A stretch of DNA of 40,536 nucleotides from Sorangium cellulosum (GCF_001589285.1 NZ_JEMA01000400.1:1-40536), one strand, 5' to 3'; positions 1 through 40,536 are shown, numbered from the stretch's first letter. Notes: a model not told the origin generated them from the letters alone. Made by a program: numbers and translations.

Positions 1-912
1 CTCGCCGCGGCCACGCCGCTCTCCACGTTCGCGTTGTCCCCTGACGACGACGCCTGCGCGTCTGCGTCCGCGGTGCTGCCATTTCCAGCGATCCCGACGG
101 CCATTGCGGAGCGACCCCCGGCGAGGCCTGCCCCCATTCTCGGCGCGCTGTGGTCGACCGAGAGCGCGCTGATCACGCTGAGCGCGCCGCCCGCCTCGAG
201 CGCGCCGCCTCCGCCGAGCGCAGCGCCCGCCTCGAGCGCACCGCCCTCGCCGCTCCCATCGAGCGCGCCGCCCGCGCTGCTCGCACCGCCCCCGCCGAGC
301 GCTGCGCCCGCTTCGAGCGCGCCGCCCGCGTTGTTCGCGCTGAGCACGCCGCCTGCGTCGAGCGCGCCGCCCGCGCCCTCCTCGTCACCCCTCAGCGCCC
401 CGCAGGCGAAGGCGCCTGCCGCCCCTCCGGAGGACACGGCGGACGTCGGCGTGGAGCGCTACGCGACCATCGCCGCGCAGCTCTCCGAGCGGCGCGCGTC
501 CCGGGCCGACGTGCTGGGCGCGCATGGCCTCTCCGAGGCGCGCTTCGCCGAGGTCGAGCGGCGCTGGACCGCCGCGATGGACGACGAGGACAGGCGCGGC
601 GGGCACGCGCTCCGCGACGCCTACGATGCCGCCTACGTCAAGGAATGGGAGTCGCACCGCCGGCCCTTCGAGCTCGCCGACTATGCGCGGCTCACCGTCG
701 CGGCCGAGCGCGGCCACCTCGCCGCCGCGCTCGATTCACTCGGCATCCGCCGCACCCTGTGGGTGCGGCTGAAGCGGGTCTGGGCAAGGCGCCTCGCCGA
801 GAACCGGAGCCTCGCCAGCGGGCTTCAGCGCGAGCTCGCGCGGCAACGCGAGCTGCGGAGCACAGACGCGCACCGCGAGGCCCCGAACCGCATGCGCGCC
901 CCCGGGTCCTGA
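1..912 (+). CDS. Pro/Ala-rich protein with two C-terminal helical modules (5'-partial)
   Basis: The frame is open from the first base of the window, so the true start lies upstream; the first in-frame start codon inside the window is a TTG at 34. The first part is low-complexity Pro/Ala/Ser (roughly bases 180-390, built from GC-rich near-repeats), probably a flexible linker. From about base 450 the protein becomes ordered and helical, with two similar modules: VERYATIAAQLSERRASR followed by LSEARFAEVERRW, then LADYARLTVAAERGHLAA followed by a second F/W..V.R.W motif. The shared pattern is Tyr-Ala, a charged helix, a Leu-Gly turn and an Arg-x-Trp end. I have seen this kind of module in myxobacterial proteins of unknown function; a link to secretion-system loci is only a guess. 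The Pro/Ala region also gives long open frames in other phases, which I treat as shadows. Function unknown. Confidence 0.7.
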   Translation, partial: LAAATPLSTFALSPDDDACASASAVLPFPAIPTAIAERPPARPAPILGALWSTESALITLSAPPASSAPPPPSAAPASSAPPSPLPSSAPPALLAPPPPSAAPASSAPPALFALSTPPASSAPPAPSSSPLSAPQAKAPAAPPEDTADVGVERYATIAAQLSERRASRADVLGAHGLSEARFAEVERRWTAAMDDEDRRGGHALRDAYDAAYVKEWESHRRPFELADYARLTVAAERGHLAAALDSLGIRRTLWVRLKRVWARRLAENRSLASGLQRELARQRELRSTDAHREAPNRMRAPGS

Positions 913-944
913 GAACGACGCTCGTGCCGAGGTGCCGAGGTCAC

Positions 945-1236
945 GGAACACGCGGTGATTCAGGCAGCTGAAATCGTAGCCCCACACACTGCCGTCCTCC
1001 GTCATGCACGCGAGCGTATCGCGGGTGTCGAGGTCATCCTGGCTCAGGAGGATCGCAGGGCCGCCGGGAGTCTGCTGAGCAGGCCACTCCGCGGCGCTTC
1101 CTCCGGCGAGGGCTCGCTCGAGGTGGCGTGGATGCGATGGGCAGGGGCCACCGTGAGCACGCAGTATGGCGCAGCGCGCGGCGTCGGCCTCGCGCAGCAG
1201 GCGCGCGAGCGCGGCCCCGCCGGCGGTGCGGTGACA
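945..1236 (-). pseudogene. Decayed minus-strand gene fragment, family not recognised
   Basis: On the minus strand, an open stretch begins after a stop at 1237-1239 and has no ATG, GTG or TTG until 1005. It nevertheless reads like real protein with strong G/C third-position bias: a helical segment GGAALARLLREADAARC, then PAILLSQDDLDTRDTLACM, then TEDGSVWGYDFSCLNHRVF. After about base 945 the frame runs on into the opposite strand of the upstream gene and loses protein character. The absence of a start and the abrupt upstream stop suggest a 5'-truncated or frameshifted remnant rather than a working gene. It fills most of the gap between the Pro/Ala-rich gene and the toxin-antitoxin pair. I do not recognise the family. 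Confidence 0.45.
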
Positions 1237-1309
1237 TCACCGCCTCGCCTCCGGCATCTCCTCCCCCCGGCTCGTCCACTGGTGCTAGGCTCGGTCGGGA
1301 AAGGACGGC

Positions 1310-1546
1310 ATGCACGACATGGATCGGATCACGAGCGACCCCGAAGTGATGCTGGGCAAGCCTGTCATCCGCGGTACGCGCATCACCGTGGAGCATGTCC
1401 TGGAGGAGCTGGCAGGCGGCATGACCTTCGACGACCTCCTCGCAGCCCACCCCCAGATAACACGCGAAGACCTCTCGGCGGCCGTCGCGTTTGCCGTCGA
1501 TGCCGTGCGCCTGGAACGGCTCCGGACGCTCCGGGCAGCCTCTTGA
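1310..1546 (+). CDS. DUF433 antitoxin-like protein (VapB45 type)
   Basis: A 78-residue protein of the DUF433 family, small winged-helix-like proteins that act as antitoxin and repressor for PIN-like DUF5615 toxins. Visible hallmarks are the N-terminal MDRITSDPEVMLGKPVI, the RGTRITVEHVLEELAGG helix-turn-helix-like core, and the AHPQITREDLSAAVAFA C-terminal helix. Length is normal for the family. The ATG at 1310 is chosen because GGAAAGGA lies about 5 bases upstream; an ATG at 1319 (MDRIT) is an alternative. Its stop overlaps the TTG start of the next gene (TTGA), which implies translational coupling. The DNA-binding role is family knowledge. Its toxin partner here is frameshifted, so the pair may now be an orphan antitoxin. 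Confidence 0.85.
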   Translation: MHDMDRITSDPEVMLGKPVIRGTRITVEHVLEELAGGMTFDDLLAAHPQITREDLSAAVAFAVDAVRLERLRTLRAAS

Positions 1547-1910
1547 TCCTGGCCGACGAGAACATCGCCGCGCCCATTCTGGAGCGCCTGCGCGCGGATG
1601 GCTCACCGTCCTGCAGGTCGCGGAGATCGCCCCGACGATCGCCGACAGCGAGGTCCTCCGACTGGCTGCGGAGCACAACGCCATCGTGCTGACCGACGAC
1701 AAGGATTTCGGCGAGCTCGTCGTGCGGGAAGGATGCGCTCACCGGGGAGTCGTCCTCTTGCGGCTCGCGAGCGTTCCTTATCCGAAGCGAGCCGAGATGG
1801 TATCAGCGCTCTTCCGCGAATGCGGCGCGGAGCTCGAGGGGGCCTTCACGGCTCTATCCGGCGATGGCCGCGTTCGCATCCGGAGCCTGTCGCCCAAGCA
1901 GGGGACCTAG
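1543..1910 (+). pseudogene. DUF5615 PIN-like toxin (VapC45 type), frameshifted
   Basis: The partner of the DUF433 gene. DUF5615 proteins are PIN-fold, presumed metal-dependent ribonucleases. Starting at TTG 1543 the frame reads LILADENIAAPILERLRADG, the family N-terminus with the acidic DEN site. Near base 1600-1602 the match jumps to the next frame, where LTVLQVAEIAPTIADSEVL and LTDDKDFGELVVREG follow to the stop at 1908-1910. A single missing base in GATGGCTCACC, where GAT GGN CTC ACC is expected, explains the break. Both halves are otherwise well preserved, including the second acidic cluster and the HRGVVLLRL strand. So the lesion is recent, a sequencing error, or a recoding site. A GTG at 1491 would open the downstream frame but gives an N-terminus unlike the family. 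Confidence 0.75.
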
Positions 1911-2093
1911 ACAAGGCACGACATCGCGCGCTGCCCGGCTACCTCGGTCACCCGGCACAAGGAGCTTCCGCAGCCGCGCACCTCCCAACCGCCTCCGCGC
2001 GCGCCGCCGCTCCCTCTCTGGCACGACATCCGCATAGCCGGGATGCCGCTGATCGCCACAGCCGTGGCGGGGGGAACGGCGCGGAGGAGACCC

Positions 2094-3077
2094 ATGAGCC
2101 AGAGACCATCCGATCAACCCATCCAGGTGAAGCCGCTCGCAGGGCACATCGGCGCCGAGATCCACGGCGCCGACATCTCGAAGCCGCTGCCCGACGAGGC
2201 CGTGGCCGCCATCCGCGCGGCGCTGCTGAAGTGGAAGGTCGTCTTCTTCAGGGACCAGCCGCTCGGCCACGCCGAGCAGATCGCCTTCGCAGCGCGCTTC
2301 GGCGAGGTGACGTACGCCCACCCGCACGAGGACGAGCCGTTCGACGAGCACCCGGAGATCCTCGCCATCGACAGCCGCCGCTACGATCGGCGCTACGGCA
2401 GGCGGTTCAGCTACGAGAACCGCTGGCACACCGACGTCACCGCGGCCGTGAACCCGCCGGCGGCGTCGATCCTGCGGGCGCACATCCTGCCGCCCTACGG
2501 CGGCGACACCACATGGACCAACCTCGTGGCGGCCTACGAGGGGCTGTCCGCGCCGATCCGCGCCCTGATCGACGGGCTGCGCGCCGAGCACCGCTTCGGG
2601 CTGCGGTTCGCGCCGCAGGACCAGGACAGCCCGTACCTGCGCAAGGTGCGCGACAACCCGCTCATCTCGGTCCACCCCGTGGTGCGCGTCCACCCCGAGA
2701 CAGGCGAGCGCGCGCTGTTCGTCAGCCCCGGCTTCACCAGCCACATCGTGGGGCTGTCGCCCCGCGAGAGCGCCGCGATCCTCGATCTGCTCTTCGAGCA
2801 GATCAGCCGACCGACGTACACCGTACGGTTCCGGTGGGAGCCGGGCAGCGTCGCCTTCTGGGACAACCGGGCGACGGCGCACCTGGGGCCGCAGGACCTC
2901 GGGCACCTCGACGTGGAGCGCGTGCTCTACCGCGTGACGCTGACCGGGGACATCCCGGTGGGGATCGACGGGGTCCGCTCGGAGATCGTGGCCGGCGAGC
3001 CGTTCGGCAAGCGGCCGCCGAGCAAGCTGAAGGCCGCCCGCAAGGAAAGGGCGCCCGAGGCGGAGGTGCAGGCGTGA
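2094..3077 (+). CDS. TauD/TfdA family Fe(II)/2-oxoglutarate dioxygenase
   Basis: A 327-residue cytoplasmic dioxygenase of the TauD/TfdA/AtsK family, which hydroxylates a substrate such as taurine, an alkyl sulfate or a phenoxyacetate while converting 2-oxoglutarate to succinate and CO2. Evidence: the N-terminal VKPLAGHIGAEIHGADIS motif, the iron ligands His112 and Asp114 in ENRWHTDVT, the distal His263 in WDNRATAHLG, and the 2-oxoglutarate-binding Arg280 in VLYRVTLTGD. The ATG at 2094 is preferred over 2043 because GGAGGAGA sits at 2083-2090 and the family N-terminus follows. The stop overlaps the GTG start of the next gene (GTGA at 3074-3077), so the two are co-translated. The substrate cannot be read from sequence. 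The alkylsulfatase branch and the 2,4-D branch are both possible. Confidence 0.9.
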   Translation: MSQRPSDQPIQVKPLAGHIGAEIHGADISKPLPDEAVAAIRAALLKWKVVFFRDQPLGHAEQIAFAARFGEVTYAHPHEDEPFDEHPEILAIDSRRYDRRYGRRFSYENRWHTDVTAAVNPPAASILRAHILPPYGGDTTWTNLVAAYEGLSAPIRALIDGLRAEHRFGLRFAPQDQDSPYLRKVRDNPLISVHPVVRVHPETGERALFVSPGFTSHIVGLSPRESAAILDLLFEQISRPTYTVRFRWEPGSVAFWDNRATAHLGPQDLGHLDVERVLYRVTLTGDIPVGIDGVRSEIVAGEPFGKRPPSKLKAARKERAPEAEVQA

Positions 3078-3925
3078 CGGCCGCGAGCGCGGGCGTCGAG
3101 AGGACGTCGTTCCTCGGTCCCCGGGGGACGGTGGAGGCGGTGCAGGTCCGCCCCGTGACGGGCGGGCGTTCGCCGACGGCGGCGGTGCTGATCCTGCACG
3201 AGGGGCTGGGGCTCACCGCCCACACGATCGCGCTGGCCAGGCGCTTCGCGCAGGAGGGATACCTGGCGTTCGCGCCGAACCTGTACTCGCACGACGCGGC
3301 CCACCGGACGTTCACCGAGGCGGAGGTGGCGCGCGGCGTGGGGCTGCTGCGCGCTGTGGATCGCGACGAGGTGGTCGCGCGGCTGCCGGCGGAGGAGCAG
3401 GAGCGGCTGAAGAAGGTGTTCGCGTGGTTCAGCAGCCGCGATACGTCGACGTACCTGCCCGACGCGCGGGCCGCGGTGGCGCACCTGGCCGACCGGGCCG
3501 ACGTGCGCCCGGGGGGGATCGCCGCCGTCGGGTTCTCGCTGGGCGGGGGGCTCGTGGGGCAGCTCGCGGTGGGGGGCGTGGAGCTCGCGGCGGGCGCGGT
3601 GTTCTACGGGCAGGCGCCGCCGCTGGAGCAGGTGAAGAGCGTGCGCCTTCCGCTGCAGGTGCACTACGCGGAGGACGATCCGGCGATCACGCCCAGGGCG
3701 CCCGCGGTGGAGGAGGCGTTCCGGGCGGCGGGGCGGGAGCTGATCGGGTTCGTCTACCCGGGGACGCGGCACGGGTTCTTCAACGAGACGCGGGCGGTGT
3801 ACCACGCGGAGGCGGCGCAGCTCGCGTGGCGGCGCACGCGGGAGTTCTTCGCCGAGCGCACCGGGAGCGCGGCGCAGCCGCGGCCGCAGGCGGTCGCCGG
3901 AGAGGGCGCGCGCGCGGCGGGGTAG
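3074..3925 (+). CDS. Dienelactone hydrolase family protein, Ser nucleophile
   Basis: A 283-residue alpha/beta hydrolase of the dienelactone hydrolase (DLH) family. Residues placed by pattern: Glu43 in LILHEGLGL, a nucleophile in GFSLGGG (Ser155, where classical DLH has Cys), an acidic pair in HYAEDDPAI (Asp201/202), and His233 in GTRHGFFNE. The Ser replacement suggests general ester or lactone hydrolysis rather than strict dienelactone activity. The C-terminal tail of about 20 residues is Ala/Gly-rich and probably disordered. It starts at GTG inside the stop of the dioxygenase gene, so it belongs to that operon. A perfect small hairpin and a 19-bp repeat array follow the stop. Specificity is unknown; the pairing with a TfdA-like enzyme hints at ring-cleavage or ester by-product handling, an inference only. 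Confidence 0.88.
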   Translation: MTAASAGVERTSFLGPRGTVEAVQVRPVTGGRSPTAAVLILHEGLGLTAHTIALARRFAQEGYLAFAPNLYSHDAAHRTFTEAEVARGVGLLRAVDRDEVVARLPAEEQERLKKVFAWFSSRDTSTYLPDARAAVAHLADRADVRPGGIAAVGFSLGGGLVGQLAVGGVELAAGAVFYGQAPPLEQVKSVRLPLQVHYAEDDPAITPRAPAVEEAFRAAGRELIGFVYPGTRHGFFNETRAVYHAEAAQLAWRRTREFFAERTGSAAQPRPQAVAGEGARAAG

Positions 3926-3933
3926 GCGGCGGC

Positions 3934-4075
3934 TCAACCCGGGTCGGCCGCCTCAACCCGGGTCGGCCGCCTCCGGCGGCTCAACCCGGGTCGGCCGCCT
4001 CAACCCGGGTCGGCCGCCTCAACCTGGGTCGGCCGCCTCAACCCGGGTCGGCCGCCTCAACCCGGGTCGGCCGCC
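3934..4075 (+). repeat. Seven-copy 19-bp tandem repeat (minisatellite)
   Basis: Seven copies of the unit TCAACCCGGGTCGGCCGCC begin at 3934, 3953, 3981, 4000, 4019, 4038 and 4057. The period is 19 bp except for one 28-bp step caused by 9 extra bases between copies 2 and 3. Those extra bases create GCCGCC-TCC-GGCGGC, a perfect 6-bp stem at 3966-3980. Only copy 5 carries a substitution (CAACCTGGG). The unit is not a multiple of three and contains the palindrome CCCGGG. The array separates two DLH-family genes and ends about 47 bases before the second. There are no unique spacers, so it is not CRISPR. Confidence 0.95.
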
Positions 4076-4122
4076 TGGCCGGTCGCCTCGCCCGTGGCAC
4101 GAAGCCTGCCCGTCGGCCGGCC

Positions 4123-4917
4123 ATGACCGCCCCCATCGCCGAGAGCAACGCTCCGAAGCCCATCCACACCGACGACGCAGGCCTCATCGCCGGCGCCGTC
4201 ACCGTCCCCGCGCCGGCCGGCGACCTCCCCGGCTACCGCGCCCACCCCGCCTCCGGCGGCCCCTTTCCCCTGGTGCTGGTGATCCAGGAGATCTTCGGCG
4301 TCCACGAGCACATCCGCGACGTCGTCCGCCGCTTCGCCAAGCGCGGCTACTACGCCCTCGCCCCGGACCTGTTCGTCCGCCAGGGCGACCCGAGCCGCCT
4401 CGGCACCATCGACGAGTTCCGCGCCCTCGCGGGCCGCGTGCCCGACCAGCAGGTGCTCTCCGATATCGACGCGAGTGTGGCCTTCGCGGGCGCCTCCGGG
4501 AAGGCGGACGTCAGCAAGGCGGCCGTGATCGGCTTCTGCTGGGGCGGGCGCATCACGTGGCTGTACGCCGCGCACAACCCCTCGCTGAAGGCCGCGGTGG
4601 CCTGGTACGGCCGCCTCACCGGTGATCGCACCGAGACGCACCCGAAGCACCCGATCGACGTCGCCAGCGCCCTCCAGGTGCCCGTCCTTGGCCTCTACGC
4701 CGGCCAGGACCAGGGCATCCCCCTGCCGACCGTCACCGAGCTGCAGGGCGCCCTCCGGGCGGCCTCCGCGCCCGGCGCGGCGCGCTCGGCGATCCACGTC
4801 TACCCGGACGCCCCGCACGCCTTCTACGCCGACTACCGGCCGAGCTACCGCCCCGAGGCCGCCGCCGACGCCTGGCAGCGCCAGCTCGGCTGGTTCGCTC
4901 AGCACGGCGTCGCCTGA
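4123..4917 (+). CDS. Dienelactone hydrolase family protein, Cys nucleophile
   Basis: A 264-residue protein with the full classical DLH pattern: Glu56 in VIQEIFGVH, Cys139 in GFCWGG, Asp196 in LYAGQDQGI and His232 in DAPHAFYAD. Carboxymethylenebutenolidase-type enzymes with this Glu-Cys-Asp-His set open dienelactones from chlorocatechol degradation, though many bacterial paralogues have unknown substrates. The ATG at 4123 is the first start after the 19-bp array and begins the normal family N-terminus. The long upstream extension of this frame is a shadow of the previous gene and the repeats. No export signal is evident, so it is probably cytoplasmic. No clear Shine-Dalgarno precedes the ATG, and the array probably lies in its 5' leader. 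Confidence 0.9.
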   Translation: MTAPIAESNAPKPIHTDDAGLIAGAVTVPAPAGDLPGYRAHPASGGPFPLVLVIQEIFGVHEHIRDVVRRFAKRGYYALAPDLFVRQGDPSRLGTIDEFRALAGRVPDQQVLSDIDASVAFAGASGKADVSKAAVIGFCWGGRITWLYAAHNPSLKAAVAWYGRLTGDRTETHPKHPIDVASALQVPVLGLYAGQDQGIPLPTVTELQGALRAASAPGAARSAIHVYPDAPHAFYADYRPSYRPEAAADAWQRQLGWFAQHGVA

Positions 4918-5062
4918 CCGCACCCCGCCCGCGCTCCCGCCCCGGCGGCCGCTGCTGCCCATGCAGCAAGCTGCGCTTCCGCTGCTACTCCGCGCGCACC
5001 CGCCGCGCGCTCCTCCGGACGCCCCTCGCCCCCCGGCTCCCCCGATCGACTACCCTCGCGCC

Positions 5063-5923
5063 ATGCGCGCGAAGCTCAGGGACACCGAGATCTACTTCGA
5101 CATCGACGGCATGGGCCTCGTCCCCGACGGCCCCGAGATGCGCGAGAAGCCGGTGATGTTCGTCGTGCACGGCGGGCCGGGCGCCGACCACTCCTCCCAC
5201 AAGGCCGGGATGACGCCGCTCGCCGATCGGGCGCAGCTCGTCTATTTCGATCACCGCGGACAGGGCCGCTCGGCGCGCGGGCCGAAGGACACCTATACCC
5301 TCGAGAACAACGTCGAGGACATGGAGGCGCTGCGCCTGCACCTCGGCCTCGATCGCATCGTGGTCATGGGCACCTCCTATGGAGGCATGGTGGCCATGGC
5401 CTATGCGCTCAGGTACCAGCAGCACATCTCTCATCTCATCCTGGTGGCCACGGCGGCCAGCCACCGCCTCATCGACCGGGCGAAGCAGATCGTCGCCGAG
5501 CGCGGCACGGAGCGGCAGAGGGCCGCGTGCGAGCGCCTCTGGGCCGGCGCGCTCGAGAGCGACGCGCAGTTCGCCGAGCTCCTCGAGATCCTGGGGCCGC
5601 TCTACTCGACCACCTTCGATCCGCAAAAGGCGGCCGAGTCGAGCGCGCGCACCCTCTACAACGTCGATGCGTGGAACGTCGCCCTGGAGCGGTTCATGCG
5701 CACGTTCGACTTCACGCCGCGCCTCCCCGAGATCGAGGTGCCCACCCTCGTCATCGCCGGACGGCACGACTGGATCTGCCCGCCCGATCTCTCGGAGGAG
5801 ATCGCGCGCCTCATCCCCGGCGCCGATCTCCGCATCTTCGAGCGCAGCAGCCACGCGGTGCGCGCCGACGAGCCGCGGGCGCTCCTCGACGCCATCGCCG
5901 GCTTCCTGGTCTACAAGCGGTAG
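5063..5923 (+). CDS. Alpha/beta hydrolase, proline iminopeptidase-like (S33)
   Basis: A 286-residue alpha/beta hydrolase close to proline iminopeptidases, which cleave N-terminal proline from short peptides. The HGGPG oxyanion-hole signature is at residues 36-40, FDHRGQGRS at 62-70, and the nucleophile elbow GTSYGG puts the catalytic Ser at 105. Asp236 in IAGRHDWICP and His264 in RSSHAVRADEP complete the triad. The ATG at 5063 fits the family start; frame extension further upstream is low-complexity. Length is slightly below the usual 310-320 residues. The gene is convergent with the DUF2059 gene, with only 38 bases between stops. True substrate could be another amide or ester, since HGGPG hydrolases are broad. 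It lies about 145 bases after the DLH gene and may be transcribed with it. Confidence 0.87.
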   Translation: MRAKLRDTEIYFDIDGMGLVPDGPEMREKPVMFVVHGGPGADHSSHKAGMTPLADRAQLVYFDHRGQGRSARGPKDTYTLENNVEDMEALRLHLGLDRIVVMGTSYGGMVAMAYALRYQQHISHLILVATAASHRLIDRAKQIVAERGTERQRAACERLWAGALESDAQFAELLEILGPLYSTTFDPQKAAESSARTLYNVDAWNVALERFMRTFDFTPRLPEIEVPTLVIAGRHDWICPPDLSEEIARLIPGADLRIFERSSHAVRADEPRALLDAIAGFLVYKR

Positions 5924-5961
5924 CGCGGACAGCCCTCCTCGCGCGGCGTGCCAGGCGCGCG

Positions 5962-6438
5962 CTACTGGATCCCGGCCTTCCGCATCGCCGCGGGCATCCG
6001 CTGGACGATGACCGCGCCGACCTTCTTCCCCACCTCCCCGCTGATCTCGGGGAGCAGCTTCGCGGCCTTCTTTCCGACCGGCGTGCCGTAGAACTTGATG
6101 AGCTCCTTCAGCTCATCGGCGGTGAACTTCCCCGCGTAGATCTCGACGTTCCACTGGACGAGCTCGTCGTACGGCAGCACCTCGGCGACGACCGCCTTCA
6201 GCTTCCCGGCGTCGCTCGCGGAGATCTTCGCGCCCGCCTGCTGCATCGAGGCGCCCATGTTGGACATGAGCTGATCGAGGAGCGCGTTGTAGACCTCCTT
6301 CGGCATGACGAGGTGCGTGAGCTCCCGCGCGAGCTTCTTCTCTGCCTCTCCGGCGTGGGCGCTGCCGAGCGACACGAGCGAGAGGGCGGCCATGACGGCG
6401 AGCGAGACGATCCAGGAACGAAGCGCATGCTTTCTCAT
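5962..6438 (-). CDS. DUF2059 secreted/periplasmic protein
   Basis: A 158-residue exported protein. Residues 1-29 form a clear signal peptide (Arg/Lys-rich start, hydrophobic core, AHA cleavage site before GEAEK). The mature part is helical, and its C-terminal half matches DUF2059: YDELVQWNVEIYAGKFTADE, then LKELIKFYGTPVGKKAAKLL and PEISGEVGKKVG. The family occurs in many proteobacteria and has no established biochemical function. The ATG at 6438 has AGGAGGAGC just upstream on the minus strand, so the start is well supported. It lies downstream of the MOSC gene on the same strand with about 50 bases between, so the two may share a transcript. It converges on the proline-iminopeptidase-like gene. 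Confidence 0.88.
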   Translation of the reverse strand: MRKHALRSWIVSLAVMAALSLVSLGSAHAGEAEKKLARELTHLVMPKEVYNALLDQLMSNMGASMQQAGAKISASDAGKLKAVVAEVLPYDELVQWNVEIYAGKFTADELKELIKFYGTPVGKKAAKLLPEISGEVGKKVGAVIVQRMPAAMRKAGIQ

Positions 6439-6489
6439 GCTCCTCCTGTATCACGGACGCGCCGCGTCGCCGGCGCCGTCAGCGCCTGA

Positions 6490-7308
6490 TCACGCCAGCG
6501 TCACCTCGTCCCCTACGCGCAGCGCGCCGGATTTCGTCTCGTGGATGTAGTTCTGACCGAAGTTGAGGTCGCCGCGCTTCTGCGGGTCGCGCCGGTACGT
6601 GGCGAGCGTGCGGAGCGGCTCCGGGCCGCGCTCCGCGGTGAGCTGATCGGTCGTCGTGACCACGCAGCGGGCGCACGGGCCGCCGGCGCGGAGCACGACG
6701 TCTCCGATGCGGACGCGGCCCCACCGGTCCTCGTCGAAGGCGGCGCACCCGCGCACGACGAGGTTGGGCCGGAAGCGATCCATCGGCACCGGCGCGGCGC
6801 CGCCCTCCTCCAGGTGCCCGTTCAGATCGGCGAGGGAGGCCTCGGAGATGACGAGCAGCGGGAACTCGTCGGCGAACGTCACGACGTCCTCCGGGCGCGC
6901 CACCGAGGGCCGGAGGACGGGCCGGCGGAACGCCTCGCCGATGCGGACGAGCCGCGCCGGGTGCTCCAGGGCTTCGCTGAGCCACGCGGCGGCCTCCTCG
7001 CCGCAGTCCTCGGCCTGGAGGCCGGTGCTGCTCCAGACCTCGACGGTGAGCAGCCGCGCGCCCTGCGCCGCGCGCGGCACGGAGAGCGGCGCGCGGCCGG
7101 CGGTGCGGAGCGTGAGCGAGCCCGGGGAGAGCTGCGTCTCGATGAGCGCCATGCGCGGCAGCGGACGCTGCGTGAGCGGCTTGCCGTCGGGGTCGATGAT
7201 CATGAACCGTCGGTCGCCGGCGAGGCCGAGCTCGTCGAGGGACGCCGCGTCGAGCGCGACGCCCCGGCAGCCCTTGACGGGATAGATGTGGATGGCGGAG
7301 ATGCGCAT
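6490..7308 (-). CDS. MOSC domain protein (YcbX/mARC-like)
   Basis: A 272-residue protein with the N-terminal MOSC beta-barrel domain (ISAIHIYPVKGCRGVALD, then LAGDRRFMIIDPDGKPLTQR) followed by the MOSC domain proper. The C-terminal half keeps the mARC/YcbX pattern: RFRPNLVVRGCAAFDEDRWG, then the Cys motif GPCARCVVTTTDQLT. MOSC proteins carry a sulfurated molybdenum cofactor and in the YcbX/mARC branch reduce N-hydroxylated compounds. The length ends after the MOSC domain, so the C-terminal 2Fe-2S ferredoxin domain of E. coli YcbX is absent, and electrons must come from a separate partner not seen nearby. The ATG at 7308 gives the standard family start. Downstream is the DUF2059 gene, upstream an unrecognised gene, all on the minus strand. 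Confidence 0.9.
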   Translation of the reverse strand: MRISAIHIYPVKGCRGVALDAASLDELGLAGDRRFMIIDPDGKPLTQRPLPRMALIETQLSPGSLTLRTAGRAPLSVPRAAQGARLLTVEVWSSTGLQAEDCGEEAAAWLSEALEHPARLVRIGEAFRRPVLRPSVARPEDVVTFADEFPLLVISEASLADLNGHLEEGGAAPVPMDRFRPNLVVRGCAAFDEDRWGRVRIGDVVLRAGGPCARCVVTTTDQLTAERGPEPLRTLATYRRDPQKRGDLNFGQNYIHETKSGALRVGDEVTLA

Positions 7309-7361
7309 TGCGCGCGGTTATACCACGCTCCGCTCCCCGCCCGCCGCGCCCCCTCACGCCC

Positions 7362-8345
7362 TCACGCCACGCCCGGCCCCTCCGCGATGCCAAGCACCTT
7401 CCGCAGGTCCATCCCCGCGACGATCTCGGCGTTCTGCTGCACCCAGTCGACGAGCACGGGGCGCAGCGCGCGCGCGATCTCTTCCTTGACCAATCCCTCG
7501 ACAGCGCTCGGCCCGAGGCGCTGCGGGTCGAGCGCGACGCCGCCGCCGGCCACCAGGGCCCCGAACAGGCGCACGAGCGACTCGACCCCCGCCGCCTGGC
7601 CGGCCGCGCCGAGCGGCTCCACCCGCTCGATCGTGATGTCCCCGCCGCGGAGCACGACGAAGCGGCGCAGATCCGCCTGGTCGGCTCCGCCCTTGCGGAG
7701 CACCGCGGAGGAGCAGTCGACCTCGATGCGCCGCACGCGCGGCGCCGTCTCGATCTCTTCCCGCGTCCCCTCGACATCGACGCTCGCGGCGATCGTCGCG
7801 CCGGCCGGGATGCAGAACCCGTCCGGGCCCACCGCGCCCGCGAGCTCCTGGCGCAGCGTCAGCCGCGCGGAGAGGCGCGCGCCGCGGACGGGGGGACCGC
7901 CGCCGCCGGACTCGAGGTTCGAGAGCACCTGACGCACCGTCAGCACGAGATCGCGATCGCTCGTCGGGTCGTACGGGGGCATCGCCATGGGCGTCGAGGT
8001 GACGAGATCGCGCATGAACGCGCGGGCCTCGTCCTCGGCCGAACCCTTCCCCACCCGGACGAGGCCCCCCGTGTAGAAGACGTTGGGGGCCATCGCGCCC
8101 GTGCGAAAGTCGTACTCGACCTGCTGAAGCCCCATGTCGCCGAGCGGCGGCGGCAGGTCGATGACGAGGTACGGCTCGAACGCGACGCGCAGGAGCGCCG
8201 GCGCGAGCGTCAGACGGAGCGCTGTGGCGCTCGACGTCGCGAGGGCGGCCACCCCGGTGCGCTTCAGGGTGGTGCGCGCGGGGAGCTCGAACGAGATCGA
8301 GACCGACTCGAGATCGATCCACGAGGGCAGGAAGCTCCAGGCCAT
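7362..8345 (-). CDS. Conserved hypothetical protein
   Basis: A 327-residue protein I do not recognise. It has no signal peptide or clear transmembrane helix. The N-terminal half is rich in beta-strand-like segments (SVSISFELPARTTLKR, LLRVAFEPYLVIDLPPP). The middle holds VFYTGGLVRVGKG and a Gly/Pro-rich linker, and residues near 270-327 look helical (VEGLVKEEIARALRPVLVDW). The single-phase G/C third-position pattern over its full length supports real coding. The ATG at 8345 is chosen because further extension would overlap the divergent ferritin-like gene; no strong Shine-Dalgarno is visible. The 72 bases between the two starts must hold both promoters. A lipid- or membrane-associated role is possible from the hydrophobic strands, but this is speculation. 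Confidence 0.7.
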   Translation of the reverse strand: MAWSFLPSWIDLESVSISFELPARTTLKRTGVAALATSSATALRLTLAPALLRVAFEPYLVIDLPPPLGDMGLQQVEYDFRTGAMAPNVFYTGGLVRVGKGSAEDEARAFMRDLVTSTPMAMPPYDPTSDRDLVLTVRQVLSNLESGGGGPPVRGARLSARLTLRQELAGAVGPDGFCIPAGATIAASVDVEGTREEIETAPRVRRIEVDCSSAVLRKGGADQADLRRFVVLRGGDITIERVEPLGAAGQAAGVESLVRLFGALVAGGGVALDPQRLGPSAVEGLVKEEIARALRPVLVDWVQQNAEIVAGMDLRKVLGIAEGPGVA

Positions 8346-8417
8346 CCCGGGATCGTACACCCTCCCCTCGCCCGCGGAAGGGCCGCCTATTGACCCGCCG
8401 CCCGGGGCGCACCCATC

Positions 8418-9083
8418 ATGTCCCACATGAATGCAGAGGAATTCCTCGACGAGCTCGATCGCAAGGTCGGCGAGCGACTCGCCCACATCGGCGCCTCCGC
8501 CGGCGCGGCCCAGCCCCGGAGCGGCATCGGCATCCCGGAGCTGCTCGCGACCGCGCTCAAGAAGGAGCTCGAGGCGACCGAAGAGGCCGCGCTCTGGCTC
8601 ACCACCGAGACCGACGTCGAGGTGAAGCTCGCCCTCGCCCGGCAGTGCGGCGACGAGGCGCGGCATTACCGGCTCATCGCCGAGCGCCTCCGCGCGCTCG
8701 GCGTCGACCCGGCGGCGCTACCGGCCAGGTTCGGGGCGCCCACGCCGATGTACGCGTACCTGAAGGGGCTCGGCTCCACGGTCGAGCGCGTCGCGGCGGG
8801 CCAGTTCACGCGCGAGGCGCTCGCGAAGGTGCACAACCAGGCCTTCATCGAGTACTGCGAGGCGCAGGGCGACGCCGAGACAGCGCGGCTCTACCGCGAC
8901 GTCATCCAGCCCGACGAGGGCCACCACCACGAGATGGGCCGGCGGCTCCTCGCGCGCCTCGCCGTCACCGACGAGGCCCAGGCCCTCGCGCGCGCCGCCG
9001 CGCTGCGCACGCTCGAGATCGCCGAGGAGCTCCAGGAGATCGCGCGCATCAAGATGGGTATCTGCCGAGCGCCCGGGTGCTGA
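8418..9083 (+). CDS. Ferritin-like diiron-domain protein
   Basis: A 221-residue four-helix-bundle protein of the ferritin-like superfamily. Two carboxylate-histidine signatures are visible: KKELEATEEAALWL with CGDEARHYRLI (Glu-x-x-His) in the first pair of helices, and HNQAFIEYCEAQGD with QPDEGHHHEMGRRL in the second. Together these give the Glu/Glu-x-x-His ligands of a dinuclear iron centre, as in rubrerythrins and tRNA-modifying hydroxylase relatives. Whether it stores iron, reduces peroxide or hydroxylates a substrate cannot be told. ATG 8418 and ATG 8427 are both possible starts, neither with a strong Shine-Dalgarno. It is divergent from the hypothetical gene at 7362-8345. The next gene (histidine kinase) starts only 17 bases after its stop but seems functionally separate. 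Confidence 0.82.
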   Translation: MSHMNAEEFLDELDRKVGERLAHIGASAGAAQPRSGIGIPELLATALKKELEATEEAALWLTTETDVEVKLALARQCGDEARHYRLIAERLRALGVDPAALPARFGAPTPMYAYLKGLGSTVERVAAGQFTREALAKVHNQAFIEYCEAQGDAETARLYRDVIQPDEGHHHEMGRRLLARLAVTDEAQALARAAALRTLEIAEELQEIARIKMGICRAPGC

Positions 9084-9100
9084 CGAGGCGTCACCCAGAG

Positions 9101-10249
9101 GTGCGAGAGTTCTTTCGATCCGTGTGGTCCGAACCACGAGCGCCGCACCCACCTCGACGCGTCCGGATGGACTGGGGCCTCCTCGCGGCGTTCGCCGTCG
9201 TCGGGCTCCTCGAGGCCACGTTCCGCTCCGATCTACCGTGGCGCGCCGCTTCGCTTGTCGTCGGCGTCGGGCTCTTGCCGACGCTGCTGTGGCGGAGGAC
9301 AAGGCCGCTGCGGATGGTCGTTATCGCGTTTGGCCTCGTCACGGCCATGAAGCTCGCGGCCCTGGCTGCCGGCAGCGAGCCGCCAGGGCTGCACACGATG
9401 GCGTATCTGCTGCTGCTTCCCTATGCGTTGTTCCGGTGGGGGACGGGACGGGAAGCGACCCTCGGTTTGTCGATCGTGGCCGCCGCGGCGTCGTTCGATC
9501 TGATCTCCACCGGGGCCGGGATCGGGGATGTCATCGGGGGCTCCGCCGTCCTGAGCTCCACCATCGCGCTCGGCGCGGCGGTGCGCTACCGCGACCGCGT
9601 GCGCCTGCGAGAGCTCGACGAAGCCAAGCTGGCCGAGCGAGAGCGCCTTGCCCGTGACTTGCACGACACGGTCGCCCACCACGTGTCGGCGATCGCGATC
9701 CGCGCGCAAGCTGGCCTGGCAGCCGCGCCGACCCGCCCCGAGGCGCCCATGGACGCGCTCCGCGTGATCGCGGACGAGGCGTCTCGCGCTCTCGGGGAGA
9801 TGCGCACGATGGTCCGGCTCCTGCGCCGGGACGAGCCGGCCGAGCTCGCTCCGGGCCCGCGGTTCTCCGACATCGAGCGGCTCGCGAGCCCCTCCGCCAC
9901 AGGGCCGTCCGTCGACGTCAAGCTGACAGGGGACCTCGACAGCCTGCCGTCCTCGGTCGCTGCCGCGATCTTCCGGATAGCGCAAGAGTCGATCACCAAC
10001 GCCCGCCGGCACGCTCGCCAGGCGACCCGGGTCGAGGTCGATGTCACGGCCGACGATACCTCCGTACGTCTGCGGGTCACCGACGATGGTCATGCGGTCC
10101 AGGCTCGCCCTTCGGCGTCGAGGGGGTACGGGCTGATCGGCATGATCGAGCGAGCGGAGCTGCTCGGCGGCACGTGCCACGCGGGCCCGGGCCCACAGCG
10201 CGGCTGGACGGTGATGGCTGTGCTGCCCCGGAATGGAAGGTCCACATGA
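9101..10249 (+). CDS. Sensor histidine kinase, DesK/NarL-type (HisKA_3)
   Basis: A 382-residue membrane sensor kinase. Residues 25-160 contain about four hydrophobic helices with little extracytoplasmic loop, so the signal is probably sensed in or at the membrane. The HisKA_3 dimerisation motif ERLARDLHDTVAHHVSAIAI places the phosphorylated His at 188. The ATPase core follows, with AQESITNARRHA (N box), VTDDGHA and GYGLIGMIERAELLGG. GTG 9101 is preferred because VREFFRSVWSEPRAP resembles the N-terminus of actinobacterial kinases of this class; GTG 9122 and ATG 9167 are alternatives. Its stop overlaps the regulator start (ATGA). The close resemblance to actinobacterial kinases suggests transfer, but this needs a tree. 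Likely target: the adjacent DUF2306 gene. Confidence 0.9.
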   Translation: MREFFRSVWSEPRAPHPPRRVRMDWGLLAAFAVVGLLEATFRSDLPWRAASLVVGVGLLPTLLWRRTRPLRMVVIAFGLVTAMKLAALAAGSEPPGLHTMAYLLLLPYALFRWGTGREATLGLSIVAAAASFDLISTGAGIGDVIGGSAVLSSTIALGAAVRYRDRVRLRELDEAKLAERERLARDLHDTVAHHVSAIAIRAQAGLAAAPTRPEAPMDALRVIADEASRALGEMRTMVRLLRRDEPAELAPGPRFSDIERLASPSATGPSVDVKLTGDLDSLPSSVAAAIFRIAQESITNARRHARQATRVEVDVTADDTSVRLRVTDDGHAVQARPSASRGYGLIGMIERAELLGGTCHAGPGPQRGWTVMAVLPRNGRST

Positions 10250-10902
10250 GCATTCGAGTCCTCGTCGCCGACGACCAGGAGATCGTCCGTACCGGGCTCA
10301 GCATGATCCTCGACGCCCAGCCGGACATCCAGGTCGTGGGCGTCGCGGCCGACGGACGCGAGGCCGTGAGGCTGGCGCTCGCCCTGCGCCCCGACGTGTG
10401 CCTGCTCGACATTCGAATGCCCGGGATCGACGGCATCGAGGCCACGCGACGGCTCGCCGGCCCGACGGTCGACGCTCCGCTCGCGGTCGTCGTGATCACC
10501 ACCTTCGACCACGACGACTACGTGTATGGCGCCCTCAAGGCCGGCGCCCGCGGCTTCTTGCTGAAAGACGCCGGTCCTGACCTGCTCGCGCAGGCGATCC
10601 GCGCCGCCGCCAAGGGCGACGCCTTGGTCGCCCCGAGCGTCACCGCCCGCCTCCTCTCCGCGTTCGCCGCCTCTCAGCCCACCCCGCAACGAACGCAGCC
10701 CAGCGACGCCCTCACCGCCCGCGAGGAGGAGGTGCTCCTGACGGTGGCCCGCGGGCGAACCAACGCCGAGATCGCTGACGAGCTCCAGATCAGCCTCAGC
10801 ACCGTCAAGGCGCACATCGCGAGCCTCATGACAAAGCTCGGCGCGCGCAACCGCGTCGAGATCGCCATCTGGGCCTACGAGACCGGTCGCGTTCGGGGCT
10901 GA
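10246..10902 (+). CDS. LuxR/NarL-family response regulator
   Basis: A 218-residue response regulator, cognate partner of the overlapping kinase. Receiver domain at residues 3-120: acidic pocket ADDQE, phospho-acceptor Asp55 in VCLLDIRMPG, switch Thr/Ser in VVVITTFD, and Lys107 in GFLLKDAG. The C-terminal LuxR-type helix-turn-helix spans about 150-215, with LTAREEEVLLTVARGRTNAEI and the recognition helix LSTVKAHIASLMTKL. Such proteins bind DNA as dimers once phosphorylated. The ATGA overlap with the kinase stop means translational coupling. The 126-base gap to the downstream DUF2306 gene is large enough for a promoter, so that gene is the obvious candidate target, though no operator could be identified by eye. 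Confidence 0.95.
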   Translation: MSIRVLVADDQEIVRTGLSMILDAQPDIQVVGVAADGREAVRLALALRPDVCLLDIRMPGIDGIEATRRLAGPTVDAPLAVVVITTFDHDDYVYGALKAGARGFLLKDAGPDLLAQAIRAAAKGDALVAPSVTARLLSAFAASQPTPQRTQPSDALTAREEEVLLTVARGRTNAEIADELQISLSTVKAHIASLMTKLGARNRVEIAIWAYETGRVRG

Positions 10903-11028
10903 CCCGTCGGACGGCGCCGGGAGGCGCGCCTGGCCGAAAGTAGGATCTCCCCATCGGACTCCTGGTCGACCGAGCTCTGGCCTTTGCGCCAATTGTGCCG
11001 CAACAGGGGCGGTGGCTACGTTCGTTTC

Positions 11029-11721
11029 ATGACGAACAAGAGCACCACGACCCCCTCGGCGAGGCGAGGCTGGCTCGTGCCCGCTTCTCTGATCGGCCTG
11101 AGCGCGGTCCCCGTAGCTGCCGGTGCGTTTCGCCTGACCGAGCTGAGCTCCGGCGCCGAGATCACCCATCATAACGCGCGCTACTTCGCAGCGCCCCTGC
11201 CCATCGTGCTGCACATCGTCAGCGTCAGCGTGTTCGCGGTCCTGGGCGCGTTCCAGTTCTCCTCCGGCTTCCGCCGCCGGAGACCTCGCTGGCACCGCGC
11301 GGCGGGGTGGGTCCTGGTCCCGTCAGGGCTCGTCGGCGCGGCTTCGGGTCTATGGATGCAGGCGCGCTACGAGCTCCCCGAGGGCGACGGCGACGCTCTT
11401 GCCGTTCTCCGGCTGCTGTTCGGCTCGGCCATGTTGACGTCGCTCCTCCTCGGCGTTGTCGCCCTCTGGCGGCGCGACTTCGTCGGCCACGGCGCCTGGA
11501 TGCTGCGCGGCTATGCCATCGGTCTCGGCGCAGGGACTCAGGTGCTGACCCACGTGCCCTGGGTCTTGGTTGCTGGCCAGCCGCACGAGGACGTGAGAGC
11601 GCTCCTCATGGGCGCCGGCTGGGTGATCAACGTGGCCGTCGCAGAGTGGATCCTCCACAGGAGGTCGATGGCTCCGCCGGCCCCCGCCAGGGCCGTCGTC
11701 CAGCTCCCGCAAGCGCCTTGA
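11029..11721 (+). CDS. DUF2306 integral membrane protein
   Basis: A 230-residue polytopic membrane protein. After a short positively charged N-terminus there are about six hydrophobic helices: one near residues 15-35, then LPIVLHIVSVSVFAVLGAFQF, a loop GFRRRRPRWHRAAGWVLVPSG, LFGSAMLTSLLLGVVALW, a loop RRDFVGHGAWMLRGYAIGLG, and a last pair. The conserved HR..G and H..WMLR..A patterns are those of DUF2306, a family of unknown function with invariant histidines that could bind haem or metal. The ATG at 11029 is the family-like start; an in-frame extension back to 10984 is unlikely. In Actinobacteria, genes of this family sit beside DesK-like two-component systems, as here, so it may be the regulated output. 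Confidence 0.85.
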   Translation: MTNKSTTTPSARRGWLVPASLIGLSAVPVAAGAFRLTELSSGAEITHHNARYFAAPLPIVLHIVSVSVFAVLGAFQFSSGFRRRRPRWHRAAGWVLVPSGLVGAASGLWMQARYELPEGDGDALAVLRLLFGSAMLTSLLLGVVALWRRDFVGHGAWMLRGYAIGLGAGTQVLTHVPWVLVAGQPHEDVRALLMGAGWVINVAVAEWILHRRSMAPPAPARAVVQLPQAP

Positions 11722-11783
11722 GGACGCGGGGATCGAGCGCGAGCTCTTCTGAGGCGGTCGCCGCATCGGCGCGGTCGACGTGG

Positions 11784-12542
11784 CTAGGCGGGCTCTCGGG
11801 CCCATGCGCCGAAGACCATGTCGCTGATGTACGTGGCGTTCGCCTTCGCCCGCTCCTCGACGAGGCGATCTTCGAGCGTGTCGACGTCGATCTCGGCCTC
11901 GGTGGCGACGCCCCGCTGCACGATGCGGGGCAGCATGGCACGGACGATCGCGACGGTGCGGTAGCGTGTCTGGGGCGTCTGCACGACCGCCTCCGCGCGC
12001 ACGCGCACGACGGCGAGGCCCGCCTGCTCCAGCACGGTCGCGAGATGGAAGCCCATGTGAATGTCGGCGCCCTCTCGCTCCACCGTGCGCCAGATCCAGT
12101 GAGACACGCGCTCGTGGAGCGGGAGGGGCGCGACGCTCGCCGGCACCATCGTGGCGTCGTGCTCCTGAAAGACCACCACGCCTCCGGGGCGCAGGGCGCG
12201 GGAGAGGCTGCGCACGGCTGCCACGCCGTCGGGCTGGTACATCAGGACGCGCCTGCCGACGACGGCGTCGAAGTGGCCGAGCTCGGGCGCCAGCGCGCCC
12301 AGGTCGCCCTCGGCGAAGGTCATGTTCGAGAGGCCTAGATCGCGCGCCCGCTCCCGGGCCGCCGCGATCGACGGCGCGTCGCGGTCGACGCCCACCACCT
12401 GCCCTTGCCCCCCGACGAGCTGCCCTATCATCCGCGAGACATCCCCGCGACCGCAGCCCACGTCGAGGACGCGCATGCCGGCGCCGATGCCCGCATCGAC
12501 CAGCAGCCGCCCCGTCATCTCGTCCACCACGTCAATCATCAT
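11784..12542 (-). CDS. SAM-dependent methyltransferase (class I)
   Basis: A 252-residue class I methyltransferase. Motif I (MRVLDVGCGRGDVSRM, residues 23-38) binds S-adenosylmethionine. The acidic motif II VVGVDRDAPSIAAARERA follows, then FAEGDLGALAPELGHFDAVVG and the post-motif LSRALRPGGVVVFQEHDAT. The layout fits UbiE/COQ5-like or natural-product O-/C-methyltransferases acting on small molecules; the substrate is unknown. ATG 12542 (MMIDVVDEMTG) is chosen because translation upstream of it lacks family character, although no strong Shine-Dalgarno is seen. It ends 62 bases from the DUF2306 stop in convergent orientation. The lectin gene upstream on the same strand is separated by about 208 bases, so the two are probably independent. 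Confidence 0.88.
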   Translation of the reverse strand: MMIDVVDEMTGRLLVDAGIGAGMRVLDVGCGRGDVSRMIGQLVGGQGQVVGVDRDAPSIAAARERARDLGLSNMTFAEGDLGALAPELGHFDAVVGRRVLMYQPDGVAAVRSLSRALRPGGVVVFQEHDATMVPASVAPLPLHERVSHWIWRTVEREGADIHMGFHLATVLEQAGLAVVRVRAEAVVQTPQTRYRTVAIVRAMLPRIVQRGVATEAEIDVDTLEDRLVEERAKANATYISDMVFGAWAREPA

Positions 12543-12750
12543 GATGACGACGTAGCGCGCGCGGCGCCTGCGCGGGAGGGCGCCGCTTTCTGCCGGATTG
12601 GCGGATCTTTCGGTCGATCGTACCGCCGCCCCCCAGAACCCCTGCGCCCTTTCGCGCCCGCGATGGTTGGCAATTTTCACATCGCGAGAGGAGGGACGAG
12701 CTTCCGGGGCGCGGCGCCAGCCGGCGCGCGCCCGCGCCAGCGGCCCGGCG

Positions 12751-13206
12751 CTAGGTGGGCGCGTAGATGACCAGGTTGCCGTCGCACTGGACCACCAGGA
12801 ACGCGCCCCGGTGTCCCTGGGTGTTCGACGACCACTTCGGCTGTCCCGCGTAGTCATAGAGCACGAGGTTGCCGTCCGCCTGCATGATCGCGTGCTTGAT
12901 GGCCTGCCCGGCGGTGCCGGTGGACCACAGCGCCTGCGCCGGCACCCGGTACAGCACGAGGTTGCCGTCGTCCTGCATGATGAGGTGGAACTTGCGGTTC
13001 GCAGAGTAGACCCCGTACCCGCGGTTCAGGTAATCGCCGCCGAGGAGCTTTGTCTGCGGATCGCAGTGCTCGCTGGACTCGAACGTGTTGCTGGCCCAGA
13101 CGGGCTTCACGGCCTGGGCCCGCGCGTCTCCAGCCTGCATCAGGGCGACGCCGAGGCACGCCGCGGGCAGCAGCGCCCGCCGAACGAACTGCACAGCTCC
13201 GATCAT
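12751..13206 (-). CDS. Secreted bulb-type (GNA-like) mannose-binding lectin
   Basis: A 151-residue exported protein with a signal peptide of about 30 residues ([22 protein letters not shown], cut before QAVK). The mature part is a single B-lectin domain with three sugar-binding motifs of the QxDxNxVxY type: QDDGNLVLY (78-86), QADGNLVLY (109-117) and QCDGNLVIY (140-148), spaced exactly 31 residues. Each normally binds mannose. Two Cys (48 and 141) could form a disulfide. ATG 13206 is strongly supported by AAGGAGG 7 bases upstream on the minus strand. Such lectins in soil bacteria may act in cell-cell adhesion, predation or as bacteriocins; the sequence does not decide. A 15-bp tandem duplication lies in the leader, touching the Shine-Dalgarno. 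Confidence 0.92.
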
Positions 13207-13217
13207 CACACGCCTCC

Positions 13218-13247
13218 TTCCGATGGCCTTGCTTCCGATGGCCTTGC
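13218..13247. repeat. Perfect 15-bp tandem duplication in lectin leader
   Basis: TTCCGATGGCCTTGC occurs twice without a gap, at 13218-13232 and 13233-13247. On the minus strand the copies lie directly upstream of the lectin Shine-Dalgarno and the first copy overlaps its edge. This looks like a slippage duplication and could alter leader length or structure. Confidence 0.9.
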
Positions 13248-13469
13248 TCTTCTTTCCTGCTTTCTTCGGAGATCCGGGTTGACGCGCCCACGCCAGGGAC
13301 AAGCACGCTCGCGCGTCGTCCGGTGGGCTCACGGCTCTTCCCGTCGTGTCGAATCCATCGCGCAAAGCAAGAGGCAGACCGCAAGGACAATGCGCCGGCA
13401 GAGCTCCCCCAGGCGAACGGCGTGAGCGCCTCGCGCGGCGCGGACCGGAGCCGCAGCGCGCTGTCGCTT

Positions 13470-13760
13470 CCCATCGCATGATCGCCAGCCGCACACCCCG
13501 GCCGCGCCGCCCCGCCCGGCCCCCGCCGCGACCGGCAGCGCGCGTGAGCCGTCGCTCCGGATCGATCGCCTGGAGCGCGGCTGCGGCGGCGATGCGCCCG
13601 AGCTCGGCCTCGCCGAACAGCTCCCCGACGGCGACGGGCGGTCGAGGCGCCGCGCCGCGCCGCGCGAGCGACCAGGGCGGGAGCGGCCGTTCCGACCGGG
13701 TGGGCGCGCGCTCGCCCAGACGCCCCGGCGGTCGCGCGGCGCGTTCGGGACACCAGGGCT
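13470..13760 (-). pseudogene. Coding-like minus-strand remnant
   Basis: In the same minus-strand frame as the lectin but far upstream, the sequence shows strong third-position G/C bias and protein-like text: [20 protein letters not shown], then [20 protein letters not shown] and [18 protein letters not shown]. It has no ATG, GTG or TTG start in that frame before 13494 and no sensible C-terminal end. It looks like the interior of a decayed gene, or chance high-GC coding resemblance. No family is recognised. The remaining DNA between 13248 and 13913 holds no supportable gene. Confidence 0.25.
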
Positions 13761-13831
13761 CGGCGCGTCAATCGCTGTTCCGAGTCCCATATGCGGGATG
13801 GCCCGACGTGCGAAGGCCGCCCAATCCATTC

Positions 13832-13851
13832 AACCTCTGGATACCAAGGTT
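13832..13851 (+). promoter_or_regulatory. Imperfect inverted repeat upstream of Cys-rich four-helix gene
   Basis: AACCTCTGGATACCAAGGTT has matching ends (AACCT and AGGTT) and begins 82 bases before the start at 13914. The geometry recalls MerR/CueR-type copper operators, which lie between promoter elements spaced 19 bp; TTCAAC at 13829 could be a -35, but no good -10 follows at 19 bp. The assignment is tentative, made because the downstream gene is probably copper-binding. Confidence 0.25.
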
Positions 13852-13913
13852 GCCTCTTTGTCGCGAGATGCGCCGCGGCGAGGAGCGGACCGGTTGACCG
13901 AAGGGGGGTTCTC

Positions 13914-14252
13914 ATGAGCAAATTTCCGGGGGACAGATCGTTCCGGGAGGTGGCCCGGTTCACCCAGGATTGTGGGGCGATCTGCACCCATGCAAGCCAG
14001 TATTGCCTCGAGATGGGCGGCGCCCACGCCGACGCGACGCACGTGCGATTGCTCCAGGACTGCGCCGACATCTGCGAGGCGGCCTCGAAGCTCCTCCTGC
14101 GCAGCTCGCCGCAGCGCGCCCAGATCACCAGCGTGTGCGCGGCCCTCTGCGACCTGTGCGCGGCGAGCTGCGACAAGCTCACCGGCGACGCCCAGATGAA
14201 GACGTGCGCCGACGAGTGCCGCCGCTGCGCGGCCGCGTGCCGGCAGATCTGA
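13914..14252 (+). CDS. Four-helix-bundle Cys-rich protein (DUF326, copper-storage-like)
   Basis: A 112-residue protein with 13 cysteines, mostly spaced CxxxC or CxxC along amphipathic helices: QDCGAICTHASQYC, LQDCADICE, ITSVCAALCDLCAASC and CADECRRCAAACRQI. This is the DUF326/Csp pattern, in which the cysteines line the core of a four-helix bundle and bind many Cu(I) ions. There is no signal peptide, so it resembles cytosolic Csp3-type proteins and would buffer copper inside the cell. ATG 13914 has AAGGGGGG about 7 bases upstream. No copper exporter, chaperone or MerR regulator is adjacent, and the gene appears monocistronic, with a GC-rich hairpin about 30 bases after the stop. Confidence 0.92.
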   Translation: MSKFPGDRSFREVARFTQDCGAICTHASQYCLEMGGAHADATHVRLLQDCADICEAASKLLLRSSPQRAQITSVCAALCDLCAASCDKLTGDAQMKTCADECRRCAAACRQI

Positions 14253-14282
14253 CCCGGCGGGGCAGCGGCGTCTCTCTCCTTG

Positions 14283-14303
14283 CCCGCCCGGCCCTCGGGC
14301 GGG
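14283..14303 (+). terminator. GC-rich hairpin, terminator-like
   Basis: CCCGCCCG, a 5-base loop GCCCT, then CGGGCGGG form a perfect 8-bp stem 30 bases after the DUF326 stop. No T-run follows, so it is either a rho-assisted end or simply a stable 3' structure. The rest of the DNA between 14304 and 14591 holds no supportable gene. Confidence 0.4.
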
Positions 14304-14591
14304 GGCGCCCGGCGCCGTGCTCGGGACAGCAAGGCGGGACGACCATCGCATCGAGCTTCCTCAACCTCGCCTGAAGTGACGTGCGCTTGAAGCGCCGAGA
14401 CGCGATCAGAAGAAGAGTCTCCTGGCGTCTCGGCCGCTCCTTCCCTTGAACTGACCCATCGCCTGGCTTTCCCCACCTCCTGCAGGCCGCCTTGCCCGCG
14501 GCCTCGCCTCGCGCGCGGCCGACACCCCTCCATGCGCGCGCTCCGCGAGCGGCGCGCGGCGGCGTTCCGCCTCCATGATATCGTCGCGCGC

Positions 14592-15106
14592 ATGCGCTAT
14601 CGAAGGACGATGAGGGCCGCCGGCGTCGCCCTGCCGTGCGCCGGGTGCGGCGCGGACGCGCCCGAGGCCGCGGTGCGCGCGGCGCGCGATCTGGGCCCGC
14701 TGGCGTTCGACCCGGTGATCCGCGGCCGGGACGGCGGGTACAGCGCGCGGTGGGGCGACAGCTCGGTGTGGGTGTTCGGCGACACGACGCTCGAGACGCC
14801 GGGGGAAGACGGATCGAGCTGGAGGTCGAGCACGTTCTGCGCGACCGACGAGCTCGACGCGTCGGACGGGCTCTCGTCGCTCACCGAGCCGCTCGACGCG
14901 GCCGGCGCGCCGGGGGTCGGACAGCGAGGTCGTGTTCACCGCCATGGCCCCGTCGAGCCCGGAAGCGTGGCCGTACGCCGGCCTCGGCCACGCGGAGCTC
15001 GCGCGGGAAGGAGGGCGGGTGGAGTACGTGACGTACTTCCGGGAGACGGGCTTGCTGGAAGGGGAGATCCGGCTGGTCGAGCTGGAGCGAGCTGGAGATC
15101 GAGTGA
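14592..15106 (+). pseudogene. DUF4185 lipoprotein, internally deleted and frameshifted
   Basis: The first part starts at ATG 14592 with a lipoprotein-like signal (MRAAGVALPCAGCGADAPE) and reads GRDGGYSARWGDSSVWVFGD, then SSWRSSTFCATDELDASDG, the N-terminal blade of DUF4185 beta-propeller proteins. Near 14914 the frame changes and the text jumps to the C-terminal end: EAWPYAGLGHAELAREGGRV, EYVTYFRETGLLEGEIRLVE. In this family those ends are separated by roughly 200 or more residues, so the middle is missing and the junction is out of frame. A second lesion follows: CGAGCTGGAG is tandemly duplicated (15078-15087 and 15088-15097), moving the natural VELEIE stop at 15104-15106 out of frame. The remnant is therefore dead. 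The relation to DUF4185 is from motif memory, not a search. Confidence 0.72.
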
Positions 15107-15166
15107 CGCAACCCCGGGAAGGCCACGGGCGCGCGAGGAGCACCGGGAGATCGTGAGGCCCCAGAG

Positions 15167-15802
15167 ATGACCATGACCGCTGGCAACATCGTCGCGCTGC
15201 TCGGAACGCTGCTCGTGCTGGCGGTCGTCCCTGGGCCCAGCGACGTCGCGGTTGTCGCGAGGTCCGCTGCCTCCGGGTTCACGAGCGCGCTCTTCATGGT
15301 CGGCGGGATCGTCGCCGCCGATCTCGTGCTCATCGTGCTGGCCGTCTACAGCTTGACGGCCATCGCGGGGGCGATGGGCGGCCTGTTCGATCTGGCGAGA
15401 TACGCCTGCGCCGCGTACCTCGTCTGGACAGGGATCGGCTTCTGGAGGGCAAGGGCCGATGCCGTGCCCGCTCGAGAGACGACGAAGGCCTCGCGGTTCT
15501 CCGCGTTCCTCGGCGGCTTCTTCCTGACGCTCTCGGACCCGAAGGCGATCCTCTTCTACATGGGCCTGTTCCCCGCGTTCCTTGACCTGTCCAGGGTCTC
15601 GCTGGTCGACACGGCCGTCATCATGTCGATCGCCACCGGGGTGGTGGGCGGCGTGAAGCTCGTCTATGCGCACACGGCGGACAGGGCCAGGTTGTTCTTC
15701 GAGAACTCGAGGGCAAGACAGCGATTGAATATTACTGCTGGCGCTGTAATGATCGGGACCGGAGTCTACTTGCTCGTCAACAGGCTCGGCACCGGCGGAT
15801 GA
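15167..15802 (+). CDS. LysE/RhtB family amino-acid exporter
   Basis: A 211-residue inner-membrane protein with about six hydrophobic helices. The N-terminal ALLGTLLVLAVVPGPSDVAV carries the family PGP signature. The second half has FLGGFFLTLSDPKAILFYMG, the conserved GF...L.NPK-type motif (here DPK). LysE/RhtB proteins export amino acids or homoserine-lactone-like compounds using the proton gradient. Length is typical. ATG 15167 and ATG 15173 are both possible; a clear Shine-Dalgarno is not obvious, though GAGAT precedes. The last third has somewhat more AT-rich codons (GCGATTGAATATTACTGC) than its neighbours, hinting at a different history. It follows the DUF4185 remnant and has no partner regulator of the usual divergent LysR type. 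Confidence 0.9.
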   Translation: MTMTAGNIVALLGTLLVLAVVPGPSDVAVVARSAASGFTSALFMVGGIVAADLVLIVLAVYSLTAIAGAMGGLFDLARYACAAYLVWTGIGFWRARADAVPARETTKASRFSAFLGGFFLTLSDPKAILFYMGLFPAFLDLSRVSLVDTAVIMSIATGVVGGVKLVYAHTADRARLFFENSRARQRLNITAGAVMIGTGVYLLVNRLGTGG

Positions 15803-15995
15803 TGCGCGGGCGCCGCGCCGCCCGGAACGACAGGACACGGCCCAGCGACGGCGCGACCTGCACGGCGGTGGCGCCGGGGCGCCCTCGCTCGATCTCGGTA
15901 TCTCCTGCGGGATCGGTGATCCCGGCGCTCCCTGTCCAGGCGCCGCTGCACGTGGATCCGTCGGAGAGCGCCTTCTGAGCATTGATTGTCACCAC
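15777..15995 (-). CDS. Possible small ORF or C-terminal gene fragment (72 residues)
   Basis: A minus-strand frame starting at GTG 15995 encodes about 72 residues, including INAQKALSDGSTCSGAWTGS and AGITDPAGDTEIERGRPGAT, with good third-position G/C bias, and overlaps the LysE stop by 26 bases in convergent orientation. It has no recognised family and no clear Shine-Dalgarno. It may be the tail of a decayed secreted protein. The rest of the gap between LysE and the transferase gene (15996-16112) shows nothing else. Confidence 0.22.
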   Translation of the reverse strand: MVTINAQKALSDGSTCSGAWTGSAGITDPAGDTEIERGRPGATAVQVAPSLGRVLSFRAARRPRIIRRCRAC

Positions 15996-16112
15996 AGAGG
16001 CCCCCGGCGACGCGCGCCGTGACAGGGGAGCTCGCCTGGGGCGTGGCGATCTCCTTGACAGCGACAGGGGACATGCCGTCTGCTGGGCCGCTCTGAAGAC
16101 AGGAGGTCTCCG

Positions 16113-16772
16113 ATGATCAAGCTCCATGGATTTCCGCTGAGCAATTATCACAACAAGGTGAAGCTCTCCCTGCTCGAGAAGGGGGTCCCCTTCGTGGAGG
16201 AGGTGGCGTCGCCGTCCCAGGACGCGGCGTACCTGGAGAAGAGCCCGCTGGGCAAGATCCCGTTCATCGAGAGATCGGGATCGGCTGGCTGTCTCATCGA
16301 GTCCCAGCCGATCATCGAGTACATCGAGGCCATCGGGCCGAAGGAGAACCGCCTGCTGCCCGCCGACCCCTGGGAGGCGGCGCAGTGTCGCGCGATCATG
16401 TCCGTCATCGACACCAGCATCGACGCCGCGGTTCGCCCGGTGCTGCCCGCGGCGTTCTTCGGCCAGAGCACGACGCCCGACCAGGTGGCCCGGGCGCAGC
16501 AGGGCGTCCTGCGCGGCATCGGCGCCCTCCAGCGCATGGCGAAGTTCAGCCCCTATATCGCCGGCGGGGAGCTCACCTACGCGGATCTCGCCGCGATCAC
16601 GGTCATGCCGATCGCCACCGTGGTGCTCAAGGCGCTCGGCGGTAACGACCCTTACGACGACTGGCCGCAGCTCCACAGCCTCTTCGCGCTGCTGCGACAG
16701 CGCCCCCACGTCCAGAAGGTCGAGGCCGAGGGCGCCAAGGCGTTCCAGGACTTCATGGCCAGGCACAAGTGA
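16113..16772 (+). CDS. Glutathione S-transferase family protein
   Basis: A 219-residue cytoplasmic protein with a thioredoxin-fold N-terminal domain (MIKLHGFPLSNYHNKVKLSL, residues 1-20; SPLGKIPFIERS; the glutathione-gamma-Glu motif LIESQPIIEYIE) and an all-helical C-terminal domain (from about 90; ELTYADLAAITVMPIATVVL carries the conserved N-capping Asp). It would conjugate glutathione or act as a peroxidase or isomerase; the catalytic Ser/Tyr near SNYH is in the expected place. ATG 16113 has ACAGGAGG 7 bases upstream. Length is normal. The flanks are gene remnants, so it seems to stand alone, and its substrate is unknown. Confidence 0.93.
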   Translation: MIKLHGFPLSNYHNKVKLSLLEKGVPFVEEVASPSQDAAYLEKSPLGKIPFIERSGSAGCLIESQPIIEYIEAIGPKENRLLPADPWEAAQCRAIMSVIDTSIDAAVRPVLPAAFFGQSTTPDQVARAQQGVLRGIGALQRMAKFSPYIAGGELTYADLAAITVMPIATVVLKALGGNDPYDDWPQLHSLFALLRQRPHVQKVEAEGAKAFQDFMARHK

Positions 16773-16814
16773 GGCGCTCGATGCGCTGACGCCTGCCGCG
16801 CCGCGCCCTCCGCG

Positions 16815-17070
16815 TCGGCGCCTGTCACGCCGCGCCGCACCACCGGCGCGCGCGTCGTCCTCCCTGCCGAGGGTGATCCGGCCGCGGGTCGCGCCCGCGC
16901 TCCGGGTGATGCGAACGCGCACATCGAGCGCCGCCTCGGCCGGCGCGGCGGCGCGGCGAGGTTCGCGCGCTCACCTCCCGCAGGTACGCCGCGACGCTGG
17001 GACAGCCCTCGTGCGCCTCGTACGCGATGCGCAGCCCCCACCGACCGTGGTATCGTACCGATGCAATCCT
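16815..17070 (-). pseudogene. N-terminal remnant of a myxobacterial secreted protein family
   Basis: Two minus-strand frames carry consecutive pieces of one protein: RYHGRWGLRIAYEAHEGCPS and VAAYLREVSAR in one frame (about 17070 to 16962), then PAEAALDVRVRITRSAGATR and GRITLGREDD in another. The order, a strand followed by a Cys-Pro-Ser-x-x-x-(Tyr/Phe) motif, a helix and a further beta-strand pair, matches the start of periplasmic proteins I have met in myxobacteria. The frame switch and the missing C-terminal body make it a truncated, frameshifted relic. It occupies most of the 404-base gap before the beta-propeller gene. The family assignment is from memory only. Confidence 0.4.
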
Positions 17071-17176
17071 GCGCGACCCATGCGTCCGCCGAATTCCCTC
17101 CGTCGCGCTGGTCTCGCGCCCGACGTCCTCCTGATCCAGGCGCCCAGGGCCCACGCGCGGCGGTGAAAGGAGAGTC

Positions 17177-18814
17177 ATGCACAGGCTTTTACCATTCGTG
17201 CTCGCTGGCACCTGGCTTCTCGGCTTTTCATCGACGGCTCACGCGAGGCGCTCGGTCCTCGTCGAGGGCGCGCGGCTGCACGGCGCCAACGGGATGAACG
17301 TGGGACCGGATGGCAAGCTGTACGTCGCGAGCTTCCTCGGAAGCGAGATCGCCGTCGTGAACCGCAACAGCGGCGCCATCGTGCGCCGGCTCGACCGGTC
17401 GGACGGGGTCGATGGCCCGGATGACCTCACGTTCGGACCGGGCGGCTCGCTCTACTGGACCTCGCTCATGACGGGGAACGTCGTGCGGCGCTCGCCGTCG
17501 GGCGACATCACCCAACAGCTCGTCGCGCCCGGGGTCAACCCCATCACCTTCTCCGACACGGGGCGGCTCTTCGTGGCCCTCGATTTCCTCGGTGACGCGC
17601 TCTACGAGGTCGATCCGGCGCTGTCGGATCCCCCGCGCCTCATCACGCGCAACCTCGGCTTCCTGAACGGCATGGACTGGGGCCCCGACGGCCGGCTGTA
17701 CGGGCCGATCTGGACGCAGGGCCGGGTGGTCAGCATCGATGTGGACTCCTGCACCGACGCTGTCGACCCGGAGCTGGAGTGCGATGTTCAGACGGTCGCG
17801 GACGGCTTCTTCATCCCCGCGGCCGTCAAGTTCGACGGGCTCGGCCGGCTCCACGCGGTCGATCAGAACGGCGAGGTGGTGCGGATCGACGTCGCGACAG
17901 GCGACACGGAGGTCCTCGCGGTGCTCCCCGCCGGCCTCGACAACCTCGCCATCGACGCGCAGAACAAGCTCTATGTCTCGAGCGCCGCCGACGGCTTCGT
18001 CGTCCGGATCGCGCCGGACGGGCAGGCGCGCACGCTGCTCCCGGGCGGCATGATCCTGCCCGGCGGCGTGGCCGTGGTGAGCGAGGGAGGCGCCGAGTCG
18101 GTCTATGTCGCAGACCTGGCGTCGCTGCGGAAGCTCGACGGCGACACGGGCGCTCTGCTCGACGTGACGAAGTCGTTCCTGGGCAAGACGGAGTTCCACG
18201 CGCCCGCCACGGTGTCGGCGGACGGCGCGTCGCTGATCCTCAGCGCGTGGTTCGCCGGCGTGGTCCAGGTCTACGACCCGGCGACGGCGACGGTCCTCGA
18301 GACCCACACCGATTTCGCCTCGCCGCTCAACGCGGTCCGGTTCGAGGGAGATCTCGTGGTGGCCGAGCTCGGCGCGGGGCCGGGCGCGGCGCGCGTGGTC
18401 CGCAAGACCAGCGGCGGGCTCGAGACGCTCGCGCCGATGACCGTGCCCTCGGGCCTCGCCGTATCGGGCGACGATCTCTGGGCCGCCGACTGGGCCACGG
18501 GCGCGGTCCTCCAGCTCGTGTCCGGGGGCGTGACGCTCTCTCCGCCGTTCGAGGTGGCCGCCGGCCTGGACCAGCCGGAGGGGATGGCCGTCGATCTCGA
18601 CGGCACCCTGCTCGTCGTGGAGAGCGGCAGGCGCCGGCTCCTGCGCGTCGATCCGTCGACCGGGCACACATCGGTCGTGGCGAAGCGCCTCGAGGTGGGG
18701 CTCGAGGCGGCCACCGGGACGGTGCCTACCTTCGGGATGAGCAGCGTCGCCGTGGGCCCGTCGGGCGCGATCTACGTCTCCGGCGACGAGGGCAACGTCC
18801 TCTATCGATTCTGA
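17177..18814 (+). CDS. Secreted SMP-30/NHL-type beta-propeller protein
   Basis: A 545-residue exported protein. Residues 1-23 are a signal peptide ending STAHA before RRSVLV. The mature part consists of repeated propeller blades with the x-G-P-D-G-x-L/I-Y-V pattern: MNVGPDGKLYVASFLGSEIA, LTFGPGGSLYWTSLMTGNVV, MDWGPDGRLYGPIWTQGRVV, LAIDAQNKLYVSSAADGFVV, MAVDLDGTLLVVESGRRRLL and VAVGPSGAIYVSGDEGNVLY. These fit SMP-30/gluconolactonase or NHL propellers; a lactonase activity is possible, but the metal ligands cannot be confirmed by eye. ATG 17177 has GAAAGGAGAG just upstream. It appears to be a single-gene unit, followed by about 265 bases before the UvrA-like gene. Likely periplasmic or extracellular. 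Confidence 0.87.
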   Translation: MHRLLPFVLAGTWLLGFSSTAHARRSVLVEGARLHGANGMNVGPDGKLYVASFLGSEIAVVNRNSGAIVRRLDRSDGVDGPDDLTFGPGGSLYWTSLMTGNVVRRSPSGDITQQLVAPGVNPITFSDTGRLFVALDFLGDALYEVDPALSDPPRLITRNLGFLNGMDWGPDGRLYGPIWTQGRVVSIDVDSCTDAVDPELECDVQTVADGFFIPAAVKFDGLGRLHAVDQNGEVVRIDVATGDTEVLAVLPAGLDNLAIDAQNKLYVSSAADGFVVRIAPDGQARTLLPGGMILPGGVAVVSEGGAESVYVADLASLRKLDGDTGALLDVTKSFLGKTEFHAPATVSADGASLILSAWFAGVVQVYDPATATVLETHTDFASPLNAVRFEGDLVVAELGAGPGAARVVRKTSGGLETLAPMTVPSGLAVSGDDLWAADWATGAVLQLVSGGVTLSPPFEVAAGLDQPEGMAVDLDGTLLVVESGRRRLLRVDPSTGHTSVVAKRLEVGLEAATGTVPTFGMSSVAVGPSGAIYVSGDEGNVLYRF

Positions 18815-18991
18815 CGGACGATGAAGCCCGGGCGACGGCGGCGCGCCCCGCGCTCGGGATCGAGGATCACCCGCCCACCGCGTCATCATAAGAAGTGTAA
18901 AGCGACCGCGGTCACCGGCGGCGAGGTCGCCACATCCGCGGCCTCGCTCATTGGCCCTCCGGCGCCCCGGGGCGGGCGCGGCGATTCGACC

Positions 18992-19020
18992 TTGACATCC
19001 TCACATCGTTTTGGTTTTCC
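18992..19020 (+). promoter_or_regulatory. Possible promoter of the UvrA-like gene
   Basis: A consensus -35 box TTGACA at 18992-18997 lies about 90 bases before the GTG start. At 16-18 bases further on there is only a T-rich TTTTCC, a poor -10. The surrounding AT-richer patches (CATCATAAGAAGTGTAAA at about 18885-18902 and GTTTTGGTTTTCC) stand out in this GC-rich window and mark the 18815-19079 gap as regulatory. No LexA-type box was seen. Confidence 0.3.
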
Positions 19021-19079
19021 CTCGTGCTTCGCGGTGAGACTGCGGAGATCGGGCACTTCTGGCTCGCAAGGAGGCAACC

Positions 19080-21314
19080 GTGGCGGATCGCCAGTTCATC
19101 CAGGTTCGCGGCGCGCGCGAGAACAACCTCAAGGACGTCTCGCTGGACATCCCCAAGCGGAAGATCACGGTGTTCACCGGTGTGTCCGGCTCCGGCAAAT
19201 CCTCGCTGGTCTTCGACACCATCGCCGCCGAGGCGCAGCGCCAGCTCAACGAGACCTTCACCGCCTTCGTGCAGGGCTTCCTGCCGCATTACGGTCAGCC
19301 CGAAGTCGACCGCATCGAGCACCTGAACGCGCCGGTCATCATCGATCAGAAGCGGGTCGGGGGCGGCTCGCGCTCGACGGCGGGCACCTACACGGACATC
19401 GCCGCCCTGCTGCGGCTGCTGTTCTCGCGGATCGGGCAGCCCCATGCGGGGCCGGCCTTCGCCTTCTCGTTCAACACCCCGCAGGGGATGTGCCTGGAGT
19501 GCGAGGGCATCGGCAAGACAGTCCAGCTCGATCTGGACAGGCTCCTCGATCGCAGCAAGTCCCTGAACGGCGGGGCGATCCTCCACCCGGACTTCAAGGT
19601 CGGCAAGTGGATGTGGAAGATGTACCCGCTCTCGGGCCTCTTCGACAGCGACAAGCCGATCAAGGACTACACCGCCGAGGAGCTCCACGCCCTCCTCCAC
19701 GGCGCGGACGTGAAGGTCTCCTTCGGCGAGTTCGGCTCGAAGTACGAGGGCCTCGTCGAGCGCTTCACCCGCATGTACATCAAGAAGGACGCGGCGGCGA
19801 TGTCCGATCGCAACCGCGCGGTCTTCGAGCGATTCACCACCACGCAGACGTGCCCTGTGTGCCGCGGCGCGCGGCTCAACCAGGCCGCCCTCGAGTGCAG
19901 GATCAACGGCCGGAACATCGCCGAGCTCTCCGATCTCGACGCGACGGAGCTGATCGGGTTCCTGCGAGGCCTGACCGATCCGGTCGCCGTGAGGCTGAGC
20001 GCCAGGCTCGTCGAGCGCTTGCAGCACCTCGTGGACATCGGGCTCGGTTATCTGAGCCTCGGCCGGGAGACCGCCACCCTGTCCGGCGGCGAGTCGCAGC
20101 GCGTGAAGATGATCCGGCACCTCGGCAACAGCCTGACCGAGATGCTGTACATCCTCGACGAGCCCAGCGTGGGTCTGCACGCGCGCGACGTCGCCCGCCT
20201 GAACAGCCTGCTCCAGAAGCTGCGCGACAAGGGGAACACAGTGCTTGTCGTCGAGCATGACCCGGACGTGATGGCGATCGCGGACCACGTTGTCGACATC
20301 GGCCCGAAGGCAGGGGTGCACGGCGGCCGGGTGGTCTTCGAAGGGGGCTATGAGGCCCTCAAGGACGCTGACACGCTGACGGGGAAGTTCCTGAAGCAAC
20401 ACCTGCCGATCAAGGAGAAGGCGCGGCAGCCCACCGGCCAGATGGTCATCAAGGACGCCACCCTGCACAACCTGAAGAACGTCACGGTGGGCATTCCCAC
20501 CGGCGTGCTCACGGTCGTCACGGGGGTCGCCGGCTCCGGCAAGAGCACGTTGATCAACGATGTCTTCCTGGCGCAGCACCCGGAGGCGATCGTGATCGAC
20601 CAGTCCCGCGTGACGGCGAACAGCCGCTCGGCCCCCGCCACCTACACCGGGATCATGGACGACATCCGGCAGGCGTTCGCGAAGGCCAGCAAGGTCAGCG
20701 CGTCGCTCTTCAGCTTCAACTCGGAGGGGAGCTGCTCGAACTGCAACGGTCTCGGGGTGGTGTACACCGATCTGGCGTTCATGGAGGGCATCGTCTCCAC
20801 CTGCGAGATCTGCGAGGGCAAGCGCTTCAAGGCCGAGGTGCTGGCGTACACGCTGCGCGGCAAGACGATCAGCGACGTGCTGGACATGACCGTGGAGGAA
20901 GCGCTGGCCTTCTTCTCCGAGAAGAAGATCAAGGCCGTGGTGAAGGCCATGAGCGACGTGGGGCTGGGCTACCTGAAGCTGGGCCAGCCGCTCAGCACCA
21001 TGTCGGGCGGAGAGGGGCAGCGGCTGAAGCTCGCCACCGAGCTCCACAAGCAGGGCAGCGTCTACGTGATGGACGAGCCCACCACCGGGCTTCACCTCTC
21101 CGACATCGGCCTGTTGATGGGCATCATCGACAGGCTGGTGGACGCCAGGAACACTGTCGTCCTGATCGAGCACCACCTCGACGTGATCCGGCAGGCCGAC
21201 TGGATCATCGATCTCGGCCCGGAAGGGGGCAGCGCCGGCGGCGAAGTGCTGTTCGAGGGGCCGCCGCAGGAGCTGAAGCGCTGCGAGCGGAGCATCACGG
21301 CGCGCTTCATCTGA
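19080..21314 (+). CDS. Short UvrA paralogue (UvrA2/DrrC-like ATPase)
   Basis: A 744-residue tandem ABC ATPase of the UvrA family. Walker A motifs are at GVSGSGKSS (34-42) and GVAGSGKST (482-490); signature motifs are LSGGESQRVKM and MSGGEGQRLKL; Walker B segments are LYILDEPSVGLH and VYVMDEPTTGLH. The Cys pairs CLEC/CPVC and CSNC/CEIC are the zinc modules. True UvrA is about 940 residues; here RLLFSRIG runs almost directly into FSFNTPQGMC, so the UvrB-binding domain is missing. Such short forms (UvrA2, DrrC) are linked to tolerance of DNA-binding drugs rather than core excision repair, so damage sensing or self-resistance is inferred. GTG 19080 has AAGGAGG 5 bases upstream. No UvrB/C or drug gene is adjacent. 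Confidence 0.93.
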   Translation: MADRQFIQVRGARENNLKDVSLDIPKRKITVFTGVSGSGKSSLVFDTIAAEAQRQLNETFTAFVQGFLPHYGQPEVDRIEHLNAPVIIDQKRVGGGSRSTAGTYTDIAALLRLLFSRIGQPHAGPAFAFSFNTPQGMCLECEGIGKTVQLDLDRLLDRSKSLNGGAILHPDFKVGKWMWKMYPLSGLFDSDKPIKDYTAEELHALLHGADVKVSFGEFGSKYEGLVERFTRMYIKKDAAAMSDRNRAVFERFTTTQTCPVCRGARLNQAALECRINGRNIAELSDLDATELIGFLRGLTDPVAVRLSARLVERLQHLVDIGLGYLSLGRETATLSGGESQRVKMIRHLGNSLTEMLYILDEPSVGLHARDVARLNSLLQKLRDKGNTVLVVEHDPDVMAIADHVVDIGPKAGVHGGRVVFEGGYEALKDADTLTGKFLKQHLPIKEKARQPTGQMVIKDATLHNLKNVTVGIPTGVLTVVTGVAGSGKSTLINDVFLAQHPEAIVIDQSRVTANSRSAPATYTGIMDDIRQAFAKASKVSASLFSFNSEGSCSNCNGLGVVYTDLAFMEGIVSTCEICEGKRFKAEVLAYTLRGKTISDVLDMTVEEALAFFSEKKIKAVVKAMSDVGLGYLKLGQPLSTMSGGEGQRLKLATELHKQGSVYVMDEPTTGLHLSDIGLLMGIIDRLVDARNTVVLIEHHLDVIRQADWIIDLGPEGGSAGGEVLFEGPPQELKRCERSITARFI

Positions 21315-21461
21315 GGTGACCGCGCCAGGGGCGCGGCGATCGGGTTCGTCGGGCCGGAGATGGCCGTGGCCCCTCGTGCAGCGGGCGCATCCCTGCACGG
21401 ACGACGTGGACCTGCGCTGGTCGCGCCAGAGGCCGGTGTAGGAAAAAGTCTTTACTATCGT

Positions 21462-21474
21462 GACCTCCTAGGTC
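21462..21474. promoter_or_regulatory. Short palindrome in the gap before the penicillin acylase gene
   Basis: GACCTCCTAGGTC (5-bp arms, 3-bp centre) sits beside an AT-richer stretch AAAAAGTCTTTACTATCG at 21444-21461. This could be a repressor operator over a promoter. It is about 355 bases before the next gene, so the link is uncertain. The rest of 21315-21828 shows no supportable gene; only short, biased-free frames are present. Confidence 0.28.
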
Positions 21475-21828
21475 GATGACGTCGCCTTGCCCCGAGGAGC
21501 GCCGCAGAGAGGACATCTCGGCGGCGGCGACCTCCTTGCGTCAGGCGCCGGGCCCCGGACGTGCGGTGTGCGAGAGCCGCGAGCGGTGTGGGCGGCCAGC
21601 GCGATGACATGCGCTCGGTTCATCATGGCACGACGCGTGGCACGCATGCCTGAGCGATGCTAGGTTGCCGGTTTTGATAGCCGTCCAGCACATGCGGAGC
21701 GGCGCGCTGCGATGTCAGCCGTTCTCCGTACATGCGCATCGGGGGAATGCTTATCCGCGCAGCGCGAGGGCGGCGCACATGGCCTGTAGAGCACGGCCTC
21801 GCGAGGGGCCTTGGAGGAGATTCTTGCG

Positions 21829-24354
21829 ATGAGGCGAATGACCGGCGTGGCATTCCTGGTATCCGCTGCTGCATGCAGCGTCGCCCACGATGGCGCGGGG
21901 CTGGATGGGCCTACGGCCGAGGGACGAACCACCCTCGAGATCAGCGGGCACTACTCGGTGTCGATCCGCGTGGATGATCGGGGCATGTCCCACGTCACCG
22001 CAGGGGACGAGGTGGCCGGTTATGGCGGCCTCTGCTACGCGATGGCGCGCGACCGGCTCTTCCAGATGGACGAGCTGCGCCGCAGCGCGCAGGGCCGCCT
22101 CGCGGAGATCTACGGGCCCGGCGACGGCAACAGCATCCTCGATCAGGACCTCCTCGCTCGCGCGCAGAACCTGTCCGCGTTCGCCGCCGCGCGCTACGCG
22201 GCGGCCGCCTCGCGGACGAAGCGCATCCTGCAGGGGTGCGCCGCGGGCGTGAACCAGTACATCGCCGACGCGAAGGCCTCCAGCGGCGGGCTGCCGCTCG
22301 AGTTCCAGACGCTCGGCTATCAGCCGGATCCCTGGACACCCGAGGACAGCGTCCTCGCCTACATCTACGTGGGAGTCACCTTCGACACCCTGACGTGGTT
22401 CACCAAGCTCGAACGTGCGGCCGTCGCGGCCATCGCCGGGACAGAGGTCGCGACGACGCTGATCAAGGAGGCTCCGGACACCGTGTCGATGTTCGACGCG
22501 GCGGGCAACCTGAACCCGATCTCCCAGTTCCTCGTGCCGCCCGGCCCGAGCGCGCCGACCGCGACCATCGTCAACCCGCCGCCGCCGCCTTGCCTGGCGG
22601 AGGCGCGCCGGACCGCCGGGCAGGCCGTGCGCAGGGCGCCCGCCAGCGGGCGCGCGAGCAACGCGTGGGCCGTCGACGGACACCTCACCTCGACAGGCAA
22701 GCCGCTCCTCGCGACCGACCCGCACTTCCCCCACACCACCCCGTCCGCCGTCTACGTGGCTCAGCTCAAGGTGACAGGGCAATACGACGTGGCAGGGTGG
22801 ATGGTGCCCGGGTTCCCCGGGTTCCTCAGCGGCCACACAGAGCGCATCGCCTGGGTGCCGACCTACTCGCTCTTCGACAGCGTCGACCTCTACGTGGAGA
22901 CGCTCCGCGCGGCGCCCGGAGGAAGCCAGGAGGTGCTCGTGGGCGGCCAGTGGAAGCCCGTCACCCGGCGCGTGGAGACGATCCGCGTGAAGGGGCAGCC
23001 GAACGTGCAGCGGACGTTCCGCGCGACGCCCCACGGGCCTGTCCTCAACGACGGTCTGGCCGGGCTGGAGTCGTTCGGCACCCTCGCGCTCAAGTCGACG
23101 GCGGGCCAGCCGGCGTGGAAGGTCGACGGCTTCTTCGAGATGCCGGCGGCGCTGAACTGGACGCAGTTCAGGGCGGCGGCGCTGAAGCAGAGCATCGGCT
23201 GGAACTTCATCTTCGCCGACTACGAGGGCACCCACGGCCACATCGGCTACCAGAACTCGGGCCTCGCGCCGCAGCGCCAGAGCCCGCTGAACGCGCTGTA
23301 TCCGGTGCCGGGGACGGGAGGACACGAGTGGACCGGGTACGCCACGAACGCCGAGCTGCCCTCGGTCTACGATCCGCCCTCGCACCTGCTGGTGACGGCG
23401 AACCACCGGATCGTCCCGCGGGGCTACGCGCCGCAGGGGCGCCCTGTCCACCTCGCCAACTACTGGGACATGCCCTGGCGCGCCCAGCGGATCACCACGC
23501 GGTTGACCTCCGCGACGGCGCCGCTCACGCCGCAGGACATGGCGTCGATCCAGCTCGACACGCAGACGACGATCGGGCTGCCGCTGCGCGACAGCTACGT
23601 GGCCGCGCTCGGGCGCGCCGGGCTGCCGGCGGGCGATCCGAGCGCCGCCGCGGCGGTGGCGGCCCTGCAAGCGTGGGACGGGAACGCGGCGGCGAGCAGC
23701 CAGGGCGCGGCCGTCCACGAGATGCTCACCTTGATCCTGCTGCGCAACCTGGTGAGCGACGTGATCGGCCCCGACGAATACGCGTCCTTCGCGCCCAGCG
23801 TGTTCCTCACGAACCAGCTCGCCGGCTTGATGGACGCCCTCGAGAACCCGCGCGCGCCGTACTTCGGCATCACCGCGGGCGTCGATCCGGGGGCGGCGCG
23901 GGACCAGGCCGTCCGCGCGGCCCTGGGCCAGGCAGACGCGATGCTCCGCGACGCCCTGGGCCCGGACGTGAGCACCTGGACCTGGGGCGGGATCCACACG
24001 CTGACCTACAACCACCCGCTCGCGGGCGACGACGCGCGCTTCGCCATCGGCACCTTCCCCGCGGAGGGCGACGTCGCGACGGTGAACATCGGCGGGTGGT
24101 TCGGGAACATCGGTGTCCTGGCGCTCCCGCCCGGCGACTTCGAGGATGCCGGCGGGGTGTGGGCCGCGCTCGATCAGGACTCGCTCAGCGCGACGCGGAT
24201 GATCTGGAACCTCGCCCCGCTCGACGGCTCGCTCGGGGTGATGAGCACCGGCATCAGCGGGGATCCGCGCACGTGCCACTACGCGGATCACGCGGAGGCG
24301 TGGAGGTCGGGTCAGATCTTCACGGTGCCGTTCACGCCCGCAGCGATCCCCTGA
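21829..24354 (+). CDS. Penicillin acylase family protein (Ntn-hydrolase), exported
   Basis: An 841-residue precursor of the penicillin/acyl-homoserine-lactone acylase family (peptidase S45), which self-cleaves to alpha and beta subunits. The start has an export signal with a lipobox-like SAAAC. The alpha part carries DDRGMSHVTAGDEVAGYGGL and CYAMARDRLFQMDELRRSAQ. The cleavage and nucleophile site is ASGRASNAWAVDG, placing the beta N-terminal Ser at 277 followed by Asn. Downstream motifs include LATDPHFPHTTPSAVY, FADYEGTHGHIGYQNSG and TWGGIHTLTYNHPL. The substrate may be an acyl-homoserine lactone, a cyclic lipopeptide or a beta-lactam; family membership does not tell. ATG 21829 is preferred over TTG 21811 because GGAGGAGA lies at 21813-21820. 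The gene is monocistronic and faces a hairpin repeat before the next, convergent gene. Confidence 0.93.
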   Translation: MRRMTGVAFLVSAAACSVAHDGAGLDGPTAEGRTTLEISGHYSVSIRVDDRGMSHVTAGDEVAGYGGLCYAMARDRLFQMDELRRSAQGRLAEIYGPGDGNSILDQDLLARAQNLSAFAAARYAAAASRTKRILQGCAAGVNQYIADAKASSGGLPLEFQTLGYQPDPWTPEDSVLAYIYVGVTFDTLTWFTKLERAAVAAIAGTEVATTLIKEAPDTVSMFDAAGNLNPISQFLVPPGPSAPTATIVNPPPPPCLAEARRTAGQAVRRAPASGRASNAWAVDGHLTSTGKPLLATDPHFPHTTPSAVYVAQLKVTGQYDVAGWMVPGFPGFLSGHTERIAWVPTYSLFDSVDLYVETLRAAPGGSQEVLVGGQWKPVTRRVETIRVKGQPNVQRTFRATPHGPVLNDGLAGLESFGTLALKSTAGQPAWKVDGFFEMPAALNWTQFRAAALKQSIGWNFIFADYEGTHGHIGYQNSGLAPQRQSPLNALYPVPGTGGHEWTGYATNAELPSVYDPPSHLLVTANHRIVPRGYAPQGRPVHLANYWDMPWRAQRITTRLTSATAPLTPQDMASIQLDTQTTIGLPLRDSYVAALGRAGLPAGDPSAAAAVAALQAWDGNAAASSQGAAVHEMLTLILLRNLVSDVIGPDEYASFAPSVFLTNQLAGLMDALENPRAPYFGITAGVDPGAARDQAVRAALGQADAMLRDALGPDVSTWTWGGIHTLTYNHPLAGDDARFAIGTFPAEGDVATVNIGGWFGNIGVLALPPGDFEDAGGVWAALDQDSLSATRMIWNLAPLDGSLGVMSTGISGDPRTCHYADHAEAWRSGQIFTVPFTPAAIP

Positions 24355-24533
24355 GTCGACGAGGCCCGTCAGGCGCCGCTGGCCCGCTCGACGGGGCGGG
24401 CCATGTCGTTCAGCGCCGATGGCTCGCCGCGCTCATCGTCTTCCACCGAGACGTCGTCCGGTATCCCCTCCTGTTCGGCGCTCTCGTCCAGGCTCTGGGA
24501 CACCGAGCAGGTTGAAACCCCGAGAAGACGAAC

Positions 24534-24594
24534 CACAGAGGGCACAGAGGGCACAGAGTTTTTGTTGTTCCTCTGTGCCCTCTGTGCCTCTGTG
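24534..24594. repeat. CACAGAG-type palindromic hairpin repeat
   Basis: The left arm (24534-24558) is three CACAGAG units joined by GG, and the right arm (24571-24594) is its reverse complement with one base fewer, leaving a single-base bulge. The loop TTTTTGTTGTTC is 12 bases. The arms can form a stem of about 24 pairs. Repeats of this CACAGAGG character occur scattered in unrelated bacterial genomes. It lies between the convergent acylase and hypothetical genes, with the right arm ending just 2 bases before the latter's stop, and could act as a two-way terminator. The rest of 24355-24533 shows no gene. Confidence 0.9.
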
Positions 24595-24596
24595 AT

Positions 24597-25325
24597 TCAA
24601 ATCTCTTCCTTCCTGGGTGGTTCAAGCTGGCCGGCGCTCCAGGGCTTCGCACGGAAGGGCGGGACACCAGACGCGGCGATCTCCTCCTCGCCGATGGGCA
24701 GCTCGTCCCAGGGCTCCACTTTCTGCAGGAGGCCGAAGTCGAAGGCCCAGAAGTACGGCGCGCTCCCGGGTTCGAGCAGGGTGCAGCAGTAATCGGTCAT
24801 GTACCCGAACCATTCCACCGTGATCGCCTCGCTACACGAGAGGGAAATATCGTCCTCCACCACGCGCCAGGGCACGACATCCATGGACCGAAGCCGACGC
24901 GCCCTGGACTCGGCTGCGGGGGCGAACCGGAGCTCATCCTCCGACCGCTTCAGACACGCCCCGGACGCACCTGCGCGAACGAACCGGGCATTGCCGAGAT
25001 GCCCCCACGTGTTGAAGCTGAGCTCCAGCTCCATGTCCGGCCACACGGGCAGAGAATAGAACATCCTCGTGGTCCAGAACGCGGAGTCCTCCACCGGCGC
25101 CGGCGTGATGCGCCGGGGCGCCCCGAGGAATCGAGGAACCACGTCGGCTTCGCGCAGGCTCCCGTTGTTCCCTTCCCGGAAGCTCAGGCCCACGTCCGCG
25201 ACCATCGCGTTCGCCGTGTCGACCTCCGACGGATCGACGCCCAGCAGCTTCAGGCCCTTCGCCCTGCCCGCGCTGTTTCGCATCTGCGACATGAGATGAA
25301 CCTGATACGCAACGACAGGCTTCAT
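24597..25325 (-). CDS. Hypothetical protein
   Basis: A 242-residue protein I do not recognise. It has no signal peptide or membrane helix. Segments with definite character include KLLGVDPSEVDTANAMVADV near the N-terminus, the aromatic stretch FWTTRMFYSLPVWPDMELEL, FNTWGHLGNARFVRAGASGA and the C-terminal WFGYMTDYCCTLLEPGSAPY. Tryptophan and tyrosine are frequent, so a compact globular fold is likely. ATG 25325 (MKPVVAYQVHLMSQ) is preferred over GTG 25334, with a G-rich GGGGGGTGG upstream. Its third codon positions are less extreme than neighbouring genes in places. The CACAGAG hairpin sits right after its stop. Upstream, 25326-25460, there is no gene. Confidence 0.68.
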   Translation of the reverse strand: MKPVVAYQVHLMSQMRNSAGRAKGLKLLGVDPSEVDTANAMVADVGLSFREGNNGSLREADVVPRFLGAPRRITPAPVEDSAFWTTRMFYSLPVWPDMELELSFNTWGHLGNARFVRAGASGACLKRSEDELRFAPAAESRARRLRSMDVVPWRVVEDDISLSCSEAITVEWFGYMTDYCCTLLEPGSAPYFWAFDFGLLQKVEPWDELPIGEEEIAASGVPPFRAKPWSAGQLEPPRKEEI

Positions 25326-25460
25326 GATCACCACCCCCCGGGTCTCATCACATCGGAATCCGCACGTCTCGACAACGCGTCCACGTCCGCCGACCGCCCC
25401 TGCCGGCCCCTTCCGACGAGCGCCGCTCGCGCGGGCGGCGCGGGCGCGCCGGGCGGCGCG

Positions 25461-26312
25461 CTACCCGGCCAGCAGCTTGTCACGAAAGAGCTGGAGGACC
25501 CGGTCGAGCGCGGCGCGCGTCGGCTCGCCAGGAGCGTCGACGAGCCCGCCTGTCAGCACCGAGTGGTGCTTCTTGAGGGGCTCCTCGGGGTGCCCGTCGG
25601 CTTGCTCCAGCTCCACGGCGACGAACCCTTCCCCGAGGCGCTCGCGGAGGAGCTGAAACCGCTCCCCCGGCACCAGCGGATCGCGCTTGAAGCGGAGCCC
25701 GATCACCCGGAGGCCCTCCCTGTCGCAGCGCTGGGCCACCGCGTCGAGGGTCGCGGCGTCGCAGTCGATCGTCCGCCGCCGCTCCTTCGTGAGCGCGATC
25801 GGGAGCGACGGCTGCGACATCACGGGCGCCAGCACCCGGGCGTCCGCCGCCATCGCGAGCGCGAACCCGCCGGTGAAGCACATCCCCACGACGCCGACGC
25901 CCGGCCCGCCGCAGCGCTGGTGCTCCGACGCGGCGAGCGCCCGGAGCCAGTCGACGACAGGCGACGAGCGCCCCGTCGCGAGCACGGTGAACTCCTTGCT
26001 GATGCAGGCCCTCGCCATCGACGAGAGGGCGTAGAGCGCGCCCGTTACGCCCGGTCCCAGCAGGGCACGTCCAGGGGTGCCGAAGAGGCTCGGCAGCACG
26101 GCCGTGCAGCCGAGCGCCACGACCCTGTCGGCGAACCCGAGCACCTGGGGAGAGATCCCGGGCATCTCGGTCAGCACGAGGACGGCAGGCCCCTTCCCTT
26201 TCCGATAGACGTCGTGCGCGACGCCGTCGTGCGTGAAGCGCTCGCGCTCGAAGGTGGCGAGATCGCCCTCCGGCGCCCTGGGTTTGCTCGGTGCCATCAC
26301 GGCGAACTGCAT
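25461..26312 (-). CDS. Dienelactone hydrolase family protein (third copy)
   Basis: A 283-residue DLH-family alpha/beta hydrolase. It contains the Glu region VLVLTEMPGISPQVLGFADR, the nucleophile elbow GVVGMCFTGGFAL with Cys, a likely acid in LRFKRDPLVPG and the His region in LKKHHSVLTG. The N-terminus (FTHDGVAHDVYRKGKGPAVL) fits this branch. It differs from the two copies at 3074-4917 by a longer insert around residues 90-130 (the YALSSMARACISKEF segment). ATG 26312 and ATG 26297 are both possible; no strong Shine-Dalgarno is seen. It precedes a hypothetical gene on the same strand by 135 bases. Substrate unknown. The window thus holds three diverged members of this family. Confidence 0.85.
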   Translation of the reverse strand: MQFAVMAPSKPRAPEGDLATFERERFTHDGVAHDVYRKGKGPAVLVLTEMPGISPQVLGFADRVVALGCTAVLPSLFGTPGRALLGPGVTGALYALSSMARACISKEFTVLATGRSSPVVDWLRALAASEHQRCGGPGVGVVGMCFTGGFALAMAADARVLAPVMSQPSLPIALTKERRRTIDCDAATLDAVAQRCDREGLRVIGLRFKRDPLVPGERFQLLRERLGEGFVAVELEQADGHPEEPLKKHHSVLTGGLVDAPGEPTRAALDRVLQLFRDKLLAG

Positions 26313-26444
26313 CACACCACGTTCGCCCGGTAAAGCCCCTCCCCAGCGGCGCTCAGGTCCGTCCGCAGCCGAGCGCCCCTGGAGCAGCCATGGTGATGAG
26401 GTCGGGATACGGCGTCACCCCTCCAGGGGACAGAGCGGCTCCGG

Positions 26445-27182
26445 CTACACCTCGGCGGAGCGCTTCCCGGCCTCGCGGGGCTCTTCCGGCAGGAGCGGGC
26501 TCGCCCCGCCGATCCACGCGACCGCCCTCCGCAGCCGCTCCTTCGCGTCGCCCTCGATCACATCGCCGTGGGCGACGACGACGCGATCGAAGTCCCATGC
26601 GAGGATGTCGGCGACGCTCCGCGCGGCCGCGGCGCGGTCCCTCATGAGCAGGCGCCACAGGTGGTCCTGCGCTGTCTTGTTCCAGGCGCCGCCGAGCCAG
26701 AGGAAGACCTTCATGCCGAAGTTGCGGACCTCGTGCACGTTGAAGAGGAGATCCGTCACGACGAGCGTCCGCGACCGCGCGTGCAGGAACACGTGCTCCG
26801 TGATGTACGGCACGCCCTCCACGACGCGCACGCCGAGATCGTCGCCGATCTCCGGCGCCACGCCGGACCGAGGAAGCGGGGTGAAGCGAAGGCCGGAGAG
26901 CTTCTTCTCCAGCCCGGGCGCCCCGAGCACGCTCGCGCGCGGCCAGCGCTCGGTAGCGGCCTTCAGGAAGAGGTGGTGGAAGCAGTTCGGGGCGACGAGG
27001 GCGCGCACCTCGCCGAGCGCGTCGATCGCCGCGGCGGCGGCGTCGTCGAACGCGAGCGGCGCGTGGATCACGATGCCGCCGTCGGCCCGCCTCACGACGG
27101 TCGTCCGCGACGGCAGATCGCCGAACGGCATCCTGAAGTCCTTCTCGTACGCCCACACGTCCTCGGCGATCGCTCGGAGCAT
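26445..27182 (-). CDS. DUF4336 protein (metallo-beta-lactamase-like fold)
   Basis: A 245-residue protein of the DUF4336 family. Typical segments are DVWAYEKDFRMPFGDLPSRT, TVVRRADGGIVIHAPLAFDD, then VRALVAPNCFHHLFLKAATE (family P-N-x-x-H-H), ASVLGAPGLEKKL and VVVTDLLFNVHE. The fold is related to metallo-beta-lactamases, but the canonical HxHxDH ligand set is absent, so catalysis is not established. A late histidine, VVVAHGDVIEG, may correspond to the last MBL metal ligand. ATG 27182 (MLRAIAEDVW) is the family-like start; an upstream extension to 27272 lacks family character. It is expressed toward the DLH gene at 25461-26312 with a 132-base gap. Function unknown. Confidence 0.85.
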   Translation of the reverse strand: MLRAIAEDVWAYEKDFRMPFGDLPSRTTVVRRADGGIVIHAPLAFDDAAAAAIDALGEVRALVAPNCFHHLFLKAATERWPRASVLGAPGLEKKLSGLRFTPLPRSGVAPEIGDDLGVRVVEGVPYITEHVFLHARSRTLVVTDLLFNVHEVRNFGMKVFLWLGGAWNKTAQDHLWRLLMRDRAAAARSVADILAWDFDRVVVAHGDVIEGDAKERLRRAVAWIGGASPLLPEEPREAGKRSAEV

Positions 27183-27422
27183 GCCGACATGCAACGCGCG
27201 CCCGACCGCTCCGTCAAGGCATCTCCACGCGCCTCGGCACGGTCGTTCACGGACCACATCACGCGTCTTCACGGGATCACAGGATGACGAGCGTCACGTC
27301 ATCCGCTGTTCGGCGTTGCTCGGCCCGTCGACCGTCGCTTCTTCGCCGGAAAGGCCTCATGGAGCGAGCGCGTCGCGCGCTGGGCGTCGGCGCCGCCGGC
27401 GCCGTGGCCTCGACCGCCCCGT

Positions 27423-28757
27423 TCACATCCACATCCGCGCCACGACGCCGTACGTCCCGGGCCCCGGGGACATGCCGACGTCGCCGCCGCCGAGGAGGAT
27501 CTGATCCCCGGAGATCGCCCGCACCGTGTGCAGCACCCCGAACTCGCCGAGGTCGACGGGGAGCACGCCGCCGTCGCCGAACGCCGGGTCGAGCGCGCCG
27601 CCGCACGTGTACCGCGCGAGCAGCGGCGTGGCCGCGTCGCCGCCGTTGCCCGCGACGACGACGGCGCCGCCCGGGAGCAGGACCATGTCCTCGGCCATAT
27701 CGTCGCCGACGGTGGTCGGCCACGCCGCCACGCCGGCCTCGCCGAACGCGAGGTCGGGCGCGCCGTCCTTGTGGAAGCGGCGGACCTGGAAGTCGCGCGC
27801 CCCCGCGCGGCCCGCGTCGCCGGCCACCACGATCGCGCCGCCGGGCGCCAGCGCGACAGCGACAGCGCGCTCGTCGCTCCCGGGGTCGCCGGCCACGATC
27901 ACGCCCCGGTCGCCGAAGGAGCCGTCGAGCGCGCCGTTCGGCAGGAGGCGCACAACGACAATGTCGCGCTGGCCGTCCGTCGCGGCGGAGCCCGCCACGA
28001 CGAGGCGGCCGCGGAGATCGATCGCGACCGCCTCGGCGACCGAGGTGGGCCCCAGCGCCACGGTCCGGTAGCCGCGCGGGCGCGCGAACGACGTGTCGAG
28101 GGCGCCGTCCGCTGTGGCGCGCGCGATCAGCAGGCGCCCGTCGCGCTGGCCCACGACCACGATCCGGTCGTCGCGCGCGACAAGGCCGGCCCGGATCACC
28201 TCGTCTCCGCCGAGGTCGAGCAGGCGCTTGCCGCCGTCGCCGAAGCTCGGGTCGAGCGACCCGTCCTTCGCGTACCGCGCCAGCGCCACGTCCGCCGAGC
28301 CGCCCCCGAACCGATCGCGCCAGCCGACGGCGACGATCGCGCCGCCGCGCTGGTCCCCGACGCCGGCCAGGGTGACGTAGTCGCCTGTCGAGGCGGCCCA
28401 CGAGGTCATCACCATGCCGCCCTCTCCGAACCCGGGGTCGCGCGCGCCGTCCCCGGTCAGCCGGGCGACGCGGAACCGGACCCCGCCGAGCCCGCCCTGG
28501 CCCCAGCCGCCAGCGACGATCTCGTCGCCCGCGACGTCGAGCTTGAAGAAGCCGCCGTCGTCGTCGGCGCCGAAGCGCACGCGCGCGATCCCGGTCCCCT
28601 CTCCCCCGAACGACGTGTCGAGCTGACCGGCGAGCGCGCTGGCCTCCGCGCCCGCGCAGCGGAGGGCTGCGCCGGCGGGCGGCGCGCTCGCGGCGGGCTC
28701 CTCGGCGAGGAGGTGACTCGGGACGAGCAATACGACCCATGCGAAGAGAGCTCTCAT
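27423..28757 (-). CDS. Secreted delta-60 repeat protein
   Basis: A 444-residue exported protein. Residues 1-18 form a signal peptide (MRALFAWVVLLVPSHLLA). The mature part has seven delta-60 repeats, each opening with (L/P)D-x-x-F-G-x-x-G: LDTSFGGEGTG, RDPGFGEGGMV, LDPSFGDGGKR, LDTSFARPRGY, LDGSFGDRGVI, PDLAFGEAGVA and LDPAFGDGGVL, followed by strands such as GRLVVAGSAATDGQRDIVVV. These repeats build beta-propellers and are very common in myxobacteria. Two Cys are present, one early and one in ARYTCGGALDP. ATG 28757 is chosen because the signal peptide starts there; upstream residues are not coding-like. The gene stands alone; function unknown, probably extracellular or outer-membrane-associated. 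Confidence 0.9.
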   Translation of the reverse strand: MRALFAWVVLLVPSHLLAEEPAASAPPAGAALRCAGAEASALAGQLDTSFGGEGTGIARVRFGADDDGGFFKLDVAGDEIVAGGWGQGGLGGVRFRVARLTGDGARDPGFGEGGMVMTSWAASTGDYVTLAGVGDQRGGAIVAVGWRDRFGGGSADVALARYAKDGSLDPSFGDGGKRLLDLGGDEVIRAGLVARDDRIVVVGQRDGRLLIARATADGALDTSFARPRGYRTVALGPTSVAEAVAIDLRGRLVVAGSAATDGQRDIVVVRLLPNGALDGSFGDRGVIVAGDPGSDERAVAVALAPGGAIVVAGDAGRAGARDFQVRRFHKDGAPDLAFGEAGVAAWPTTVGDDMAEDMVLLPGGAVVVAGNGGDAATPLLARYTCGGALDPAFGDGGVLPVDLGEFGVLHTVRAISGDQILLGGGDVGMSPGPGTYGVVARMWM

Positions 28758-29130
28758 GAGGCGATCTGTTGGACGCGCGGGAGATGGTGTCAAACGCGCC
28801 GACCGCGTCCACCTCGCGGTTCCGCCCCTGGACGCCGGAGAGCTCGCTATATCGGCTCAGGTGCGCGCTGCCGCCTCGGACGCACCCTCGGCGCCGGCCA
28901 GCTCCTCACGGGCGGTGACGCGATCGTCGCTGCCGGCACGGCCAGGCTCGGCCCGTCCTCGCCGGCGCACGGGCCACGCGTTCGGCCGGGCGCCGCTCGA
29001 CGGCCGCCGTCGCTCGAGTCGGCTCTGGCGCGGCGCTCGGCCGGGCCCGGCGCCGCGGCGCGCGGCATCCTCCGTGCTCTCGCCGCAGCCGTCGCGCCGG
29101 CGCTCGTCGCCGCGCGCATCGGGAGCACGC
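28758..29130. other. Divergent intergenic region without a gene
   Basis: Between the delta-60 gene (minus) and the GH15 gene (plus). Several frames are open because of high GC, including one reading GSGARCRLGRTLGAGQLLTG, but none has a supported start, a Shine-Dalgarno and an independent stop. It presumably holds the two divergent promoters. No convincing -35/-10 pair or operator is seen; the short AT patch GCTATATCGG at about 28847 is the only candidate -10. Confidence 0.5.
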
Positions 29131-30927
29131 ATGCCGCTGCGGATCGAGGAGTACGCGCTGATCAGCGACACGCAGGCCGCCGCGCTCGCCGGGCGCGACG
29201 GCTCGATCGACTGGCTCTGCCTGCCGCGCTTCGATTCGGCCGCCTGCTTCGCCGCCCTGCTCGGCGCGCCGGAGCACGGCCGCTTCCGGATCGCGCCGAA
29301 GGATCCGGCGCCCCGCGTCGCGCGCCGCTACCGCGAGGGCACGCTCGTGCTCGAGACCGAGTTCACCACGGCCGAGGGCGCGGTGCGGCTCGTGGACTGC
29401 ATGCCGCTGCGCGGGAGGGCGCCGGACGTCGTGCGCGTCGTCGAGGGCGTGCGCGGCCGCGTCCCCGTCTCGCTCGAGCTCGTCATCCGCTTCGACTACG
29501 GCTCGATCGTGCCCTGGGTGCGCTCGGTCGGCGGGGCGCTGCGCGCGGTGGCCGGGCCCGACGCGCTGATCCTGCGCGCGGGGGTGCCGCTGCGCGGCCA
29601 GGGGCTCACCACGGTCGCCGACTTCGACGTCCGCGCGGGCGAGCGCGTCCCCTTCGTGCTCACGTGGCACCCGTCGCACGAGCCGCCGCCCGAGGCGCTC
29701 GACGCCGAGCGCGAGGTGGAGGCCACGGAGGCGTGGTGGCGCGCCTGGTCGAGCCGCTGCGCCTACGCCGGCCCGCGGCGCGAGGCGGTCGTCTCGTCGC
29801 TCGTCGCGCTCAAGGCGCTCACCCACGCGCCCACCGGCGGGCTCGTCGCGGCGCCGACGACCTCGCTGCCCGAGTCGATCGGCGGCGTGCGCAACTGGGA
29901 TTACCGCTACTGCTGGCTGCGCGACGCGACGCTCACGCTCTACGCGCTGCTGCTCGCCGGCTACAGCGAGGAGGCCGCGGCCTGGCGCGACTGGCTCCTG
30001 CGCGCCATCGCGGGCGACCCCTCGAAGCTCCAGATCCTCTACGGCATCGCGGGCGAGCGCCGGCTGCGTGAGTTCGAGCTCCCCTGGCTGCCGGGCTACG
30101 AGGGATCGAGGCCGGTGCGCACCGGCAACGCCGCTGTCGCGCAGCTCCAGCTCGACGTCTACGGCGAGGTGATGGACACGATGTACCAGGCGCGCCGCTC
30201 CGGCATCGCGCCGGAGGCCGAGGCCTGGCGCCTCCAGCGCAAGCTGATGGATTTCCTCGAGTCGAGCTGGCGCCGGCCCGACGAGGGGATCTGGGAGGTG
30301 CGGGGCGGGCCGCGCGCCTTCACCTACTCGCGGGTGATGGCGTGGGTCGCGTTCGATCGCGCCGTGAAGACCGTCGAGCAGCTCGGGCTGGAGGGCCCGG
30401 TCGAGCGCTGGCGCGCGCTGCGCGGCGCGGTGCACGCCGAGGTGTGCGAGAAGGGGTTCGATCGCGGCCGCGGCGCGTTCACCCAGTCGTACGGCAGCCG
30501 GGAGCTCGACGCGAGCACGCTGCTCATCCCGCTCGTGGGCTTCCTGCCGCCGGACGATCCGCGCGTCGTCGGCACGGTGCGCGCGATCGAGCGCGAGCTC
30601 CTGCGCGGGGGCTTCGTGCTCCGTTACCCGACCGGGCCCGGGGGGACGGCCGACGGCCTGCCCGGCGACGAGGGGGTGTTCCTCGCGTGCAGCTTCTGGC
30701 TCGCGGACTGCTATGCGCTCATGGGCCGCGCCGGCGAGGCGCGCGCGCTGTTCGATCGGCTGCTCGCGCTGCGCAACGACGTCGGCCTGCTCTCGGAGGA
30801 GTACGATCCCGCGAGCGGGCGGCTGCTCGGGAATTTCCCCCAGGCGTTCAGCCACCTTGCGCTGGTCGGCACCGCATTCAACCTGGCCTCTGACCAGACC
30901 GGTCCCGCGAACCAGCGATCCCGCTGA
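29131..30927 (+). CDS. Glycoside hydrolase family 15 (glucoamylase/trehalase-like)
   Basis: A 598-residue protein of the two-domain bacterial GH15 type: an N-terminal beta-sandwich (residues 1-200, EEYALISDTQAAALAGRDGS and IDWLCLPRFDSAACFAALLG) and an (alpha/alpha)6 barrel (about 220-590). Barrel motifs include GGVRNWDYRYCWLRDATLTL (251-270) and ESSWRRPDEGIWEVRGGPRA, with Glu385 the likely general acid, and GLLSEEYDP with Glu556/557 the likely base. It would release glucose from alpha-glucans or trehalose by inversion. No signal peptide, so cytoplasmic. ATG 29131 begins the family N-terminus; no strong Shine-Dalgarno is seen. The broken glucose dehydrogenase gene 21 bases downstream suggests an original glucan-to-gluconate operon. 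Confidence 0.9.
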   Translation: MPLRIEEYALISDTQAAALAGRDGSIDWLCLPRFDSAACFAALLGAPEHGRFRIAPKDPAPRVARRYREGTLVLETEFTTAEGAVRLVDCMPLRGRAPDVVRVVEGVRGRVPVSLELVIRFDYGSIVPWVRSVGGALRAVAGPDALILRAGVPLRGQGLTTVADFDVRAGERVPFVLTWHPSHEPPPEALDAEREVEATEAWWRAWSSRCAYAGPRREAVVSSLVALKALTHAPTGGLVAAPTTSLPESIGGVRNWDYRYCWLRDATLTLYALLLAGYSEEAAAWRDWLLRAIAGDPSKLQILYGIAGERRLREFELPWLPGYEGSRPVRTGNAAVAQLQLDVYGEVMDTMYQARRSGIAPEAEAWRLQRKLMDFLESSWRRPDEGIWEVRGGPRAFTYSRVMAWVAFDRAVKTVEQLGLEGPVERWRALRGAVHAEVCEKGFDRGRGAFTQSYGSRELDASTLLIPLVGFLPPDDPRVVGTVRAIERELLRGGFVLRYPTGPGGTADGLPGDEGVFLACSFWLADCYALMGRAGEARALFDRLLALRNDVGLLSEEYDPASGRLLGNFPQAFSHLALVGTAFNLASDQTGPANQRSR

Positions 30928-30948
30928 TGAGGCTCGGAGGAAGCTTCG

Positions 30949-31388
30949 ATGCGCGCCATCACGGTCGAGCCCGGCAAACCGGTCTCCGGGCTCCCGGAAG
31001 ACGTCCCCGGGCCGCCCGCCGAGCACGGGCCGGTGCTGGTCAGGACGCTCGCCGTCGGCGTGTGCGGCACCGACGTCGAGAGATCGTGAACGGCGGTTAC
31101 GGGTGGGCGCCGCCGGGCAAGGCGCGGCTCGTGATCGGGCACGAGTCGCTCGGCGAGGTGATCGAGGCGCCGCCCGGCAGCGGGCTCGACAGGGGCGACT
31201 GGGTGGTGGGCATCGTGCGCCGCCCCGACCCGGTGCCGTGCGCGAGCTGCGCGCAGGGCGAGTGGGACATGTGCCGCAACGGCCTGTACACCGAGCGCGG
31301 CATCAAGGCGATCGACGGCCATGCCTCGGAGCGGTACCGCATCGAGCCCCGGGACGCGGTTGTCGTCGACAGGAAGCTCGGCGAGCGC
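30949..31388 (+). pseudogene. Glucose 1-dehydrogenase (MDR type), frameshifted and truncated
   Basis: ATG 30949 follows GCTCGGAGGAAGC and reads MRAITVEPGKPVSGLPEDVP to LAVGVCGTDVE, with the catalytic zinc Cys, then stops at 31087-31089. Shifting frame at GTCGAGAGATC restores EIVNGGYGWAPPGKARLVIG, HESLGEV (zinc His-Glu), then VPCASCAQGEWDMC (structural zinc Cys set) and YTERGIKAIDGHASERYRIE. A 2-bp AG duplication explains the frameshift. After about 31385 the similarity ends and the minus-strand LysR gene begins at 31395, so the whole NADP-binding domain (about 200 residues) is absent. A working enzyme would be about 350 residues and oxidise glucose to gluconolactone. Two independent lesions make this a clear pseudogene. 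Confidence 0.85.
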
Positions 31389-31394
31389 CCGTCG

Positions 31395-32306
31395 CTACCC
31401 GCCGAGGAGCGCCCGCGTCCGCTGCTCGGCGCGGCGCCCCTCGTCGGTGAGCTGGTCGATGAACCGCTCGATGATCGGGCTCCGCCGGAAGTTCTCGCGC
31501 GTCATCAGCTCGACAGGCAGCGGCTCCACCTCGGCGATCTCGACGTCGAGCCGCGAGCGCGCCACCTCGGTCAGCGCCAGCGCCGGCGCGAGGCCGATGC
31601 CGAGCCCGCCCGAGACGTACGACACGAGCAGCGACACGCTCGACACGTCGATCGTCGAGACCGGCCGGATCCGCTCGCGATCCAGGTAGGCGTCGAGCAT
31701 CCGCCGCCCCACGCTGCCGGGCGCGAGCCGGAGCAGCGGCTCGCGCCGGAGCCGCTCGCGCAGCGCCGGCGCCTTGCCCTTGAGCCGCGGCCCCACCCAG
31801 AGGAACGGCTGCACGAACAGCGGCTGCTTCACGAGGTCGCCCCCGGCCGACGACGCCGACGCGAGGCCGAGGTCCACCTCCCCGCGCTCCACCCACCGCG
31901 CGGCGTCCACCGAGTTCGCCGTCGTGATCGCGAACCGCACCGGCGCGCGCTGCTCGAGCATCTGCCGGATCACCGGCACGAGCAGCCCCTTGCCGAGGTA
32001 GTCGCTCGCCGCGAGCCGCAAGGTCGTCGACGACTCCCCCGAGAGCTCCGACAGCAGCTCGAACACCCCCTCTGCCTGGTCGAACAGCCGCGTGATCGCC
32101 CCGAGCGCCGCCTCGCCCGCCGGGCTCAGGCGCACGCCGCGCCCGTCGCGCTCGAACAGCGCCACCCCGAAGTGCTCCTCCACCCGGCGCACCTGCTGGC
32201 TCACCGCCGAAGGCGTCTTGTGCAGCCGCCGCGCCGCCTCGGCGACCGAGCCCGATCGGGCCACCAGCAGCACATCCTCGAGCGCGGGGAGGAGCGACGC
32301 GTCCAT
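31395..32306 (-). CDS. LysR-family transcriptional regulator
   Basis: A 303-residue LysR-type regulator. The N-terminal winged helix-turn-helix is at residues 5-65 (LLPALEDVLLVARSGSVAEA, ARRLHKTPSAVSQQVRRVEE and HFGVALFERDGRGVRLSPAG). The substrate-binding domain follows from about 90 (TTLRLAASDYLGKGLLVPVI to ALLGG). The effector is unknown. It is transcribed divergently from leuC with a 225-base region between, the usual layout for a LysR protein that controls its neighbour, so control of leuCD is a reasonable inference; a role on the decayed dehydrogenase side is less likely. Its 3' end abuts the truncated gdh remnant, as if a rearrangement had placed it there. ATG 32306 is the standard family start (MDASLLPALEDV). 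Confidence 0.93.
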   Translation of the reverse strand: MDASLLPALEDVLLVARSGSVAEAARRLHKTPSAVSQQVRRVEEHFGVALFERDGRGVRLSPAGEAALGAITRLFDQAEGVFELLSELSGESSTTLRLAASDYLGKGLLVPVIRQMLEQRAPVRFAITTANSVDAARWVERGEVDLGLASASSAGGDLVKQPLFVQPFLWVGPRLKGKAPALRERLRREPLLRLAPGSVGRRMLDAYLDRERIRPVSTIDVSSVSLLVSYVSGGLGIGLAPALALTEVARSRLDVEIAEVEPLPVELMTRENFRRSPIIERFIDQLTDEGRRAEQRTRALLGG

Positions 32307-32531
32307 GTAGCGTTACTTAACCCATCGTGAAAAAAGTTTCATTCGACTTAATCCTCCCGTTCCCGCATAGTCCTGCCGCCAGCCCGACGCTGCGCCGACC
32401 AGGAGCGCCCCGGCGGCCTCCCGCTCCCGCGGAGGCCGCCTGCGCGCGACGTCGGCGCGCCGGCGCCCGGGCCGGTCCGCTTCGCACGCCGTCCCCTTCA
32501 GCCGCGTTCAGCCGCGCCCCGAGAGGCCATC
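32307..32531. promoter_or_regulatory. Divergent control region LysR / leuC
   Basis: The first 45 bases are strikingly AT-rich for this genome. ACTTAA occurs at 32315-32320 and again at 32346-32351, 31 bases apart (three helical turns). Between them is TGAAA-AAAG-TTTCA (32328-32341), a perfect 5-bp inverted repeat of LysR-box character (T-N12-A). These are good candidates for LysR binding and for the divergent promoters. The remaining part up to leuC (32352-32531) is GC-rich and shows no gene; it may be a long leuC leader. Confidence 0.55.
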
Positions 32532-33941
32532 ATGGGCAAGAGTCTCTATGACAAGGTTTGGGACCTCCACAAAGTTCGCACGTTGCCGAACGGCGAGGAC
32601 CAGCTCTTCATCGGCCTTCACCTGATCCACGAGGTGACGAGCCCCCAGGCGTTCGGGATGCTCCGCGACCTGAACCTGCGCGTGCGCATGCCCGAGCGGA
32701 CGTTCGCGACGCTCGATCACATCGTCCCCACCGACAACCGCAAGCGGCCGTTCAAGGACTCGCTCGCCGAGGGGATGGTCGACGCGCTCAAGAAGGCGTG
32801 CACCGAGCAGGGCGTCACCTTCTTCGACCTCGAGTCCGGGCGGCAGGGCATCGTGCACATCATCGGCCCCGAGCTCGGCCTCACGCAGCCCGGCATGACG
32901 ATCGCGTGCGGCGACTCGCACACGTCGACGCACGGCGCGTTCGGCGCGATCGCGTTCGGCATCGGGACGACGCAGGTGCGCGACGTCCTCGCCACGCAGA
33001 CGCTGAGCCTCCAGCGGCTCAAGGTCCGGCGCATCCAGGTCGAGGGCAAGCTCGGCCCGGGCGTCTACGCGAAGGACATCATCCTCGAGATCATCCGCCG
33101 GCTCGGCGTCTCCGGCGGCACGGGCTACGCGTACGAGTACGGCGGCTCGACCATCGAGGGCTTCTCGATGGAGGAGCGCATGACCCTGTGCAACATGTCG
33201 ATCGAGGGCGGCGCCCGGGTCGGGTACGTCAACCCGGACCAGACGACGTTCGATTACATCAAGGGCCGCCCGTACGCCCCGGCGGGCGAGGCGTGGGACA
33301 GGGCGCTCGAGTACTGGCGCTCGATCGCGTCGGACGACGACGCGCGCTACGACGATGTCGTCCGGATCGACGCGGGTGAGATCGCGCCCACGGTCACCTG
33401 GGGCATCACGCCGGGCCAGGCGATCTCGGTGAAGGAGAACGTCCCTGCGGCCGAGGACGTGGCGAACGAGTCCGAGCGGGCGCTCATCCGCGAGGCGCTC
33501 GAGTACATGCGGCTCGAGGGCGGCAAGCCGATCGAGGGGACGAAGATCAACGTCGCGTTCATCGGGAGCTGCACGAACGGCCGGCTCTCGGACTTCCGGG
33601 AGGTCGCGCGGCGCATCCAGGGGCACAAGGTCGCGCCGAACGTGCGCGCGCTCGCCGTGCCCGGGTCGATGGAGGTCGCGCGCGCGGCCGAGGCCGAGGG
33701 GCTCGACAAGGTCTTCCGCGAGGCCGGCTTCGAGTGGCGCGAGCCGGGCTGCTCGATGTGCCTGGCGATGAACCCCGACAAGCTCATCGGCGACGAGCTG
33801 TGCGCTTCCTCGTCCAACCGCAACTTCAAGGGCCGGCAGGGCAGCCCCACCGGCCGCACCGTGCTGATGAGCCCCGTGATGGTCGCCGCCGCCGCCGTAC
33901 GCGGCGAGATCGCCGACGCCCGTGACGTGTTCGGAATCTGA
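32532..33941 (+). CDS. leuC: 3-Isopropylmalate dehydratase large subunit
   Basis: A 469-residue aconitase-family protein that, with LeuD, isomerises 2- to 3-isopropylmalate in leucine synthesis. The [4Fe-4S] ligands are at Cys347 in GSCTNGR and Cys407/Cys410 in GCSMC. Other family text: [57 protein letters not shown] and [20 protein letters not shown]. Length is normal. ATG 32532 is preceded by GAGAGG 4 bases upstream. leuD follows after 27 bases, so they form an operon. leuA and leuB are not in the window. The divergent LysR gene and the AT-rich control region upstream probably regulate it. Confidence 0.98.
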
Positions 33942-33968
33942 CGACGCTCGCACCCGAGGGAGATCCCA

Positions 33969-34586
33969 ATGGCACTCGACCTGATCCAATCCGTCACCGG
34001 CCGCGCCGTTCACGTTCCGGGCGACGACATCGACACCGACCGCATCATCCCCGCGCGCTTCCTCAAGTGCGTCACGTTCGACGGCATCGGCGAGCACCTG
34101 TTCCGCGACGTGCGCTTCGACGAGCGCGGCCAGCAGCGGGAGCACCCGCTGAACGACCCGCGCTTCGCCGGCGCCACGATCCTCATCGCCGACCGCAACT
34201 TCGGCTGCGGCTCGTCGCGCGAGCACGCGCCGCAGTCGATCGCGAAGGCCGGCTTCAAGGCGGTGATCGCCGAGAGCTTCGCCGAGATCTTCTTCGGCAA
34301 CTCGACGACGCTCGGCATCCCCTGCGTCTCGGTGGGCCGCGAGCACCGCGCCGCGCTCGTGGCCCGCGTGAACGCCGAGCCGTCGACGCCCGTCACGGTC
34401 GACCTGCAGGAGCAGGTCGTCCGGGCCGGCGACCTCACGGTGCCCTTCACCATCAAGCCCGGCGCGCGCGAGTCGCTGATCCGCGGCACCTGGGACCCGA
34501 TCGCCCAGCTCCTCGAGGGGGCCGACGAGGTCCAGAAGGTGGCCGCGCGGCTGCCGTACATCCAGCAGCGCGCCGCCGCGCAGTAG
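33969..34586 (+). CDS. leuD: 3-Isopropylmalate dehydratase small subunit
   Basis: A 205-residue small subunit that forms the swivelling domain of isopropylmalate isomerase. Signature text: GDDIDTDRIIPARFLKCVTF, GATILIADRNFGCGSSREHA, APQSIAKAGFKAVIAESFAE and IFFGNSTTLGIPCVSVG. ATG 33969 has GGGAGAT about 6 bases upstream. It is 27 bases after leuC, so it is co-transcribed. The length is normal for bacterial LeuD. A perfect 8-bp hairpin lies 12 bases after its stop and probably ends the transcript. Confidence 0.98.
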   Translation: MALDLIQSVTGRAVHVPGDDIDTDRIIPARFLKCVTFDGIGEHLFRDVRFDERGQQREHPLNDPRFAGATILIADRNFGCGSSREHAPQSIAKAGFKAVIAESFAEIFFGNSTTLGIPCVSVGREHRAALVARVNAEPSTPVTVDLQEQVVRAGDLTVPFTIKPGARESLIRGTWDPIAQLLEGADEVQKVAARLPYIQQRAAAQ

Positions 34587-34597
34587 GCGCCGCCCGA

Positions 34598-34616
34598 TCC
34601 GCCGCAGCGCGGCGGA
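34598..34616 (+). terminator. Hairpin after leuD
   Basis: TCCGCCGC-AGC-GCGGCGGA is a perfect 8-bp stem with a 3-base loop, 12 bases after the leuD stop. No T-run follows. Confidence 0.45.
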
Positions 34617-34617
34617 G

Positions 34618-34805
34618 CTGGCTCAACGTGGCACGCAGCCGCCGCTCCTGCGCAGCGCCCCCCTCCACACGCGTCACCCGACACCGCACGGCGCAGGGCC
34701 GTGAGGCTCCGCCGCCCGCGCCCTGCGCTGGCGCGACGTCCTGATGTCCATTCCGCCCGTCGTGAGCCGGCACGCCCCGGGGCGCACCTGGCTCAACGTG
34801 GCACG
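34618..34805 (+). repeat. Two 18-bp direct repeats downstream of leuD
   Basis: CTGGCTCAACGTGGCACG occurs at 34618-34635 and again at 34788-34805, exactly 170 bases apart. Each ends in ACGTGGCACG, the same core as ACGTGGCATG in the sigma-54-like promoter at 34943-34952. The DNA between 34587 and 35089 contains no supportable gene. Confidence 0.85.
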
Positions 34806-34944
34806 TTCCCGACACTCCCCGTCACACGGCGGCCCTGTCGCGCGCCGCTTCGGCCCGCGGCGGAGGTCGCGCGCGGCCCGAGGCGCGGCAGGAAAGCGCC
34901 GAGATCGTCTGCCCGGAGCGCACGGGGTGGCGGCCGGACGGACG

Positions 34945-34960
34945 TGGCATGTCAGGTGCT
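34945..34960 (+). promoter_or_regulatory. Sigma-54-like -24/-12 promoter
   Basis: TGGCATGTCAGGTGCT matches the -24/-12 consensus TGGCACG-N4-TTGCA, with the invariant GG and GC at the right spacing. It points toward the Cys-module gene starting at 35090. Sigma-54 promoters are frequent in myxobacteria and often serve developmental genes. No enhancer sites were identified. Two TGGCACG cores without a -12 lie further upstream in the 18-bp repeats. Confidence 0.45.
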
Positions 34961-35089
34961 TTATCTCCGGGCGAGCTCTCCGAGCCGGCGCTGAGAAGCC
35001 GCGGAGCAGCAGCGCTCCGCATGCCGCGGCGCAGAGCCATCGTTGCTTGATCGCGTGTCTGCCACAGGCACGCAGGACGGAGTACACCC

Positions 35090-36607
35090 ATGCGATTCGC
35101 GATCTTCTCCTCTCTTCTCTCGCGCTCGTCGACAGCGCGCTCCTCGCTTCAGGGGCTCATCGCGCTCTCTGCGCTCGTGGTGCTCACCGGCGCCAAGGGG
35201 CAGGGCTGCGGGGGCGTGGACGAGCCGCAGCCGCCGCCCGATCCCGACTGCGGGCCTGGCTTCCACTGGGAGACGGTCTGTTCGCCGTGCGACGTCGGCG
35301 AGATGTGCGAAGCGCAGTGTGTGCCTGACGACCGCTGTCCTCGGGGGTGGCTCGAGCAGACCACCTGCGGCGGCAGCACCCCCGTCACGACCACCGCGGG
35401 CCAGGGCGGCTCGGCCGGCGGCGTCGGCATGCCTGTCGATCCGGGGTGCTGGACCGAGTGCGTGCCGCCGCCTCCGATGTGCCCGCCGGGCACCTACGAG
35501 CAGTTCGTGTGCGGCACCGGCAGCTCGACCAGCAGCACCACCGGCGGCGGCGGCTGGGGCAGCGCCAGCGCGGGCGGCGGCGGCTGGGGCATGGGCGGCT
35601 CTCCCGGCGACGCCGCCGCGGCGCCGCCTCCCGACATGTGCTGGACCGAGTGCGTGCCCGTGCCCTACTGCCCGCCGGGCACGACGGCGCATACCGTCTG
35701 CGAGGGCAGCAGCGGCGTCACGACGAGCAGCGTCAGCGTCGGCGTCGGCGGCTCCGGCGGCGCTGACAGCACAAGCGGCGTCGGCGGCTCCGGCGCGTGG
35801 GACGGCGGCGGCGGCGCCGGCGGGGACACGGCCCGGCCGGCTCCCCCCATCGACGGTTGCCGGACCGAGTGCCTCCCGGTGGAGCCCACCTGCCCGCCGG
35901 GCACGAGGGAGCAGACCGTGTGCGACGGCGGCAGCAGCGTCACCGTCGGCGTCGGCGGCACGGGCGGCGGCTCGGGCGCCAGCGAATGGGGCGGTTGCTG
36001 GACCGAGTGCATCCCTGTCGAGCCCTACTGCCCGCCGGGCACGAGGGAGCAGACCGTCTGCAACGACGGCGACGTCATGGTCGCCACCTCGGGCAGCACC
36101 GGCACCGGGTACGGCGGCAGCGGCGGCAGCGGCGGCGCGTATCCCGGCGGCGGCTGCTGGACCGAGTGCATCCCTGTCGAGCCCTTCTGCCCGCCGGACA
36201 CCATCCCGGCGACCGTCTGCGAGGACCCCATGCCCGGCACGTCCGGCAGCAGCGGCTCCGGCTACGGCGACGGCGACTTCGCGGACCCCATTCCGGGCAC
36301 GAGCGGCAGCAGCGGCACCGGCTACGGCGGCAGCGGCGGCGCGTACCCCGGCGGCGGCTGCTGGACCGAGTGCATCCCTGTCGAGCCCTACTGCCCGCCG
36401 GGAACGACCGAGCAGACGGTCTGCTCCGGCTCAGGCACCACCGGCACGGGCGGCGCGGGCGGGTACCCCGGCGAGTGCTGGACCGAGTGCCTGGAGCAGC
36501 CCACCTGCCCCCCCGAGGCGACCGTGCGGACCATCTGCGAGGAGCCGAGCGGCGGCGGCGGCTCCGGCCCGGTCTGCTGGACCGAGTGCGTCCTGATGCT
36601 GCCGTGA
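35090..36607 (+). CDS. Secreted Cys-module repeat protein with Gly/Ser linkers
   Basis: A 505-residue exported protein. The signal region (about residues 18-38, LIALSALVVLTGAKG) is followed by a Cys at about 42. A divergent Cys-rich N-terminal unit (CGPGFHWETVCSPCDVGEMC) precedes seven modules of the form C-W-T-E-C-x-P-(6-9)-C-P-P-G-T-(3-4)-T-V-C: CWTECVPPPPMCPPG, CWTECVPVPYCPPG, CRTECLPVEPTCPPG, CWTECIPVEPYCPPG, CWTECIPVEPFCPPD, CWTECIPVEPYCPPG and CWTECLEQPTCPPE. A final half module, CWTEC, ends the protein. Four cysteines per module suggest two disulfides each. Linkers are Gly/Ser/Thr-rich and up to about 45 residues, and several DNA copies are near-identical, pointing to recent duplication. 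ATG 35090 has GGAG 8 bases upstream. Probably a cell-surface or matrix protein. Confidence 0.88.
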   Translation: MRFAIFSSLLSRSSTARSSLQGLIALSALVVLTGAKGQGCGGVDEPQPPPDPDCGPGFHWETVCSPCDVGEMCEAQCVPDDRCPRGWLEQTTCGGSTPVTTTAGQGGSAGGVGMPVDPGCWTECVPPPPMCPPGTYEQFVCGTGSSTSSTTGGGGWGSASAGGGGWGMGGSPGDAAAAPPPDMCWTECVPVPYCPPGTTAHTVCEGSSGVTTSSVSVGVGGSGGADSTSGVGGSGAWDGGGGAGGDTARPAPPIDGCRTECLPVEPTCPPGTREQTVCDGGSSVTVGVGGTGGGSGASEWGGCWTECIPVEPYCPPGTREQTVCNDGDVMVATSGSTGTGYGGSGGSGGAYPGGGCWTECIPVEPFCPPDTIPATVCEDPMPGTSGSSGSGYGDGDFADPIPGTSGSSGTGYGGSGGAYPGGGCWTECIPVEPYCPPGTTEQTVCSGSGTTGTGGAGGYPGECWTECLEQPTCPPEATVRTICEEPSGGGGSGPVCWTECVLMLP

Positions 36608-36628
36608 CGCGGCGGGCGCGAGCGGCGC

Positions 36629-36661
36629 GAGCGATCCCTCCCGCCCGCGGGAGGATCGCTC
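36629..36661 (+). terminator. Strong hairpin after the Cys-module gene
   Basis: GAGCGATCCCTCCCGC and GCGGGAGGATCGCTC pair over 15 bp with a single bulged C and a loop of two bases, starting 22 bases after the stop. A smaller stem (CTCACC...GGTGAG, 36659-36676) follows. No T-run is present, so a terminator or mRNA-stability role is inferred. Confidence 0.6.
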
Positions 36662-36691
36662 ACCGCTCCCGGTGAGGAGACAGACGCGGAG

Positions 36692-36726
36692 AGCGCCAGA
36701 GGGGATTCCAACCCTCTGGCGCTTTT
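36692..36726 (+). terminator. Rho-independent terminator
   Basis: AGCGCCAGAGGG (36692-36703), loop GATTCCAA, then CCCTCTGGCGCT (36712-36723) form a perfect 12-bp stem followed by TTT. This ends transcription of the Cys-module gene. The rest of 36608-36856 shows no gene. Confidence 0.9.
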
Positions 36727-36856
36727 CGCATACCAGCGGTCACCGAGGGCGCCGGGGCGTCCCTGCGCGGCCGGCTCCGCGCCGACGCGGTGCGCCCCGT
36801 ACGATTTTGCGAAGGACGACCGGGCCCGACCGCATCCAGGGGCAGGAGGCGGTACC

Positions 36857-37804
36857 ATGAGCCTGGCCCACCCATCAGCGTCCCTCTGCCGGGCTTTCAG
36901 GCGGCCCGTGGCCCTGCTGATCCTCGCGTGCGCGGCGCTCCCCCTCGCGGGGTGCCCCCTCCAGGACGCCATGATCGCCCGCGCCGACGGCGAGCCGTCG
37001 CCCCGCGGGGAGCCCGCCCCTCCCCCCGGGGACGAGATCACCCACGTCGAGGTCCCGGAGAACGCCGGTGGGGGGACACCCGGCGCGGGCGGCGGCAGCG
37101 GCGTCGAGGAGGGCAAAGCCCCCGTCGACGAGAACGCCGGCAACAGCGCCGGCCGAGAGCCTCCCGGCGATTCCGACGCGGTCCTGTGCACGGCGAGCTT
37201 TCCCATGACCCTGCGGGACTTCCCCAAGAAGCACCCGGATTTCGGGCCCTCCCAGACCACGAACGGGAAGAACGTCGAGGCCAAGAGCGAGCTCGAGAAC
37301 GGCAGGCCTGTCGACGCGAACCCGCCCTCGGACGAGATCAATCAGGACGACAGCTTCGACGAATGGTTCAAGGACGAGCCGGGCGTCAACATGACGTTCG
37401 ACAGGGTCATCCACCTCGACATGTGGAGCACCGGCGGCCACCTGGGCGGCAGGGATTTCTACTTCCTCGACGGCGTCGGCTTCGGCAACGAGGGCGAGGC
37501 GCACAACTTCGGCTTCACGGCGTCGTTCGAGCTGCCGTTCACCTACCGGATGGGGGCCTTCTTCTCCTTCGACGCGAGCGACGATGTCTGGATATCGATC
37601 GACGACAGCATCGTTGTCAGCCACTCCGTGCGCGACGGGGTGAACGGGACGACCGTCCGCCTGGACGACGAGGCCGCGAGGCTCCGCATGCGGCCCGGGT
37701 CGAAGCACAAGCTCAAGGTCTTCTACGCCGAGCGAGACGGCCGCTCCTCGGTGTTCCGGCTGAACACGGCGCTCGACGTCCCCTGCGAGCCGACCCTCCA
37801 GTGA
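36857..37804 (+). CDS. Fibro-slime domain lipoprotein
   Basis: A 315-residue lipoprotein. The signal ends LPLAGC with Cys33 as the lipidation site. A Pro/Gly/Glu-rich linker follows (about 40-105), then a fibro-slime (PA14-related) domain: FPMTLRDFPKKHPDFG, then DDSFDEWFKDEPGVNMTFDR, the DFYFLDGVGFGNEGEAHNFG strand, and FFSFDASDDVWISIDDSIVV, where the Asp cluster is typical. The family was named from Dictyostelium and Fibrobacter surface proteins and is expected to bind carbohydrate or form slime-type material. ATG 36857 follows GGAGGCGGTACC. It lies downstream of the Cys-module gene but after a strong terminator, so it has its own promoter. Both are probably surface proteins. Cys residues in the domain (DAVLCTAS, DVPCEPT) may form one disulfide. 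Confidence 0.9.
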   Translation: MSLAHPSASLCRAFRRPVALLILACAALPLAGCPLQDAMIARADGEPSPRGEPAPPPGDEITHVEVPENAGGGTPGAGGGSGVEEGKAPVDENAGNSAGREPPGDSDAVLCTASFPMTLRDFPKKHPDFGPSQTTNGKNVEAKSELENGRPVDANPPSDEINQDDSFDEWFKDEPGVNMTFDRVIHLDMWSTGGHLGGRDFYFLDGVGFGNEGEAHNFGFTASFELPFTYRMGAFFSFDASDDVWISIDDSIVVSHSVRDGVNGTTVRLDDEAARLRMRPGSKHKLKVFYAERDGRSSVFRLNTALDVPCEPTLQ

Positions 37805-37838
37805 GCCGCCCGCGGGGCCGGGGAAGAGCGCCCCGGCC

Positions 37839-38588
37839 TCAGCCCGCTCGCCGCGCGGCGCGCGCCGCCTTCGCGTACATGAAATCGAAGGCCCACGCCG
37901 GGAACACGGTGGCCGCGAAGCCCGCGCCGAGCCCGTAGAGGATCTCGTCGAGCGGGACGCCGAGGAGCGCCCTGCCCGGCAAGAGCACGCTGGGCCGCCA
38001 GGTGCGCGCGAACACGCCGGGCACGAGCGCCGCGAAGACGAGGCACAGGCCGAGGTAGAGGGCCGCCGACAGGAGCGCGCCGAGCAGGCTCGGCACGAGC
38101 AGGTCGCCGCGCGCCACGAGGAGGGCCGCGGCGGCCGCCGCCATCGCCGCCACGGCGGCGTAGAGGATCGGCACCCCGGCCGCCAGCAGCGCCCCGGCCA
38201 GCGCGAGCACGAGCGCGACGACCGCGGCCGCCCTCAACCACGGTCGGGCCGACCTCGACCACGTCGGGGTCGCCGGGGTCGCCTGGGTCGCCGGCGGGGC
38301 ACAGGGCACCGGCGTCCGGCGGAAGACAATCGCATAGGCGGTCGAGGAGAACGCGCTGAGCCCGATGAGGAACAGCAGGTCCTCGACGCCGAACCCGATC
38401 CGGTCGGCCAGGTCGAACAGGAACTTCGGGGTCCAGTACGCCGGGTAGAACAGCCGCTCGGTCGCCGCGAACGGCAGCGAGGCGAGCGCCGTCCGCCGCA
38501 TCAGGGCGCGCAGATCCGGGCGCGCGAGCCAGATGACGCCCCCTGGCAGGAGGAAGAGCAGCGAGAGCAGCAGAAACTCGTGGGTCAT
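37839..38588 (-). CDS. Tandem lycopene-cyclase-domain membrane protein
   Basis: A 249-residue polytopic membrane protein with about seven hydrophobic helices. Two copies of the lycopene-cyclase (CrtYc/CrtYd, TIGR03462-like) motif are visible: ERLFYPAYWTPKFLFDLADR with GFGVEDLLFLIGLSAF in the first half, and FARTWRPSVLLPGRALLG with VPLDEILYGLGAGFAATVFP in the second. The acidic P/G-x-D/E-E pairs are the conserved catalytic-type residues of these cyclases, so a fused CrtYcd-like cyclase is inferred. The first domain is followed by a Pro/Ala-Thr linker. Start at ATG 38588 fits the first helix; ATG 38609 is an alternative, because the start region is duplicated with its own Shine-Dalgarno. It is the last gene of the prenyltransferase operon. 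The substrate is unknown: carotenoid or other isoprenoid. Confidence 0.7.
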   Translation of the reverse strand: MTHEFLLLSLLFLLPGGVIWLARPDLRALMRRTALASLPFAATERLFYPAYWTPKFLFDLADRIGFGVEDLLFLIGLSAFSSTAYAIVFRRTPVPCAPPATQATPATPTWSRSARPWLRAAAVVALVLALAGALLAAGVPILYAAVAAMAAAAAALLVARGDLLVPSLLGALLSAALYLGLCLVFAALVPGVFARTWRPSVLLPGRALLGVPLDEILYGLGAGFAATVFPAWAFDFMYAKAARAARRAG

Positions 38589-38624
38589 CGCGCCGCCCTC
38601 CTCGGTCATCGCGCCGCCCCCTCC

Positions 38625-39545
38625 TCAGCGCGCGGCGTTCGCTAGCCACGCCGTGACGGCGACAAGCGACAGCGTCGCCGCGCCCGCGGCCCCCACCCGG
38701 ACCAGCAGCAGCCGCGAGCCGGGCGGCGCCGGCCGGGCCAGCAGCACGACGAGCGCCGCCGCCGCCGGGATCAGCAGCCCCGCGCCAGGGCGCAAGCCCG
38801 CCGCGCCCAGGCCGACAGGCGCGAGCAGGAGCGACAGCCCGTTCAGGAGCGCCACCCACCGCGCGGCCCGCTCCCCGCCCACGCGCACGGGCACCGTCCG
38901 CTTGCCGCTCTCGCGGTCCGAGGGCTCGTCGGGGAGCGCCGTCGCGATCGCGCAGCCGAGGTGGCTCGGCAGCAGGCACGCGAGCAGCGCGACAGGGAAG
39001 CGATCGAGGGCGCCCCCCTGCGCCACGTAGCCGTAGAGCGGCAGGACCACGCCGACGCCCACCACCTGGAGCAGCTCCCCGCCGCCGCTGTACGAGAGGC
39101 GGAGCGGCGGGTAGCTGTAGGCCCAGAGCAGCAGGAGCGCCGCGATCGCGAGGGGCACGAGGAGCGGCGCCGCGGGCGCCGGCACGGTGGCGGCGAGCCA
39201 CGCCGAGACGACCAGGAGCGCCGCGGCGCAACCGAGGGCCGCGGCGCCGAGCGCGCGCGGCGAGAGGCGCCCCTCGACAAGCACGCGCGAGCCGCCCGAG
39301 AACGGCGTGGCGGTGCGGTTGCGGCGGTCGGTCTCCTGGTCGGCGACGTCGTTGGCGTGGACGATGAAGAGCTGGTCGAGCAGGCCGAAGAGATGGACAG
39401 CCGCCAGCGTCGCGAGGTCGAGCGGGCGGCCGGCGGCCCGCGCGCCAAGGAGCTGCCCGAGCAGCAGCGGGAGCGCGATGGTCGGCTGCGAGGCCAGCCG
39501 CGACGCCCGGATCCAGGCCGAGAGCGCCCCCGGCCGGGCGCTCAT
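38625..39545 (-). CDS. UbiA-family prenyltransferase
   Basis: A 306-residue integral membrane protein of the UbiA/MenA superfamily, with about eight to nine hydrophobic helices. The first prenyl-diphosphate-binding motif is HANDVADQETD (Asn65, Asp66, Asp69, Asp73), and the second is PDEPSDRESGKRT (Asp206, Asp210), each chelating Mg2+. The GGSRVLVEGRLS loop and WAYSYPPLRLSY follow the MenA-like branch. It would transfer a prenyl chain from a diphosphate to an aromatic or isoprenoid acceptor. The start is ATG 39545, overlapping the stop of the upstream gene (ATGA), and the stop is 15 bases before the ATG 38609 of the cyclase-domain gene, so they form an operon. C50-carotenoid elongases (CrtEb) are in this superfamily and pair with CrtYe/Yf cyclases, a possible parallel. 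Confidence 0.9.
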   Translation of the reverse strand: MSARPGALSAWIRASRLASQPTIALPLLLGQLLGARAAGRPLDLATLAAVHLFGLLDQLFIVHANDVADQETDRRNRTATPFSGGSRVLVEGRLSPRALGAAALGCAAALLVVSAWLAATVPAPAAPLLVPLAIAALLLLWAYSYPPLRLSYSGGGELLQVVGVGVVLPLYGYVAQGGALDRFPVALLACLLPSHLGCAIATALPDEPSDRESGKRTVPVRVGGERAARWVALLNGLSLLLAPVGLGAAGLRPGAGLLIPAAAALVVLLARPAPPGSRLLLVRVGAAGAATLSLVAVTAWLANAAR

Positions 39546-40276
39546 CGCCGGTCGCCCCGCGACAGGCCGAGGCGCTCGGCCAGCTTGGCGCGCAGCTCGG
39601 TGAACGGCAGGTCCCAGCGGCGCTCGCCGTCGAGGCGCCACGCCTTGAGCGGGATGAGGTCGACCTGGGCGAGCAGGTGGTGGAGCTGCGACTCCTCGCG
39701 CGGCTCGCGGATGAACGAGAAGGGGTTGCGGAACTCCCGGCCGTTGAGCTGCGAGTACTTGCGGTCGTTGCTGGCCACGAGCTCGATGAGCGCCTGCTGC
39801 CGGCCGTCGAGGTAGTCGAAGAACGCGAGATCGAACGGCCCGACGCCCGCGCGCTCGTCCGGCTTGCGCATCACCCAGCGGGCCCAGTCGTAGCCGTAGA
39901 GGAAGTCGTGCGCGTAGCGGAAGCGCAGCTTCGACTTGTTGCCGAAGCCGAGGCAGAGCGCCACCACGCGCCGGGAGAAGTCGCCGATCGCTGGCGCGCT
40001 CCCGGCCTGCCACATGCAGCAGGCGAGGTAGTCGAGGTCCCAGAAGATGTTGTCGGGGAAGTTGTCGGCGACCGCGCAGATCACCTCGCCGAGCGCGCCG
40101 ACGAAGGCGCGCGCGCGCTCGGCGTCCTCGCTGCCGTCCATGATCTGCTCGACCAGCGCGACGGGGGTGGGCGCGCACGGCCGGCCCGGGGCGACCGAGG
40201 CCCGCGCGCCGAGCAGCGGGGTGAGGCGCGCGAGCTCGTCGCGCGCGTCGTCGGGGAGGACGGGGATCCCTGTCAC
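39542..40276 (-). CDS. Hypothetical protein in a prenyltransferase operon
   Basis: A 244-residue protein I do not recognise. No signal peptide or membrane helix is obvious. The start is a GTG at 40276 overlapping the previous stop, and the stop overlaps the prenyltransferase start, so it is translated as part of one unit. Its most conserved-looking stretch is residues 60-130: ALGEVICAVADNFPDNIFWD, LDYLACCMWQAG, and FGNKSKLRFRYAHDFLYGYD, rich in Trp, Tyr, Asp and Cys (Cys67, Cys86, Cys87, Cys108). A second conserved-looking block is ASNDRKYSQLNGREFRNPFS. The run of Asp/Asn/His residues could bind metal or a diphosphate, but no known motif is seen. Context points to isoprenoid modification. Family-level identification needs a structure search. 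Confidence 0.75.
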   Translation of the reverse strand: MTGIPVLPDDARDELARLTPLLGARASVAPGRPCAPTPVALVEQIMDGSEDAERARAFVGALGEVICAVADNFPDNIFWDLDYLACCMWQAGSAPAIGDFSRRVVALCLGFGNKSKLRFRYAHDFLYGYDWARWVMRKPDERAGVGPFDLAFFDYLDGRQQALIELVASNDRKYSQLNGREFRNPFSFIREPREESQLHHLLAQVDLIPLKAWRLDGERRWDLPFTELRAKLAERLGLSRGDRR

Positions 40277-40536
40277 GCCGGCACCCCCCCGGCGCGGAGC
40301 CCGGCGGCGAGCACCGCCGCCGACAGCGCGGCCGTCCCCCACCAGATCGCGCGGTGGAGCTCGCGCTTGTAGGCCGCCTGGGCGGCGAAGGCGTTGGTCA
40401 CCGCCGCCGGGCTCCTCCGGACGAGCCGCGCCCCGAAGTGGAGCGCGACGGCCGCCGCGGGCGCGACCGACCACGGCGGCGGGGCGGGGTGGCCGGCGAG
40501 CGACGCCGCGGGCCAGAGGACCGCGCCGAGGCCGAG
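40273..40536 (-). CDS. Membrane protein, C-terminal part (cut by window edge)
   Basis: The reading frame from the right edge is open and ends at a TGA at 40273-40275 that overlaps the GTG of the 244-residue gene. The 87 visible residues include a hydrophobic strand-and-helix segment (PWSVAPAAAVALHFGARLVR), a polar helix (FAAQAAYKRELHRAIWWG) and a final hydrophobic helix (AALSAAVLAAGLRAGGVPA). This is consistent with the C-terminal helices of a membrane protein, perhaps a second UbiA-type prenyltransferase, but the diagnostic motifs are outside the window. It is the first visible gene of the overlapping operon. Confidence 0.7.
   Translation of the reverse strand, partial: LGLGAVLWPAASLAGHPAPPPWSVAPAAAVALHFGARLVRRSPAAVTNAFAAQAAYKRELHRAIWWGTAALSAAVLAAGLRAGGVPA

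Follow-up and report, generated by a model that had tools for sequence, protein, structure and literature searches.

Vitamin K, ubiquinone, chlorophyll, heme A precursors and archaeal lipids are all made by UbiA enzymes. Among the described systems closest to the locus analysed here is the ebo cluster, a patchily distributed, conserved operon in which a distinct UbiA-superfamily clade is accompanied by an orphan protein, EboA (PMC5133447, PMC9235831), and whose product was long unknown (PMC5133447; Ubi-297, PMC9235831). The ebo cluster encodes one UbiA enzyme, EboC, with hydrolase, sugar-phosphate-cyclase and isomerase partners. A second likeness is offered by the C50 carotenoid systems, CrtEb with CrtYe/CrtYf and the LbtA type, in which a UbiA-family enzyme is genetically paired with CrtYcd-family cyclase domains. 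Our locus lies at one end of a 40,536-nucleotide stretch of Sorangium cellulosum DNA, which is the window referred to throughout, and consists of four genes that we call UbiA1, U244, UbiA2 and LycC. Like ebo, it is a patchy, conserved operon with a distinct UbiA-superfamily clade and an orphan protein; it differs in that its UbiAs belong to two clades, its orphan is unrelated to EboA and none of the ebo partners is present. It also differs from the C50 systems, as it has two UbiAs plus the orphan, a core that mostly occurs without a cyclase, and no crt neighbours. A literature search on the gene set UbiA1–U244–UbiA2–LycC returned nothing on point.

The four genes lie on the minus strand, overlapping or closely spaced and in the order UbiA1–U244–UbiA2–LycC, as read from the window and the continuation of its contig. 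U244 encodes a 244-aa protein, predicted to be soluble, from a GTG at 40276 to a stop at 39542, and its start overlaps the UbiA1 stop in a GTGA at 40273-40276. Its own stop overlaps the UbiA2 start in an ATGA at 39542-39545, and UbiA2, of 306 aa, runs from the ATG at 39545 to a stop at 38625, leaving a 15-base gap to a LycC ATG at 38609. That ATG would give a LycC of 256 aa, whereas the ATG at 38588 gives 249 aa and is backed by relatives, placing LycC at 37839..38588. At 38583..38623 on the minus strand, a 21-bp tandem duplication repeats a ribosome-binding-like GAGGAGGG together with the LycC start codon. Downstream of the operon lies a convergent gene for a fibro-slime-domain protein. The complete operon has close relatives in Archangium and in three strains of Sorangium cellulosum, with U244 proteins that are 64-88% identical; UbiA1 relatives in Archangium and Sorangium are 77-87% identical.

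The window ends within UbiA1, whose C-terminal 87 aa occupy 40273..40536. In the 11.9-Mb genome, the contig (C398) runs 968 bases past the window end, and these bases complete the gene, with its start at contig position 41272. The window end is an N flanked by a 39-bp duplicated overlap in the contig, which is a scaffold-join artefact. We reconstructed UbiA1 over the N by means of the 39-bp overlap; with the duplication removed the joined protein has 319 aa, and relatives support the joined sequence. Because the window stops at this N, the first-pass annotation saw just the last 87 residues of UbiA1 and described a membrane protein of a separate kind in an operon with a single UbiA. The joined gene matches UbiA, so what was seen there is the C-terminal end of another UbiA, and the operon holds two. 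The four-gene unit proposed there is real, and the identity of its first gene was wrong; the gene coordinates, both overlaps (GTGA and ATGA) and the gap of 15 bases were all confirmed on the sequence. No further gene was seen between UbiA1 and the contig end in the 968 bases read.

Both UbiA proteins match the Pfam UbiA family (PF01040; gathering score 34.2), UbiA1 with 74.9 bits and UbiA2 with 83.1 bits, in keeping with the earlier call of UbiA2 as a prenyltransferase. The motifs NDxxDxxxD and DxxxD are invariant in alignments of 30 UbiA1 and 26 UbiA2 sequences. In UbiA2 the first metal/diphosphate motif, NDVADQETD (DxxDxxxD), lies at 39327..39353 on the minus strand, with N65, D66, D69 and D73 invariant in the 26 relatives, and the second, DEPSD, lies at 38916..38930 on the same strand, with D206 and D210 invariant. 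In a maximum-likelihood tree UbiA1 (93/92) and UbiA2 (100/97) form separate groups, both outside the MenA, HPT, ChlG, CtaB, UbiA and EboC sequences; the deep branches of this tree are weak, and it includes three myxobacterial MenA proteins after several references, cyanobacterial MenA among them, dropped out. We infer that UbiA1 and UbiA2 are two distinct intramembrane prenyltransferases with intact Mg2+/diphosphate motifs. Elsewhere, besides MenA, the genome encodes an EboC-like protein and a decaprenyl-phosphate phosphoribosyltransferase; a fourth protein reads as CtaB, judged by the SCO-like gene next to it. The EboC model (NF035940) is absent from the NCBIfam matches of UbiA1 and UbiA2 at E <= 1.

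Could UbiA1 and UbiA2 be extra MenA/UbiA enzymes of an ordinary menaquinone or ubiquinone pathway? The best NCBIfam matches of UbiA2 are indeed MenA/PRK06080 models, and a Y-x-G-x-GE-like stretch is common to MenA and these proteins. These matches are weak, however, with 51.8 bits for UbiA2 and 32.0 bits for UbiA1 against a curated MenA cut-off of 264, and neither protein exceeds any NCBIfam cut-off. In addition, MenA follows a first-motif spacing of DxxDxxxxxD (PMC9235831), as in the NDVFDHEKGAD of the Sorangium MenA, whereas UbiA1 and UbiA2 have DxxDxxxD in all relatives and fall outside the MenA clade. The genome's own MenA is encoded elsewhere, scores 328 bits against the same cut-off, and its frame adjoins an apparent MenD. 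A quinone role for the operon is therefore very unlikely. The earlier reading as an isoprenoid-modifying operon with an undescribed product is supported. It also survives inspection of the upstream sequence, as no gene but UbiA1 was seen in the remaining 968 bases and MenA is encoded elsewhere.

The second gene of the operon, which the first-pass annotation had called an unrecognised soluble protein, keeps that description. A sequence scan found no hydrophobic or membrane segment in U244, and the protein alone has no match in Pfam, NCBIfam, PHROGs, PADLOC or PDB sequences. Comparing 49 members with Pfam and NCBIfam gave scattered matches at E of about 0.003-1, nearly all to single members and none credible, and a U244 profile searched against PDB sequences found only mS33 at E 0.77, which we take as chance. 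From the loci we collected 50 U244 relatives, and an alignment of 49 sequences has 14 invariant positions (D80, Y121, H123, D124, G128, W131, F152, R183, N184, F188, R190, E195, P209 and R229). Nine of these (D80, Y121, H123, D124, R183, N184, R190, E195 and R229) are polar, a set that appears enzyme-like. A structure model built from 10 sequences is mostly helical, with a pLDDT of 73.9 that is too weak for fold assignment, and a second model with a Nostoc member first was worse (pLDDT 60.9). Fold searches with the model gave a best Foldseek E of 0.96 and VIA-align Z scores up to 7.9, the latter to designed helical repeats. Several class I terpene synthase folds are among the weak Foldseek matches at E above 4, which makes them unusable. 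COQ4 is a helical quinone-pathway partner; it gave no profile match at E <= 10 and was not among the best 50 matches listed in either fold search, so a relationship of U244 to COQ4 gains no support. PADLOC likewise gave no match that would mark U244 or the operon as a defence system. By these comparisons U244 is an orphan family that no searched database names.

To place the operon in a wider context, we used 379 genomes of the phylum, one per species, with the phylum taken as Myxococcota from named relatives. UbiA1 and UbiA2 were called with their own profiles above about 200 bits, counting one UbiA1 truncated at a contig end (G279), and the U244 count excludes a 42nd match at E 6e-4. Each of U244, UbiA1 and UbiA2 occurs in 41 of the 379 genomes; U244 is found with UbiA1 in 40, with UbiA2 in 40, and all three occur together in 39. 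The Fisher p values, 8e-52 for each U244–UbiA pair and 3e-48 for UbiA1 with UbiA2, are uncorrected for kinship and overstate the number of independent events because the sampled genomes are phylogenetically non-independent. Module-positive genomes make up about 11% of the sample and come from seven families. In 34 of 40 loci the gene immediately upstream of U244, in the same orientation, is a UbiA; UbiA2 adjoins U244 in 20 of 40, mostly convergently. The trio also appears in the same order in one genome from the cyanobacterial phylum (G410, at locus L152). The three genes share their gains and losses, and UbiA1 and U244 are usually neighbours.

The association has exceptions. In Nostocales U244 occurs alone, mostly beside YjbQ- and Nif3-like genes, and the U244-bearing members have no UbiA1 or UbiA2 orthologue, the sixth UbiA there being EboC-like. 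One Myxococcus also has U244 without UbiA1 or UbiA2, and U244 is therefore not strictly dependent on them. In Sorangium So ceGT47 most of UbiA1 is gone, yet the other three genes are retained. No U244 or UbiA1 was found on a plasmid. A pair of ArsA-family ATPase genes lies next to UbiA2 in 16 of 35 UbiA2 loci, divergent and 29-270 bp away in 15 of them and rearranged, still adjacent, in one; in Sorangium the pair is not beside UbiA2. This linkage suggests that the ArsA pair belongs to an extended neighbourhood of UbiA2. It might be argued that the genes have no joint function and are neighbours held together by descent, given that the sample includes many related genomes and that close genera show synteny throughout the region. 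The co-occurrence nevertheless holds where the genes are unlinked, as in two genomes that carry UbiA1 and U244 on different contigs (G330 and G126), and it extends across distant families and two phyla. Descent without joint function is already largely refuted by these observations and is extremely improbable.

LycC is a fused tandem lycopene-cyclase-type membrane protein, as the first-pass annotation had recognised. It scores 44.1 bits against Pfam Lycopene_cyc (PF18916; cut-off 27), and its relatives score 48-64 bits. The match covers residues 149-237, so that of the two CrtYc/CrtYd-like motifs described earlier the second is backed by Pfam, whereas the first, FYPxYW...GFGxED, comes from the alignment of relatives in a half with no domain-model match. 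LycC shares its two fused cyclase-type halves with CrtYcd cyclases and differs from them in belonging to a divergent subfamily whose first half carries FYPxYW; its relatives adjoin UbiA2 or stand alone in plasmid-borne sets of lipid or stress genes. The subfamily occurs in 4 of the 379 genomes, all of them core-positive (p 1e-4), and is linked to the core in the window genome and G087 and unlinked in the other two. On plasmid pILYOP01 of Ilyobacter polytropus (Fusobacteriota), relatives of LycC and UbiA2 form an isolated pair, and this UbiA2 groups with the LycC-linked UbiA2s in the tree. LycC is an optional partner of UbiA2, and UbiA2–LycC looks like a sub-unit that joins UbiA1–U244.

The first-pass annotation had compared the operon with C50 elongase/cyclase clusters, and we examined whether this analogy extends to the product. 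In a C50 carotenoid route, UbiA2 and/or UbiA1 would elongate lycopene like CrtEb, and LycC would cyclise the ends like CrtYe/CrtYf. LycC is a real CrtYcd-type homologue that is tied to UbiA2 in several lineages and is the sole PF18916 protein in the host genome, which elsewhere has a cluster reading as CrtC, CrtD and CrtE. The analogy is not supported: the conserved core is UbiA1–U244–UbiA2, with LycC missing in 35 of 39 core genomes. Furthermore, no locus seen has the operon together with crt genes. Around the window operon and its relatives (L010-L014, L049-L088, L152 and L158) none was recognised by BLAST and reading, which covered part of the neighbours, and none lies within about 9 kb of the Ilyobacter UbiA2–LycC pair. 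The best, weak matches of the UbiAs are to MenA models. Carotenoid genes are present in all examined myxobacteria but two (PMC9304148), a near-universal distribution that differs from that of the module. The carotenoid cyclases of Sorangiineae are reported to be of the CruA type (PMC9304148); a PF05834 search of the host genome gave short FAD-domain matches only. Because carotenoid cyclisation in Sorangiineae is assigned to CruA, and given the distribution above, the analogy does not carry over to the product, and a C50 carotenoid is distinctly unlikely.

Taken together, our analysis points, tentatively and at somewhat less than an even chance, to a prenyl-lipid pathway, as yet undescribed, in which prenyl groups are transferred twice and the chain is optionally cyclised, its product being neither menaquinone nor a C50 carotenoid. 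UbiA1 and UbiA2 would each catalyse a different prenyl transfer within this pathway, probably onto the same small polar or aromatic acceptor. U244 may prepare, deliver or modify this acceptor at the membrane face of UbiA1, and LycC, where present, would close a ring at the last isoprene unit of the attached chain, in the way that CrtYcd-type cyclases act on lycopene. Such a pathway would yield a membrane prenyl lipid or a meroterpenoid. The intact catalytic sites of the two UbiAs, and the near-constant retention of both genes, suggest a two-enzyme chain, although one of the two could instead be regulatory. Counting against this model are the exceptions to the association described above and the lack of any aromatic-acceptor or isoprenyl-diphosphate synthase gene in the operon.

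The absence of an acceptor-forming enzyme from the operon, together with the presence of a cyclase-type partner, would also fit UbiA-type terpene synthases. Here UbiA1 and UbiA2 would ionise and cyclise prenyl diphosphates with no acceptor, giving terpene hydrocarbons to which LycC adds a ring. Intramembrane (UbiA-type) terpene synthases have been described from fungi (PMC9835599). The UbiAs of this operon retain a complete metal site with both motifs and resemble prenyltransferases in overall form, features that count towards prenyl transfer and are nonetheless compatible with either chemistry. We consider terpene synthesis unlikely.

Extending the prenyl-lipid pathway to the wider neighbourhood, we put forward a more doubtful possibility, in which UbiA1–U244–UbiA2, the linked ArsA-type ATPase pair and the optional LycC would make bacterial membrane isoprenoids of an undescribed class through two intramembrane prenylations in succession, and U244 would represent a new enzyme or carrier family shared with heterocystous cyanobacteria. 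A conserved module of three genes, with two unassigned UbiA clades and a family named in none of the searched databases, points to an overlooked membrane lipid in about one in nine sampled genomes of the phylum. The gene set is small and deletable, and with its optional cyclase it offers a handle for finding the compound. It also indicates that a 'lycopene cyclase' label can accompany a prenyltransferase away from carotenoid genes.

An ArsA/Get3-family ATPase gene pair adjoins UbiA2, the second of the operon's two distinct UbiA-superfamily prenyltransferases, in 16 of the 35 UbiA2 loci compared (L052, L053, L055, L058, L059, L061, L063, L064, L072, L073, L086, L087, L202, L206, L208 and L209). 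In 15 of these 16 loci, UbiA2 and the pair are arranged head-to-head with a spacing of 29-270 bp. The two ATPases are possibly extra components of the UbiA/U244 system.

U244, the 244-residue soluble protein, also occurs apart from the prenyltransferases. The U244 of Myxococcus sp. RHSTA-1-4 (L014:8001-8720) is 59% identical to that of the window, and none of the three UbiA genes in this strain is UbiA1- or UbiA2-like. Most Nostocales U244 genes (L015-L018, L153-L157) have a conserved set of housekeeping genes around them, YjbQ-like and Nif3-like ones included, from which UbiA is absent. Likewise, proteins resembling LycC, the fused tandem lycopene-cyclase-type protein, are encoded without UbiA on Croceicoccus and Methylophaga plasmids (L160, L161). 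The neighbouring genes on both plasmids include isoprenylcysteine methyltransferases, joined on the Methylophaga plasmid by lipid-modification genes, which suggests roles for the LycC subfamily outside carotenoids.

A 21-bp tandem duplication (window 38583-38623, minus strand) copies the ribosome-binding-like sequence and start codon of LycC, and thereby creates two in-frame starts. In So0157-2, the linker between the LycC halves has grown into an array of 16 identical 27-bp repeats (L010:9966-10399), with the reading frame intact. On the plus strand are genes for a 505-residue Cys-rich repeat protein (35090-36607; repeats such as CWTECIPVEPYCPPGT) and, following it and convergent with the operon, a fibro-slime-domain protein (36857-37804; 52 bits, cut-off 45).

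UbiA1 is hidden from the window by a scaffold-join artefact, an N with a flanking 39-bp duplicated overlap at ~40537 of the contig (C398 of genome G000; ~6538 of L009). In Sorangium So ceGT47, approximately the first 70 codons of UbiA1 are left and the remainder is gone (L011:~7460-7800); an inverted repeat lies close to this remnant, and U244, UbiA2 and LycC are all intact. The loss of most of UbiA1 in So ceGT47 is a natural deletion, usable for lipid comparison.
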